A DNA stretch of 43,049 bases from a virus, in IMG/VR virus record IMGVR_UViG_3300025132_000087, positions 1 to 43,049 of that record; one strand, 5' to 3'. Numbering within the stretch: position 1 is the stretch's first letter; each line of letters begins with the position of its first letter. The translations under genes and the position numbers were made by a program. Under the pieces are notes generated by a model that was not told where the DNA came from, ran no database searches, and saw only the letters and a list, made by a program, of their open reading frames with translations. Positions 1 through 43,049 of the stretch are shown piece by piece.

Positions 1-138
1 ATCTGGCAATGGCTCAAAGTTGAAACCTGTTACGTCCTCGTACTTGGCGGTTTCGTTACAGTACTCTATCATGACATCGTAAGCCTGTTCCAGATCTTCG
101 ACTTCAATGACATCTTCAAACGTCACTTTAACTTTCAT
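1..138 (-). CDS. Small hypothetical protein, C-terminus outside window
   Basis: The 46 codons visible from the ATG at 138 read MKVKVTFEDVIEVEDLEQAY and onward, and the frame is still open at base 1. It is an acidic, soluble-looking small phage protein with no domain that I recognise. The start overlaps the end of the upstream gene (TAA at 128-130) by 11 bp, so translation is probably coupled. The last visible residues, EPLPD, repeat the C-terminus of the upstream gene (EPLPDES); the underlying 15-base sequence occurs at both 1-15 and 137-151. Confidence 0.6.
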   Translation of the reverse strand, partial: MKVKVTFEDVIEVEDLEQAYDVMIEYCNETAKYEDVTGFNFEPLPD

Positions 139-418
139 CTGGCAATGGCTCCTTTCCATATTCAAGGAAGTGCATATGCTGCTTCGCATATTGATAAATC
201 TTGTTCATCGCCTTCTTAACCTCCTCTCTTTCTTGATAAGCTTTATCCCAAGCTTCATCGCCAAGAGGGTAGTAATCTCTCTGATGAAAGTCTGTATCAA
301 AAAGGAGCTTAATTTGCGCCTCGCTTACTGCTTCAAACAATTCATTGTATTGTCTGCGTAGACTAGTCTCTCCCGATCCATTCATGTGGATGCAGGGCAT
401 TGTATATTCTTTAATCAT
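128..418 (-). CDS. Conserved small phage hypothetical protein
   Basis: This 96-residue soluble protein contains an IHMNGSGETSL stretch near residue 10 and an RDYYPLG stretch near residue 47, followed by a charged helical C-terminal half. The arrangement resembles a small phage family with IHLNG and RDYY motifs, but no biochemical role is known to me. It is the third gene of a four-gene overlapping minus-strand operon (827, 597, 418, 138). Its ATG shares an ATGA overlap with the stop of the preceding gene. Confidence 0.65.
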   Translation of the reverse strand: MIKEYTMPCIHMNGSGETSLRRQYNELFEAVSEAQIKLLFDTDFHQRDYYPLGDEAWDKAYQEREEVKKAMNKIYQYAKQHMHFLEYGKEPLPDES

Positions 419-597
419 AATCTTTCTGAATCGTATCGTCGGATCAAAACAAAACCCAACTCTTTAAGTGCTTCGATGTCACTACTTGTTAAACTTTTTC
501 TTCCTGTTAGTTTCCTTATAGAGTTCCTAACAGATTCCTCTTTTACATAAGTAAGTTCATTACCCCAAACTTCTTTTCTTATTACTTCTATAGTCAT
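415..597 (-). CDS. Small hypothetical protein
   Basis: A 60-residue basic protein with a stretch LTGRKSLTSSDIEALKELGF in its second half, which could be a small helical DNA- or protein-binding motif. I do not recognise a family. It overlaps the preceding gene by one base (TAATG) and the following gene by four bases (ATGA). This is the spacing of a translationally coupled operon and supports it being real despite its size. Confidence 0.6.
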   Translation of the reverse strand: MTIEVIRKEVWGNELTYVKEESVRNSIRKLTGRKSLTSSDIEALKELGFVLIRRYDSERL

Positions 598-827
598 TAT
601 ATAAATTTGTTGTAGCCTTTCGGGTGAATTTGAGTAAAGCCTAACTGTCTAAATGTATCAGCTAACTCAATCGCTGCGTGTGTCGAGACAGGAATGCGGG
701 TTTGCTGCTTATTAAAATCCCACTCAAAGGAATATTCTAAGCCTTTATAGCCATCCTCTTCCCTTCGGACACTAAAGGTCTTGTTGAAGTGTCCTGTTAA
801 TTTTATTGTTGGTGTTTCCTGTTCCAT
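597..827 (-). CDS. Small hypothetical protein, first gene of operon
   Basis: A 76-residue soluble protein (MEQETPTIKLTG at the start) of unknown function, predicted to be mixed strand and helix from its alternating polar pattern. It heads the minus-strand operon 827 to beyond base 1 and is preceded by a sigma70-like promoter at 837-864. The nine bases before the ATG (ACTCTCGTT) nearly match those before the gene starting at 7780 (TCTCTCGTT), so the two genes may be co-regulated. Confidence 0.65.
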   Translation of the reverse strand: MEQETPTIKLTGHFNKTFSVRREEDGYKGLEYSFEWDFNKQQTRIPVSTHAAIELADTFRQLGFTQIHPKGYNKFI

Positions 828-836
828 AACGAGAGT

Positions 837-864
837 ATTCTGACAGAATTTGATTTTAGGACAA
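837..864 (-). promoter_or_regulatory. Sigma70-like early promoter of the 827 gene
   Basis: On the minus strand TTGTCC (859-864), a 16-base spacer and CAGAAT (837-842) are followed by nine bases and the ATG. An A/T-rich tract upstream of the -35 could act as an UP element. The -10 is poor, so the exact hexamer is uncertain. Confidence 0.5.
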
Positions 865-890
865 GCCTTTTTTAATGTTTTTTTAATTTA

Positions 891-990
891 AAAAAAATCT
901 TCATAAACCACTGAACGATAGTGAGTTATGGGCCTCGGCCCCGCCCCCGCCCGTAACTCATTGATGCTCAACGACTTACAGCGTTTTTTA
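891..990. repeat. R1, copy 1 of the composite palindrome family
   Basis: The right hairpin (953-979) has arms GTAACTC and GACTTAC with inner TTGA/TCAA. The left hairpin (about 905-929) is degenerate. The core (930-952) is C-rich on the plus strand. An A-tract lies on the left and a T-tract at 984-989. It separates the 597-827 operon from the 1075-2020 operon. This copy is the most diverged on its left side, and I see no good plus-strand promoter in front of it. Confidence 0.85.
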
Positions 991-1002
991 TTACTACAAA
1001 AG

Positions 1003-1053
1003 AAAAACCTCGCCCCCACGGATGACTTTAGCACTTTCCGAGGAGACGAGGTT
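1003..1053 (-). terminator. Probable terminator after the 37-residue membrane protein gene
   Basis: On the minus strand the arms AACCTCG and CGAGGTT (1047-1053 and 1007-1013) enclose a long loop and are followed by TTTTCTTTT. The loop is long for an intrinsic terminator, so confidence is moderate. Confidence 0.45.
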
Positions 1054-1074
1054 AGCTATCGACCACGATGAAAA

Positions 1075-1188
1075 TTAAAAGGCCATCTTGACAAGATGCA
1101 CAACGCCGACAAGTGAGATTAGCCCTGACAAAAGCAGAATGCAAGTGAAAACCACATTCTCAAAAAAAGTTCTATCCTGTTCTTTCAT
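1075..1188 (-). CDS. Tiny single-pass membrane protein, 37 residues
   Basis: The frame reads MKEQDRTFFENVVF, then a hydrophobic segment of about 20 residues (roughly 11-33: VVFTCILLLSGLISLVGVVH) and a short basic tail ending KMAF. The charge pattern (acidic start, basic end) fits a single membrane span. It lies 34 bases downstream of the DUF932 gene stop, behind a hairpin. Short hydrophobic phage proteins of this kind can be holins, lysis regulators or superinfection factors; the sequence cannot distinguish these. Its size makes the call provisional. Confidence 0.5.
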   Translation of the reverse strand: MKEQDRTFFENVVFTCILLLSGLISLVGVVHLVKMAF

Positions 1189-1196
1189 GATAAGAA

Positions 1197-1214
1197 GCCC
1201 CCCTTTCGGGGGGC
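1197..1214 (-). terminator. Strong GC hairpin between the DUF932 gene and the tiny membrane protein gene
   Basis: A perfect seven-base-pair stem (GCCCCCC/GGGGGGC) with a four-base loop. On the minus strand it is followed by TTCTTAT, a poor U-tract, so it is more likely an attenuator or mRNA-stabilising hairpin than a full terminator. Confidence 0.45.
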
Positions 1215-1222
1215 GTTATAGG

Positions 1223-2020
1223 CTAGGCAGATAAAACGAGTGCGGAAGCGCGATCCTCCTCAGTGATCAAGGAAGGGTTTGCAACCCTGTCAAGAATGCC
1301 TTGGGTTTGCATTGTCATGCGTGGGAGGTGCATGACATTGTTGGCAGTCAAATCCTTGTAGGATTCTGTGACAGCATTGAAGATATTCCAGAGTGTCCCG
1401 CGATGCTCATGGAAAGCTCCCTTTGTGCCGTCAACATCGACCCCACCATTCTGCACAAGATCCAAGAATTTTTCAATCTTGGTGGGCTTGATCAAACCAG
1501 CCTTGAGAAGTTTGTTGATTACCTCGACCTCATCAGCTTCGGTGTTCTTGTAAGTCTCAATCCGCTTGCCCTCATTGTCCCAAGTCTTTTGGATAGAACC
1601 GATAGCTTCGGCCATGACCAGAGGCAGATCTTGGAAAATGTTGCGGGTGTGCTTCCGTGACAGGGTAATGTCAGAAGAGAAGCAAAGGTTTTCACACACA
1701 AGCATAGAAGAACCAACTGCTACGGAGCTGGCAAACTTTTGATTGTGGGAGTTCCGAAGACCAAAGACAAGCTCGCGGTCAGTATTATCAAAGTCTGACT
1801 TGCGAATGGCAAAGCCAGAAAAGCAATTCATACCGTTCTCAGCAAGACCGTGCTCTTCCTGCACAATGTCGAATCCGCTGTGTTCAAGTTCGCGCTTGGC
1901 GATATCGACCAATTCGTGATGGTCAATCGGGAAGTGACGCGCACCCATAGGCTCAGGCTTTTCAACTTCCTTGAGTTGATCATAGCTGACTTTGTTGGAT
2001 GAGTAGATTAGATTTTTCAT
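1223..2020 (-). CDS. DUF932 family (phage/plasmid-like) protein
   Basis: A 265-residue protein with the DUF932 signature block around residues 111-155: FGLRNSHNQKFASSVAVGSS, VCENLCFSSD and then the RKHT segment. DUF932 proteins are common on phages and plasmids; no enzymatic activity is established to my knowledge. I chose the ATG at 2020. The frame stays open to 2230, but that extension would run through the promoter (2079-2107) and a low-complexity TTTTT-encoding leader. The ATG is preceded by a CTA repeat in a leader of about 50-60 bases. The gene probably shares a transcript with the 1075-1188 gene. Confidence 0.85.
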   Translation of the reverse strand: MKNLIYSSNKVSYDQLKEVEKPEPMGARHFPIDHHELVDIAKRELEHSGFDIVQEEHGLAENGMNCFSGFAIRKSDFDNTDRELVFGLRNSHNQKFASSVAVGSSMLVCENLCFSSDITLSRKHTRNIFQDLPLVMAEAIGSIQKTWDNEGKRIETYKNTEADEVEVINKLLKAGLIKPTKIEKFLDLVQNGGVDVDGTKGAFHEHRGTLWNIFNAVTESYKDLTANNVMHLPRMTMQTQGILDRVANPSLITEEDRASALVLSA

Positions 2021-2078
2021 AGTAGTAGTAGTAGTTTTTAGTTGGTTACTGTCAGAGAACTGCCTCTGAACTGGTGAG

Positions 2079-2107
2079 AGTCTAAACCATTTTTTTGTGA
2101 AGCGCAA
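2079..2107 (-). promoter_or_regulatory. Sigma70-like promoter of the DUF932 gene
   Basis: On the minus strand TTGCGC (2102-2107), a 17-base spacer and TAGACT (2079-2084). Unlike most early promoters here, it leaves a leader of roughly 50 bases, ending in a CTA repeat before the ATG at 2020. Confidence 0.7.
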
Positions 2108-2180
2108 TACCTTTTTTGCATTAAAAGTGATTTTTTTTGCGCTAACAATGCCAAATATTTTTGCAAATAAACTTGACAAC

Positions 2181-2215
2181 ATCATTAAGAATAACAACAA
2201 ATAAGCCAAATATAT
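2181..2215. repeat. 35-bp block shared with 4221-4255
   Basis: The sequence here and at 4221-4255 matches at roughly three quarters of positions (shared words TCATTAAG, ACAAATAA and CAAATATAT). Both copies lie upstream of a minus-strand promoter (DUF932 gene; 4169 gene) and on the outer side of R2 or R4. It could be a regulator site or part of the duplicated R-element flank. Confidence 0.6.
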
Positions 2216-2267
2216 GGGGCGGTTTGCCAATCCTTATAAGGCGCTGAGTATCAGTCATTTACCATTA

Positions 2268-2370
2268 CAAAAAAACCTCGTAAGTCACTGATTATCAACG
2301 ACTTACGGGCCGGGGCCGGGGGCTTCCCCGTAACTCCTTGACGCTCAACGAGTTACAGCGATTTTTTTTA
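2268..2370. repeat. R2, copy 2 of the composite palindrome family
   Basis: The left hairpin (2280-2306) has arms GTAAGTC/GACTTAC. The right hairpin (2330-2356) has arms GTAACTC/GAGTTAC. The core (2307-2329) is G-rich on the plus strand. A-tract at 2269-2275, T-tract at 2362-2369. Both hairpins are perfect in the outer seven pairs, although the middle pair differs between them (G-C in one, C-G in the other). A half-palindrome related to the arm lies just outside, near 2243-2257. Confidence 0.9.
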
Positions 2371-2393
2371 TTTAATTTTTTTCTTTACAGTAA

Positions 2394-2426
2394 AGAAAAA
2401 CCGCCAGCCTCCGAAGAGACTGACGG
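2394..2426 (-). terminator. Strong intrinsic terminator of the 3175-2447 operon
   Basis: On the minus strand an 11-bp stem (2416-2426 with 2401-2411; GU pairs included) closed by TTCG is followed by TTTTTCTTT. Almost the same hairpin recurs at 7397-7432, so one terminator module is reused in two places. Confidence 0.85.
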
Positions 2427-2446
2427 GATCATGTCAACAAAAATTT

Positions 2447-2671
2447 TTACTTTCCGTAAATCATGCGGAGTTCGCAGGAAGCCTCGTCCACGATTTCCGC
2501 AGTCACGCCCTGCGGATTCTTGCATGCCTCCGCGATACCCTTACGGACGATGCGTTTTAACTTCCGCATGCGGAGCCACTCCTGAATGTGATAGGGAAAC
2601 ACAACAGGATATGTGATAAGCAAGATTACTTTGCCCATCATGCACTGACTTTTAAAATTGTGTAAGTTCAT
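2447..2671 (-). CDS. Small hypothetical protein with a hydrophobic N-terminus
   Basis: A 74-residue protein. Residues about 12-28 (MGKVILLITYPVVFPYH) are hydrophobic and could insert in a membrane. The rest is basic then acidic (RMRKLKRIVRKGIAEACKN). It follows the 2678-2851 gene by six bases in the same operon and ends just before a strong terminator. The start could also be one of the internal methionines at residues 11-12. No family recognised. Confidence 0.5.
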   Translation of the reverse strand: MNLHNFKSQCMMGKVILLITYPVVFPYHIQEWLRMRKLKRIVRKGIAEACKNPQGVTAEIVDEASCELRMIYGK

Positions 2672-2677
2672 GGTGTT

Positions 2678-2851
2678 TTATTCTTTTCCAACAAGATCCT
2701 CAAGTTCATCGATAGCATCTTGAAATGTCGTGTAGGTATTTTCGTCGAGGTCAAATGCGTATTTTTGCTCTGCCCATTCGGCGTATTCAGGTGACACTTT
2801 TGTGTATGTGCGTTCTCCTGAAAAATCGTCGAATTCTTTCCACCCCATCAT
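2678..2851 (-). CDS. Small acidic hypothetical protein
   Basis: A 57-residue acidic protein starting MMGWKEFDDFSGERTYTKVS and ending in an acidic helix (FQDAIDELEDLVGKE). I start at the ATG-ATG pair; the frame remains open upstream to a TTG at 2872. Reading further upstream in the same frame, one TGA (2897-2899) separates it from the short ORF 2897-2983, so the two could be halves of one broken gene. Function unknown. Confidence 0.5.
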   Translation of the reverse strand: MMGWKEFDDFSGERTYTKVSPEYAEWAEQKYAFDLDENTYTTFQDAIDELEDLVGKE

Positions 2852-2896
2852 TCTATGTTCTTTACCACTCAACTGAGTAGCTGCTTGTGCGGCCAG

Positions 2897-2983
2897 TCAA
2901 TTGATACTACAGTCAATCCGTAGTCTGGCATTTGGGTCTTGAGTTTTTGCAAACTCCAACAGTTCTGTGTTTGTTATGGTCAT
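2897..2983 (-). CDS. Very short ORF, possibly the 5' half of a broken gene
   Basis: 28 codons starting MTITNTELLEFAKTQDPNAR lie nine bases after the 2993-3175 gene. It ends at a TGA in frame with the downstream 2678-2851 gene. Another frame over 2865-2930 reads MPDYGLTVVSIDWPHKQLLS and then stops, which also looks protein-like. A frameshifted or nonsense-split remnant is therefore as likely as a functional peptide. Confidence 0.25.
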   Translation of the reverse strand: MTITNTELLEFAKTQDPNARLRIDCSIN

Positions 2984-2992
2984 CGTATTGTT

Positions 2993-3175
2993 TTATTTGA
3001 AAACTTTTGCATTTTTAAGATCCTGCATTTCGCGGAACCATTCTTGCTGATCCTTCTGGAATTGTTTGGAGTCTTCTATAAACTGGCCGGATACTTCGAC
3101 GGTTCTGTCAACCATCTTATCCCATCCTGCTTCTGCTTTTGCCATCGCTGCCAATGCTTCTTCTGTCGCGGTCAT
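2993..3175 (-). CDS. Small helical protein, paralog 1 of 3
   Basis: 60 residues starting MTATEEALAAMAKAEAGWDKM and continuing VEVSGQFIEDSKQFQKDQQEWF. It is strongly similar to the products of 6261-6452 and 5341-5493. The shared frame is EALxAMxKAEAxWDK, then xVSGQF and a charged helix, which suggests a coiled coil or helical hairpin. No known function. It heads an operon (3175 to 2447) with a leaderless-type promoter at 3182-3209. Confidence 0.7.
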   Translation of the reverse strand: MTATEEALAAMAKAEAGWDKMVDRTVEVSGQFIEDSKQFQKDQQEWFREMQDLKNAKVFK

Positions 3176-3181
3176 GTGGGA

Positions 3182-3209
3182 AGTATATCAGAAAACCCAG
3201 CGTGGTCAA
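3182..3209 (-). promoter_or_regulatory. Leaderless-type early promoter of the 3175 gene
   Basis: On the minus strand TTGACC (3204-3209), a 16-base spacer and TATACT (3182-3187), then six bases and the ATG at 3175. With initiation about seven bases after the -10, the mRNA would begin at or next to the start codon. Confidence 0.75.
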
Positions 3210-3263
3210 TACCCAAACACCCTTTTTTTTTCTTTTTTAATACTTTTTTTTTGAAGGAAAAGC

Positions 3264-3291
3264 TTGACTCTCTTCTTGTTTTTATTATAGA
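3264..3291 (+). promoter_or_regulatory. Plus-strand promoter reading into R3
   Basis: TTGACT (3264-3269), a 16-base spacer and TATAGA (3286-3291), followed by AAAA and the R3 hairpins. It points opposite to all neighbouring genes, and no ORF follows it. The expected product is an RNA of about 90 bases covering R3 and ending at its T-tract. Confidence 0.6.
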
Positions 3292-3392
3292 AAAAGCCCC
3301 CGTAACTCACTGATACTCAAGGACTTACGGGGCGGGGCGGGGGGCTTCCCCGCAACCCCTTGAACGCCAAGGGGTTACGAGTATTTTTTTTT
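3291..3392. repeat. R3, copy 3 of the composite palindrome family
   Basis: Left hairpin 3302-3328 (GTAACTC/GACTTAC); right hairpin 3352-3378 with arms changed to AACCCCTTG/CAAGGGGTT. The right arm shows matched changes on both sides of the stem, the clearest compensatory substitution in the family. The core (3329-3351) is G-rich on the plus strand, with runs of 4, 4 and 6 G. The T-tract (3384-3392) abuts the stop codon of the 3391-3645 gene. Confidence 0.9.
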
Positions 3393-3645
3393 ATTTAGTA
3401 GGATCGTCGCAAGCAGGGCCGACATCCCCATAGCGTCCCTCAGAGTTAAAAAAGTCTGCGTCACACTCGCACAACCACCAGCGTGAGCGCCTTACCTTCC
3501 CCCGCTTGCCAGCCCATTCGGGGCCGCAAGCATTCTCCCAAGCTTCCTCGGGGGAGGCTCCGAAACCTTGATTCAACAGCTGAAGCCCAAAAGGGCAGGA
3601 CTGCTTTTTAGAACGGACAACATAGTGTTTGGTAGTGCTGGACAT
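3391..3645 (-). CDS. Small hypothetical protein with cysteines
   Basis: An 84-residue basic protein with cysteines at residues 17, 40, 59 and 61 and near the C-terminus (C79), and the segment SRWWLCECDADFFNSEGR. The cysteine spacing is suggestive of a metal site or disulfides but does not match a motif I know. It has its own leaderless-type promoter (3652-3680). R3 lies directly after its stop and is the only terminator candidate. Confidence 0.6.
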   Translation of the reverse strand: MSSTTKHYVVRSKKQSCPFGLQLLNQGFGASPEEAWENACGPEWAGKRGKVRRSRWWLCECDADFFNSEGRYGDVGPACDDPTK

Positions 3646-3651
3646 GGGAGT

Positions 3652-3680
3652 AGAATAAACAAAAAGTGAGATACTAGCAA
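3652..3680 (-). promoter_or_regulatory. Leaderless-type early promoter of the 3645 gene
   Basis: On the minus strand TTGCTA (3675-3680), a 17-base spacer and TATTCT (3652-3657), then six bases (ACTCCC) and the ATG. Confidence 0.75.
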
Positions 3681-3698
3681 GACATTTTAAAATCTTTT

Positions 3699-3857
3699 TT
3701 ATTCTGCATCATCATTTTGGATCTGCGCGAGAATCTCTTCAACTACTTCGTCCGTAGGGTTGAAGTTGCCAGCGCGAGGCCCATCGTCGAGCATGTCGCG
3801 CAAGTCAGTTTCATTCATAGGAGGGAGGGCATCAACAATAGGATTTTGAACTGTCAT
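3699..3857 (-). CDS. Small acidic hypothetical protein, 52 residues
   Basis: The frame reads MTVQNPIVDALPPMNETDLR and ends EEILAQIQNDDAE. It is acidic and proline-containing, with no family recognised. The gene is short, but a near-ideal promoter (TTGACG, 17 bases, CATACT, six bases, ATG) sits immediately upstream, which strongly supports the start. It lies 53 bases upstream of the 3645 gene, which also has its own promoter. DNA-mimic or inhibitor roles are common for small acidic phage proteins, but nothing here proves one. Confidence 0.65.
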   Translation of the reverse strand: MTVQNPIVDALPPMNETDLRDMLDDGPRAGNFNPTDEVVEEILAQIQNDDAE

Positions 3858-3863
3858 GGCGGG

Positions 3864-3892
3864 AGTATGGGTGAAAATTTACAAAGCGTCAA
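3864..3892 (-). promoter_or_regulatory. Leaderless-type early promoter of the 3857 gene
   Basis: On the minus strand TTGACG (3887-3892), a 17-base spacer and CATACT (3864-3869), then CCCGCC and the ATG at 3857. Confidence 0.75.
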
Positions 3893-3901
3893 ATTAAAAA
3901 A

Positions 3902-3943
3902 CAAAAAAAACCCCTCCCGCTGTCTAGAAAAGCAGGAGAGGTT
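3902..3943 (-). terminator. Intrinsic terminator of the 4169 gene
   Basis: On the minus strand a 12-bp stem (3932-3943 with 3909-3920, including two GU pairs) with an 11-base loop is followed by a run of T (3903-3908 read in reverse). Confidence 0.8.
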
Positions 3944-3962
3944 TGGATAGCCAACCTTGCTA

Positions 3963-4169
3963 TTAACTAAGAGCAAACTTTTCGCTTAATGCGGAAACGT
4001 GCTTGCGCGTCCACTTTACATTGTCCACAAAGCTCTCAAACTTATCATCTTCAACCTCACCCATCCTTTCGGCTAGGTGTTGATGAACAAGACGTAAAGC
4101 ATATTCAAGCATGATAGCCTGATCTTTAGTTTTAACTTCAATACGGACTGATTCAGTTGATTTAGGCAT
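3963..4169 (-). CDS. Small hypothetical protein
   Basis: A 68-residue soluble protein (MPKSTESVRIEVKTKDQAIM at the start) predicted mainly helical after an N-terminal strand. It is monocistronic: a leaderless-type promoter at 4176-4203 and a strong terminator at 3902-3943 frame it precisely. No family recognised. Confidence 0.65.
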   Translation of the reverse strand: MPKSTESVRIEVKTKDQAIMLEYALRLVHQHLAERMGEVEDDKFESFVDNVKWTRKHVSALSEKFALS

Positions 4170-4175
4170 AAGTGA

Positions 4176-4203
4176 ATTCTACGTTATAGTTTCTTGTCGT
4201 CAA
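4176..4203 (-). promoter_or_regulatory. Leaderless-type early promoter of the 4169 gene
   Basis: On the minus strand TTGACG (4198-4203), a 16-base spacer and TAGAAT (4176-4181), then TCACTT and the ATG. Confidence 0.75.
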
Positions 4204-4220
4204 GAGAAAAAAGCAAAAAG

Positions 4221-4255
4221 GTCATTAAGGTTAAAGACAAATAATTCAAATATAT
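4221..4255. repeat. 35-bp block shared with 2181-2215
   Basis: Second copy of the block described at 2181-2215. It is followed by a 14-base insertion, and the shared GGGGC continues at 4270-4274. A half-palindrome related to the R arms (ATTGATACTCAG) lies at 4276-4287. Confidence 0.6.
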
Positions 4256-4311
4256 ATCGCCAGATATATGGGGCCATTGATACTCAGTAAGTCACAGAGA
4301 AACCTAAAAAG

Positions 4312-4411
4312 AAAAAACGCTCTAAGTCACTGATACTCAACGAGTTACGGCCATCGGCCCCGCCCCCGCCCCTAACTCACTTATATTCAACGACTTACAG
4401 AGATTTTTTTA
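4312..4411. repeat. R4, copy 4 of the composite palindrome family
   Basis: Left hairpin about 4322-4348 (TAAGTC/GAGTTA, one mismatch) and right hairpin about 4372-4398 (TAACTC/GACTTA, one mismatch), with a C-rich core on the plus strand (4349-4371). The T-tract at 4404-4410 touches the stop codon of the endolysin gene. The left and right ends are also complementary, including the A- and T-tracts. Confidence 0.88.
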
Positions 4412-5137
4412 TTAAAGTGAATTTTCGTCACGCCACAAAGAAACTTCCCATTTTCTTCGAAGCTCCAAACCTTTTCGGATTTTTCCCGCTGCCATTCTAT
4501 ATTGAGGCATGACCACCTCAACGCTTTTATAGTTTCCATTATTGAGTCTATTCTTTTTTTCACAGACCAATTTGCGTAGTGAGCCTTGACCACAGTTGAA
4601 AGTAAAACTTGTGAGTGATGCCAATTGGTTTTCAGTCAATGGAACTTTTACAATTCTCAACACATGATTTTTTGCGACAAGTAATTCTTCTTCTAACAGT
4701 TTTACTGCTTCGGCTTCTGTGATGGTGTCGCCCCATCTAACATTTTTGGTATGCCCATAGCCGATAGTCATGACTCCACCACTGCAACGATACGCTTTAG
4801 ACTTAAAACTCTCGTAGTGTTTTACTTTAGAAAACATTTTATCCCAAGCAGAGATTTCTTTTTTGATTTCTTTTTTAACCTCTTCGACCTTGTAGGATTT
4901 TTTAGGTCTAACAAGAACAGGAACTAGATCCTCTTTTTTGTCTCTCTTATAAAAACGCTTTGGCTTAACAAGCACAGGTGCATTCCATGTTTTGATTATC
5001 TCGGGGGCAACCTGCTTCTGCGTTTCAACAGTCGTCGGGATAACCTTTACTTGTTTTTCTTTATTGTTCACTTTGCCAGTCGCCTGAAAGACGTAAACTG
5101 ACAAAGCGAGCAGTGAGATGATTAGGAGTATTTTCAT
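4412..5137 (-). CDS. Endolysin, GH24 lysozyme with N-terminal signal-anchor
   Basis: This 241-residue protein should cleave the beta-1,4 MurNAc-GlcNAc bond of peptidoglycan. Residues 1-19 (MKILLIISLLALSVYVFQA) form a signal peptide or signal-anchor-release segment. Residues 20-95 are a basic linker with two PVLVxPKxxYK repeats. Residues about 97-241 are the lysozyme domain with the E-x8-C-x5-T active-site pattern (E109, C118, T124). Cysteine replaces the usual aspartate, a variation tolerated in T4 lysozyme and seen in natural relatives. I start at the methionine one base after the upstream stop (TAA-A-ATG). It is the last gene of the 5493-4412 operon, and R4 follows directly. No holin is obvious, although the signal-anchor would allow Sec-dependent export. 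Confidence 0.88.
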   Translation of the reverse strand: MKILLIISLLALSVYVFQATGKVNNKEKQVKVIPTTVETQKQVAPEIIKTWNAPVLVKPKRFYKRDKKEDLVPVLVRPKKSYKVEEVKKEIKKEISAWDKMFSKVKHYESFKSKAYRCSGGVMTIGYGHTKNVRWGDTITEAEAVKLLEEELLVAKNHVLRIVKVPLTENQLASLTSFTFNCGQGSLRKLVCEKKNRLNNGNYKSVEVVMPQYRMAAGKIRKGLELRRKWEVSLWRDENSL

Positions 5138-5138
5138 T

Positions 5139-5336
5139 TTATTTTTTATCAAAGTGATTTTTCAGCCATCCTTGGACAACTGTCTTACCAAAACGATTAT
5201 GCAGACGGCGCAGAGTAAAGTGGCTGTAACTAACTACACTATCAACCTCAAGCTCCGCGATGTATTCTTTCATTGCTTCTTCAAAAGCCAAAGCGGATTC
5301 AGTTCCCGCAAGGATTGGATTTTTGTTTTCTTTCAT
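5139..5336 (-). CDS. Small hypothetical protein upstream of endolysin
   Basis: A 65-residue soluble protein, MKENKNPILAGTESALAFEE at the start, with a C-terminal basic helical part (FTLRRLHNRFGKTVVQGWL) that could be a helix-turn-helix-like fold. It starts four bases after the 5341-5493 stop and ends one base before the endolysin ATG, so all three genes share one transcript. Function unknown. Confidence 0.6.
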   Translation of the reverse strand: MKENKNPILAGTESALAFEEAMKEYIAELEVDSVVSYSHFTLRRLHNRFGKTVVQGWLKNHFDKK

Positions 5337-5340
5337 GGTC

Positions 5341-5493
5341 TTATTTTAATTCTTCCAATTCAACTTTTAACTCTTGGCACTCTTTCTGGAATTGGCCCGA
5401 GACCTCGGTGGTCTCCTTTGCCAATTTGTCCCATCCTGCTTCGGCCTTAGCCATAGCTTCTAATGCTTCCTGTGATTCTTTTGATAAGTTCAT
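5341..5493 (-). CDS. Small helical protein, paralog 2 of 3
   Basis: 50 residues starting MNLSKESQEALEAMAKAEAG and ending in an EL-rich charged helix. It matches the 2993-3175 and 6261-6452 products over EAL-AMAKAEAGWDKL and VSGQF. I start at the ATG at 5493; the frame stays open to 5586 but would run through the tRNA-like element. The transcript probably begins near 5638, so a leader of about 145 bases containing that element precedes the ATG. Confidence 0.65.
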   Translation of the reverse strand: MNLSKESQEALEAMAKAEAGWDKLAKETTEVSGQFQKECQELKVELEELK

Positions 5494-5513
5494 AATGTCA
5501 GTGTTTGGAAAAT

Positions 5514-5629
5514 TGGCGGCTCTAAAAGGACTTGCACCTTTATCTTTCTCGCCCGAACCATTGGGGTTGCGGTGACTTCGGTGCACCGAGAGGTCGTGGA
5601 GATTGTCTTACTTGTTAGACTATAGAGCT
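5514..5629 (-). ncRNA. tRNA-like RNA with an extended anticodon limb
   Basis: Read on the minus strand: a seven-base acceptor strand (5623-5629), T and A, then a D-like arm (GTCT, eight-base loop, AGAC). A 62-base limb follows that can fold as nested stems (ATCT/AGAT, TCTCG/CGAGA, CCGAA/TTCGG), then a five-bp T-arm with loop TGCAAGT. The other acceptor strand (5518-5524), G73 and an encoded CCA (5514-5516) complete it. It is not a normal tRNA: the D-loop lacks GG, T55 is G, the first acceptor pair is A-C, and there is no five-plus-seven anticodon arm. It may be a degenerate tRNA or a specialised tRNA-like leader. Confidence 0.4.
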
Positions 5630-5644
5630 TTTGTTGCTGGGGGA

Positions 5645-5673
5645 AGTATAAGTGATTTGGGGGATGGGGACAA
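5645..5673 (-). promoter_or_regulatory. Promoter of the tRNA-like RNA and endolysin operon
   Basis: On the minus strand TTGTCC (5668-5673), a 17-base spacer and TATACT (5645-5650). Initiation is expected near 5638, about nine bases before the acceptor strand of the tRNA-like element. Confidence 0.7.
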
Positions 5674-5706
5674 GCCCTTTTTAATTTATTTTTAATCTTT
5701 TTTTAA

Positions 5707-5719
5707 GCTGTCAGACAGC
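5707..5719. promoter_or_regulatory. Palindrome GCTGTC-A-GACAGC, candidate operator
   Basis: A 13-bp perfect dyad. The same sequence, lacking the last base, occurs at 6861-6872. At both sites it follows a T-run and lies about 23-34 bp before a plus-strand -35 element in front of R5 or R6. The matching position suggests a regulator of those promoters, or a short hairpin. Confidence 0.45.
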
Positions 5720-5741
5720 ATCTATTTTTTCAGCAAAAGGC

Positions 5742-5769
5742 TTGACTTTCCTCTTGTTTACTATAAAGA
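5742..5769 (+). promoter_or_regulatory. Plus-strand promoter reading into R5
   Basis: TTGACT (5742-5747), then TAAAGA after 16 bases (5764-5769) or TATAAA after 14 (5762-5767). Aligned with the R3 promoter, the -35 and much of the spacer (CTCTTGTTT) are conserved. No ORF follows, only R5. Confidence 0.5.
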
Positions 5770-5870
5770 AAAATTCTTCGTAACTCCTTGATACTAAGCG
5801 ACTTACGGGGCGGGGCTGGGGGCTTTCCCGTAACTCGTTGTCGCTCAGTGAGTTAGAGCGATTTTTTTCT
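5768..5870. repeat. R5, copy 5 of the composite palindrome family
   Basis: Left hairpin 5780-5806 and right hairpin 5830-5856 (GTAACTC/GAGTTAG), with a G-rich core on the plus strand (5807-5829) and T-tract 5862-5868. It lies between the two tRNA-like RNAs, downstream of the one at 5905-5970 on the minus strand, and could terminate that transcript. Confidence 0.9.
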
Positions 5871-5904
5871 TAGCATAAGAACGGGGCTTGTCAAGTATTT
5901 TTTT

Positions 5905-5970
5905 TGGTGGATGGCGGGGGGATCGAACCCCCATCCAAGACTCGCGTCCTGTCGAAACCATTAGCCACCC
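5905..5970 (-). ncRNA. tmRNA tRNA-like domain without the tag-coding region
   Basis: Read on the minus strand: acceptor GGGTGGC (5970-5964), TAATGG, TTTCGAC, and a five-bp stem AGGAC/GTCTT closed by the GNRA tetraloop GCGA. Then GGAT, T-arm GGGGG-TTCGATC-CCCCC, acceptor GCCATCC, A73 and encoded CCA. The stemless D-region with GG-T-TTCGAC-AGG at this distance from the acceptor is the signature of tmRNA (ssrA), not of tRNAs. The third acceptor pair is G-U with A73, the identity set for alanyl-tRNA synthetase. The long P2 helix, pseudoknots and tag ORF are replaced by one tetraloop. The first ten bases overlap the stop of the 5961-6218 gene, so it is probably processed from the 3' end of that mRNA. 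Truncated mitochondrial tmRNAs of jakobids are a known parallel. Confidence 0.75.
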
Positions 5971-6218
5971 ATCGTGTAGAATTTTTTCAGAGCAAGGTCT
6001 CCCACCACGAGGAGAACCGCGCCCACGGTGGTTGGTATAAACATGACAGCGAGAAAGTCGAGGCCATCCCACCCGTGCAGAACGCTAGCGAAAAGTTCGG
6101 GGCCAGCACCGATTAGAACAACGGCGCAGATGACTGCGAGGTTAAAGGATACGACTATCATCATGCTCATTAGAAAGCGGTCGATGAAGTGATTGATGGT
6201 GGAGAATATTTTTTTCAT
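5961..6218 (-). CDS. Small two-helix membrane protein
   Basis: An 85-residue protein with hydrophobic segments at about 16-38 (MSMMIVVSFNLAVICAVVLIG) and 53-73 (DFLAVMFIPTTVGAVLLVVGD). It has a positively charged start (MKKIFST) and ends LKKFYTMGG. Both termini are predicted cytoplasmic. It lies in an operon after 6261-6452, and its last three codons plus stop form the 5' acceptor strand of the tmRNA-like RNA. Processing of that RNA would cut the mRNA inside the final codons. Holin-like topology is possible but unproven. Confidence 0.6.
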   Translation of the reverse strand: MKKIFSTINHFIDRFLMSMMIVVSFNLAVICAVVLIGAGPELFASVLHGWDGLDFLAVMFIPTTVGAVLLVVGDLALKKFYTMGG

Positions 6219-6260
6219 AATGGTAATTGTGTTGGTGTTGGTGTTCTTGCTTGTTATTTT

Positions 6261-6452
6261 TTAGGCTAGGAATCTAGGATCTTGCTCTGGTTGATTAGGA
6301 ACATTTTCAAGGAACCATTCCTTTTGTTCTTTTTGGAATTTTTTGCAGTCTTCCACAAACTGGCCAGAAACCGCGACGGTCTCCTCTGCCAATTTGTCCC
6401 ATGCTGCTTCTGCTTTCTTCATTGCTGCTAGTGCTTCTTCGGTTGCTGTCAT
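6261..6452 (-). CDS. Small helical protein, paralog 3 of 3
   Basis: 63 residues starting MTATEEALAAMKKAEAAWDK, then VAVSGQFVEDCKKFQKEQKEWF and a proline-containing tail. It is closest to the 2993-3175 product. It heads the operon that includes the small membrane protein and the tmRNA-like RNA. The sister paralog at 5341-5493 likewise shares a transcript with a tRNA-like RNA, a coincidence worth noting. Confidence 0.7.
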   Translation of the reverse strand: MTATEEALAAMKKAEAAWDKLAEETVAVSGQFVEDCKKFQKEQKEWFLENVPNQPEQDPRFLA

Positions 6453-6458
6453 GTGTGA

Positions 6459-6487
6459 ATTCTACTTTATTTTTCTGATTGGTGCAA
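6459..6487 (-). promoter_or_regulatory. Leaderless-type early promoter of the 6452 operon
   Basis: On the minus strand TTGCAC (6482-6487), a 17-base spacer and TAGAAT (6459-6464), then TCACAC and the ATG. It should drive 6261-6452, 5961-6218 and the tmRNA-like RNA. Confidence 0.78.
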
Positions 6488-6516
6488 GCTCTTTTCGTAT
6501 AAAAAGAAAACTTTTT

Positions 6517-6792
6517 TTAACGGGGACGGGAGTTGCGACCATAAAGAACTTCCAGCCTTTCTCCATACTTGGAGGCCCAAGAAGCCTTACGGTTTTGAAA
6601 CTCCTCGACGCGAACGAACTTCCCTTCGGGAAAAGCCCAGTGTTGACCACTGTTCAATTTCTCAACTGTTTTAGTGTTGGTGGTCTCGCCCCAAACAACC
6701 TCTTCACCTTCAGCGGTTTTCGAGATGATGACGAAACTCTTGATTTCGTCTGCGTGTTTAGCTTTCCCTCCCCATGTGTATATCGTTGCCAT
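6517..6792 (-). CDS. Small hypothetical protein
   Basis: A 91-residue basic soluble protein, MATIYTWGGKAKHADEIKSF at the start, probably strand-rich, with a basic end (YGRNSRPR). No family recognised. Its start is supported by a -10 element TAAAAT exactly six bases upstream. It is separated from the next minus-strand operon by 64 bases and may read through into it. Confidence 0.6.
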   Translation of the reverse strand: MATIYTWGGKAKHADEIKSFVIISKTAEGEEVVWGETTNTKTVEKLNSGQHWAFPEGKFVRVEEFQNRKASWASKYGERLEVLYGRNSRPR

Positions 6793-6798
6793 GCGTGT

Positions 6799-6827
6799 AT
6801 TTTAGCACAGATCCGCGTGAATTAAAA
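6799..6827 (-). promoter_or_regulatory. Leaderless-type early promoter of the 6792 gene, weak -35
   Basis: On the minus strand TAAAAT (6799-6804), then ACACGC and the ATG. The -35 at the expected place is TTTTAA (6822-6827), a poor match. Confidence 0.5.
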
Positions 6828-6860
6828 GCTTTTTTTATCTCTAAAATGATTTTTTTTTAA

Positions 6861-6872
6861 GCTGTCAGACAG
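6861..6872. promoter_or_regulatory. Palindrome GCTGTCAGACAG, second copy
   Basis: Same dyad as at 5707-5719, again after a T-run and before the plus-strand promoter that faces an R element (R6). A following ATTTTTTCA word is also conserved at both sites. Confidence 0.45.
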
Positions 6873-6894
6873 GTTTATTTTTTCATTTTAATGC

Positions 6895-6922
6895 TTGCCA
6901 TGCCTCGGGATTCTGCTATAGA
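6895..6922 (+). promoter_or_regulatory. Plus-strand promoter reading into R6
   Basis: TTGCCA (6895-6900), a 16-base spacer and TATAGA (6917-6922), followed by AAAAA and R6. The -10 and spacing are the same as in front of R3. Confidence 0.6.
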
Positions 6923-7021
6923 AAAAACGTTGTAAGTCCTTGATACTCAACGAGTTAGGAGCCACGGCCCCGCCCCCGCCCGTAACTCCTTGATACTCAG
7001 TGAGTTACGAGGATTTTTTTA
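6921..7021. repeat. R6, copy 6 of the composite palindrome family
   Basis: Left hairpin 6932-6958 (GTAAGTC/GAGTTAG) and right hairpin 6982-7008 (GTAACTC/GAGTTAC, inner TTGA/TCAG), C-rich core on the plus strand (6959-6981), T-tract 7014-7020. A separate terminator (7068-7093) already ends the minus-strand gene to its right, so R6 is not needed for that role. Confidence 0.9.
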
Positions 7022-7067
7022 TTAACTGTTTTCTCGTGGATGTCAACACAAAAGATGAATTTAATTC

Positions 7068-7093
7068 AAAAAAAAAGCTCCCTTTCGGGAGCC
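7068..7093 (-). terminator. Intrinsic terminator of the 7340 gene
   Basis: On the minus strand GGCTCCC, a GAAA loop and GGGAGC are followed by nine T. A compact, strong terminator. Confidence 0.88.
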
Positions 7094-7106
7094 TTGCACG
7101 GGGCGG

Positions 7107-7340
7107 TTAGTCCTGCCAGTCTCGCGCTCGATCTTCCGCGCCTTGCGCCATGTATGTCCCAGCGTCCTCCAGCCCTTCCTTGTAAGCCATCGCCCAGATC
7201 TCATATGATTCCTCTCCATTCGGGAACTCATCAGGTATGATATACCCAAGGTAGGAAGTCGGGCAGTTCTCGCTCTCCTGATTGTTGAGTGCTGCCTTGT
7301 ATGCGAATTCTGCGAGCTGGTCTTGTGTTACTGTTGCCAT
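7107..7340 (-). CDS. Small acidic hypothetical protein
   Basis: A 77-residue acidic protein starting MATVTQDQLAEFAYKAALNN, with an aromatic middle (YLGYIIPDEFPNG) and an acidic helical end. The longer frame to 7448 is rejected because a sigma70-like promoter (7347-7375) sits six bases before this ATG and a terminator (7397-7432) lies inside the extension. No family recognised. It is monocistronic. Confidence 0.65.
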   Translation of the reverse strand: MATVTQDQLAEFAYKAALNNQESENCPTSYLGYIIPDEFPNGEESYEIWAMAYKEGLEDAGTYMAQGAEDRARDWQD

Positions 7341-7346
7341 GCCGAT

Positions 7347-7375
7347 AGTATACTCGAAAAAAGAATTACGCGCAA
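7347..7375 (-). promoter_or_regulatory. Leaderless-type early promoter of the 7340 gene
   Basis: On the minus strand TTGCGC (7370-7375), a 17-base spacer and TATACT (7347-7352), then ATCGGC and the ATG. One of the best matches in the window. Confidence 0.8.
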
Positions 7376-7396
7376 GATCTTTTTTGCATATAAACC

Positions 7397-7432
7397 AAAA
7401 AAAACCCGCCAGCCTCCGAGGAGACTGACGGG
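7397..7432 (-). terminator. Intrinsic terminator of the 7780 gene
   Basis: On the minus strand a 12-bp stem (7421-7432 with 7405-7416) closed by CTCG is followed by eight T. Almost identical to the terminator at 2394-2426. Confidence 0.88.
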
Positions 7433-7447
7433 CGACACACAACACCA

Positions 7448-7780
7448 TTAGAAAACTGACTTGGCTAGCTGGTAAGCGGTCGCCACGCGACCCTTCACCT
7501 TTTCGATCCCTGCAACGTGCAAGGTGCGGAACTTGGTCTTGCCACCATCGTCGAGGTCTTGAACCTCGCCTTGGATGAAGCGACGACCTGAACCTTTGGC
7601 GTGGCCAGTGTAGTCGATAGACTTGATCACGAACTGACGGACTCCATCATTCTTGATGGTGGACTCATCGGTGTTGAAGTAGGTGACAACGCGATTGGTA
7701 AGCTTGCGCTTGAGGTCTTCGTCACTAAGTCCATAGAGAGAGTGATCGAAGCGGGTGGTGGTAGTGGTGGTGTTTTTCAT
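7448..7780 (-). CDS. Hypothetical protein with a threonine-run start
   Basis: A 110-residue soluble protein starting MKNTTTTTTRFDHSLYGLSD. The middle (RFIQGEVQDLDDGGKTKFRTLHVAGIEKVKGR) looks like a small beta-barrel that could bind nucleic acid, but this is only a composition-based guess. It is framed by a promoter at 7790-7818 and a terminator at 7397-7432, so it is monocistronic. Confidence 0.65.
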   Translation of the reverse strand: MKNTTTTTTRFDHSLYGLSDEDLKRKLTNRVVTYFNTDESTIKNDGVRQFVIKSIDYTGHAKGSGRRFIQGEVQDLDDGGKTKFRTLHVAGIEKVKGRVATAYQLAKSVF

Positions 7781-7789
7781 AACGAGAGA

Positions 7790-7818
7790 AGTATAATTCA
7801 GATTTGGGTTGGGTGCAA
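7790..7818 (-). promoter_or_regulatory. Sigma70-like early promoter of the 7780 gene
   Basis: On the minus strand TTGCAC (7813-7818), a 17-base spacer and TATACT (7790-7795), then nine bases (TCTCTCGTT) and the ATG. The nine-base leader resembles that of the 827 gene. Confidence 0.8.
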
Positions 7819-7836
7819 GGATTATTTTGATTTTTT

Positions 7837-8082
7837 TTAGAGATAAGAAGCGACAGACACAAGGGCTTCGACCTCTGCTTTTTTGGCTGCGCGTTGGGCT
7901 GCGCGGATATCAAGTAGGGCTTTAGCTGCTTGCTCGCGGGTGATAGCTTGGAACTTGTAGCGACTCCACTGGCTATTTTTTACAGAGATGTGCAAGTAAG
8001 TCATCCCCGTGCGGTAGACAGAGAGAATCAAATGCTTGGTTCTGTAAGTGCGGAAGTCTGGTAGTGTAGTAGTGTCGGACAT
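7837..8082 (-). CDS. Small basic hypothetical protein
   Basis: An 81-residue basic protein, MSDTTTLPDFRTYRTKHLIL at the start, strand-rich at first, then an alanine/lysine helix (QAAKALLDIRAAQRAAKKAE). I start at the second ATG of an ATG-CCC-ATG pair because the first abuts the -10 element and would not be transcribed. It is the first minus-strand gene left of the divergent region. Function unknown. Confidence 0.62.
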   Translation of the reverse strand: MSDTTTLPDFRTYRTKHLILSVYRTGMTYLHISVKNSQWSRYKFQAITREQAAKALLDIRAAQRAAKKAEVEALVSVASYL

Positions 8083-8088
8083 GGGCAT

Positions 8089-8094
8089 ATTATA
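8089..8094 (-). promoter_or_regulatory. -10 element TATAAT of the 8082 gene
   Basis: A perfect TATAAT on the minus strand lies six bases before the ATG at 8082. No convincing -35 is visible at the usual distance. Confidence 0.6.
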
Positions 8095-8287
8095 CAGGAG
8101 GATCTCACAAAAGAAAAGTTTTTTCTGCATAAAAATTTATTTTTTTTAGGGGTAGGGTTTTCTCAAAGGTTTTGGCTTGCGCGTTCGGCGCACTCGGCGC
8201 GGGGGGTGGTGAACACCATAAAGAAGTTAATTTTCATATTAAAAGTGGCGGTGCGCCACATAATAAAACACAACAAAACTTAAACCC
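8095..8287. other. Divergent intergenic region between early and late blocks
   Basis: No gene is seen. The region holds T-rich DNA, a GC-rich stretch near 8174-8205 with a TGCGC/GCGCA hairpin, and a perfect GTGGCG/CGCCAC hairpin at 8246-8260. On the minus strand the latter is followed by TTTT and could block antisense entry. It is the probable regulatory switch between the two transcription directions. Confidence 0.5.
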
Positions 8288-8298
8288 GTGTAATAAAT
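8288..8298 (+). promoter_or_regulatory. GTGTAWT motif before the PhoH gene, candidate late promoter
   Basis: GTGTAATAAAT lies eight bases before the ATG at 8307. The GTGTA core recurs before at least seven other plus-strand starts (13924, 15903, 19235, 22161, 23515, 25604, 42235). Confidence 0.5.
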
Positions 8299-8306
8299 AA
8301 AAAGCA

Positions 8307-8981
8307 ATGATAAAAGACAGCAGCTTGTTATTGGGTCATATTGAATTAACAAAAAAACAAAAAGAATTCTATGATATAATGTCGGACAACAATACTCGGA
8401 TTGTATTTCTGGGTGGGCCAGCAGGAACGGCCAAGACATTTCTTTCTGTTTATAGTGCTTTGGATTTATACAATAGCGACAAAAACTTAAAAATATTGTA
8501 TTTGCGTAGTGTTGTGGAGAGTGCGGATAGGGGGATAGGTTTTCTGAAAGGAGACATGGATGATAAGTTTGGGCCATATATGGCTCCGTTACTGGATAAG
8601 ATTGACGAGTTATTGAACAAGCCCGAAAAAGATCAGTTAAAAAACAAAAGGGTATTAGAAGCGGAGCCGATTAACTTTTTGCGTGGATGCACTTGGCGGG
8701 ATAAGATTGTGATTGTGGATGAGGCGCAGAATATGAGTGTGAGAGAATTGACTACTGTGCTTACAAGGATTGGTCGTGGTAGTAAGTTATTTGTGTGTGG
8801 TGATAGTTTGCAGAGTGACATTAGGAGTAGTGGGTTTACTAAGTTGGCTAATTTGTTTAAAGACGAGCAGAGTTCCAAAAAAGGGGTATATAGTGTAGAG
8901 TTTAGCAAAGAAGATGTGGTAAGAGATAAAATTATTACATATCTTGTAGAAAAAATTGAATTATTAGCCCCAAATCAATAA
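8307..8981 (+). CDS. phoH: PhoH-like P-loop ATPase
   Basis: A 224-residue PhoH family ATPase. Walker A is GPAGTAKT (37-44), and Walker B is VIVDEAQN (135-142), with LFVCGDSLQSD as the sensor segment. PhoH proteins are related to the nucleic-acid helicase fold and are common in marine phages; the role in infection is not settled. It is the first gene of the plus-strand block. The length matches stand-alone phage PhoH proteins. Confidence 0.9.
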   Translation: MIKDSSLLLGHIELTKKQKEFYDIMSDNNTRIVFLGGPAGTAKTFLSVYSALDLYNSDKNLKILYLRSVVESADRGIGFLKGDMDDKFGPYMAPLLDKIDELLNKPEKDQLKNKRVLEAEPINFLRGCTWRDKIVIVDEAQNMSVRELTTVLTRIGRGSKLFVCGDSLQSDIRSSGFTKLANLFKDEQSSKKGVYSVEFSKEDVVRDKIITYLVEKIELLAPNQ

Positions 8982-8989
8982 AATTTCAT

Positions 8990-9364
8990 ATGAATAAAGT
9001 TTTCTGTTCATCCTGCGGTCAAAAAAACGTGTATGAGGTGACCAAACCCAAGTTTTGTTCGGCGTGTGGTTCGTCGATTGGAGCGGCAGCACCCGCGCCA
9101 GCTCGACGAGAAGCTGTTGCTGAAATTGATTATGAGGAAGAAAGTCCTCGTTCATTTGATTTGAAAAAAATGAAGAGAGACATTGTAGCAGAGGCTAGCT
9201 CGCAACAGACTACATTGACTGATCTTTGGAAATCGGCCACTCCTGAAGATGCTAATAGGAGTAGGACTTCTAGACCAGCAGCAAATTTGCCCGAAGGTGA
9301 AGCTATGATTAAACAAAGCCAAGCTGATTGCGCTTCATCTAGAATTCAAGACATTGATGGATAA
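8990..9364 (+). CDS. Zinc-ribbon protein of unknown function
   Basis: 124 residues. The N-terminal C-x2-C, 13 residues, C-x2-C pattern (C6, C9, C23, C26) is a zinc ribbon of the short type (FCSSCGQKN and KFCSACGSS). The rest is low-complexity, alanine/proline-rich then acidic, and probably disordered. It lies eight bases after PhoH and overlaps the sigma-like gene by eight bases, so it may act with that factor on the host RNA polymerase. That is inference from position. Confidence 0.75.
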   Translation: MNKVFCSSCGQKNVYEVTKPKFCSACGSSIGAAAPAPARREAVAEIDYEEESPRSFDLKKMKRDIVAEASSQQTTLTDLWKSATPEDANRSRTSRPAANLPEGEAMIKQSQADCASSRIQDIDG

Positions 9365-10031
9365 AAGGTATGAAGACCTTATTCCAGAGATAGAAGAACT
9401 TTTAAGTAGGTATAGAGCCAAGTGGCAGCTTAACTCAATAGCTTGGTTGGATTATGACGATGTGTCTCAAATAATCCGCACTCATATCTACAAAAAGTGG
9501 CATTTGTGGGATCAGAAGAGAGCGTTTAAGCCTTGGGCTTCTATGTTGATTAGTAATCAGATAAAGAATCTGATAAGAAATCATTATGGGAACTTCGCTA
9601 AACCGTGTTTGCGGTGTTCTTTTTATTTGGGTGGAGATGAGTGCGGTTTCACTAAGAGTAAGGAGCAGGATGAAGAGTGTGGGGACTTCGCTAAATGGAA
9701 GAATAAAAAACAAAGCGCGTTTCATTTAAAGATGCCAGTCTCTTTGGATTCTTTAATATCTGTTAAAGATAGGATAAATGAAGATGAGTTGGATTATGAT
9801 AAGAAAACGGCCAAGATACATCTTTTGGTTATGGCTGAGTTAAACGACAAGCATAAAGAGATATACAAGCTTTTGTTTATAGATCATATGGATGAAGTAA
9901 AGGTTGCAAAGAAGTTTGGGTTCAAGCGAGATACAAGTAAAAGAAAGACACCTAGATACAAACAAATAAATAACCTGAAGAAGAAGTTTTACAATATAGC
10001 CGCAAAGTTAATAAAAGAGGAGGATTTATAA
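9357..10031 (+). CDS. Phage sigma-like transcription factor with zinc insert
   Basis: A 224-residue protein. Residues about 30-78 (YDDVSQIIRTHIYKKWHLWD, then FKPWASMLISNQIKNLIRNHY) match sigma70 region 2, the -10 recognition and core-binding part. Residues 84-108 hold C84-x2-C87, C96 and C108, a probable zinc site inserted where sigma factors have a linker. Residues about 160-220 resemble region 4, with a helix-turn-helix. I start at the ATG at 9357 rather than the TTG before it. It probably directs RNA polymerase to late promoters, possibly the GTGTAWT sites. Confidence 0.75.
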   Translation: MDKRYEDLIPEIEELLSRYRAKWQLNSIAWLDYDDVSQIIRTHIYKKWHLWDQKRAFKPWASMLISNQIKNLIRNHYGNFAKPCLRCSFYLGGDECGFTKSKEQDEECGDFAKWKNKKQSAFHLKMPVSLDSLISVKDRINEDELDYDKKTAKIHLLVMAELNDKHKEIYKLLFIDHMDEVKVAKKFGFKRDTSKRKTPRYKQINNLKKKFYNIAAKLIKEEDL

Positions 10032-11089
10032 TGATATATGATTTAACAGAGGAGCAGAAAGAGGAGATTCTTAAGTTGTTTAAACAGAACCCCGATTTAA
10101 TGTTTATTACCCGCAAAGTATTTAATGACGATGAGATTGATGGGAGGTCGAAACAGGGTCGTGCGGTGAGGAAGTTCTTAGCTGAACAAGATAAAAAAGC
10201 AAATACATCACTTGCCCCGAAAGTAGAGCAGGTTCACCTAAATAGGGAACAAAAAGAGTTCTTGATGACTGACAATATTGAGGTTGGGATGAATGCATTA
10301 GAGATCGCCCGACTTACTTTCAAAGACCGTGATGTTCAGCCCTTGAGTATGAAGCATAGGGTTATTGTCGATTTCCTAAAAACTTATAGGCCAGAGATTG
10401 TAGACGATAACGAAATTGTTACAAAAGAGAAGTGGACTCCTCCCAAGTCCATAAACAGAGCGATTGTTAAGATAAACAACTTCTGTGGGGCCGCACTAGA
10501 AGAGCTAACCCTCCAAACAAAACAAAAGAAGCTAGTCGAGCAATTAATTATTTATTTTAAAAGCCCTCGCTTCAATCATTTTATTAATCAGTATGCGACT
10601 CTAGCTGACAGAAACTTATTCGAAAGTGAGTTCGTCCGTGCTGTTTGGGACAAGCCTGACCTCACTAACGACGAATTGAATCTGTATGTGACCGTATGTG
10701 CTAACTATGTGCGCCAGAAACACATCCAGATGCGTATTGACAAGCTTAATGCACTACTAGACGACCAAGACAACGAAAGGGACATCACAATGCGTCTGAC
10801 GGAGATTATCAAGGCCACCAGTGAAGAGCTTAACCAGTGCGAGAAGCGTATCGAATCTCTAACGAAAGACTTGAATGGATCTAGAACTGCAAGACTGAAA
10901 GCTAAAGGCGAAGAAAATGGATCTATCTTTGCTTTGGTCGAAGCATTCCAAGAGCGTGAAGAAAGAGACCGTATGATCATGATGGCAGAACTTCAAAACA
11001 AATTAATTGAAGAAGAGGCTGATAAACTAGAGAATATGGATGACTATAAAGCACGAGTGCTTGGCATATCTAAAAAAGAGTTGTTATGA
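10031..11089 (+). CDS. Hypothetical protein with coiled coil, possible small terminase
   Basis: 352 residues. The N-terminus (LTEEQKEEILKLFKQNPDLM, then GRSKQGRAVRKFL) looks like a helix-turn-helix. The C-terminal third (about 225-340) is a long charged coiled coil (DKLNALLDDQDNERDITMRL, then EELNQCEKRIESL). DNA-binding head plus coiled coil just upstream of the large terminase is the usual layout of a small terminase subunit, but the length is greater than usual and I see no direct family match. A GAGGAGG ribosome-binding site lies seven bases before the ATG. It overlaps the next gene by ATGA. Confidence 0.6.
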   Translation: MIYDLTEEQKEEILKLFKQNPDLMFITRKVFNDDEIDGRSKQGRAVRKFLAEQDKKANTSLAPKVEQVHLNREQKEFLMTDNIEVGMNALEIARLTFKDRDVQPLSMKHRVIVDFLKTYRPEIVDDNEIVTKEKWTPPKSINRAIVKINNFCGAALEELTLQTKQKKLVEQLIIYFKSPRFNHFINQYATLADRNLFESEFVRAVWDKPDLTNDELNLYVTVCANYVRQKHIQMRIDKLNALLDDQDNERDITMRLTEIIKATSEELNQCEKRIESLTKDLNGSRTARLKAKGEENGSIFALVEAFQEREERDRMIMMAELQNKLIEEEADKLENMDDYKARVLGISKKELL

Positions 11090-12039
11090 GTGAGTTTGTT
11101 TGCAGAGTATGTGGTAAGTCCTTCGATAATCGTAGGAGCTTCCACGCCCACCTTAAAGCTCATAGCACCTCCATTGGGGAATATTATGTGGAATACTATG
11201 GCAAACGGGATCTTTACACAAACGAATTACTACAATTCAAAAACTACGACCAATACTTTTCAGAAGACTTTAATAATGTAGATAATTATTTATCTTGGTT
11301 AAAGACGACTTCTCCTATCAAAGCAAAAAATCACTTAATCAATTACACCCGCGAAAGATTTAAAAATAAGGATGTAAAGTTTACTCCACCAGACTTATAC
11401 TACATGTTGGCTCAAATGCCTAATATCGATTACTACCGCAAAATGTGGAGGTCTTACTCTGATTTCTCTGAGGACTTGGGAATAAAATCTTGGTTTACTA
11501 AGAATTTACCCAAAAACTTCTGGGAACAAGAAAGTAAAGACATGCAGATATTCGTGGATACTAGAGAACAAAAGCCTCTTAACTTCGATAATAGTGTAAA
11601 GAATAAATTGGACTTCGGTGATTATACTGCTGCTGGAGAATACTACTCAAAAACCTTTGTAGATAGAAAAGCTCAAGATGATTTTAGACAAACATTTGGA
11701 AAAGACATTAAAAGATTCAGGCGCGAAATGGATCGTTGTGTCCAGTTTAATTCTTACATGTTCATTGTTATCGAGTCATCTATTGAAAAGATTGAGGAGG
11801 AAAACAAAGTATCAAAGTTCAAATCGAATTTAGGTTACTTGTGGCACAATGTTCGTAGTCTAATGATAGACTACCCAGAAAACATACAGTTTGTTTTTGC
11901 TTACTCAAGAGCGGGGGCGAAGAAGATTATCCCCAAGATACTACATCACGGGCAACGTCTATGGCACGTTGACGTTCAATATCATTTAGAGAAAAAAGTT
12001 CATGGCATGGCAGAAAGGAAAACAGCGGTATCGAAATGA
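11086..12039 (+). CDS. C2H2 zinc finger fused to ERCC4/XPF-like nuclease
   Basis: 317 residues. A classical C2H2 finger lies at 6-26 (C6-x2-C9-x12-H22-x3-H26). Residues about 154-245 form an ERCC4 nuclease domain: VDTREQKPL (157-165), FGDY (177-180) and VDRKAQDD (192-199), which fits the GD-Xn-(E/D)RK-X3-D catalytic pattern. ERCC4 nucleases cut branched DNA. Placement between the candidate small terminase and large terminase suggests resolution of replicative DNA branches before or during packaging. It overlaps the terminase gene by 38 bases in another frame. Confidence 0.82.
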   Translation: MSEFVCRVCGKSFDNRRSFHAHLKAHSTSIGEYYVEYYGKRDLYTNELLQFKNYDQYFSEDFNNVDNYLSWLKTTSPIKAKNHLINYTRERFKNKDVKFTPPDLYYMLAQMPNIDYYRKMWRSYSDFSEDLGIKSWFTKNLPKNFWEQESKDMQIFVDTREQKPLNFDNSVKNKLDFGDYTAAGEYYSKTFVDRKAQDDFRQTFGKDIKRFRREMDRCVQFNSYMFIVIESSIEKIEEENKVSKFKSNLGYLWHNVRSLMIDYPENIQFVFAYSRAGAKKIIPKILHHGQRLWHVDVQYHLEKKVHGMAERKTAVSK

Positions 12040-13894
12040 TTATTCCGCTAACGAACTTAATACATATTTAAAAACACTTGATGGCGACTTGCCTGACGAG
12101 GAAGCTAAGTATTTATTATATAAGTTTTTAAGAGCTAATATAGCATTTACCTCCGAATTATTTTTGGGGGTAAAGTTATTCCCATTTCAGGCTATGGCTA
12201 TCAAGGGGATGATGGTATCGGACTATTCGATGTTCGTATTCTCCCGTGGTATGTCTAAGACTTTCTCTACAGCTATTTATGTGTTACTTGAATGTCTGCT
12301 AAACCCTAGTGCAAATATAGGTGTTATTGCAGGTAGCTTTAGGCAGTCAAAACAAATCTTCCAGAAGATGGAAGACATCCTTGGTAAGCCAGAGGCAAAG
12401 CTCGCAAAAGAATGTGGAGTTAAAATAACAAAAGGAACTGACCAGTGGACTTTGAAGATTGGTAATAGTCGCGCTATAGCTTTGCCATTAGCTAACGGAG
12501 AACGACTTCGTGGATTTCGATTTAATAGGATAGTGTTAGATGAGTTCTTAACAATACCAGAAAAGATATTCAATGAAGTTATCATACCATTCCTTGGAGT
12601 TGTAGAGAATCCTATTGAAAGGGAGGAACTACATAAACTAGAATCCCGCCTTATCGACAAGGGCGAGCTGAAAGAGGAAGATAGGTATGTATGGCCAAAT
12701 AATAAGTTGATAATACTTTCATCTCCGTCATTCAAATTCGAATACATGTATAAACTCTACAAGAAGTATGAGGGTCTTATATTCGGAGAGTTCGACAGAG
12801 ATAATGATGATGAAGAACAAGCGGCTGATGATGCATATAGATTAATTATGCAATTAAGTTATGACTGTGCTCCGACAAGACTTTACGATCAGAACCTGCT
12901 TAAACAGGCGAAGGCTACCATGTCCGAGATGCAGTTTAAACGAGAGTTCGGCGCACAGTTTGTAGATGAGAGTGATGGTTATTTCAGATTATCTAAAATG
13001 GCAGCTTGCACCATCGCTGATGGAGAGTTTCCTGCTGTTGAAGTAATTGGAAACCCAAGTGACGAGTATATTCTTGCTTTTGACCCCAACTGGGCTGGTA
13101 ACACAAGTGCTGACCACTTCGCAATGCACGTATTTAAGGTTCTGAGGGACGAACAGAAGGTTTGCCTTGTTCATAGCTACGCAGTGGCTGGAGTGTCCTT
13201 AAAAGAGCATATGAGGTATTTTCTGTATCTTATTCAATACTTTAATATCGTGGGTATATGCGGTGACTACAATGGAGGAGTTCAGTTCATCAACTCTTGT
13301 AATGAGAGCGAGTTGTTTAAAAAGGCTAGTGTAAATATTGGAGTGATTGAGGTCGATTTAGAAAAACCTGATCAATGGCACAGTGATATCTCACAATTTA
13401 AGAGTCAATATAACCAAAAGGAAAGAAAATATTGTGTCTTAAGGAAACCTACAGTCAACTGGATTAGAAGTGGTAATGAAATGTTGCAAGCAGCAATAGA
13501 CCATAAAAGAATACTGTTTGGCTCCAGAGCGGTGGACGATCACTTCGACCGACAAAGAAAAGGTAATTTGCCAATTGATGAGATAAAGTGGGATAATAAA
13601 ATTACAGCTACTTCTAAAGGAGCGAAAATGATTGATCTTATTGACCAACAGAAAACTAACATTGAACTTACAAAGTCAGAATGCGCTAACATTGAGGTTA
13701 CTACAAACCCCCAAGGTTCACAGTCATTTAACCTACCCCAAAACATCCGAAGACAGAAGGGGCCGAATAGAGCACGAAAAGACTCTTATTCTGCTTTGAT
13801 TCTAGGGAATTGGTTCGCCAAAGTATATTTTGATTCTCTTAATGTAACTCCTGAGAAAAAACCTGAGTCTACATTTATACCGTTTACTATTTGA
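12002..13894 (+). CDS. terL: Terminase large subunit
   Basis: A 630-residue packaging motor with ATPase and nuclease. Walker A variant SRGMSKT (81-87), Walker B RIVLDEF (176-182) and coupling motif ILSSPS (238-243) form the ATPase. The nuclease domain starts about 355 with AFDPNWAG (D361) and has GDYNGG (D422). It translocates DNA into the prohead at the portal and cuts concatemers. The start overlaps the nuclease gene by 38 bases; this ATG gives a normal terminase N-terminus. Confidence 0.92.
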   Translation: MAWQKGKQRYRNDYSANELNTYLKTLDGDLPDEEAKYLLYKFLRANIAFTSELFLGVKLFPFQAMAIKGMMVSDYSMFVFSRGMSKTFSTAIYVLLECLLNPSANIGVIAGSFRQSKQIFQKMEDILGKPEAKLAKECGVKITKGTDQWTLKIGNSRAIALPLANGERLRGFRFNRIVLDEFLTIPEKIFNEVIIPFLGVVENPIEREELHKLESRLIDKGELKEEDRYVWPNNKLIILSSPSFKFEYMYKLYKKYEGLIFGEFDRDNDDEEQAADDAYRLIMQLSYDCAPTRLYDQNLLKQAKATMSEMQFKREFGAQFVDESDGYFRLSKMAACTIADGEFPAVEVIGNPSDEYILAFDPNWAGNTSADHFAMHVFKVLRDEQKVCLVHSYAVAGVSLKEHMRYFLYLIQYFNIVGICGDYNGGVQFINSCNESELFKKASVNIGVIEVDLEKPDQWHSDISQFKSQYNQKERKYCVLRKPTVNWIRSGNEMLQAAIDHKRILFGSRAVDDHFDRQRKGNLPIDEIKWDNKITATSKGAKMIDLIDQQKTNIELTKSECANIEVTTNPQGSQSFNLPQNIRRQKGPNRARKDSYSALILGNWFAKVYFDSLNVTPEKKPESTFIPFTI

Positions 13895-13923
13895 AAAGTT
13901 GTAAAGTAACTTTTATAACTTTA

Positions 13924-13934
13924 GTGTAACAATT
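13924..13934 (+). promoter_or_regulatory. GTGTAWT motif before portal gene
   Basis: GTGTAACAATT in the 46-base gap between terminase and portal genes, ending seven bases before the ATG. Confidence 0.4.
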
Positions 13935-13940
13935 GTTAGC

Positions 13941-15902
13941 ATGGCAAAGCGTAAGTACACAAAACGGTCTGAATATTGGAATAAGTTCAAAAGCGACACT
14001 CCCAATCATAATTTAGAGGATATAGCTAATCAATCTTTAGCAGAGGAATTTTCTCCAGAACTTGTCGGGGAATCTTTATATGAAACTACTGCGTCTCGTC
14101 TTTCTGACCCAACAAATCGTTCAAGTTCAAGAACTAATAGCGTTACTCAAAGCTATACTAAAAATAGATTTAAAAATATTGATGACGGTCTTCTTCCATT
14201 TGATTACTCTCGTGACTCCGTAAATGTCCGTGACGCTATCCAGTTATGCCAAAAGGCTTACTTCAACGTCCCTGCGTTCAGGAGTACTATTGATATGCTC
14301 TCTGACTTTGCTGACTCTGATTTATTTTTAGAGGGGGGATCTGCTAAAGCTAGAAACTTTGTAAAAGCTTGGTTTAAAAGAATTAAAATTCATGATATCA
14401 AGTCACAATACTTCCGCGAATACTATCGTTCAGGCAATGTTTTCATGTATCGTGTTGATGGTAAAATCAAGACCGCTGATACAGGTAAGGTTTTAGAAAC
14501 CTATGGGGCTACTAAGAGCGTCCCTATTCCAATCAAGTATTTGATTATAAACCCAACTGATATTGCTACAAAGGGTTCTATTTCTTTTAATGACTTTCAG
14601 TATTTCAAAGTCCTCACTCCATATGAAATCTCTAGACTCAAAGAGCCTAAAACAGAGCATGAGATTGAGATGTATAATTCTTTACCAGAAGATGTTCAGG
14701 TAAGAATCCAAAACAATACCGCTACTACCACTGAGCGTTTGTATATTAAATTAGCTTCAGAGCTACTACATGTTGTATTTGCTAAAAAGCAAGACTATGA
14801 GCCACTTTCTGTTCCATACGCTTTCTCTGTCCTCGATGACATTAATAAGAAACTAGAGCTTAAGAAAATTGACCAAGCGATTTCTCGTTCTATTGAGAAT
14901 GTTGTTTTGTTGGTTACTATGGGTGCAGAGCCAGATAAGGGTGGAGTTAATCACAAAGCATTAGCTGCAATGCAAAACATTTTCAAGAATCAAAGTGTTG
15001 GGCGTGTTCTTGTATCTGATTATACCACAAAAGCTGACTTTGTTATCCCTGATCTTCGCAAAGTCATTGGCCCTGAAAAATATGAGATTTTAAACCGCGA
15101 CATCCAAGAGGGGCTTCAGAATGTTCTCCTTGGAGATAACAAATATGCTGATGGACAACTAAAGATGAAGATCTTCATTCAGCGTTTAGAAGAATCTCGC
15201 CAGCAATTTATTCGTGATTTCTTACAACCAGAGATACGCCGTATTTGTAAAGATGCTGGTATGCGTTCTTGGCCAGAAGTTAAGTTTATTAAGACTGATA
15301 CTCTTAATAATTCGGACATGACTAAGCTTGCTACTCGTATGATGGAGCTTGGAGTTCTTACTCCCCAGCAAGGCATGGAGGTTATTAACACTGGAATGTT
15401 TCCAAAGTCTGAAGATATGGAAGATGCACAAGGTGTATTCAAAGAGCAGAGGGAAGAAGGTCATTATATGCCACTTGTAAACACCATTAACCTTTACCAA
15501 AACGAAGAAGATTCTGCTCCAGATGCTAACCCAGAAGCTGCTCCTATAGCTCCTTCTGGTGGTCGCCCGATGGGAGTTTCCAATTCAAGCTTTTCAAAGA
15601 AACATATTGTTGAAGCTACCCAAATGGTTAGTGAATTTGAACTGAGAGCTTATCGTGACTTTGCTCTTAAGTTTGGCTTGGACGAACTTGATGACGATAA
15701 AAAAGATTTGGTTTCTCGCGCTTGTGAGTCAATTATTGTTTCTAAACCAGTAGGCGAATGGGATGAGACTTTATCAAGTGTTGTAGAAAATTTAGATAAT
15801 CTTTCTGAACTAAATGTTGATCCAGATGTGTTAGATGTAGGCTCCAAGCATCAACTTGATGACATGTCTGCTGCAATTTTACATCACTCAACTAAAATTT
15901 AG
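13941..15902 (+). CDS. Portal protein
   Basis: A 653-residue protein with the portal pattern. An N-terminal disordered part is followed from about residue 95 by AIQLCQKAYFNVPAFRSTID and EYYRSGNVFMYRVDGK (clip and wing regions). A helical stem region (KKIDQAISRSIENVVLL, then VIGPEKYEILNRDIQEGL) and a C-terminal region with TPQQGMEVINTGMFPK come next. It forms the dodecameric ring at the capsid vertex where terminase docks and the tail attaches. Gene order (terminase, portal, protease, capsid) supports the call. Confidence 0.88.
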   Translation: MAKRKYTKRSEYWNKFKSDTPNHNLEDIANQSLAEEFSPELVGESLYETTASRLSDPTNRSSSRTNSVTQSYTKNRFKNIDDGLLPFDYSRDSVNVRDAIQLCQKAYFNVPAFRSTIDMLSDFADSDLFLEGGSAKARNFVKAWFKRIKIHDIKSQYFREYYRSGNVFMYRVDGKIKTADTGKVLETYGATKSVPIPIKYLIINPTDIATKGSISFNDFQYFKVLTPYEISRLKEPKTEHEIEMYNSLPEDVQVRIQNNTATTTERLYIKLASELLHVVFAKKQDYEPLSVPYAFSVLDDINKKLELKKIDQAISRSIENVVLLVTMGAEPDKGGVNHKALAAMQNIFKNQSVGRVLVSDYTTKADFVIPDLRKVIGPEKYEILNRDIQEGLQNVLLGDNKYADGQLKMKIFIQRLEESRQQFIRDFLQPEIRRICKDAGMRSWPEVKFIKTDTLNNSDMTKLATRMMELGVLTPQQGMEVINTGMFPKSEDMEDAQGVFKEQREEGHYMPLVNTINLYQNEEDSAPDANPEAAPIAPSGGRPMGVSNSSFSKKHIVEATQMVSEFELRAYRDFALKFGLDELDDDKKDLVSRACESIIVSKPVGEWDETLSSVVENLDNLSELNVDPDVLDVGSKHQLDDMSAAILHHSTKI

Positions 15903-15913
15903 GTGTATAACAT
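15903..15913 (+). promoter_or_regulatory. GTGTAWT motif before protease gene
   Basis: GTGTATAACAT, immediately after the portal stop and ending three bases before the ATG at 15917. Confidence 0.4.
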
Positions 15914-15916
15914 TTT

Positions 15917-17440
15917 ATGGATTTAAAAGATTTTGAGGTAAGTAGCTTTGATTGTAGCATTAAGGCTCTCAAAGAAGCTGACTACGAGAAGTTTGGAGTA
16001 TCTGAAGGATCTATTGCAGAAGCTGCTAAATCTTTATTGCCAGACGACTTTGACCCATCTGCAAATGTAGATGTATTGCCTGTTGTATTTAATTTAGCCT
16101 TGGTCAACGAATTTAATAAAAACGGTGATGGCATCGATTCTGAAACAGCAGTAGCAGCCGTAAAAAGATTTATAAATAAGCCAATTAACATTGAACACAA
16201 GAAGCATAAGATCGTAGGCCACATGATCAATGCTTCTTTCTCTATGGAGGAATATGATTTTAAAGATAATGCTATTGAATCATATGCTGACAAAGAAGAA
16301 CCATTTTATATTAACGCTGCTGGTTTAATTTATAAGAATATTTTTCCAGAGTTAGCGGAAGCTATCGAAACAGCCGCTAAAGAAGAGAATGAAGAATATC
16401 AGAGTATTGCTACTAGCTGGGAGCTTGCATTTAAGAACTATAAGGTCGTCTATGGATCTAATAGATTGGACGAATGTGAAGTTGCCGAAGGTTCAAAGAA
16501 GGAGGAACTTAAGCAATATGTAAAGGGTTTTGGTGGCAAAGGTGTAGATAAAAATGGCACACCAGTTCATCGATTAATACATGGTGAAACTTATCCTTTA
16601 GGAGCTGCACTAACGTATAAACCTGCTGCTAGAGTTAAAGGAGTTTATACATCAGACCCACAGAAAAACAAAAAGCCTGTTGATAATTCTTTAGCAAAAG
16701 AAGATAATAATATTATTAAAAATTCCCTAAACGGAAAAAACACTGTAACAAACAACAAATTCGATATTTTTGATATGGATAAGGAACAATTCGAAACATT
16801 AATGACACAAGTTGCCGAAAGCGTAGCTTCTGTAGTCAAGAAGGACGATCAAGCCAGCTCTGTTGGTGAGATTATGCGTGATGCCCTTACTGAGCATTCC
16901 GAAAACTGGAAATCTAAAGTTCAACTTGAAGCCGAAGCTCGTGAGAAGGCAGAAGCAGATCTGAATGAAATGAAAGCTTCTTTTGATGCTGTTCAGACAG
17001 AACTCTCCGCTCTCAAATCTGAGATCGAAGCTCAAGCTGCCGTTGAGTTATTTAACTCTCGTATGAACTTTATCGACTCCACATACGAACTTACTGAAGC
17101 AGAGCTTAAGTTGGTCGTAGATGAGTTGAAGGTTGTTGAAGCTTCTGATGAGGCTTTCGATACCTTCAAAGAAAAACTTTCTATTCTTTTTGCAAGCAAG
17201 ACCAAAGAGGCCATTGCAGCTCAAGAAGAGGCAGTCAAAACCAAAATCGAAGAGGCTATTGCTTCTAAGATGGCAGAAGAGGCTCCTGAGCAGCAAGAAG
17301 AAGTTGAAGCTAGCGAAGATGAGTTGGAAGTTGAAGAAGTCGAGGCTGCTTCTATTCCTAACAACAACGCAGAAGCTTCAGAACAAATTTCTTTGGTTGC
17401 AAAACTGAAAGAGAACTTCTCTGTAGAAGTTACAAAATAA
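15917..17440 (+). CDS. Prohead protease fused to scaffolding protein
   Basis: 507 residues. The first ~235 look like a prohead serine protease: PINIEHKKHKIVGHM (about 89-103, candidate catalytic H94) and QSIATSWELAF (162-172, candidate S167). Residues ~290-480 are a charged, alanine/glutamate-rich coiled coil ending in an acidic EE/VEE tract, as in scaffolding cores. Fusion of protease and scaffold in one chain is known in other phages; the protease would mature the capsid and remove the scaffold. The linker (about 236-285) is asparagine/lysine-rich. Confidence 0.78.
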   Translation: MDLKDFEVSSFDCSIKALKEADYEKFGVSEGSIAEAAKSLLPDDFDPSANVDVLPVVFNLALVNEFNKNGDGIDSETAVAAVKRFINKPINIEHKKHKIVGHMINASFSMEEYDFKDNAIESYADKEEPFYINAAGLIYKNIFPELAEAIETAAKEENEEYQSIATSWELAFKNYKVVYGSNRLDECEVAEGSKKEELKQYVKGFGGKGVDKNGTPVHRLIHGETYPLGAALTYKPAARVKGVYTSDPQKNKKPVDNSLAKEDNNIIKNSLNGKNTVTNNKFDIFDMDKEQFETLMTQVAESVASVVKKDDQASSVGEIMRDALTEHSENWKSKVQLEAEAREKAEADLNEMKASFDAVQTELSALKSEIEAQAAVELFNSRMNFIDSTYELTEAELKLVVDELKVVEASDEAFDTFKEKLSILFASKTKEAIAAQEEAVKTKIEEAIASKMAEEAPEQQEEVEASEDELEVEEVEAASIPNNNAEASEQISLVAKLKENFSVEVTK

Positions 17441-17479
17441 ACAAATTCTAACTAAAAAATCTAACTAAAATATACTGTT

Positions 17480-18058
17480 ATGGCTAGTGAAATTACTAAT
17501 CTGCTGCCGTTTCGCCAATATGACGATAACGATGTTATCAACATGTTTGCTTACGAAGGCACTAATGTCGGGGCTGGAACCATTGTAAAGGTTTCTGCCG
17601 CCAATCTCAACGACGATCTGACTGATCTCGTAGACGGTGGAGATGCTTTCCTTACTACTCAAGGAAACGCTTATTCTCCTCTTGCTGTTAACCCTCTCAA
17701 AGTTGCAGCAGCTGGATCGGGCGATTCTGCCCTCGGAATCACCTTGCGTGATGTTCGCGATACTGATGAGAATGGAGAAAAACTCCGTTTCCACCCAGAA
17801 AAAAAGGAAGAGCTTCAAGCTGTTCTTTCTGGAGAGTCTGTGCCTGTTGCGACCAAAGGAGTGTTCACCTTCACTGAAGCTGCATTTGTTTCTTCGGGTC
17901 TTTTAGCCCCCGGTGTTGACGTTTTCGGCAAAGCTGGTGGAAAGCTTGGAGCTACAGGTGGAAGCGCTATTAAAGTGGGAACCGTTCTCGCTACTGGATC
18001 TCGTGCTGCTGGGGATACTCACGCAGGAGGATACGCAATCGTCAAAATTGACATTTAA
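17480..18058 (+). CDS. Putative capsid decoration or stabilising protein
   Basis: A 192-residue glycine/alanine/valine-rich strand-rich protein lying between protease/scaffold and major capsid genes, the usual place of head-decoration proteins. Segments such as SALGITLRDVRDTDENGEKL and LPFRQYDDNDVINMFAYEG suggest a beta fold that could sit on the capsid surface. Codon use resembles that of the highly expressed capsid gene. There is no firm family match; function is inferred from position and composition. Confidence 0.6.
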   Translation: MASEITNLLPFRQYDDNDVINMFAYEGTNVGAGTIVKVSAANLNDDLTDLVDGGDAFLTTQGNAYSPLAVNPLKVAAAGSGDSALGITLRDVRDTDENGEKLRFHPEKKEELQAVLSGESVPVATKGVFTFTEAAFVSSGLLAPGVDVFGKAGGKLGATGGSAIKVGTVLATGSRAAGDTHAGGYAIVKIDI

Positions 18059-18078
18059 TTCTAACTCATATTATTTCA

Positions 18079-19173
18079 ATGAAAATTACTATTAAAAGAA
18101 CTGAAGATCAGTTGGCCCTTGTTCGCGCAATGGGTTCGAATAATCGTGAGGAGGCTTACGAGGCTCAGGCCGCTGTTGCAGAACTTCTCGGGCCTGTGGT
18201 CACTGAAGTTATCAACAACGCTGTGACCGTTGGGAATCTTTTCACCACTCTGACCTATCAGGCTGATGACAATCCTTCCCTTCCTCTTGATCTCTTCCAC
18301 GATATTACTGATGAAGATTATGTGCAGGTTTACTCCCAGCAAGTTGCTGGTGGACTCCCTTACAACCAAGTCTTTCCAGCTCATAACGAGCTGAAGTTTA
18401 GCACTTACACCCTTGATAGCGCACTCGCTTTCGACCGTAAGTATGCTAAGAAGGCTCGCGTTGACGTTGTTTCCAAGACCTTCACTCGTATGGCTCAGGA
18501 AGTTATGCTGAAGCAGGAGCGCACTGCATTTAACGTGCTTGCTTCCGCTCTTGTTGCTGGAAATAGCTTGACTGCTTCTGCTGGTGATCACATCATCGCT
18601 GCTGCTGGTACAAACCTTGTCCTTGATGATTTGAACAACCTTATCACTAAGTCCAAGCGTATCAATAGCTCGTTTGTTGGTGGAACTCCTGTTGGTGGTT
18701 CTAAGGCTGGCGTTACCGATCTTCTCGTTTCTCCTGAAGTGGTTGAAGATATTCGCGCTATGGCTTACAACCCTGTCAACACTCGTCAAGCAACTTCTGG
18801 AACTACCAGTATGGCTGCTCCTGAAGAGCTTCGCTCTCAGCTTTACAGTGCTGCTGGACTCCCAAGCTTCTACGGTATCAATATCGTCGAAGTCCTTGAA
18901 ATGGGTAGTGGACAGCGTTTCAACAAGATCTTTGATGCTGTTAAAGGTGGCGTGAGCTTTACTGAAGGCTCTGAGCAGATCCTTATCGGTGTTGATCGTT
19001 CTCGTGACGCTCTCCTTCGTCCTGTTGTCCTTGATGAAGGATCGACTGGTGAGCTTAACGTTCTTGTTGACGATCAGTTCTCTGTCCGTCAGAACAAGAT
19101 TGGTTACTACGGTAAAGTCGAAGAGGGTCGCGTCTGCATCGACGACCGCGCTCTTTGCGGAATCATCCTCTAA
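18079..19173 (+). CDS. Major capsid protein
   Basis: 364 residues, expected HK97 fold. Typical features are an N-terminal helical arm, a beta-rich middle (FSTYTLDSALAFDRKYAKKA), the segment DLLVSPEVVEDIRAMAYNP (about 214-232) and a C-terminal strand region. It follows protease and decoration genes and is closed by a strong terminator. Codon choice is more biased than in neighbours (frequent GCT, CTC, GTT), as expected for the most abundant protein. That bias also creates a long antisense ORF. Confidence 0.88.
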   Translation: MKITIKRTEDQLALVRAMGSNNREEAYEAQAAVAELLGPVVTEVINNAVTVGNLFTTLTYQADDNPSLPLDLFHDITDEDYVQVYSQQVAGGLPYNQVFPAHNELKFSTYTLDSALAFDRKYAKKARVDVVSKTFTRMAQEVMLKQERTAFNVLASALVAGNSLTASAGDHIIAAAGTNLVLDDLNNLITKSKRINSSFVGGTPVGGSKAGVTDLLVSPEVVEDIRAMAYNPVNTRQATSGTTSMAAPEELRSQLYSAAGLPSFYGINIVEVLEMGSGQRFNKIFDAVKGGVSFTEGSEQILIGVDRSRDALLRPVVLDEGSTGELNVLVDDQFSVRQNKIGYYGKVEEGRVCIDDRALCGIIL

Positions 19174-19194
19174 TCGAGGTTTCCTAAATTTAAG

Positions 19195-19224
19195 GGTCGC
19201 CCTACGGGGCGGCTCTTTTTTTTT
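19195..19224 (+). terminator. Strong intrinsic terminator after the capsid gene
   Basis: Eight-bp stem GGTCGCCC/GGGCGGCT (two GU pairs plus one GT end pair), TACG loop and nine T. It isolates the abundant capsid transcript from the neck genes. Confidence 0.9.
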
Positions 19225-19234
19225 GATTTTTTTG

Positions 19235-19245
19235 GTGTAATCTAT
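19235..19245 (+). promoter_or_regulatory. GTGTAWT motif before the first neck-region gene
   Basis: GTGTAATCTAT directly follows the T-rich end of the capsid terminator and lies 11 bases before the ATG at 19257: a terminator-promoter junction. Confidence 0.5.
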
Positions 19246-19256
19246 TATGATAAGAT

Positions 19257-19640
19257 ATGGCAAATAAGAAAGAATTTTTAGAAGAGTTCAACGTTGTTGA
19301 TGGTAAAGAGCGTTCTGAGCGAGAAGACAAGATTCAAAAAACAAAAGAATTGGAAGATCTTTTGGGGATTAAGGATGTTAATCCATATGGCACAAATAAC
19401 AAGGATGTTTTCGCTAGTAATCTTGGTAGTATGTCTGTCGGAGAAATGACGACCCTTGCTCAAAGGGTTGGTCTACCAGCTTCCTCTATTGATACTCCAT
19501 CAGTATTAAAGAAGAATTTACTTAAGTCCTTTGATATTTATGTTCAGCAAAATAACGTAACAGTAGCGGGACAAGCACAACCCGTTGTTGACCCAAAGGC
19601 TGAAAATTACGATGAAGTAAAAAAGCTGTTTGAGCTATAG
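19257..19640 (+). CDS. Hypothetical head/neck protein
   Basis: A 127-residue charged protein, helical at the start (MANKKEFLEEFNVVDGKERS), with a C-terminal part resembling a short helical domain. It sits between the capsid and connector genes where head-completion or auxiliary proteins usually lie. No family match recognised. Confidence 0.6.
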   Translation: MANKKEFLEEFNVVDGKERSEREDKIQKTKELEDLLGIKDVNPYGTNNKDVFASNLGSMSVGEMTTLAQRVGLPASSIDTPSVLKKNLLKSFDIYVQQNNVTVAGQAQPVVDPKAENYDEVKKLFEL

Positions 19641-19677
19641 AATTCCCTAAAGGCTGGTTTTGCTGTAAGATTATTTA

Positions 19678-20199
19678 ATGAATGATCTTGGCTCACTAGC
19701 AACAAAAATAGTAAATTACGAGTTTCCAGATGACACTGGAAGATTTCCCGTGTCTTATGTTTCTGGTTGGCTTGAGGCCAATATTGGCGAGCTTAACGGT
19801 CTAACTAATGAAGAGTTTTATGTTAATGATACGGGGGCTATAGAAATTGCTACTGGCTCAGGTTTATTGCCGATTGAAGAAAACATTTTTTCAACCCTTT
19901 ATGAAATCCACTATTACGAAAAAGCTTCTAGGGATTCTCTTCGTGAGTTCACTTATGGAGGAGATACAGACTGGATAACTCTAAAAGAGGGCGATACTAC
20001 CATTCAAAGACAGAATAAAAACTCTGTTGCCAAAACATATAGAGAATTGAAGGTTAATACCTCTGATCGTTTAAATGACTTAGTTGGCCGCTATAATCAA
20101 TATAAGTCTTCTCCCTTGCAGGTGTTTGGTCGAGATGGGATTGATCCTGTTGACAATATTGACGCATACCAATCTACAAGCTCTTACAGAACATTTTAA
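19678..20199 (+). CDS. Putative head-tail connector (adaptor) protein
   Basis: A 173-residue acidic protein; its first half has YVSGWLEANIGELNGLTNEE and its middle STLYEIHYYEKASRD, resembling helical adaptor proteins that bind the portal ring. It is the first of a chain of four abutting genes running to 22156. Function is inferred from position and size. A one-base overlap (TAATG) joins it to the next gene. Confidence 0.55.
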   Translation: MNDLGSLATKIVNYEFPDDTGRFPVSYVSGWLEANIGELNGLTNEEFYVNDTGAIEIATGSGLLPIEENIFSTLYEIHYYEKASRDSLREFTYGGDTDWITLKEGDTTIQRQNKNSVAKTYRELKVNTSDRLNDLVGRYNQYKSSPLQVFGRDGIDPVDNIDAYQSTSSYRTF

Positions 20200-20648
20200 T
20201 GGCTTCATTACTTACATCTACTCAAAAGTCAGCAATCCAAAGTGCGTTAAGCGAAGTCCACGACACTTTCGCTAGAGATATTTATGTCTACATTGAGAAG
20301 AAGGTAACTACAAGACCCGCTAATTTGAACTACAATCCGCTGTATGGTAGGACTAAGGATGATTCTAGGTTGAGTTCGCAAACTACGCTAGTTAAGCATA
20401 CAGTGCAAGCTAGGGTCAGCTACGCGCCAAATCAGGGTGAGTCTGTAGTAGATGGTAAAGCGCAATTTAATTTAACTGCTTCTCATGGTAAGGTGAGAAT
20501 CAAAGTTGATTCAGATGGTTACGATAAGGTAAAGGATTCTAGTAGGATTGAAATTGATGATGTTTTATTTACTGTGGATACTGATGCTAAAAATGTAGGG
20601 CCATTCTCGACTCAATACTATACTGTATTCCTTAAACGAGAAAACTAA
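20199..20648 (+). CDS. Putative head closure (neck) protein
   Basis: A 149-residue, strand-rich protein (VKHTVQARVSYAPNQGESVV, then HGKVRIKVDSDGYDKVKDSS and RIEIDDVLFTVDT), consistent with a small beta-barrel stopper/head-closure fold. The order adaptor, closure, tail-completion, terminator is common to long-tailed phages. It overlaps both neighbours by one base. Confidence 0.58.
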   Translation: MASLLTSTQKSAIQSALSEVHDTFARDIYVYIEKKVTTRPANLNYNPLYGRTKDDSRLSSQTTLVKHTVQARVSYAPNQGESVVDGKAQFNLTASHGKVRIKVDSDGYDKVKDSSRIEIDDVLFTVDTDAKNVGPFSTQYYTVFLKREN

Positions 20649-21274
20649 TGGCTAAAGCATTTCTATCAGCAACGAGGTTTCAAGTAACTATAGATAAGGC
20701 TGCACTTCTCAAAGAAGTGACTGCTGGTAGCAATGGTAAGGTCACTGGGCGAGAAGTAAGAAAATATGTTGTTCCTATTATTGAAGATGCACAAAAAACT
20801 TTAATTAAAGATTTTTTTAATCATTCTGTTACGAAAGAAATTAAAGCTGGGCCAAATGCATCAAATAGCTCTGGCTCCTTGGGTGGTTATGGCAACCTTT
20901 TTTCTTTTATTGGTTTTAATAAGGGGTCTGACCCAACAGCAGGAATTGAAAAAATATTAAAACAAAAACTTGTAGTTACAGTTCGGGCGATATCTAGTGG
21001 GAGGTTTAAGATATCTATCGCAAACCCCCCTTCTCAAGACGAGCTTTTTAGTGTTTCCCAGTTACCTTGGGCTAGTGGATCTAGCTGGGCAGAGGGTATA
21101 GAAAAAGGAATATCTAACCTTGGCTCTTTTTTATATAGAAGCAAAGGTGTTGGCAATTCTAGAGCTGGAACGGGGATACAAGTGTTAAAGAATTTAAGAT
21201 CCACCAGCTTCCAAACTCAACCCTACATCTCTAAACTTGTAGATAAGTTTTACAAAAACATTATAAAATTTTAA
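20648..21274 (+). CDS. Putative tail completion / neck protein
   Basis: A 208-residue basic protein starting MAKAFLSATRFQVTIDKAAL. A region of VPIIEDAQKTLIKDFFNHSV and a glycine/serine loop resembles HK97 gp10-like minor tail or neck proteins, which are often basic and bear the signature of dimerising helices. The assignment comes from gene order plus this general pattern. Confidence 0.55.
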   Translation: MAKAFLSATRFQVTIDKAALLKEVTAGSNGKVTGREVRKYVVPIIEDAQKTLIKDFFNHSVTKEIKAGPNASNSSGSLGGYGNLFSFIGFNKGSDPTAGIEKILKQKLVVTVRAISSGRFKISIANPPSQDELFSVSQLPWASGSSWAEGIEKGISNLGSFLYRSKGVGNSRAGTGIQVLKNLRSTSFQTQPYISKLVDKFYKNIIKF

Positions 21275-21277
21275 AAA

Positions 21278-22156
21278 ATGAAAGCTCAATTTGATCAAAA
21301 TTTATTATCCAGCTTTTACTTATGGTTAGAGAACCGTTTGTTGAAGTCTGACACTAAGGCTTATATTACTGGGCTAGACAATAATTTTCGTTATGTGGAT
21401 TTTGATGATATCCCCGCTGATATGGTTGGTTATCAGGGCGAGTATCGTCAACTGGTCGCTGATTATGATATTGATACTGTAAACTCTGGGTTTATGGTGG
21501 ACGGGGGTTTTGTTACTGGAGATTCTAGCGCAAATGGAGGAGTCTATACTGATTACCAAAATGGAAGACTTTTGTTCCCCGCAGCCTCTGGAACTGATTT
21601 AAACGTATCTGGAACCTATTCCGTAAAAGAAGTAAATACTTACATCTCTCACGATGATGATGTAGAATTTTTGGTATATTCTGATTTTTTAGAAAATGGA
21701 CAAGATTCGCCTTACTTTTACAATGAGACAGGAATTATAGACAAAGGAGCTTATTTCCTTCCAGCTTGTTTCGTTTCTCTAGCTTCTTCTGAGAATGAAG
21801 AGTTCGCATTTGGTGGGGAGGAAAGCACTGAAAGTAGGGTTCGTGTCATGATTTTAACTAAAGATTCTTATATTTTAGATTCTGTTATTTCTAGACTTAG
21901 AGATACCGTAAGAGAAAAGGTAACTCATATTCCTTATGAAAGCTTCCCATATGCTTATTCTTATTCTGTAAAGGATTTTCCTTATACCTATACTGGTATT
22001 GTAGGAGATCAAGGGAGTAACCCTCTATGCTCTTATATTGATCGTGTTACAGCTTCAAAAGTTGTTTCGGAAGCTCTACGAGAAAAACTAAACAAGGACT
22101 TCTCAATCGCTTTCTTAGACTTCGATTTATTAACCTATCGTTTCCCAAGGTCTTAA
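21278..22156 (+). CDS. Putative tail terminator protein
   Basis: A 292-residue protein. The C-terminal half (SRVRVMILTKDSYILDSVIS, then RLRDTVREKVTHIPYE) has the strand-helix layout of tail-terminator proteins that cap the tail tube. The N-terminal ~160 residues are a tyrosine/aspartate-rich insertion not usual for the family. It is placed just before the tail tube gene, as expected. Moderate confidence. Confidence 0.5.
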   Translation: MKAQFDQNLLSSFYLWLENRLLKSDTKAYITGLDNNFRYVDFDDIPADMVGYQGEYRQLVADYDIDTVNSGFMVDGGFVTGDSSANGGVYTDYQNGRLLFPAASGTDLNVSGTYSVKEVNTYISHDDDVEFLVYSDFLENGQDSPYFYNETGIIDKGAYFLPACFVSLASSENEEFAFGGEESTESRVRVMILTKDSYILDSVISRLRDTVREKVTHIPYESFPYAYSYSVKDFPYTYTGIVGDQGSNPLCSYIDRVTASKVVSEALREKLNKDFSIAFLDFDLLTYRFPRS

Positions 22157-22160
22157 ATCG

Positions 22161-22171
22161 GTGTATTTAAA
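22161..22171 (+). promoter_or_regulatory. GTGTAWT motif before tail tube gene
   Basis: GTGTATTTAAA lies 18 bases before the ATG at 22190, a longer leader than most of the other copies. Confidence 0.4.
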
Positions 22172-22189
22172 GTAAACCTTTTTATAAAA

Positions 22190-23461
22190 ATGGCTACAAG
22201 AACTAGAGTAATTTCACAAAATAAAGCAGTCTATGTATCTCCCACTGGATGGGACATATATGCTGGACACAATGCTGGAACCACAGTAACTGGAAGAAGT
22301 ATGATAACAGGTCATCAACTTCATCGTGTTGACACCTTTTCCTTCGAAATGGATCTTGCTGGAACGCGCCAAGACGTTAGAGAATTTGGTCAATTAGCAC
22401 GAATCGGAACTATCAACCTTGAAGAAATCAATCCAACTTTAAGTTTTGGTTACTTTTTGGGAGATGGAGAAAATGAGTTAGCTCTTGGTTTCCATAAAAC
22501 AGCCACGGGAGTTTCGGATTCAACTGGTCAGATGTGTTCTGGTCAATTATCAGAACATCCTATTCTCAGTGAGCGGAACGTTTATCTTTTAACAGTTGAA
22601 GAGGGAAAAGATGCTTTTGCGATGGAAAATAGCAATGAAATGAAGACAGAAGAAGACAAGCATGATGTTGTTGGATTTGGAAACTGTTTCATTTCTAGCT
22701 ACAGTGCGAACTTCGCCATTGGAGAAATCCCAAGGGCTGATATCGAGATGCAAGCTTCTAATGTCGTTTTCTATACTGGAATTAACTCTGGACTCCTTAA
22801 TCCATCATTGGATCTAGCGGGGGAAAGAAACTTTAGTGGAACGACTCAACTTCCTGCTCCTGACACTGGAGCTGAAGTTCCTCTTGTTCTTCGCCCTCAA
22901 GATGTAAGCGTTAGTTTTGACGAAGCAGCAGGTGCAGTTGGCGATGGTGTTGCTCCAATTGGTGGGCCTTCCTTTAGTGCTCTGCCTATTCAAAGTGCTT
23001 CTATTGAACTTCCACTAGCTCGCGAAGTTATTCAGGCTCTTGGTAATGAGTTAGCTTACGCTAAACTACTTGAATTCCCAATTGACGTAACTATGAACCT
23101 CAGTTCTCTTACTAGGGACTTTGCTTCAGGCGCACTTGAATATGCTTTAACTGGAGCGGCTGAGAATAATAAAACTGACATCACATTGAACATTACAGAA
23201 CCCGGCGTGGCAGGGCATACACTCAGGTATATCCTTAAGGGAGCAGTTCTTGACAATCAGTCCTTCTCACAAGGACTTGATGACAACGAAACTGTTGATC
23301 TCACTTTCTCTGCTCAAATTGGAGGTGCTGATACCACTACTCAAGGTTTGTTCTTCTTGCCACAGGAGAATAGGGCTGTTCCTGCCTTTACTCCTGTCAG
23401 TGGACAGGCAAACAAAGAGGATGATCAGCCAATCAAAGTTATCGGCGGGGCTGGCGCTTAA
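22190..23461 (+). CDS. Major tail tube protein
   Basis: A 423-residue protein rich in strands, with repeated (I/V)-(S/T) patterns such as DTFSFEMDLAGTRQDVREFG and ADIEMQASNVVFYTGINSG, and a C-terminal SQGLDDNETVDLTFSAQIGG segment. Such features fit tail tube proteins whose hexameric rings stack between the neck and tail tip. It stands alone between a GTGTAWT motif and a strong terminator, as suits an abundant structural protein. Confidence 0.7.
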   Translation: MATRTRVISQNKAVYVSPTGWDIYAGHNAGTTVTGRSMITGHQLHRVDTFSFEMDLAGTRQDVREFGQLARIGTINLEEINPTLSFGYFLGDGENELALGFHKTATGVSDSTGQMCSGQLSEHPILSERNVYLLTVEEGKDAFAMENSNEMKTEEDKHDVVGFGNCFISSYSANFAIGEIPRADIEMQASNVVFYTGINSGLLNPSLDLAGERNFSGTTQLPAPDTGAEVPLVLRPQDVSVSFDEAAGAVGDGVAPIGGPSFSALPIQSASIELPLAREVIQALGNELAYAKLLEFPIDVTMNLSSLTRDFASGALEYALTGAAENNKTDITLNITEPGVAGHTLRYILKGAVLDNQSFSQGLDDNETVDLTFSAQIGGADTTTQGLFFLPQENRAVPAFTPVSGQANKEDDQPIKVIGGAGA

Positions 23462-23483
23462 TCCCACTAAAAAACTCACAAAG

Positions 23484-23514
23484 CAGCCTCACCGAAAGGT
23501 GGGGCTGTTTTTTT
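23484..23514 (+). terminator. Strong intrinsic terminator after the tail tube gene
   Basis: Ten-bp stem CAGCCTCACC/GGTGGGGCTG with GAAA loop and seven T, followed directly by a GTGTAAT motif. Confidence 0.92.
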
Positions 23515-23525
23515 GTGTAATATAT
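23515..23525 (+). promoter_or_regulatory. GTGTAWT motif at the terminator edge
   Basis: GTGTAATATAT begins at the base after the T-tract and ends five bases before the ATG at 23531. Confidence 0.5.
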
Positions 23526-23530
23526 AAAGA

Positions 23531-23917
23531 ATGAAGGTTTACCAACAAGTTTCGGGTTACGAAGAATCAATTACAAATTTAAACATTTCTATTGATGATA
23601 CTTTCTCGGGATTCTCTGTAGCTGCTGGGACTGGAGATGTTGTTGCTGGAGAAGGAGGCAGCACAGGATTACTTAATAGTGGCTTTGTTTTTTCTGGAAA
23701 CGTGGGGTATATTTTTGATCAATCAGGTAGATTTGTTGGGGGTTATTCTGCTAATGATTCATTTGATATTTCAGTTCACATGAAGAGAAATAACACTTAT
23801 TCTTACTTCATTGATGATGTTCTAATCGCAAATAATGTCTCTGGTTCAACTGGCTTTGATTACATTGAGTTTGAAAAACATGGAGATTCCACTCTTGAGA
23901 TCGAATATATTTTCTAG
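23531..23917 (+). CDS. Small hypothetical tail-region protein
   Basis: A 128-residue, strand-rich acidic protein starting MKVYQQVSGYEESITNLNIS. Pieces such as YSYFIDDVLIANNVSGSTGF look like a lectin-like or jelly-roll fragment. It may be a minor tail or capsid-surface protein, but I see no direct family signature. Confidence 0.55.
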   Translation: MKVYQQVSGYEESITNLNISIDDTFSGFSVAAGTGDVVAGEGGSTGLLNSGFVFSGNVGYIFDQSGRFVGGYSANDSFDISVHMKRNNTYSYFIDDVLIANNVSGSTGFDYIEFEKHGDSTLEIEYIF

Positions 23918-23967
23918 TATTTGTTGATATATTTGTTTTTTTTACGATAATATTTCGTAAAAAGTTT

Positions 23968-24750
23968 ATGAAAGAGCTGTATTCATTCCCGATTAAGAGA
24001 AAAGTAAAGCAAAAAGTCTCGATAGAAAAAGAGAATGCTAAAGGGGAGATCGTAGAAACCTCAAAAATAAAGACCAAAACTGTCTCTAATAGAGTTATTT
24101 TCGCCAAACCTTCTTTTGCTGATATTGAAAATGCAGAGTTCTTTTATGGACAGCAGTATAATGATTTTATCAATGCTGGTTATTTGACACGATTCTTGCT
24201 TAACAACAAAATTGGCGACTCAGGAGGATCTTCTTCTAAGTTGAGTAGCGAGATAATCAATAAGGCTTTTGTTGATAATATGGAAGCAGCCAAGGTTATT
24301 GAATTCTATGAGGGTCAGAAAGATCTGAATGAAGAGCAAGAAAAAAAACTTAAAGAAGCAAAAGAGACATTTGCTGAAACGCAAAGAACTGTAGCAGAGT
24401 TCGAAGAATTTTATCGAATTCAATATAACCAGACGGCAGAAGCAAAAGCAGAGCAGAAGCTTATTGAGTGGTTTATTTTTAACTTTTCTTATTATGAAGA
24501 TAAAGTGAATGATTCCGTGGAGCTTTTTCCCTTATTCTTGGGAGACGATTTTGATCAAAAGCGAGCGCATTACTTGCAGTTGTGCGAAGATGAGGAAGAT
24601 ATTGAAGACATTTCTCTTTTAGACAACAAAGCAATTTTTGATTTATCCTTTCATACTTTGGCTAGGGTCGCTAATTTGTGGTATAACAAAATGGGGGCGA
24701 ATCAAAAAGAGATCGAAGAGAAAATGAAAGATGTCTTCGGTGATGAATGA
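23968..24750 (+). CDS. Putative tail assembly chaperone, first of pair
   Basis: A 260-residue acidic, helical protein located where the tail chaperones (lambda G/GT equivalents) sit before the tape measure. It contains AETQRTVAEFEEFYRIQYNQ and an acidic end. It overlaps the next gene by ATGA; the second product lies in the -1 frame relative to the first, but no standard slippery heptamer is visible at the overlap, so re-initiation is more likely than frameshifting. Confidence 0.55.
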   Translation: MKELYSFPIKRKVKQKVSIEKENAKGEIVETSKIKTKTVSNRVIFAKPSFADIENAEFFYGQQYNDFINAGYLTRFLLNNKIGDSGGSSSKLSSEIINKAFVDNMEAAKVIEFYEGQKDLNEEQEKKLKEAKETFAETQRTVAEFEEFYRIQYNQTAEAKAEQKLIEWFIFNFSYYEDKVNDSVELFPLFLGDDFDQKRAHYLQLCEDEEDIEDISLLDNKAIFDLSFHTLARVANLWYNKMGANQKEIEEKMKDVFGDE

Positions 24751-25604
24751 ACAAAGAAAGTTCACTACTCTTAGATATACTGCGTGGTTACAGTAAAATA
24801 ACTTACAAGTATAAAAACTATTATTTCAAACACTTTGGGGTGTATGATAGCTTAAAGCTTGAAGAGTTTGAGCTAGATTGTATTAACCAAGCTAAAAAGC
24901 AAGGCATCAAGAGTAAAGATGAGCTTTTAGAGTTGGCAATAAAAAGAGGGGGTTGGTCAAAAGAGGAGGAGTCTTCAATGAAAGACTTAAAATGGATGAT
25001 CGACAAGTCTAGAAAAGCTTCTGCGAAAATATCAGACAACAACGCTCGAAAAGCTTTTGAAGATTCTATTACGAAACAAGTAGATCAGCTTGCTCAATTA
25101 GAAGCCAAAAAGAATCAGTTCACTAATCATAGTGCTGAAAATCTTGGGAAAAGAAAAAGGGCTAATAAGGAAATAAGTTTCAGTCTCTTTTACGATAAGG
25201 AGATGACTAGAAATGTAAACGAGGAAGATTTGTTTTTTTTAATTTCAGAAGTTAATTTAAAGATACAAGAATTAACAAATGTTGAGAATTTATTAAAAGT
25301 TGCTTATGAGTCTTACTTTTTTGATATATATTGTTTGAATTATAGAAATCCAAGTCAGATTCTTGACACAAATATTTACAAAATAACAATATGGCAAAAA
25401 AACTTATTATCTTACGCCTCCGTCCTTTTAAATAAACTTAAAAATCTTGATATTCCTGATGATATTAGGGAAGATGCCGTAAAGGTGTATAACTTCCAGC
25501 CAAAAGAAGATGTAGCTAAGGGAGATAAAGTCACAGAAGGAGTCTCTGACCTTAGAGCTAAAATGTCACAAAAAGGAGGAAAGCTGACTGCTGATGACTT
25601 TTAG
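24747..25604 (+). CDS. Putative tail assembly protein, second of pair
   Basis: A 285-residue, mostly helical, lysine/glutamate-rich protein. It begins MNKESSLLLDILRGYSKITY and has a long charged helix around 80-150. The position directly before the tape measure fits a chaperone that coats the tape measure, although its length exceeds that of typical GT proteins. The stop codon TAG shares its G with the GTGTAWT motif upstream of the tape measure. Confidence 0.5.
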   Translation: MNKESSLLLDILRGYSKITYKYKNYYFKHFGVYDSLKLEEFELDCINQAKKQGIKSKDELLELAIKRGGWSKEEESSMKDLKWMIDKSRKASAKISDNNARKAFEDSITKQVDQLAQLEAKKNQFTNHSAENLGKRKRANKEISFSLFYDKEMTRNVNEEDLFFLISEVNLKIQELTNVENLLKVAYESYFFDIYCLNYRNPSQILDTNIYKITIWQKNLLSYASVLLNKLKNLDIPDDIREDAVKVYNFQPKEDVAKGDKVTEGVSDLRAKMSQKGGKLTADDF

Positions 25605-25614
25605 TGTATTTAAT
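25604..25614 (+). promoter_or_regulatory. GTGTAWT motif before tape measure gene
   Basis: GTGTATTTAAT overlaps the last base of the preceding stop codon and ends four bases before the ATG at 25619. Confidence 0.45.
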
Positions 25615-25618
25615 TACA

Positions 25619-28600
25619 ATGGCTGCTCCACTAAATATTAATGCTAATTTAAACCTAAACCCAGCTAGTATCAATGCCTCTGCAAAGCAGGTGCAGCAAG
25701 CTTTAGGTAGGATTACAGGTCAAGCTTCTGAGTTTCAAAAATCGCTAGATGCCTCTACTGCTCGTGTTTTTGCGTTCGGAGCAACGACTGCTGTTATTAA
25801 TGGAGTAACTCAATCATTTAAAGCTCTCCTCTCTACTACAATAACAGTTCAATCTAAATTGGTTGAAATTAACTCGATTTTGGGAGCAGGAGCTTCGGAG
25901 TTTAATAAATATAGAAATTCAATTTTTCAAGTAGCCAAAGTTACAGGGCAGTCATTTGAGACTGTAGCTGAAGGTGCTGCTGAACTTGCGAGGCAGGGTT
26001 TGAGCGCTACAGAAAGTGCTAAAAGGTTGCAAGCTTCCCTTATATTAACCAGAATATCTGGACTGGGAGCAGAACAGTCTGTAAAAGCTTTGACGGCAGC
26101 TATGAATGGTTTTACCTCTGCTGGACTTACTGCGGAGCAAGTGGTCAACAAAATTGTTGCTGTTGATACCGCTTTCGCTGTTTCCGCTCAAGATCTTGCG
26201 GAGGGTTTTAGCCGAGCTGGGTCTACGGCTGAAGATGCTGGAGTTAGTTTTGATCAACTGCTGGGACTAATTACTGCTGTTGAGCAGAGAACTGCGCGAG
26301 GTGGAGCTGTTATCGGTAACGCTTTTAAATCAATTTTTACTCGCTTGAGTAGGGGAACTACTATTGAAGATCTTAAATCGTTGGGAGTTGAGATTGATGC
26401 TACCCAGAGTGGAATTCAAAAACTCCAAGCGCTTTCTAAAGCTTTAGAAAATATATCAGATCCCACTATAGCAAGTCAAATTAAAGAACTCGCTGGTGGA
26501 GTTTTCCAAATCAACGTTGTTAGTGCTGCGTTAAAAGACATTGGTAGTGATGCTTCTGTTTTTGGACAAGCTACAGAAAAATCTTTTAATGCTACTAATG
26601 AAGCTACAAGTAAAAACGTTGCACTTAATGAGCAGCTTTCAGCTCAAATTAATTCCCTTGTTGTCTCTGTTACAAGCTTAGGAGAAAAACTAGGTGGTAT
26701 TACTTTCGGGCCACTTTTAAAGAATTTAGTTGGGCTTGCCACTAAATTTTCAGAGATGCTTGATGGAGCATTAGATCCAGAAAAGGGTAATAAGTTCATA
26801 CAGTCAATGTTCAAAATTATTGGAGGTTTCATATCTGGGCCGGGGTTGGCTATCTTTACAGTTGCTTTCGCTAAAATTTTTGGAACAGTTCTTAAATTTG
26901 CTAAAGAAGGATTTAAGACTGTTATGCAGATGGGTTCCGCTACCGAAAGAATTAAGAATATTGAAGGTGGTATTGTTGGGTTATTACAAAAAGACGCTAA
27001 CTTAAGAAAGACACTTGCAAGCACCACAGCGACACAGGCTCAAAAAGAACAAGCTGTAATCGCGGCTATTCAAAAAGAGAATATGCTGTTAACTCAACAA
27101 GAACAGCTAGTAAGGAGTATAGCTAGACAAGCTGCTGCGAGAGGCGTTACAGGATTTAGTGGAACAGCTGGTTTCACTGGTAAGCGAGGCAAGCGCTTCG
27201 CTGCTGGAGGAGCAGGAGAAATGGAGCCAGACTTGATGACTGCCATGATGAATGAGGCTAGAGATGCTCCTAGAGGAGCAACGCCTTATGTTACTAATTT
27301 TAGAGGCAAACCTGCTGTTATGAATACTTCCGAAATGCAAGTTCGCATCAATGGAAGAGAAGAGATTTTGCGTCAAGATCAAATTCCTAGATTCAACAAA
27401 GGCTCTGGCCTAGCAAGAAAGCAACGCCGTAGTGCTTTAAATAGAGATGGACAATTCATCATGATGCATGGTGAAAGAACTGGCTACAAACTAAATCGTT
27501 TTTTCATGGGCGTAGATCCAAGAGGAGGCGCTACCAAGGCAACTAAAAGCCCGACTGAAACCAATAAAACCTTAGTCAATGTTCCTACATATGGAATTCC
27601 TAGAAGTAAAAAAGGTATTGGAGATATTAATACTATAGTAGAAAAACTAAGGAATACCAGTCTCGATGAGGCAATAAGAGTAGCTAGAGCGATCTCTAAC
27701 AATAAAATGCCGAATAAGAAGAAGTCTGCTATAAGAAGTGCTATCTCTTCGCAAATTAACAAAGGAACGGTTAGAGCTTTCGCAGGAAATATCCAAGAAT
27801 TAGGGTTAGGAAGTTTATTAACAGATGATAAGTTTAACGATTACGTTTCACAAGGCACTGGATCTACCTTTGACTTAAATCTATCTGGGCAAAAAGCTCT
27901 GAAAGGATTCTATGATGTTAGGAGACATAGAGCTACGACTGGTGAGGTAAAAGGATCAGGAAATGATGCTTTAGCAGCAGATACCGCTAGAAAGATATTC
28001 CGAGTTTCAAACATGGGGGCAGCCATTCATTCTTCAAGGAATAAACAAGGATTAGCTTCAGGTTCGGATTTCAAAAAAAACTATCCAAGTGGAGTTCGAT
28101 TATTAGGTAGGAGAGGCAAACCAGTAGGCCCAGTAATAAAGAACCTATCAACGATCAATAAGGGTCTGGGCATGACTAGCGGTTCCAATGCGTCAAAGGC
28201 CCAGATTGATCAGAAATTTGTTAGAATGTCAAAAGGCTCATTGCCCAACCTCAAAATCAAAAGATACAATGAAGGGTCTATGATGGGCGGCATAGACCCC
28301 ATGATGATGATGATGATGATTGGAGGTTTAGGTGGCTCTGTCGAAAGAAATAAAAGCGCTGTAGAACAAAGAAAACAAGATAAAAAGAGGATGCGGGAAA
28401 TTAAAGCACGGATTGACCGTGCCTCACGGCGTGCCCGTGCCAACGCTGCACCTTCCTCAAGGGCGAGTAGATTGACTTCTCGTTTGAGTGCAGGATTTAG
28501 AAATACTTTAGGAAATAAAACCCCCTCTCTAAGAGGAGGCATTGGGCTTAGTGTAGCTGGGCAAGCTATAAGTTCTTTAGCTCCGGGTGCAGGAGGGCTG

Positions 28601-30247
28601 GTATCAGACCTTACGGGGAGTCAAACAGCTGGAGACGCAACTGAAGCTTTCGGGAGCGCAACTGGCTCAATCACACAATTCGCTGCCGCTGGAGCGATGA
28701 TTGCTGGGCCATTGGGTGCAGCAACTGGCGCTGTGATAGGGTTTGGGAAAGCATTGATGGATGTAGGTGAAATGAATAAGAGTTCTGCAAAAATCGAGAG
28801 AGAAGCTCAAGGGGTAAGCACGCAATTCGTTTCTGGCCAATTATTCAAACAGCATACGGGTGGACAACAAGTATTTGACAATCCAGACACAATGGTAGGT
28901 CGGTTTATAGGGGGCATGAATAGTAGAGAAGTAGGGGCGAAGTTATCTGCATTAGCTAAAGGTACTGGAATGGAATCTCTTGATATAACGAAGCAGTTAA
29001 TGGAGTCCAAAAAAGCATTCGAAAGTTTTTCTATAGAAGACATAAACTCAAAAGAAGCAGAAGAAGCGCAAAAAGTATATGTACAAAATCTAAAGCACGC
29101 TACTAAATTAATTAAAAATTCAAATAAAATTGCAAGCGCTATAAATAAAATTAAAGCAAAGCAAAAACTAATTGAAGAAGAATTAGCAAATGATCTTAGT
29201 GATAAGTTATCAAAAAATGTCGGTGTGATACAGGATAAGCTTGATACTAAACAAGGCTTAATGGTTGGAAGGCAAGGGCCATTTGCTGACATTATTAACA
29301 GGGATCTTGGACTCGCACAAAAATCTGGAGAGGTTACTCAGGCTATGTCTGTAGTTGGGAAACTTAAAAATCAGTTAGCTGGAGCCGAAACTAAAGAGCA
29401 AAGAGAAGAGATCAATGCTCTGTTAAAAGAAGCTACAGCAGATTTTACTGACAAAATCAAAGAAGGCGCTATATTCATGCAGCAAAAGCAAAACGAAGTA
29501 GGAAGAGAAATACTAGCAGTCGAGAAGAGGAGGCAAGATCTGGCAAGTAAACGAGGAGCTGTAAACTTATCTGACATCAGTAAAGCGGGAACTGGAGAAA
29601 TATTTGACCTTAGTATTGTTGGAAGATTCCAAGAAGAGTTAAAAAATATCAGAGGTAGCGGTATTTCTGGAGATGAAAAAGACGTAAGGATAGCTGAATT
29701 AGTGGCTGAAGTTGGCGAAGCTATTTCAGGACTTAACGAAGGAAGGCAGAAGTTTATAAAATCTATTACTGTCCAAACTTTGGCAGATAGTGAGCGTGAA
29801 TCTGTTGCTGGAAAGAGGGCGATAGGGGGAGAAGAAAAAAACTTTGAGGGGATTTCATTAAAACAAAGGTTTATGGAGGCTGGATTTGATGAAAGCGCTG
29901 TAGAAGAAAATGAAAAACAACTGCAAGCCTTGAAGACGCAGCAAGATGCTATAGCGAAACAAATGAAAAACTATGCCGATGCTTTCAACGCTGAATCAAT
30001 AGTTGAATCAGTAGCAAAGACAAATCAGGAATTGGAGAAAGCTACGGAAAATCTTGCAAAGTATACAGAAGCTTCAGAGAAGATAGGGGGACTATCAGCA
30101 AAAATTCTGACACTAGCTGATACCGCAGGAACAGCAATAGAAGAGCAAACTGCGTTCATCGCAAAACTTGTAAAAAGCAGCAAGGCAAGTGAGACTTCAG
30201 TTGGTGCGTTAGTCTCGAAAGAAACTGGGAAAAATGAAAAACCATGA
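25619..30247 (+). CDS. Tail tape measure protein, TP901 type
   Basis: 1542 residues from the ATG at 25619; an in-frame GTG at 25604 would add five residues, but it lies in the GTGTAWT motif. The TP901 core is at about 95-260 (QSFETVAEGAAELARQGLSA, then AVEQRTARGGAVIGNAFKSI). Hydrophobic segments near 400-430 and 1020-1050 (AAAGAMIAGPLGAATGAVIG) fit membrane penetration. A basic, unstructured middle contains a run of six methionines near residue 895. Coiled coils fill the C-terminal third. At about 1.5 angstrom per residue, the tail would be roughly 230 nm. The stop overlaps the next gene by ATGA. Confidence 0.9.
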   Translation: MAAPLNINANLNLNPASINASAKQVQQALGRITGQASEFQKSLDASTARVFAFGATTAVINGVTQSFKALLSTTITVQSKLVEINSILGAGASEFNKYRNSIFQVAKVTGQSFETVAEGAAELARQGLSATESAKRLQASLILTRISGLGAEQSVKALTAAMNGFTSAGLTAEQVVNKIVAVDTAFAVSAQDLAEGFSRAGSTAEDAGVSFDQLLGLITAVEQRTARGGAVIGNAFKSIFTRLSRGTTIEDLKSLGVEIDATQSGIQKLQALSKALENISDPTIASQIKELAGGVFQINVVSAALKDIGSDASVFGQATEKSFNATNEATSKNVALNEQLSAQINSLVVSVTSLGEKLGGITFGPLLKNLVGLATKFSEMLDGALDPEKGNKFIQSMFKIIGGFISGPGLAIFTVAFAKIFGTVLKFAKEGFKTVMQMGSATERIKNIEGGIVGLLQKDANLRKTLASTTATQAQKEQAVIAAIQKENMLLTQQEQLVRSIARQAAARGVTGFSGTAGFTGKRGKRFAAGGAGEMEPDLMTAMMNEARDAPRGATPYVTNFRGKPAVMNTSEMQVRINGREEILRQDQIPRFNKGSGLARKQRRSALNRDGQFIMMHGERTGYKLNRFFMGVDPRGGATKATKSPTETNKTLVNVPTYGIPRSKKGIGDINTIVEKLRNTSLDEAIRVARAISNNKMPNKKKSAIRSAISSQINKGTVRAFAGNIQELGLGSLLTDDKFNDYVSQGTGSTFDLNLSGQKALKGFYDVRRHRATTGEVKGSGNDALAADTARKIFRVSNMGAAIHSSRNKQGLASGSDFKKNYPSGVRLLGRRGKPVGPVIKNLSTINKGLGMTSGSNASKAQIDQKFVRMSKGSLPNLKIKRYNEGSMMGGIDPMMMMMMIGGLGGSVERNKSAVEQRKQDKKRMREIKARIDRASRRARANAAPSSRASRLTSRLSAGFRNTLGNKTPSLRGGIGLSVAGQAISSLAPGAGGLVSDLTGSQTAGDATEAFGSATGSITQFAAAGAMIAGPLGAATGAVIGFGKALMDVGEMNKSSAKIEREAQGVSTQFVSGQLFKQHTGGQQVFDNPDTMVGRFIGGMNSREVGAKLSALAKGTGMESLDITKQLMESKKAFESFSIEDINSKEAEEAQKVYVQNLKHATKLIKNSNKIASAINKIKAKQKLIEEELANDLSDKLSKNVGVIQDKLDTKQGLMVGRQGPFADIINRDLGLAQKSGEVTQAMSVVGKLKNQLAGAETKEQREEINALLKEATADFTDKIKEGAIFMQQKQNEVGREILAVEKRRQDLASKRGAVNLSDISKAGTGEIFDLSIVGRFQEELKNIRGSGISGDEKDVRIAELVAEVGEAISGLNEGRQKFIKSITVQTLADSERESVAGKRAIGGEEKNFEGISLKQRFMEAGFDESAVEENEKQLQALKTQQDAIAKQMKNYADAFNAESIVESVAKTNQELEKATENLAKYTEASEKIGGLSAKILTLADTAGTAIEEQTAFIAKLVKSSKASETSVGALVSKETGKNEKP

Positions 30248-31788
30248 GTCTATTAGTTAATAATGTAATCAACTCTAGCTCTCAAATCTCCTACTCTTAC
30301 TTAAATAGTCAGGAAGTTTTTGGGTATTTGGTTACTTTAAATTATACTCTAAAGGTAGAAGACATACAGTTCGACAATAATGACGGTGTTCTACTTTCTG
30401 GAAGAGCTGCGATTAGATCAGCTTATAAGAGGCAAAACATAACGGCTCGTATAGCTGGAGACGAAATATTAAACGGGTTAGTTACTAATGTATCTTTTGC
30501 AGAAGGCTCTCTAAATGGAGAAGATACTGTAAATATAACAATTGAAGAAAGGAGGAGGTTAGATGATTACAGCTCAAAAACCTTCGCTAAATACATTCCA
30601 AGCCCTCATTTATTAGAGGACTTCTCTGAAAGCTACAATTTTACAAGATTAGATGCAGACTATTCTTATAATAGGAGCATATCTATAAAATATTCTCAAG
30701 ATGCAGGAAGTCAGTTTTTGACAAATGCAAAAGCCTTCCTCACTAATTACTACTATGCTAATAGACCCAGCTTAGGGTACTATGAAGATGGTATATCTGA
30801 AAATGCTAGATTCAATAAAAATTATAATGGAACTCTCAGTCAGACAATAGATTTAGTAAACTTATCTGTTGATTTACAAGAAAGTTTTGACTCTTCTTTT
30901 ATTGTTGATTCTGAAAACGTTTCTAAAAAGATAACCACTTCCACCTCGCTTGATGAAAAAGGATATCTCACCAAAGTTATTAGTGTTGAGTTAACGTCAT
31001 TAAAGCATCACTCGTCTAAAGTTTTAGGGGATGCCATAGGATTGACTATAGATAGTATAATTTCTGACGAAGAAAGTCAGTTTGGAAAGCCATTCGCTAT
31101 ACAAAAAGGCATAACAAAAGACTCTAGAAAAGCATCACTATCTATTGGTTTTTCTACTGATCCAGAGCTATCTCAAGAAAATAGTATTTCTTATAATTGC
31201 ACTAAAAATAAAGTAGGAGCGTTTTTCGAATACGATTTAAGTGTGACATATAAAGCTAAAGATAAAAATTCACAAACAAGATATGATAGTGTTATAGCTT
31301 TGTGGACTTCCAATAAAGACAAAAATGAGACTAAAGTTGTAGGGTTGTTTTCAGAAGCTACAGAAATATACGAAAAATCAAGATCTGCTGCGATTGACAA
31401 ACCAAAAGGATCAGTAACAGAGAACATAAAATACACTACAGATGATTCTTATGACTCTGGCCCCTTGCCCGAAGGAATTTTAAAATTTAAAATTTCCGTT
31501 CAAAAACAAGAAAAAGTGAAAAGGAACAGTGTAATTCTTGATTTATTAGATCTTAAGGAAAAAGTTGTTACCTCCGATTTAAACTCGTTAGGTTCAGCAA
31601 CTGTTACTGCTACTACTACAGCAGACCCTGCATATGGAGTTCATCATGGTAAAAATTTTTTAAATAGCAAAACCACGGAAATGAATGCAGCTTTAGAAGA
31701 AACAGATTTTCACGGAGTAAGCGATGTGATTACATCTAATTTAGTTGATGGAATAACAACTCGTGTAATAGAGTATATAATAGCTTAA
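30244..31788 (+). CDS. Distal tail / tail-tip protein
   Basis: A 514-residue strand-rich protein without cysteine-rich or enzymatic motifs. It contains repeats of the form SYNRSISIKYSQDAGSQFL. General resemblance to the next gene product (an alternating strand pattern with a turn before an F-rich segment, as in IITATHTVSAKGLKVGSKDP) suggests they are distant paralogs forming a tip or baseplate layer. It follows the tape measure as distal tail genes usually do. Confidence 0.55.
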   Translation: MSLLVNNVINSSSQISYSYLNSQEVFGYLVTLNYTLKVEDIQFDNNDGVLLSGRAAIRSAYKRQNITARIAGDEILNGLVTNVSFAEGSLNGEDTVNITIEERRRLDDYSSKTFAKYIPSPHLLEDFSESYNFTRLDADYSYNRSISIKYSQDAGSQFLTNAKAFLTNYYYANRPSLGYYEDGISENARFNKNYNGTLSQTIDLVNLSVDLQESFDSSFIVDSENVSKKITTSTSLDEKGYLTKVISVELTSLKHHSSKVLGDAIGLTIDSIISDEESQFGKPFAIQKGITKDSRKASLSIGFSTDPELSQENSISYNCTKNKVGAFFEYDLSVTYKAKDKNSQTRYDSVIALWTSNKDKNETKVVGLFSEATEIYEKSRSAAIDKPKGSVTENIKYTTDDSYDSGPLPEGILKFKISVQKQEKVKRNSVILDLLDLKEKVVTSDLNSLGSATVTATTTADPAYGVHHGKNFLNSKTTEMNAALEETDFHGVSDVITSNLVDGITTRVIEYIIA

Positions 31789-31789
31789 T

Positions 31790-33403
31790 ATGGCGACTTC
31801 TATTACATACGGAAGCTACTCTTTCCCTGAGCCAATCCCGCTTTTTTCTGAAGAAGATGAGGCGGTTAAGCTTGGCGGCTTGCTAGATCATAGCTCTATT
31901 AGAGTTAATATAGTGGGCTTTTTGACTGGTAGTGATTTGAGTGGGTTAGATTTGCAAAAAATGCAAATGGTCAGTGGTTTCCTTAATGAATATCAAGACC
32001 TAACAATAACAATCGAAAATGAGGCTAAAACTTGTCCTTGTGCCTTTATAGAAAGTATTGATTTTAATGAAAGTGACTCAACTACAGTACTTCCTTATAG
32101 TTTAACTGCGTTGTATTATTCTGGAGAAACGTTTTCAGAATATTTTGGTGTTACAGACCCACAGAACTCTTGGTCTTATGAGGAGGGAGATAATAAAATA
32201 ATTACTGCTACCCATACTGTTTCAGCTAAAGGATTAAAAGTTGGTTCTAAAGATCCTTTTGATAACGCTCGTGAATTTGTTAGCGGCAAGGTTATTAATG
32301 GATTTGAAAATATAGCTTTATTCAATAGCGGAGATAACGCCTTCTTGACTTCTAGGACAGAAAACGTAGATAGAAAAGAAAATATTTATGGGGTTACAGA
32401 AGTTTACTCTTACTCCGCTGGAGACAGAGATAATTCTGACAAGTCTTACTCCGATAGTGGCGTTTTAAACCTCTCTACGTCAATTTCATTTAGCGACAAC
32501 TCGGAACTCTCTATCAGTGTCAATGGTAGTCTTCAGGGCAGTATGGACGCAAATACAGGCAGTCAAGTTGGTTTGTTATCAACTGGTAACTTTACTCCAG
32601 AGCAAGCCACAGAGGTAGCAACTAATGCATTGGTTAATTCTTACTCTGATTATGAATCAGGGGTTTACAGTTTTGTCCAAGATGGCCCAACAGCATTTAA
32701 TTATGATTTAAATACTGGAGCTAATCTTCTTAATTTTTCTTTTGCTTTCGCTGACCCAGACAAAGTTGATCTTATTAATGATAATGTTTTACACTCTTAT
32801 GTGTCTTCAATAAGTTTATCAAAAGATGCTTCAGTCTCTTCAGTCGCAGTTCAGGGGAACTTAAAATATTTAGGATCTTTGTTTATTAACTCTACGGGAG
32901 AGTTCGAATCTAATGCTAGATTTCAAGCTGTGGACACTGCTTTTGGGCAAGTTGATCAACGGGCAATCGCAGTATCTGCTTTACAGAAATTTTCTGGTGT
33001 TGCTACTGGATATGAAATTAATTCATCGTATGTAAATGAAGAGCCACTAGCTTTTTCTATATCAAAAAATCCTGTTGAAAATACCATCTCTTATAATTAT
33101 AATTATACTAATCAAGTGGATTTCTCATCAGGAAATTTAAAAAATTTATCTTTAAATGTATCAAACAAACAACCTATTGCTGTTAACGCTGTCCAAGAAA
33201 CCATTAGTGGAGTTGGGGCTTCTCAGGTAATTTCGAGAAGCTTAGGAAACTATTCCGTATCGGCTTCTTGTAGTGAGGATGGTAGTAAATTAGATAAACT
33301 CAAAGAAGTCGTTTCTGGATTATGTAGCGGAGATTTACTTATACAAGAATCTTATGCCACAGGTCAAAATTCAATATCTTATAACTTAGCCAAGTATTAT
33401 TAA
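31790..33403 (+). CDS. Distal tail protein
   Basis: A 537-residue serine/asparagine-rich beta protein. It begins MATSITYGSYSFPEPIPLFS and contains an early CPCAF pair of cysteines (about 81-83). It is one base after the previous stop and overlaps the next gene by one base. A role in the tip complex is inferred from order; it may be a hub-associated protein. Two segments mirror the previous gene product (see 30244-31788). Confidence 0.55.
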   Translation: MATSITYGSYSFPEPIPLFSEEDEAVKLGGLLDHSSIRVNIVGFLTGSDLSGLDLQKMQMVSGFLNEYQDLTITIENEAKTCPCAFIESIDFNESDSTTVLPYSLTALYYSGETFSEYFGVTDPQNSWSYEEGDNKIITATHTVSAKGLKVGSKDPFDNAREFVSGKVINGFENIALFNSGDNAFLTSRTENVDRKENIYGVTEVYSYSAGDRDNSDKSYSDSGVLNLSTSISFSDNSELSISVNGSLQGSMDANTGSQVGLLSTGNFTPEQATEVATNALVNSYSDYESGVYSFVQDGPTAFNYDLNTGANLLNFSFAFADPDKVDLINDNVLHSYVSSISLSKDASVSSVAVQGNLKYLGSLFINSTGEFESNARFQAVDTAFGQVDQRAIAVSALQKFSGVATGYEINSSYVNEEPLAFSISKNPVENTISYNYNYTNQVDFSSGNLKNLSLNVSNKQPIAVNAVQETISGVGASQVISRSLGNYSVSASCSEDGSKLDKLKEVVSGLCSGDLLIQESYATGQNSISYNLAKYY

Positions 33404-34824
33404 TGAGTGAGAAAGCTTTAAATGCTATTTTATTGAACGCTCAAAGTTCAAACCAAAAGCTATCTGCTCTGTATGATTTTGAAGGAGCATCTGCCTTGAG
33501 CATAGGATTTGTGACTGGGCCAGATGGAAATGTTACTGGGACATATCCCAACTCTATTTATTCCAATCAACCTTCTTTACACACTGGCTTTTTACTTGGG
33601 GCGACAGGTGTTGATAACGCAGCTGTTATAAATAAAGCTACTGATATTTTTGATTCTTCATCCAGCGTTGGAGATAAATTAGACTTAACCTATGGTAATT
33701 TTCAAGTCCCTCTACATGGGCTAAACGCTGCCGATATGTCGGTTATAATTGATTTTGAGTTTCAAGATGGGAATATTGATGATGGTGTTATACTTGGGTG
33801 TTTTAAAACTGGCTCTGTTGTTATATCTAGTAATGAAATAAGGAATTCACAGGGCTTTAACATTGGGGTTACTGATAGAGGACACTTATTTTGTCAAACT
33901 TACAGTGAGAGGGGGGATTCAATCAAAGTAGCTAGTTCAATAGAATTATCTAAAAGAAATCTTATCGGCGTTTCTGTAGGTAAAAGCAAAATTAATTTCA
34001 GTCATTTTGATTATTTAAATACTTTAACGAACGAGGTAGAGATCCCAATATCTGAAGGGTTTGTTGACAATGAGGTGATCCGACTGATTAGTCCTCAGAG
34101 TCTATCTCTATATTTTGGAGGAAGCGACACTTACTTTAGGTCAACAGATAATAAGACTGCGACATTTAGTGGAAGTTTACATGGTGTGGCTGTACTCTCT
34201 GGATTTATAGACCCAGAATTTTTAAAAGAATTGGGAGAAGGGTTTATTGGTAGTTATTTTGAGAATGCAGCCGTTGAAACATCAGCAGAAAGGGTAACTG
34301 GTTATTCTCAGAATATTGTTTATAGAACTGGAATCACAGGATACAATTATAACTCTACAGGAACATTAGAGATTATAACTGGAAGAGAAGAATTTACTGG
34401 TAGTATATCACTTACTTCTTCAGAAAGCAAAAGCGAGGGCGAGCGCTTCTATAAGTATTATACTTTGAATAATGGTAGCGTTAAGACATTCTATAAAGAA
34501 GAATTGGGTAAACTTCATTCAAATTCTGGATATGTTTATTATCCCACTGGAGAAGGCGCTTACGATACTTTAGGATTAAATGATGTATCAGAATCAATAC
34601 AAACTTACGCAGAGTTTACTGGAATAACTCAAGATAAAATAACAATTGATCTATACGGTAAAACCCCTCTTACTGGAGTTTTGTCTGAGGTTAGTGGTAT
34701 AAATCAAACAGCCCTCACTGAGACTGTTACGTTTGTGGAACCAGCATCATCTGGTGTAAATTTAACAGAAAGCTCTGATAGCTTTAAAAAGAATTATATT
34801 TATTACATGGGAGGTAAATCATGA
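33403..34824 (+). CDS. Tail protein with LamG/concanavalin-like domain
   Basis: A 473-residue protein. Residues about 95-275 have the strand order of a LamG/concanavalin fold: LNAADMSVIIDFEFQDG, GVILGCFKT, FNIGVTDRGHLFCQTYSERG, SLSLYFGGSDTYF and FSGSLHGVAVLSGFIDPEFL. Such folds bind carbohydrates, so this may contact the host surface. The C-terminal part is serine/tyrosine-rich. It overlaps the next gene by ATGA. Confidence 0.6.
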   Translation: MSEKALNAILLNAQSSNQKLSALYDFEGASALSIGFVTGPDGNVTGTYPNSIYSNQPSLHTGFLLGATGVDNAAVINKATDIFDSSSSVGDKLDLTYGNFQVPLHGLNAADMSVIIDFEFQDGNIDDGVILGCFKTGSVVISSNEIRNSQGFNIGVTDRGHLFCQTYSERGDSIKVASSIELSKRNLIGVSVGKSKINFSHFDYLNTLTNEVEIPISEGFVDNEVIRLISPQSLSLYFGGSDTYFRSTDNKTATFSGSLHGVAVLSGFIDPEFLKELGEGFIGSYFENAAVETSAERVTGYSQNIVYRTGITGYNYNSTGTLEIITGREEFTGSISLTSSESKSEGERFYKYYTLNNGSVKTFYKEELGKLHSNSGYVYYPTGEGAYDTLGLNDVSESIQTYAEFTGITQDKITIDLYGKTPLTGVLSEVSGINQTALTETVTFVEPASSGVNLTESSDSFKKNYIYYMGGKS

Positions 34825-35639
34825 CATATAACTATGTAATAGCTACTGGTGATACTACTGTATCAGGTAGTCAGTTGAACATAACAGGTAAAAATCAATT
34901 TCCGTCTTTTGGTGAAGATCCATTTAATGCAAAGTACTTTAGATTAGACGAAAACGGGGAGAAAAAAGATTATCCTTTTCTTTTTGATATCGATGTTATT
35001 ACTGGCAGTGGAGTATCTTTAATTTCATTCAACTCTCAAACTATGTTTGAGGTTACTGGCTTTACAATTTCACAAAGTAATAATGAAAATTATTATATAC
35101 AAGCAGCTGACGATTTAGGCAACTACCTTCTTGATTTCGACAATTCTGCGGGGAAAATTATGTTTGATCCAGTTTTAAATTTAAGTAATAGGGATGTTAT
35201 TTATTATGATAAAAAAGATTTCTCCTCCCCTTTTTCTGAAGTAAAAACTAGCACATCAGCTGGGTCTTGGAATACAGAATTAGATAACATTCACGCTGCT
35301 ATCGATGGTGGAGCTGTCTCATCTTCCAAAGCAGAATTGGAAGAGAATTATTTTTTATTTTTTAATGGACAAAAGCTTAAAGATTTCACTTCAAATACAG
35401 AGTTAGATAGTGTTACTGGGGTTTTATTTGCTATAAATAAGCAGAGTAATACTGACGAAATCACTGGAGTTTCAGATTCTTATGGGCCTAAATTTATAGA
35501 AAATCACGTTGATTTTTACATAAATGGAATGGAGCAAACCCCAGAAGATTTTCTTCAAATATATACGGGAGTGTATATGATAGAGTCGGGAGTAGACTCT
35601 TCTGTCTCCTTAGCAAACAAACAAACATTAAGTTATTAA
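34821..35639 (+). CDS. Tail-associated structural protein
   Basis: A 272-residue acidic protein. Segments YFLFFNGQKLKDFTSNTELD and HVDFYINGMEQTPEDFLQIY each carry an F-x-N-G-x-(K/E) turn, common in phage tail proteins that form small beta domains in tandem. An unusual Shine-Dalgarno sequence (GGGAGG, 34809-34814) lies six bases before the ATG. Confidence 0.55.
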   Translation: MTYNYVIATGDTTVSGSQLNITGKNQFPSFGEDPFNAKYFRLDENGEKKDYPFLFDIDVITGSGVSLISFNSQTMFEVTGFTISQSNNENYYIQAADDLGNYLLDFDNSAGKIMFDPVLNLSNRDVIYYDKKDFSSPFSEVKTSTSAGSWNTELDNIHAAIDGGAVSSSKAELEENYFLFFNGQKLKDFTSNTELDSVTGVLFAINKQSNTDEITGVSDSYGPKFIENHVDFYINGMEQTPEDFLQIYTGVYMIESGVDSSVSLANKQTLSY

Positions 35640-35644
35640 TCATA

Positions 35645-38077
35645 ATGGCCTTTTTATCAGATAGAGAATCACTGGTATCCTTGAATTTTAATTTTTCAAG
35701 TTCTGGAGGGGATCACTCGGTATCAGTAGAGACTGTTTTAGATGCTCAAGACTTAGCGCAAGATGGAAATGACCTTGGAACAGTTATTGGCTCTAAGTCT
35801 GGACGGGTTACGTTTTCTGATGCTAGGCTCCAAGAAATGATGCTAAGATTCAAGACCGTTAAAAAGACCGTTAAAAAAGATGGAAGATCGACCAGAGTAT
35901 TCAGAGAAATGACTCATGAAACTGCACTTCGTTTGAGGTCTCATTGTTTTGTTGTCAGGGGAAGTCAAAGCCATCCTAGGGATCAACAAGGAACTATTAT
36001 AATGCCTTATTTTAGCGAATGCACGAATAGTCCTGTTATACAATCGCAACAGTTTCCCCAAAAAGGGCCGTCTAGGAAAGGTGGTGTTGTAAGAATAGGA
36101 AATATTTTTAACGAGGAAAGTTCTGTCACCTCAGTGTATAATAAAGAACGTAATATTCTTGCAGACGGCGTTAAAACCTCTTTGGTGTATCAAGGAGGAA
36201 GCTTAAAAGAAAATTTATGTTATAATTTAGAGAACACAAGTCTATTCTATAGAAACAACCCAGAATATGCTAATTACGACTTGCGGTTTGGATATACTCT
36301 CAAAGAGGCGAAAGACGGATTGTCAAAGTGTGGAATTTTCCTGAGAGGGCTACCAGATACTAATGAAAACATACTGTTTGAAGAAGCTGGCACTTTAGAT
36401 TCAATTATTGCTAATATTGCTAGTAAATTTGGTTATTATTGGTTTGTTGATCCATTTTCAACTGGCATTGTTAATTTTATAAATTCTAATGCAGCATTAA
36501 ACTTATCTCCCTTAAACCCATTTAAACAATCTCTTACAGAGCAAAAAAAATATATTAGCGCTTCTTTTACGGAAGACTCACTTTATCCCGTATTTGTTAA
36601 CGCTTTTAGTGGAAATATAGAAAAGCAAGAACAAAGTTTTGAATTTGACCAAGGAGAAAGGGTTACTAGATTTAGGAAAGTTCCTTTCTCAGAGGGAACT
36701 GACGATGCGCCTGAAGCGATAATAGAAAAACTACTTGTTAATGAAAGTATACTGAAAGTTTTTTATACTATGTATCTCGCTGGAGCTTACAATGAGGAAA
36801 ATTTTGATATTATGGCGATTGTTGCGACAAGATTCTTATTGGAGAACAATGCGTATGATATTAATTGGCAAGCCACGGATTGGAAAGGGGCTACGTCCAT
36901 GAGGAATGCAAGAACAGGGGGTGTTGAGATACTAACTGGGATTTCTAGGAGTAAAAAGAAGATGCAAGAAGGCGGGGATATGAATCTTGACGACGCAGAG
37001 TTTATACAATTAAAAGACAAGACCACTGGCAAAAAGATAGAAAGACCATCACAGGGGCATGCTTTTAGATACATAAAGGCTATTTTTGACGTATTACATA
37101 ATTCAATTTTTGTTTCTAATTACTATAGACAGTATACAGCTAGGAGGACAAACTGGACAGGATCTGAGATGACCATAAGCGGCCCTTTTAAAGTTGAAAC
37201 GCCCTTTTCAGAAATAGAAGCTTTAGCTAGTGCTGACACCGTTTGGAAAGGACTTGGGTGGGGGAATGGCTCACTTCAAGAATTGATGCAAGCAGCTGGT
37301 TCAACAGGGGGAGGGGGATATGGTTTTGTTGGACAGATTAACGGAGCAAATAGGGCAACTTATGGGATGAATAGGGCAGATCTTAATTTTGAATTATTCA
37401 ATTCTAACGAGTATCGATTCGAAGCAACAGCTGTGGGTGAATATTTAGGAGTCACTCCAGAATTGAAATCCAAGATACTAAAACTTGCTCAGAAATCAAT
37501 AGAATTGTATAATAGTCAGAATAAATTTAGCATTGGGCCACAAACTGCGAGAGCTTATTTTAGTAGATCGAAAAGACCAACAGATGAAGAGGAGACTGAT
37601 AAAAGCAGGAGGCGAGAAGAAGCTGACGCTAATAGACAGGCGGGGCTTGATGCAGCAGCACAGAAGTTATCGGAATTAGCTGAGAGGTTCGACACTAGAT
37701 ATTATAGTTTACAGGATAATGGATCTACTGGTCATCCTTTTAGGCCAATTACATTGGACATTAAGAAGGGCAACATCGCAGACATAATAGCGTTGGAAAA
37801 AAGCTCACTATCTGCGCTTCAATCTATCGCAAAACCTCAAACTCAATCTAGTAGAACCATACTTGGAATTTCTTTGCCGGGTGATTTTAAACCAACAATT
37901 AATGCGATTACTCTTGAGTTAGGAGAATCTGGAGCAACCACAACAATTAATGAATCTAGCGTTAAGCTTCTTAGGCCGAGCGAACAATTAATTATTGATA
38001 GAAATCAGAAAGCAGCATTAACTTCCAAAAAAAGTACTAATTTTTCAGCAATTCAAAAAAACTTATTAGGGCTATAG
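35645..38077 (+). CDS. Large baseplate or tail-tip protein, possible hub
   Basis: An 810-residue protein. A long N-terminal region (about 1-330) contains DIANI-type repeats such as SIIANIASKFGYYWFVDPFS, typical of tail-hub and late control proteins that sense the field at the tail tip. The rest is helical, with a glycine run (TGGGGYGFVGQ) and a charged end. It ends at a stop codon sharing the palindrome CTATAG with the stop of the convergent 38072-38848 gene. Confidence 0.55.
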   Translation: MAFLSDRESLVSLNFNFSSSGGDHSVSVETVLDAQDLAQDGNDLGTVIGSKSGRVTFSDARLQEMMLRFKTVKKTVKKDGRSTRVFREMTHETALRLRSHCFVVRGSQSHPRDQQGTIIMPYFSECTNSPVIQSQQFPQKGPSRKGGVVRIGNIFNEESSVTSVYNKERNILADGVKTSLVYQGGSLKENLCYNLENTSLFYRNNPEYANYDLRFGYTLKEAKDGLSKCGIFLRGLPDTNENILFEEAGTLDSIIANIASKFGYYWFVDPFSTGIVNFINSNAALNLSPLNPFKQSLTEQKKYISASFTEDSLYPVFVNAFSGNIEKQEQSFEFDQGERVTRFRKVPFSEGTDDAPEAIIEKLLVNESILKVFYTMYLAGAYNEENFDIMAIVATRFLLENNAYDINWQATDWKGATSMRNARTGGVEILTGISRSKKKMQEGGDMNLDDAEFIQLKDKTTGKKIERPSQGHAFRYIKAIFDVLHNSIFVSNYYRQYTARRTNWTGSEMTISGPFKVETPFSEIEALASADTVWKGLGWGNGSLQELMQAAGSTGGGGYGFVGQINGANRATYGMNRADLNFELFNSNEYRFEATAVGEYLGVTPELKSKILKLAQKSIELYNSQNKFSIGPQTARAYFSRSKRPTDEEETDKSRRREEADANRQAGLDAAAQKLSELAERFDTRYYSLQDNGSTGHPFRPITLDIKKGNIADIIALEKSSLSALQSIAKPQTQSSRTILGISLPGDFKPTINAITLELGESGATTTINESSVKLLRPSEQLIIDRNQKAALTSKKSTNFSAIQKNLLGL

Positions 38078-38848
38078 TTTTCTAATTGCAGCTCTAATTT
38101 TGCGAACCTCTTTGACTGGTATTTCGTCAAAGTTACTCCAGTTTTGAGCATCTTTATTTTGGTAAATTTCTTGCTTCCATAGAGAGCGCAAGGTTCCCTT
38201 TTTAAAGTCTTCAAAATTGTTACCCCCACCAGTATATTCTTGCCAGTCTTGAAATAGTCTTGTGTGAGGAGAAAGAATGCTTCCTATAGTTTCATCGTCA
38301 GAAAATTCAACTGATTGAGAATTTACAGCTCCTTTTGATTTATCAATCTCATCAGCTCCCACGATGTGAATATTTAGAAAATTACGAACACATCTCACAA
38401 AAGCTCTATTGCAAGCGATAGTTTCTAGGAACTTTGCTGCGAAAGAACCTGTATTTTGTAGTGTCGCATTTGCGACATCTTGGTAAACAACCCCTTGATC
38501 ATGACTTTCGTAATTAGGAGACCAAACAATCTCACAACTAGCCACAACATAAGTATCACTAAGGTGGTCGGTTTTGAATGAAACACTCTGAAATCCTCTG
38601 AGTCGAGCTAGCTCCTTAATACCACCCAGCATGATTAAAAGCTGTTTGTCATCCAAGCCCTCTGGTGAAGTAGGAACATCCTTTTTGCGAGCTTCAAACC
38701 AATCTTTATTTGGGTAAAGAAACTCTGGCTTAATCATGGCCCTCCAATTTACAGAGCCGTCCTCATTAAATTCGTATTCTGTATTTTCTAAAAGACCGTG
38801 ATCATTACGCTTGTAAAGGTCGGGGCCGTAAATCTTTTTATCACTCAT
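38072..38848 (-). CDS. Possible ssDNA-annealing/recombination protein
   Basis: 258 residues. The conserved-looking central part (about 70-160) reads LLIMLGGIKELARLRGFQSV, VVASCEIVWSPNYESHDQGV and FLETIACNRAFVRCVRNFLN. The last segment recalls the arginine/alanine helix (RAxVRxxRxxL) of Rad52-like and other phage annealing proteins, but the similarity is only my impression. Being in one operon with an SSB supports a recombination role. I start at the methionine (38848) that follows the stop of the upstream gene by one base (TGAAATG), not at 38884. Function should be held lightly. Confidence 0.5.
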   Translation of the reverse strand: MSDKKIYGPDLYKRNDHGLLENTEYEFNEDGSVNWRAMIKPEFLYPNKDWFEARKKDVPTSPEGLDDKQLLIMLGGIKELARLRGFQSVSFKTDHLSDTYVVASCEIVWSPNYESHDQGVVYQDVANATLQNTGSFAAKFLETIACNRAFVRCVRNFLNIHIVGADEIDKSKGAVNSQSVEFSDDETIGSILSPHTRLFQDWQEYTGGGNNFEDFKKGTLRSLWKQEIYQNKDAQNWSNFDEIPVKEVRKIRAAIRKL

Positions 38849-38849
38849 T

Positions 38850-39959
38850 TCAATCAGTATAAAGCATGAGTTTGTCCAAGTCAATGAAAATATCGTCTAA
38901 ATTCTTTTTCCCGTTTGCTTCAAAAAGAGAATGATATGCTTCACCGTTCTTAAAGTAAATTGTATAAGATTTTATTTTTAAATCTTTTTCGGGTAATTCG
39001 ATTTGTTTTTTATTTTCTTCTATTTTTTTTGAGTCGTCTATAAAAAGAATTTGGTTGTCAAAAAACTTATACCTTTCTTCATTAATGGTTTTCTCATCTG
39101 TGCAAAATAAGCGCAAAGTTATCCCTTTCTTTTTTGCTCTTTCGATAAACTCTGAGTCGAATCGATCACAGAAATAGTTAATGCAATTAATATTTTTTTG
39201 ACTTAAAATTTTATCCCCTAATGGCTTGTTTGTTAGAATAGAAATATTATTATTTTCGAATAAGTGGAGAGTATTTTCTTCATCATGATGTAAGTCAAAC
39301 CTAAGAACTGTTTGTTTAGATGATACCGAATATTTCTTATCTGGTACAATATGGATAAATTGTTCTTTATATTTATTGCCAATAAAAATTGTCTTTCTAG
39401 AACTCTTATTTATGCACAACTTTTTTAGAATAGCGTTAGCTATTTCCTCTGGTTTAATTAAGTTGATTTGCTTAGGCTCCTCTTTTAAAGAGTAAGATGG
39501 CTTCTTGCCGTTCCTATGAGATTCAATTATTGTATGGTTCTTTTCCGAACCCCAGACTGGACTACAAGTAGAGGCGTATGTGTGTGCGTATATCGAAACA
39601 ATAGGTTTATCAAAGGAGGAGGCAATATGAACTGGTAAACTATCTGTGCCAACATGCATAAGCCCATTCTTGATAATATAAGCAGATTGCTTGATACTGG
39701 TAGTAGCAAGAAACTTTGTGGCATTTTTTATTTTTGGTTCTTCTCCAGAGCCTATTTGAATAAACTTAATATCTGGAGCTTGCTCTTTAACTAAGCAAAT
39801 AACCTCTTCCCAATAATCGTATTCTTTAGATTGAACTTTATTATCATTATGGATGGTGATATAATTATCTTCAAGAAGAGGAAAAAAATGAGGTTTAAAA
39901 TGGGGTTCGCCAACTTTAACTCCCAAATCTTTTGCGTAAACTTCTACTAAGTGGCTCAT
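38850..39959 (-). CDS. C-terminal half of a GT9 glycosyltransferase plus an extra domain
   Basis: A 369-residue protein. Residues 1-160 match the second Rossmann domain of GT9 heptosyltransferase-like enzymes: HLVEVYAKDLGV, IKFIQIGSGEEPK and GTDSLPVHIASSFDKPIVSI (nucleotide-sugar binding). Residues ~165-369 are a different domain with LHLFENNNISILTNKPLGDK and a possible haloacid-dehalogenase-like segment (NQILFIDDSKKIEENKK); unidentified. The N-terminal GT9 domain is at the end of the upstream gene, joined by an ATGA overlap, so the enzyme is split in two chains. Confidence 0.7.
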   Translation of the reverse strand: MSHLVEVYAKDLGVKVGEPHFKPHFFPLLEDNYITIHNDNKVQSKEYDYWEEVICLVKEQAPDIKFIQIGSGEEPKIKNATKFLATTSIKQSAYIIKNGLMHVGTDSLPVHIASSFDKPIVSIYAHTYASTCSPVWGSEKNHTIIESHRNGKKPSYSLKEEPKQINLIKPEEIANAILKKLCINKSSRKTIFIGNKYKEQFIHIVPDKKYSVSSKQTVLRFDLHHDEENTLHLFENNNISILTNKPLGDKILSQKNINCINYFCDRFDSEFIERAKKKGITLRLFCTDEKTINEERYKFFDNQILFIDDSKKIEENKKQIELPEKDLKIKSYTIYFKNGEAYHSLFEANGKKNLDDIFIDLDKLMLYTD

Positions 39960-41662
39960 CTTAATTTAAATTGAGTTTTATCTTTCCCGTTGTGGTTATA
40001 GCTGTATGTTTTTTGTGTCATGCAGTGAGGAAGAAAGGCTATATCAAAAAGACCCTGATGATCCCCCCTGCCTTCAAGAACGTGCAAGTCTTCAAATGAG
40101 TTTGAATAAGGAATAACTTTATGAACAAAAGGATTATCGTTAATAAGGTCGTAAAATTCTGGTTGAGTAACAAAGAATATTTTTTTGTCGGGGTAGAGGT
40201 TTTGTAGGTTTTCCATAAGTGAGTTAGCCATTAAGACATCCCCTGCCGATCTAGGAAGAACTACGGCAATCCTCTCTTTGAGTGGGACATCTTTTAAGAA
40301 ATCCTCTACTGAGATACTAGGTTTTTTGTCCTCCTTTTCCTCTTCCTTCTTCGTTCTTATTTTAACTGACTTGATATAGTCTTTTAATTTGTCCACAGTG
40401 TTCTGTACTGAAAATTTTTCTTCAACATATCGCTTGCCCGTTTCTATAAGTTTAGATTTAGACTCTCCGTCCATTTCATAAACCTGTTGTAGCCTCTCAC
40501 AAATACTATCTGGACATGTTGTAGCTTTGATAAATTGAGTGCTTGGTTCCCTATATTCATTCCAAGCTAGAGGTAGTCCACCTTGATGCTCATATGCAGA
40601 GTCAGTCCCACAAGAGTAGTCTGTGACGAGAGTAATTAGCCCAGCAGATTTAGCTTCTTGAATAGGTAGTTCTTGACCACCGCTAGTAAACGGATGGCAG
40701 TAAACATCCATCATGTTGTATAGCTCGTTTAACTCCTTCTCTCCTACTCCCTTTCCGCTATTCTTGGTTTTTACAGATTTTTCAGAATTACACACAGAAC
40801 AGTTTTTGTCTTCTCCGAAATATGGTCGAACAAAGTAATTATCGCACTTGTGACATACATAAGTTGCCAATACGCTTCCGTCTTCAAGATCTTTTTCTTT
40901 TAGGTATCTTGGAATATCCCATCCATGATCTTTTTCTCCCCAGTCCGTATGCAGGAGGAGCTTCGCAGAGACTTTTGGGTTTTTTTCTTTAAATTTTTTA
41001 AATCCTTCCAATAGATTCGGGACAGACTTTCTTAGTTGGTTTTTAAATACAAACCCAATTACAAAATCATCTTGAAGACCGTGGAGTTTTCGTAACTCTT
41101 CTCTGTTATCCAGAGGCTTAAAGTGACTGTAGTCTACAGCTCCGTGAACAGTCTCCACTGTCTCATGACCAAGCTCCTTCATTGCCTTTTCAGCGAAGCT
41201 AGCCCAAACCAGCATTTTGTCACATTTTGGTTCCATTTCGATAGCTTGATCTAAAATAGGTAAGCTATCTAAAGTTGTCCAAATAATTTTTTTTGTTCTG
41301 TTCCACCAAGGTTTATTTTCATATTCCCTGAAAGCCCAGACATCTTCGATTCCCAAAAATACATCTGGTTTTACTTTTTCTACGATCTCATCAATTACAT
41401 AAAATCCATATTGCGCGGCTCTTTTTTTAGATGGTTCTTTTTCTATAGCACTAAGGATCTTAGGATTAGAGGGGTAAGTGCCGTAGGACTCCCAAGGTGT
41501 GCTTATGTCCCTACCATAAGGAACTCCGTTGGCAGCTTCTATGACTTCAATATCTGGATCATTATAAAGAGCGAGAAGAATATTTTTCATATTCTTCCCG
41601 AAACCCGTTACCATACGGGAATAATTAGACTGAACTAAGACTTTGATTTTAGAATGGGACAT
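39956..41662 (-). CDS. GT4-like glycosyltransferase with zinc ribbon fused to GT9 N-terminal domain
   Basis: 568 residues. Residues ~5-430 are a GT-B glycosyltransferase: TVHGAVDYSHFKP (172-184), IGFVFKNQLRKS and SGGQELPIQEAKSAG (327-341, the E-x7-E phosphate-site pattern). A zinc ribbon (C270-x2-C273, C288-x2-C291) is inserted in the second domain. After a charged linker (430-460), residues ~463-568 resemble GT9: LPRSAGDVLMANSLMENLQN. The start overlaps the SSB gene end; two earlier methionines exist. Phage glycosyltransferases may modify DNA bases, capsid proteins or host surface glycans; none can be chosen here. Confidence 0.72.
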   Translation of the reverse strand: MSHSKIKVLVQSNYSRMVTGFGKNMKNILLALYNDPDIEVIEAANGVPYGRDISTPWESYGTYPSNPKILSAIEKEPSKKRAAQYGFYVIDEIVEKVKPDVFLGIEDVWAFREYENKPWWNRTKKIIWTTLDSLPILDQAIEMEPKCDKMLVWASFAEKAMKELGHETVETVHGAVDYSHFKPLDNREELRKLHGLQDDFVIGFVFKNQLRKSVPNLLEGFKKFKEKNPKVSAKLLLHTDWGEKDHGWDIPRYLKEKDLEDGSVLATYVCHKCDNYFVRPYFGEDKNCSVCNSEKSVKTKNSGKGVGEKELNELYNMMDVYCHPFTSGGQELPIQEAKSAGLITLVTDYSCGTDSAYEHQGGLPLAWNEYREPSTQFIKATTCPDSICERLQQVYEMDGESKSKLIETGKRYVEEKFSVQNTVDKLKDYIKSVKIRTKKEEEKEDKKPSISVEDFLKDVPLKERIAVVLPRSAGDVLMANSLMENLQNLYPDKKIFFVTQPEFYDLINDNPFVHKVIPYSNSFEDLHVLEGRGDHQGLFDIAFLPHCMTQKTYSYNHNGKDKTQFKLR

Positions 41663-42227
41663 CGTCATCGTCGTCCTCAACTACGGACGCTTTAGGTGTG
41701 GATTTTTGGTAAGTTTTTTGTGGCTGATCCTGCTTATAGGCTTCTGATTTAGCAGTTAGACTCTCTTTGATGTAGTCTTCAAGCAAAACAGCTAGACATT
41801 CAGCCTCTCCAGCTTCGATTGGGAGTTTAAAGAATTGAGAAGAATTTTTTGTAACCGTCAGACCCCAAGCTGGTGATTTAAAGGTTTCTTGGCCATCTTT
41901 GTTTTTGATGATGCGGTTTTTATCCCAAGGGGTGAATTTAATGATTGTTGTTTTTTCTTCCGTTTTGTGAAAACCTACGAATGGAATCCTAGTTTTCATT
42001 GAGGACAGGAATTCTCCAGCTTCAATGTCTGTGAGCTTAATCGTAGTAGATTTGTCTGGATTCTTGGCATTCTCCTTAAAAGAACCCGTTTTACGCTCAT
42101 TATTCCAGCTGTGCTGAAGAATCATCGAGACAAAAAGAACTGGATTGCCGTTTCTGTCTTTAGTACAGTCAAAAGTGAATGCTGACCCAGTATTTTTAGC
42201 ATTAGGCTTATAAAGTGTAAATTTCAT
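41649..42227 (-). CDS. ssb: Single-stranded DNA-binding protein
   Basis: 192 residues. The body has the strand pattern of a phage OB-fold SSB, with FTLYKPNAKNTGSAFTF at the start, and aromatic residues (F18, F33, W40, W94, W121). A disordered linker leads to an acidic tip DDDDDVPF, the protein-docking tail of SSBs (canonical DDDIPF). It would coat ssDNA in replication and recombination and recruit partners. First gene of the minus-strand operon; its end overlaps the glycosyltransferase gene. Confidence 0.85.
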   Translation of the reverse strand: MKFTLYKPNAKNTGSAFTFDCTKDRNGNPVLFVSMILQHSWNNERKTGSFKENAKNPDKSTTIKLTDIEAGEFLSSMKTRIPFVGFHKTEEKTTIIKFTPWDKNRIIKNKDGQETFKSPAWGLTVTKNSSQFFKLPIEAGEAECLAVLLEDYIKESLTAKSEAYKQDQPQKTYQKSTPKASVVEDDDDDVPF

Positions 42228-42233
42228 AGAAAA

Positions 42234-42239
42234 AGTGTA
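42234..42239 (-). promoter_or_regulatory. -10 element TACACT of the SSB operon
   Basis: On the minus strand TACACT is followed by six bases (TTTTCT) and the ATG at 42227, the same spacing as the leaderless early promoters far to the left. The -35 is weak. It overlaps the plus-strand GTGTAWT motif. Confidence 0.55.
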
Positions 42240-42245
42240 TTCTTA
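42235..42245 (+). promoter_or_regulatory. GTGTAWT motif before fibre-like gene, overlapping the SSB promoter
   Basis: GTGTATTCTTA lies 20 bases before the ATG at 42266. Its GTGTA is the complement of the SSB -10, so the two promoters would compete for the same bases. Confidence 0.4.
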
Positions 42246-42265
42246 TTTAGATAATCTATTGTAGC

Positions 42266-43049
42266 ATGGCATTTACTAAAATTCAACCACAACAATTACA
42301 ATTACCTACTTTTACAAGTCCTAGTGGTGATTTTTCATTTACTGACCTTTCAACTGGGGTTCAGATTAACCTAGACAGGGAAATTGGTGGGGCGGTGAAC
42401 TTCACTCATGGTGCTAAAGTTAAGACTAGACCGATTATAACTACAGCATCTACTAATTCCATTGCTGATGATTGTTTTGTTTTAGGGGGGTCAGATAACG
42501 AGGTTACGGGGCTAAATAATGTCATTATTAATGGTGAGAGTAACACTAATGTGTCTGGAAACTTTAATACCCTCTTAAACGGGACTCAGGTGAATTTTGG
42601 AGCTTCTGGACAACAAAATACAATTTTAGCGGGAAAATTAGCGATTTTCGCTGACCAGACCACTGGAGCTGTTATATTAGCAGACCATGAAGGAACTGCC
42701 ACCAATAGCACTAACCACTCTCTATTAGTTTCTTTCGCAAGTGGAACGACTTTCCAAGAAGGTGATGTTGAGTTCAATTCCCATCTAAAAGTCGATTCAA
42801 GTCACTCTGGAATATTTAGTGGAAATTGCAAGATTGCTGGAACTTGTGATGTTATCGGCGCTGCTACCTTTGGAGATTCAGTCACGCTGAATGATAGCGG
42901 AGATGCTGTATCAGATCTTTACATTGGTTCAAGAGTAGTTGACAGTAGCGAAACTCCTGCGGCAGTTACTAATAAAGCTAATGCTCTAGTGGGTGGCACA
43001 CCCAATTTAAAAAATATACTCACGGGGACTGACGGGGGATCTATAGGAA
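42266..43049 (+). CDS. Fibre-like structural protein, 5' part
   Basis: 261 codons are visible from ATG at 42266 (MAFTKIQPQQLQLPTFTSPS) and the frame is open to the end of the window. It has repeats typical of beta-helical fibres: VLGGSDNEVTGLNNVIINGE, SNTNVSGNFNTLLNG and IFSGNCKIAGTCDVIG. Such repeats occur in phage tail fibres and trimeric adhesins. Position after the tail block supports a receptor-binding or tail-fibre role. Confidence 0.65.
   Translation, partial: MAFTKIQPQQLQLPTFTSPSGDFSFTDLSTGVQINLDREIGGAVNFTHGAKVKTRPIITTASTNSIADDCFVLGGSDNEVTGLNNVIINGESNTNVSGNFNTLLNGTQVNFGASGQQNTILAGKLAIFADQTTGAVILADHEGTATNSTNHSLLVSFASGTTFQEGDVEFNSHLKVDSSHSGIFSGNCKIAGTCDVIGAATFGDSVTLNDSGDAVSDLYIGSRVVDSSETPAAVTNKANALVGGTPNLKNILTGTDGGSIG

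Follow-up and report, generated by a model that had tools for sequence, protein, structure and literature searches.

A phage RNA consisting only of the tRNA-like domain (TLD) of tmRNA has been published for mycobacteriophage DS6A (tmID 11587; PMC4131195; PMC11915505). In a 2025 database of 97,179 tmRNAs, nine are classified as "standard, no CDS" and 72 as "permuted, no CDS" (PMC11915505). Tag-less RNA was previously known from this one phage and from organelles, and no description of a widespread phage class was found in the literature searched, which consisted mostly of papers available without subscription. The mitochondrial tmRNAs of jakobids and oomycetes (RF02544) have kept the TLD and lost the tag, their tag-less genes usually being permuted and in two pieces. 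CDS-less plastid tmRNAs of approximately 65 bp occur in Mallomonadaceae, from which only two sequences are known (PMC11915505).

According to the literature, SmpB binds the TLD of tmRNA and stands in for the missing anticodon arm, and the TLD alone is sufficient for binding of SmpB and EF-Tu and for ribosome entry. Truncated tmRNA is loaded onto the ribosome with SmpB and EF-Tu, the SmpB-contact bases are U17, G19, and A334, and A334 forms part of the SmpB Trp122 pocket (PMC8363625). In E. coli, TLD-like RNA is reported to be a strong inhibitor of tmRNA, regardless of its capacity for charging (Mao et al. 2009, as cited in PMC4131195; PMC11915505), perhaps via titration of SmpB (Mao et al. 2009, as cited in PMC4131195).

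Here, we analysed a 43,049-bp stretch of viral DNA (hereafter, the window), which encodes a 66-nt RNA at positions 5905-5970 on the minus strand. This RNA fits the description of the DS6A RNA, i.e., a continuous TLD-only phage RNA of approximately 60-80 nt with no CDS. Whereas DS6A, which was compared by description only, is a single published example, the window RNA is encoded by a 43-kb marine virus unrelated to DS6A, in a lineage with a covarying, tetraloop-capped stem of its own. It shares with one-piece bacterial tmRNA (RF00023) the G3-U70 pair of the acceptor, A73, CCA, UUCGAC, GGA, the T-arm, and the start of P2, but is 66 nt long as against approximately 350 nt and has no tag frame, resume codon, or pseudoknots. 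In contrast to the mitochondrial tag-less genes, its gene is one continuous 66-nt unit in a phage; the Mallomonadaceae tmRNAs agree with it in size and tag loss but are organellar. The artificial TLD of T. thermophilus tmRNA crystallized with SmpB (PDB 2CZJ), in which 25 nt of the 5' end and 34 nt of the 3' end are joined via a UUCG loop, comes near the phage design (PMC3929946).

Anatomy of the RNA

Rfam cmscan detected RF00023 at positions 5905-5970 with a score of 49.5 bits (gathering score, 47; E = 1.1e-16), and the alignment spanned model positions 1-374, with 312 interior positions absent. Both this model match and the conserved copies described below, the absence of which the sequence-only reading of the window had named as its refutation, were thus found, and its claim of a tmRNA TLD without an mRNA domain stands: the RNA corresponds to RF00023 from end to end with the interior gone. 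That reading had proposed two kinds of model scan, of which only Rfam detected the RNA; ARAGORN reported neither a tRNA nor a tmRNA at this site. RF00005 and RF02544 were not listed there either, but where matches of related families overlap, only the best is reported. The rest of the 43 kb matched neither a standard or permuted tmRNA nor a tRNA at E ≤ 0.5. The alternative that the tag domain is encoded elsewhere, as in split or permuted tmRNAs, was accordingly discarded, as no second piece was present in the 43 kb at this threshold; the record may be a fragment.

The continuous minus-strand read of positions 5970-5905 is GGGUGGCUAAUGGUUUCGACAGGACGCGAGUCUUGGAUGGGGGUUCGAUCCCCCCGCCAUCCACCA, with G1 of the mature 5' end at 5970 and the CCA-3' end at 5905. 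The acceptor 5' strand GGGUGGC (5964-5970; G3 at 5968) pairs with positions 5909-5915 in seven of seven pairs. It is followed by a stemless D region (5951-5963), UAAUGGU plus UUCGAC, which reads UGGUUUCGAC and which the RF00023 alignment gives as UAAUGGUUUCGAC with the tmRNA signature GGNUUCGAC. Next comes a short P2 stem capped by a GNRA tetraloop, AGGAC-GCGA-GUCUU (5937-5950), in place of P2, the pseudoknots, and the tag reading frame. The GGAU linker (5933-5936) is equivalent to the GGAC of tmRNA in the same alignment, and the T-arm of 5 bp, GGGGG-UUCGAUC-CCCCC (5916-5932), was supported by both the alignment and energy folding. The last segment (5905-5915) consists of the acceptor 3' strand GCCAUCC with U70 at 5911, A73 at 5908, and the encoded CCA at 5905-5907. 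All of these elements lie on the minus strand. We take the A of the GGAU linker to be the counterpart of A334 in E. coli tmRNA; by our count, the RNA would also possess a counterpart of U17, and its position 15 is U.

Energy folding added a sixth pair, C20-G35, so that the short stem comprises 5-6 bp in total. With its GCGA loop, this stem stands where PK1-PK4 and the long P2 are absent. Only 14 nt separate UUCGAC from GGA; there is no reading frame for a tag, with its resume codon and its stop. The RNA has neither the D stem nor the anticodon arm of a tRNA, while it has the G3-U70 pair, A73, T-arm, and stemless UUCGAC D region of the tmRNA TLD. On its sequence anatomy, it fits the TLD-only phage form and is not a tmRNA in the full sense, having no tag and no pseudoknots; the predicted determinants for SmpB and EF-Tu binding, alanine charging, and entry into stalled ribosomes are present. 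The energy fold taken alone was only modestly unusual (z = -2.1), and the case for the RNA rests on the covariance-model match and on its relatives. Given the score against RF00023, the presence of UUCGAC and GGA as signatures, and the covariation, chance resemblance to a tRNA T-arm was rejected.

Conservation of the fold among related viruses

A terminase search yielded 80 loci from related viruses. In three (L122, L124, and L137), the same RNA is encoded on the same strand and in the same small-gene cluster as in the window, and copies with the acceptor GGGUAGC were found in the more distant L115, L243, and L278 and in L084, L095, and L208. In an alignment of nine sequences, 96.6% of the cells were paired, four pairs were altered on both sides, and none of 500 shuffles matched the covariation score; when the partner was slid by 1-3 columns, pairing fell to 50-63%. 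Both-sided changes occurred at three of the five pairs of the short P2 stem among the nine relatives. Acceptor pair 5-68 alternated between G-C and A-U, with G3-U70 constant in nine of nine. The search for covarying copies in related phages, as proposed from the sequence alone, thus returned compensatory changes, by which the fold of the window RNA appears from these alignments to be kept and not decaying. The RNA is accessory, with a patchy distribution: three of 50 contigs with related terminases carry it, many of these contigs being fragments.

The source record is a linear IMG/VR virus contig of 43,049 bp that is possibly incomplete. Its terminase identifies the virus as a tailed phage, which also encodes a PhoH-like protein and an endolysin. 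Only remote terminase relatives (<60% identity) exist among sequenced phages, and blastn of the RNA region against 50,697 phage records gave no match. The attP site of an integrating phage was ruled out by the complete 5' and 3' halves of the RNA; no integrase was present among the proteins scanned.

Upstream of the RNA lies an ORF of 85 aa for a putative membrane protein (5961-6218, minus strand) that belongs to no PHROG or Pfam family. Its stop codon (5961-5963) is located 10 nt inside the RNA, which suggests that the two are co-transcribed. This overlap, which the sequence-only reading had noted, is real in the window and is not conserved in L122, L124, and L137, in which the RNA begins 6-7 nt past the stop of a homologue of another window ORF (2447-2671). 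Since the upstream gene differs among relatives, the RNA is a unit of its own that is not tied as a 3' UTR element to any single gene, and on the same ground it was rejected as a cis-acting part of the membrane-protein gene.

The position of the RNA bears on whether it merely punctuates the operon, as tRNA-like elements do in organelles, by giving RNase P a place to cut or by protecting the upstream mRNA at its 3' end. Many short-type copies start within approximately 30 nt of the upstream stop codon, and in L122 and L124 a consensus promoter (TTGACA-16-TATAAA) begins right after CCA, ahead of the intergenic module described below. Such a role would not call for an alanine identity pair or for a D region with UUCGAC and no stem; in addition, the upstream gene varies, and the RNA lies inside tRNA arrays in isolates (see below), so that we consider punctuation very improbable.

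Directly 3' of the RNA, a repeat search revealed a hairpin-rich intergenic module (5768-5873, minus strand), one of five copies in the cluster. The copies, numbering five or more (891-996, 2268-2373, 4310-4415, 5768-5873, and 6920-7025; also 3247-3390) are 60-81% alike. Each is approximately 106 nt long with GTAACTC/GAGTTAC arms and a G+C-rich centre and sits at a gene junction of the minus-strand cluster; these modules look like repeated operon-junction elements. The same cluster contains three paralogous small genes (2993-3175, 5341-5586, and 6261-6452, minus strand) with the motif EALAAMAKAEAGWDKL..T..VSGQF. The paralogue at 5341-5586 matched no Pfam family.

A wider class in viral genomes

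IMG/VR was scanned with a strict pattern consisting of UUCGAC, a gap of 6-36, GGA, a T-arm, and UCCACCA. This pattern detected 102 stretches, whereas only 8, few of them real-looking, were detected with a gap of 37-67, indicating that the RNAs cluster in a narrow size range, unlike a graded series of deletions. At least 120 matches were obtained with a looser pattern from which the acceptor and CCA had been dropped. In all, at least 143 distinct sequences from at least 182 loci passed the structural filters. These loci form at least 37 groups without shared protein similarity within the stretches compared, a figure that is an indication and not a lineage count, since only these stretches entered the comparison. 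Tag-less heads span dozens of viral groups in the scans with unconstrained acceptor. All results were obtained by sequence analysis, and most contigs are metagenome fragments.

The RNAs show two architectures, i.e., a short one like that of the window and a commoner form of approximately 80 nt with an internal hairpin in the stem. Short forms are capped by GCGA, GCAA, UUCG, CUCG, CUAG, and other loops. In the long form, represented by 70 aligned RNAs, the stem carries an internal hairpin UAARRCC-NNNN-GGNA above P2 (e.g., L338, 48-128), and CCA is often unencoded. Both-sided changes were observed in 44 of these 70 RNAs at one P2 pair and in 49 at one T-stem pair. The 5' UAA and 3' A of the internal hairpin are strongly kept and may represent a specific internal-loop motif or a protein site. 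Two intermediates (L418, 1456-1541, and L417, 4619-4708; both minus strand) have approximately 50 nt from UUCGAC to GGA and are possibly tag-less RNAs that keep a larger remnant of the mRNA domain.

A tRNA was located within 1.5 kb of the RNA at 35 of the 182 loci listed. In 50 viral contigs with the RNA, neither SmpB (PF01668) nor a full tmRNA was found; each contig had one strong TLD-only match, and extra matches in some were weak and tRNA-like. A phage-borne SmpB was thus ruled out in the contigs searched, which would favour the use of host factors.

Five cultured phages carry a TLD-only gene beside or within a tRNA array, with RF00023 scores of 57-64 bits. Four are Streptomyces phages, in which the gene is unannotated: Shaeky (L421, 2001-2082), LuckySocke (L420, 2501-2581), BRock (L423, 2501-2581), and pSt2308 (L424, 1501-1581). 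The fifth is Stenotrophomonas virus Jojan60 (L422, 2001-2083), in which it overlaps a small hypothetical gene. In the same search, Synechococcus phage S-CAM1 had a full permuted tmRNA instead. An RNA ligase is encoded near the gene in LuckySocke and BRock. The RNA ligase and the large tRNA sets of some cultured carriers could be taken as signs of a shield against host defence, in which the RNA would distract, or itself withstand, a host sensor or cutter of tmRNA or tRNA. CoCoNuT restriction systems have SmpB-like domains predicted to touch tmRNA (PMC11090510). We nevertheless regard this reading as highly unlikely.

The strict pattern had 45 matches in 84,980 prokaryote genomes, only three of them with a 7-bp acceptor. 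These were located on a viral contig of a Prochlorococcus single-cell genome, on a prophage-like contig with a terminase, and on a cyanobacterial contig. One tag-less head (L290, 7186-7269, minus strand) lies on a cyanobacterial contig of 312 kb (FACHB-471); the stretch around it has carotenoid-oxygenase-like and KptA-like ORFs and no obvious phage genes. This is a possible cellular case.

Alanine identity and a possible role of charging

In scans without acceptor constraint, G3-U70 was present in 65 of the 66 distinct RNAs listed and A73 in all 66, whereas pairs 4-69, 5-68, and 6-67 varied among four to six types each. Similarly, the complete short-gap scan gave G3-U70 in 32 of 33 RNAs and A73 in 33 of 33; as a built-in control, its 25 matches without a 7-bp acceptor were also without the set of G-U and A73. 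Early scans, which fixed CCA or U70, A73, and CCA, were left out of these statistics. Even the acceptor-blind scans fix UUCGAC, GGA, and the T-loop, so that the conservation of UUCGAC, GGA, and the SmpB-contact bases outside the terminase-found relatives is partly by construction; for UUCGAC and GGA it was left out of the evidence. From these distributions, alanine identity appears to be selected. One outlier (L443, 2383-2423, plus strand) has a 7-bp acceptor and UUCGAC but C3-G70, and is either another tRNA-like RNA or a member with changed identity.

The sequence-only reading had held that the RNA was selected and not decayed, and pointed to three features in support. The general claim was borne out by the covarying stems and by the near-invariance of G3-U70 and A73 in samples not chosen for them. 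As to the features, the identity pair held (65 of 66 listed), whereas GNRA closure is not conserved across the class and the encoded CCA is optional elsewhere.

The same data bear on a decaying remnant of a full tmRNA gene or attachment site, left after deletion or integration. An attachment site would be expected to preserve the 3' end of tmRNA alone, whereas here both ends persist and covary, the RNAs span a narrow range of sizes, and the identity positions are kept in 65 of the 66 RNAs listed. Although tmRNA genes are common integration sites (PMC11915505), covariation largely refutes this reading, which we consider extremely improbable.

A simple SmpB sponge, in which the RNA would only bind SmpB and aminoacylation would be incidental, finds a precedent in the inhibition of tmRNA by TLD-like RNA that cannot be charged (as cited in PMC4131195), and the RNA has counterparts for the SmpB-contact bases U17, G19, and A334 (PMC8363625). 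A sponge would need neither G3-U70 nor A73, yet these are kept while acceptor pairs 4-6 are free to vary, and we regard it as quite improbable. As the published inhibitor acts without charging and alanine identity is almost perfectly kept, more than titration seems to have been selected.

This conservation argues that alanine matters and keeps alive a reading in which alanine takes an active part. The charged RNA with SmpB would take the nascent chain without a tag, possibly in repeated rounds that add untemplated alanines; stalling would be relieved or the chains marked without the host tag, to the benefit of the phage. In vitro, polyalanine was formed with SmpB and a TLD fragment in the absence of mRNA (Shimizu and Ueda 2006, as cited in PMC3929946), tag-less mitochondrial tmRNAs persist alongside SmpB (PMC11915505), some carriers house the RNA within tRNA arrays, and near-invariance is seen at G3-U70 and A73 although the published inhibition is independent of charging. 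On the other hand, the title of a study by O'Connor (cited in PMC2862035) states that ribosome release depends on minimal tag translation, so the TLD alone may fail, and the sole tested RNA of the phage type was reported as an inhibitor. We judge alanine tailing, and likewise the proposed gain to the phage, to be unlikely. The broader proposition that a large class of small, phage-encoded alanyl RNAs would, with host SmpB, add untemplated alanine onto stalled chains is distinctly unlikely.

Discussion

The published TLD-only RNA of DS6A and the many more found in our scans contradict the statement in the sequence-only reading that no phage counterpart was known. From these comparisons, what appears to be novel is that phages have such RNAs as a widespread class that covaries and comes in two architectures. 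Phage TLD RNAs probably hijack or block the rescue of stalled ribosomes in the host. More specifically, we give slightly better than an even chance to the RNA being a phage-encoded, chargeable tmRNA decoy that blocks host tagging. This reading was taken as most likely on the basis of the steps described in the literature for the TLD alone and the reported inhibition of tmRNA by TLD-only RNA.

The anatomy and conservation of the RNA were observed directly, whereas all that would happen in the cell is inferred. The role as a decoy for SmpB or EF-Tu that the sequence-only reading had put forward appears plausible. The decoy would be transcribed at the end of the small-gene operon and excised like a tRNA, RNase P forming the 5' end and the 3' end being trimmed to CCA; release from the operon mRNA by RNase P appears plausible by analogy with tmRNA. 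Host AlaRS would add alanine via G3-U70 and A73, as the near-invariance of these positions suggests. The alanyl-RNA with host SmpB and EF-Tu-GTP would then constitute the complex that loads full tmRNA, and would draw SmpB and stalled ribosomes off host tmRNA. The nascent chain may pass to the alanine of the RNA; with no resume codon, no tag would follow and tmRNA rescue would be blocked while the phage infects the cell.

Several observations speak against a decoy. Lambda imm-P22 falls approximately 10,000-fold without trans-translation, which thus helps some phages (PMC2862035). The placement among tRNA genes in cultured carriers is as compatible with a translation helper as with an inhibitor. 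Occurrence is also patchy, with the RNA in three of 50 related-terminase contigs, many of which are fragments.

Standard annotation misses these RNAs, leaving them unmarked among the tRNA genes that flank them. Almost all bacteria use trans-translation, and its manipulation by phages is hardly known; cultured carriers in tractable hosts open phage control of ribosome rescue to direct test. The conservation of the alanine pair predicts that a change of G3-U70 to G-C kills function. If alanine tailing were true, the tag-and-degrade system of the host would be replaced by RNA-driven tail-and-spare (or tail-and-jam), and the RNAs would be active reprogrammers of ribosome rescue, not passive decoys. 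The class could also yield natural small RNA inhibitors of trans-translation.
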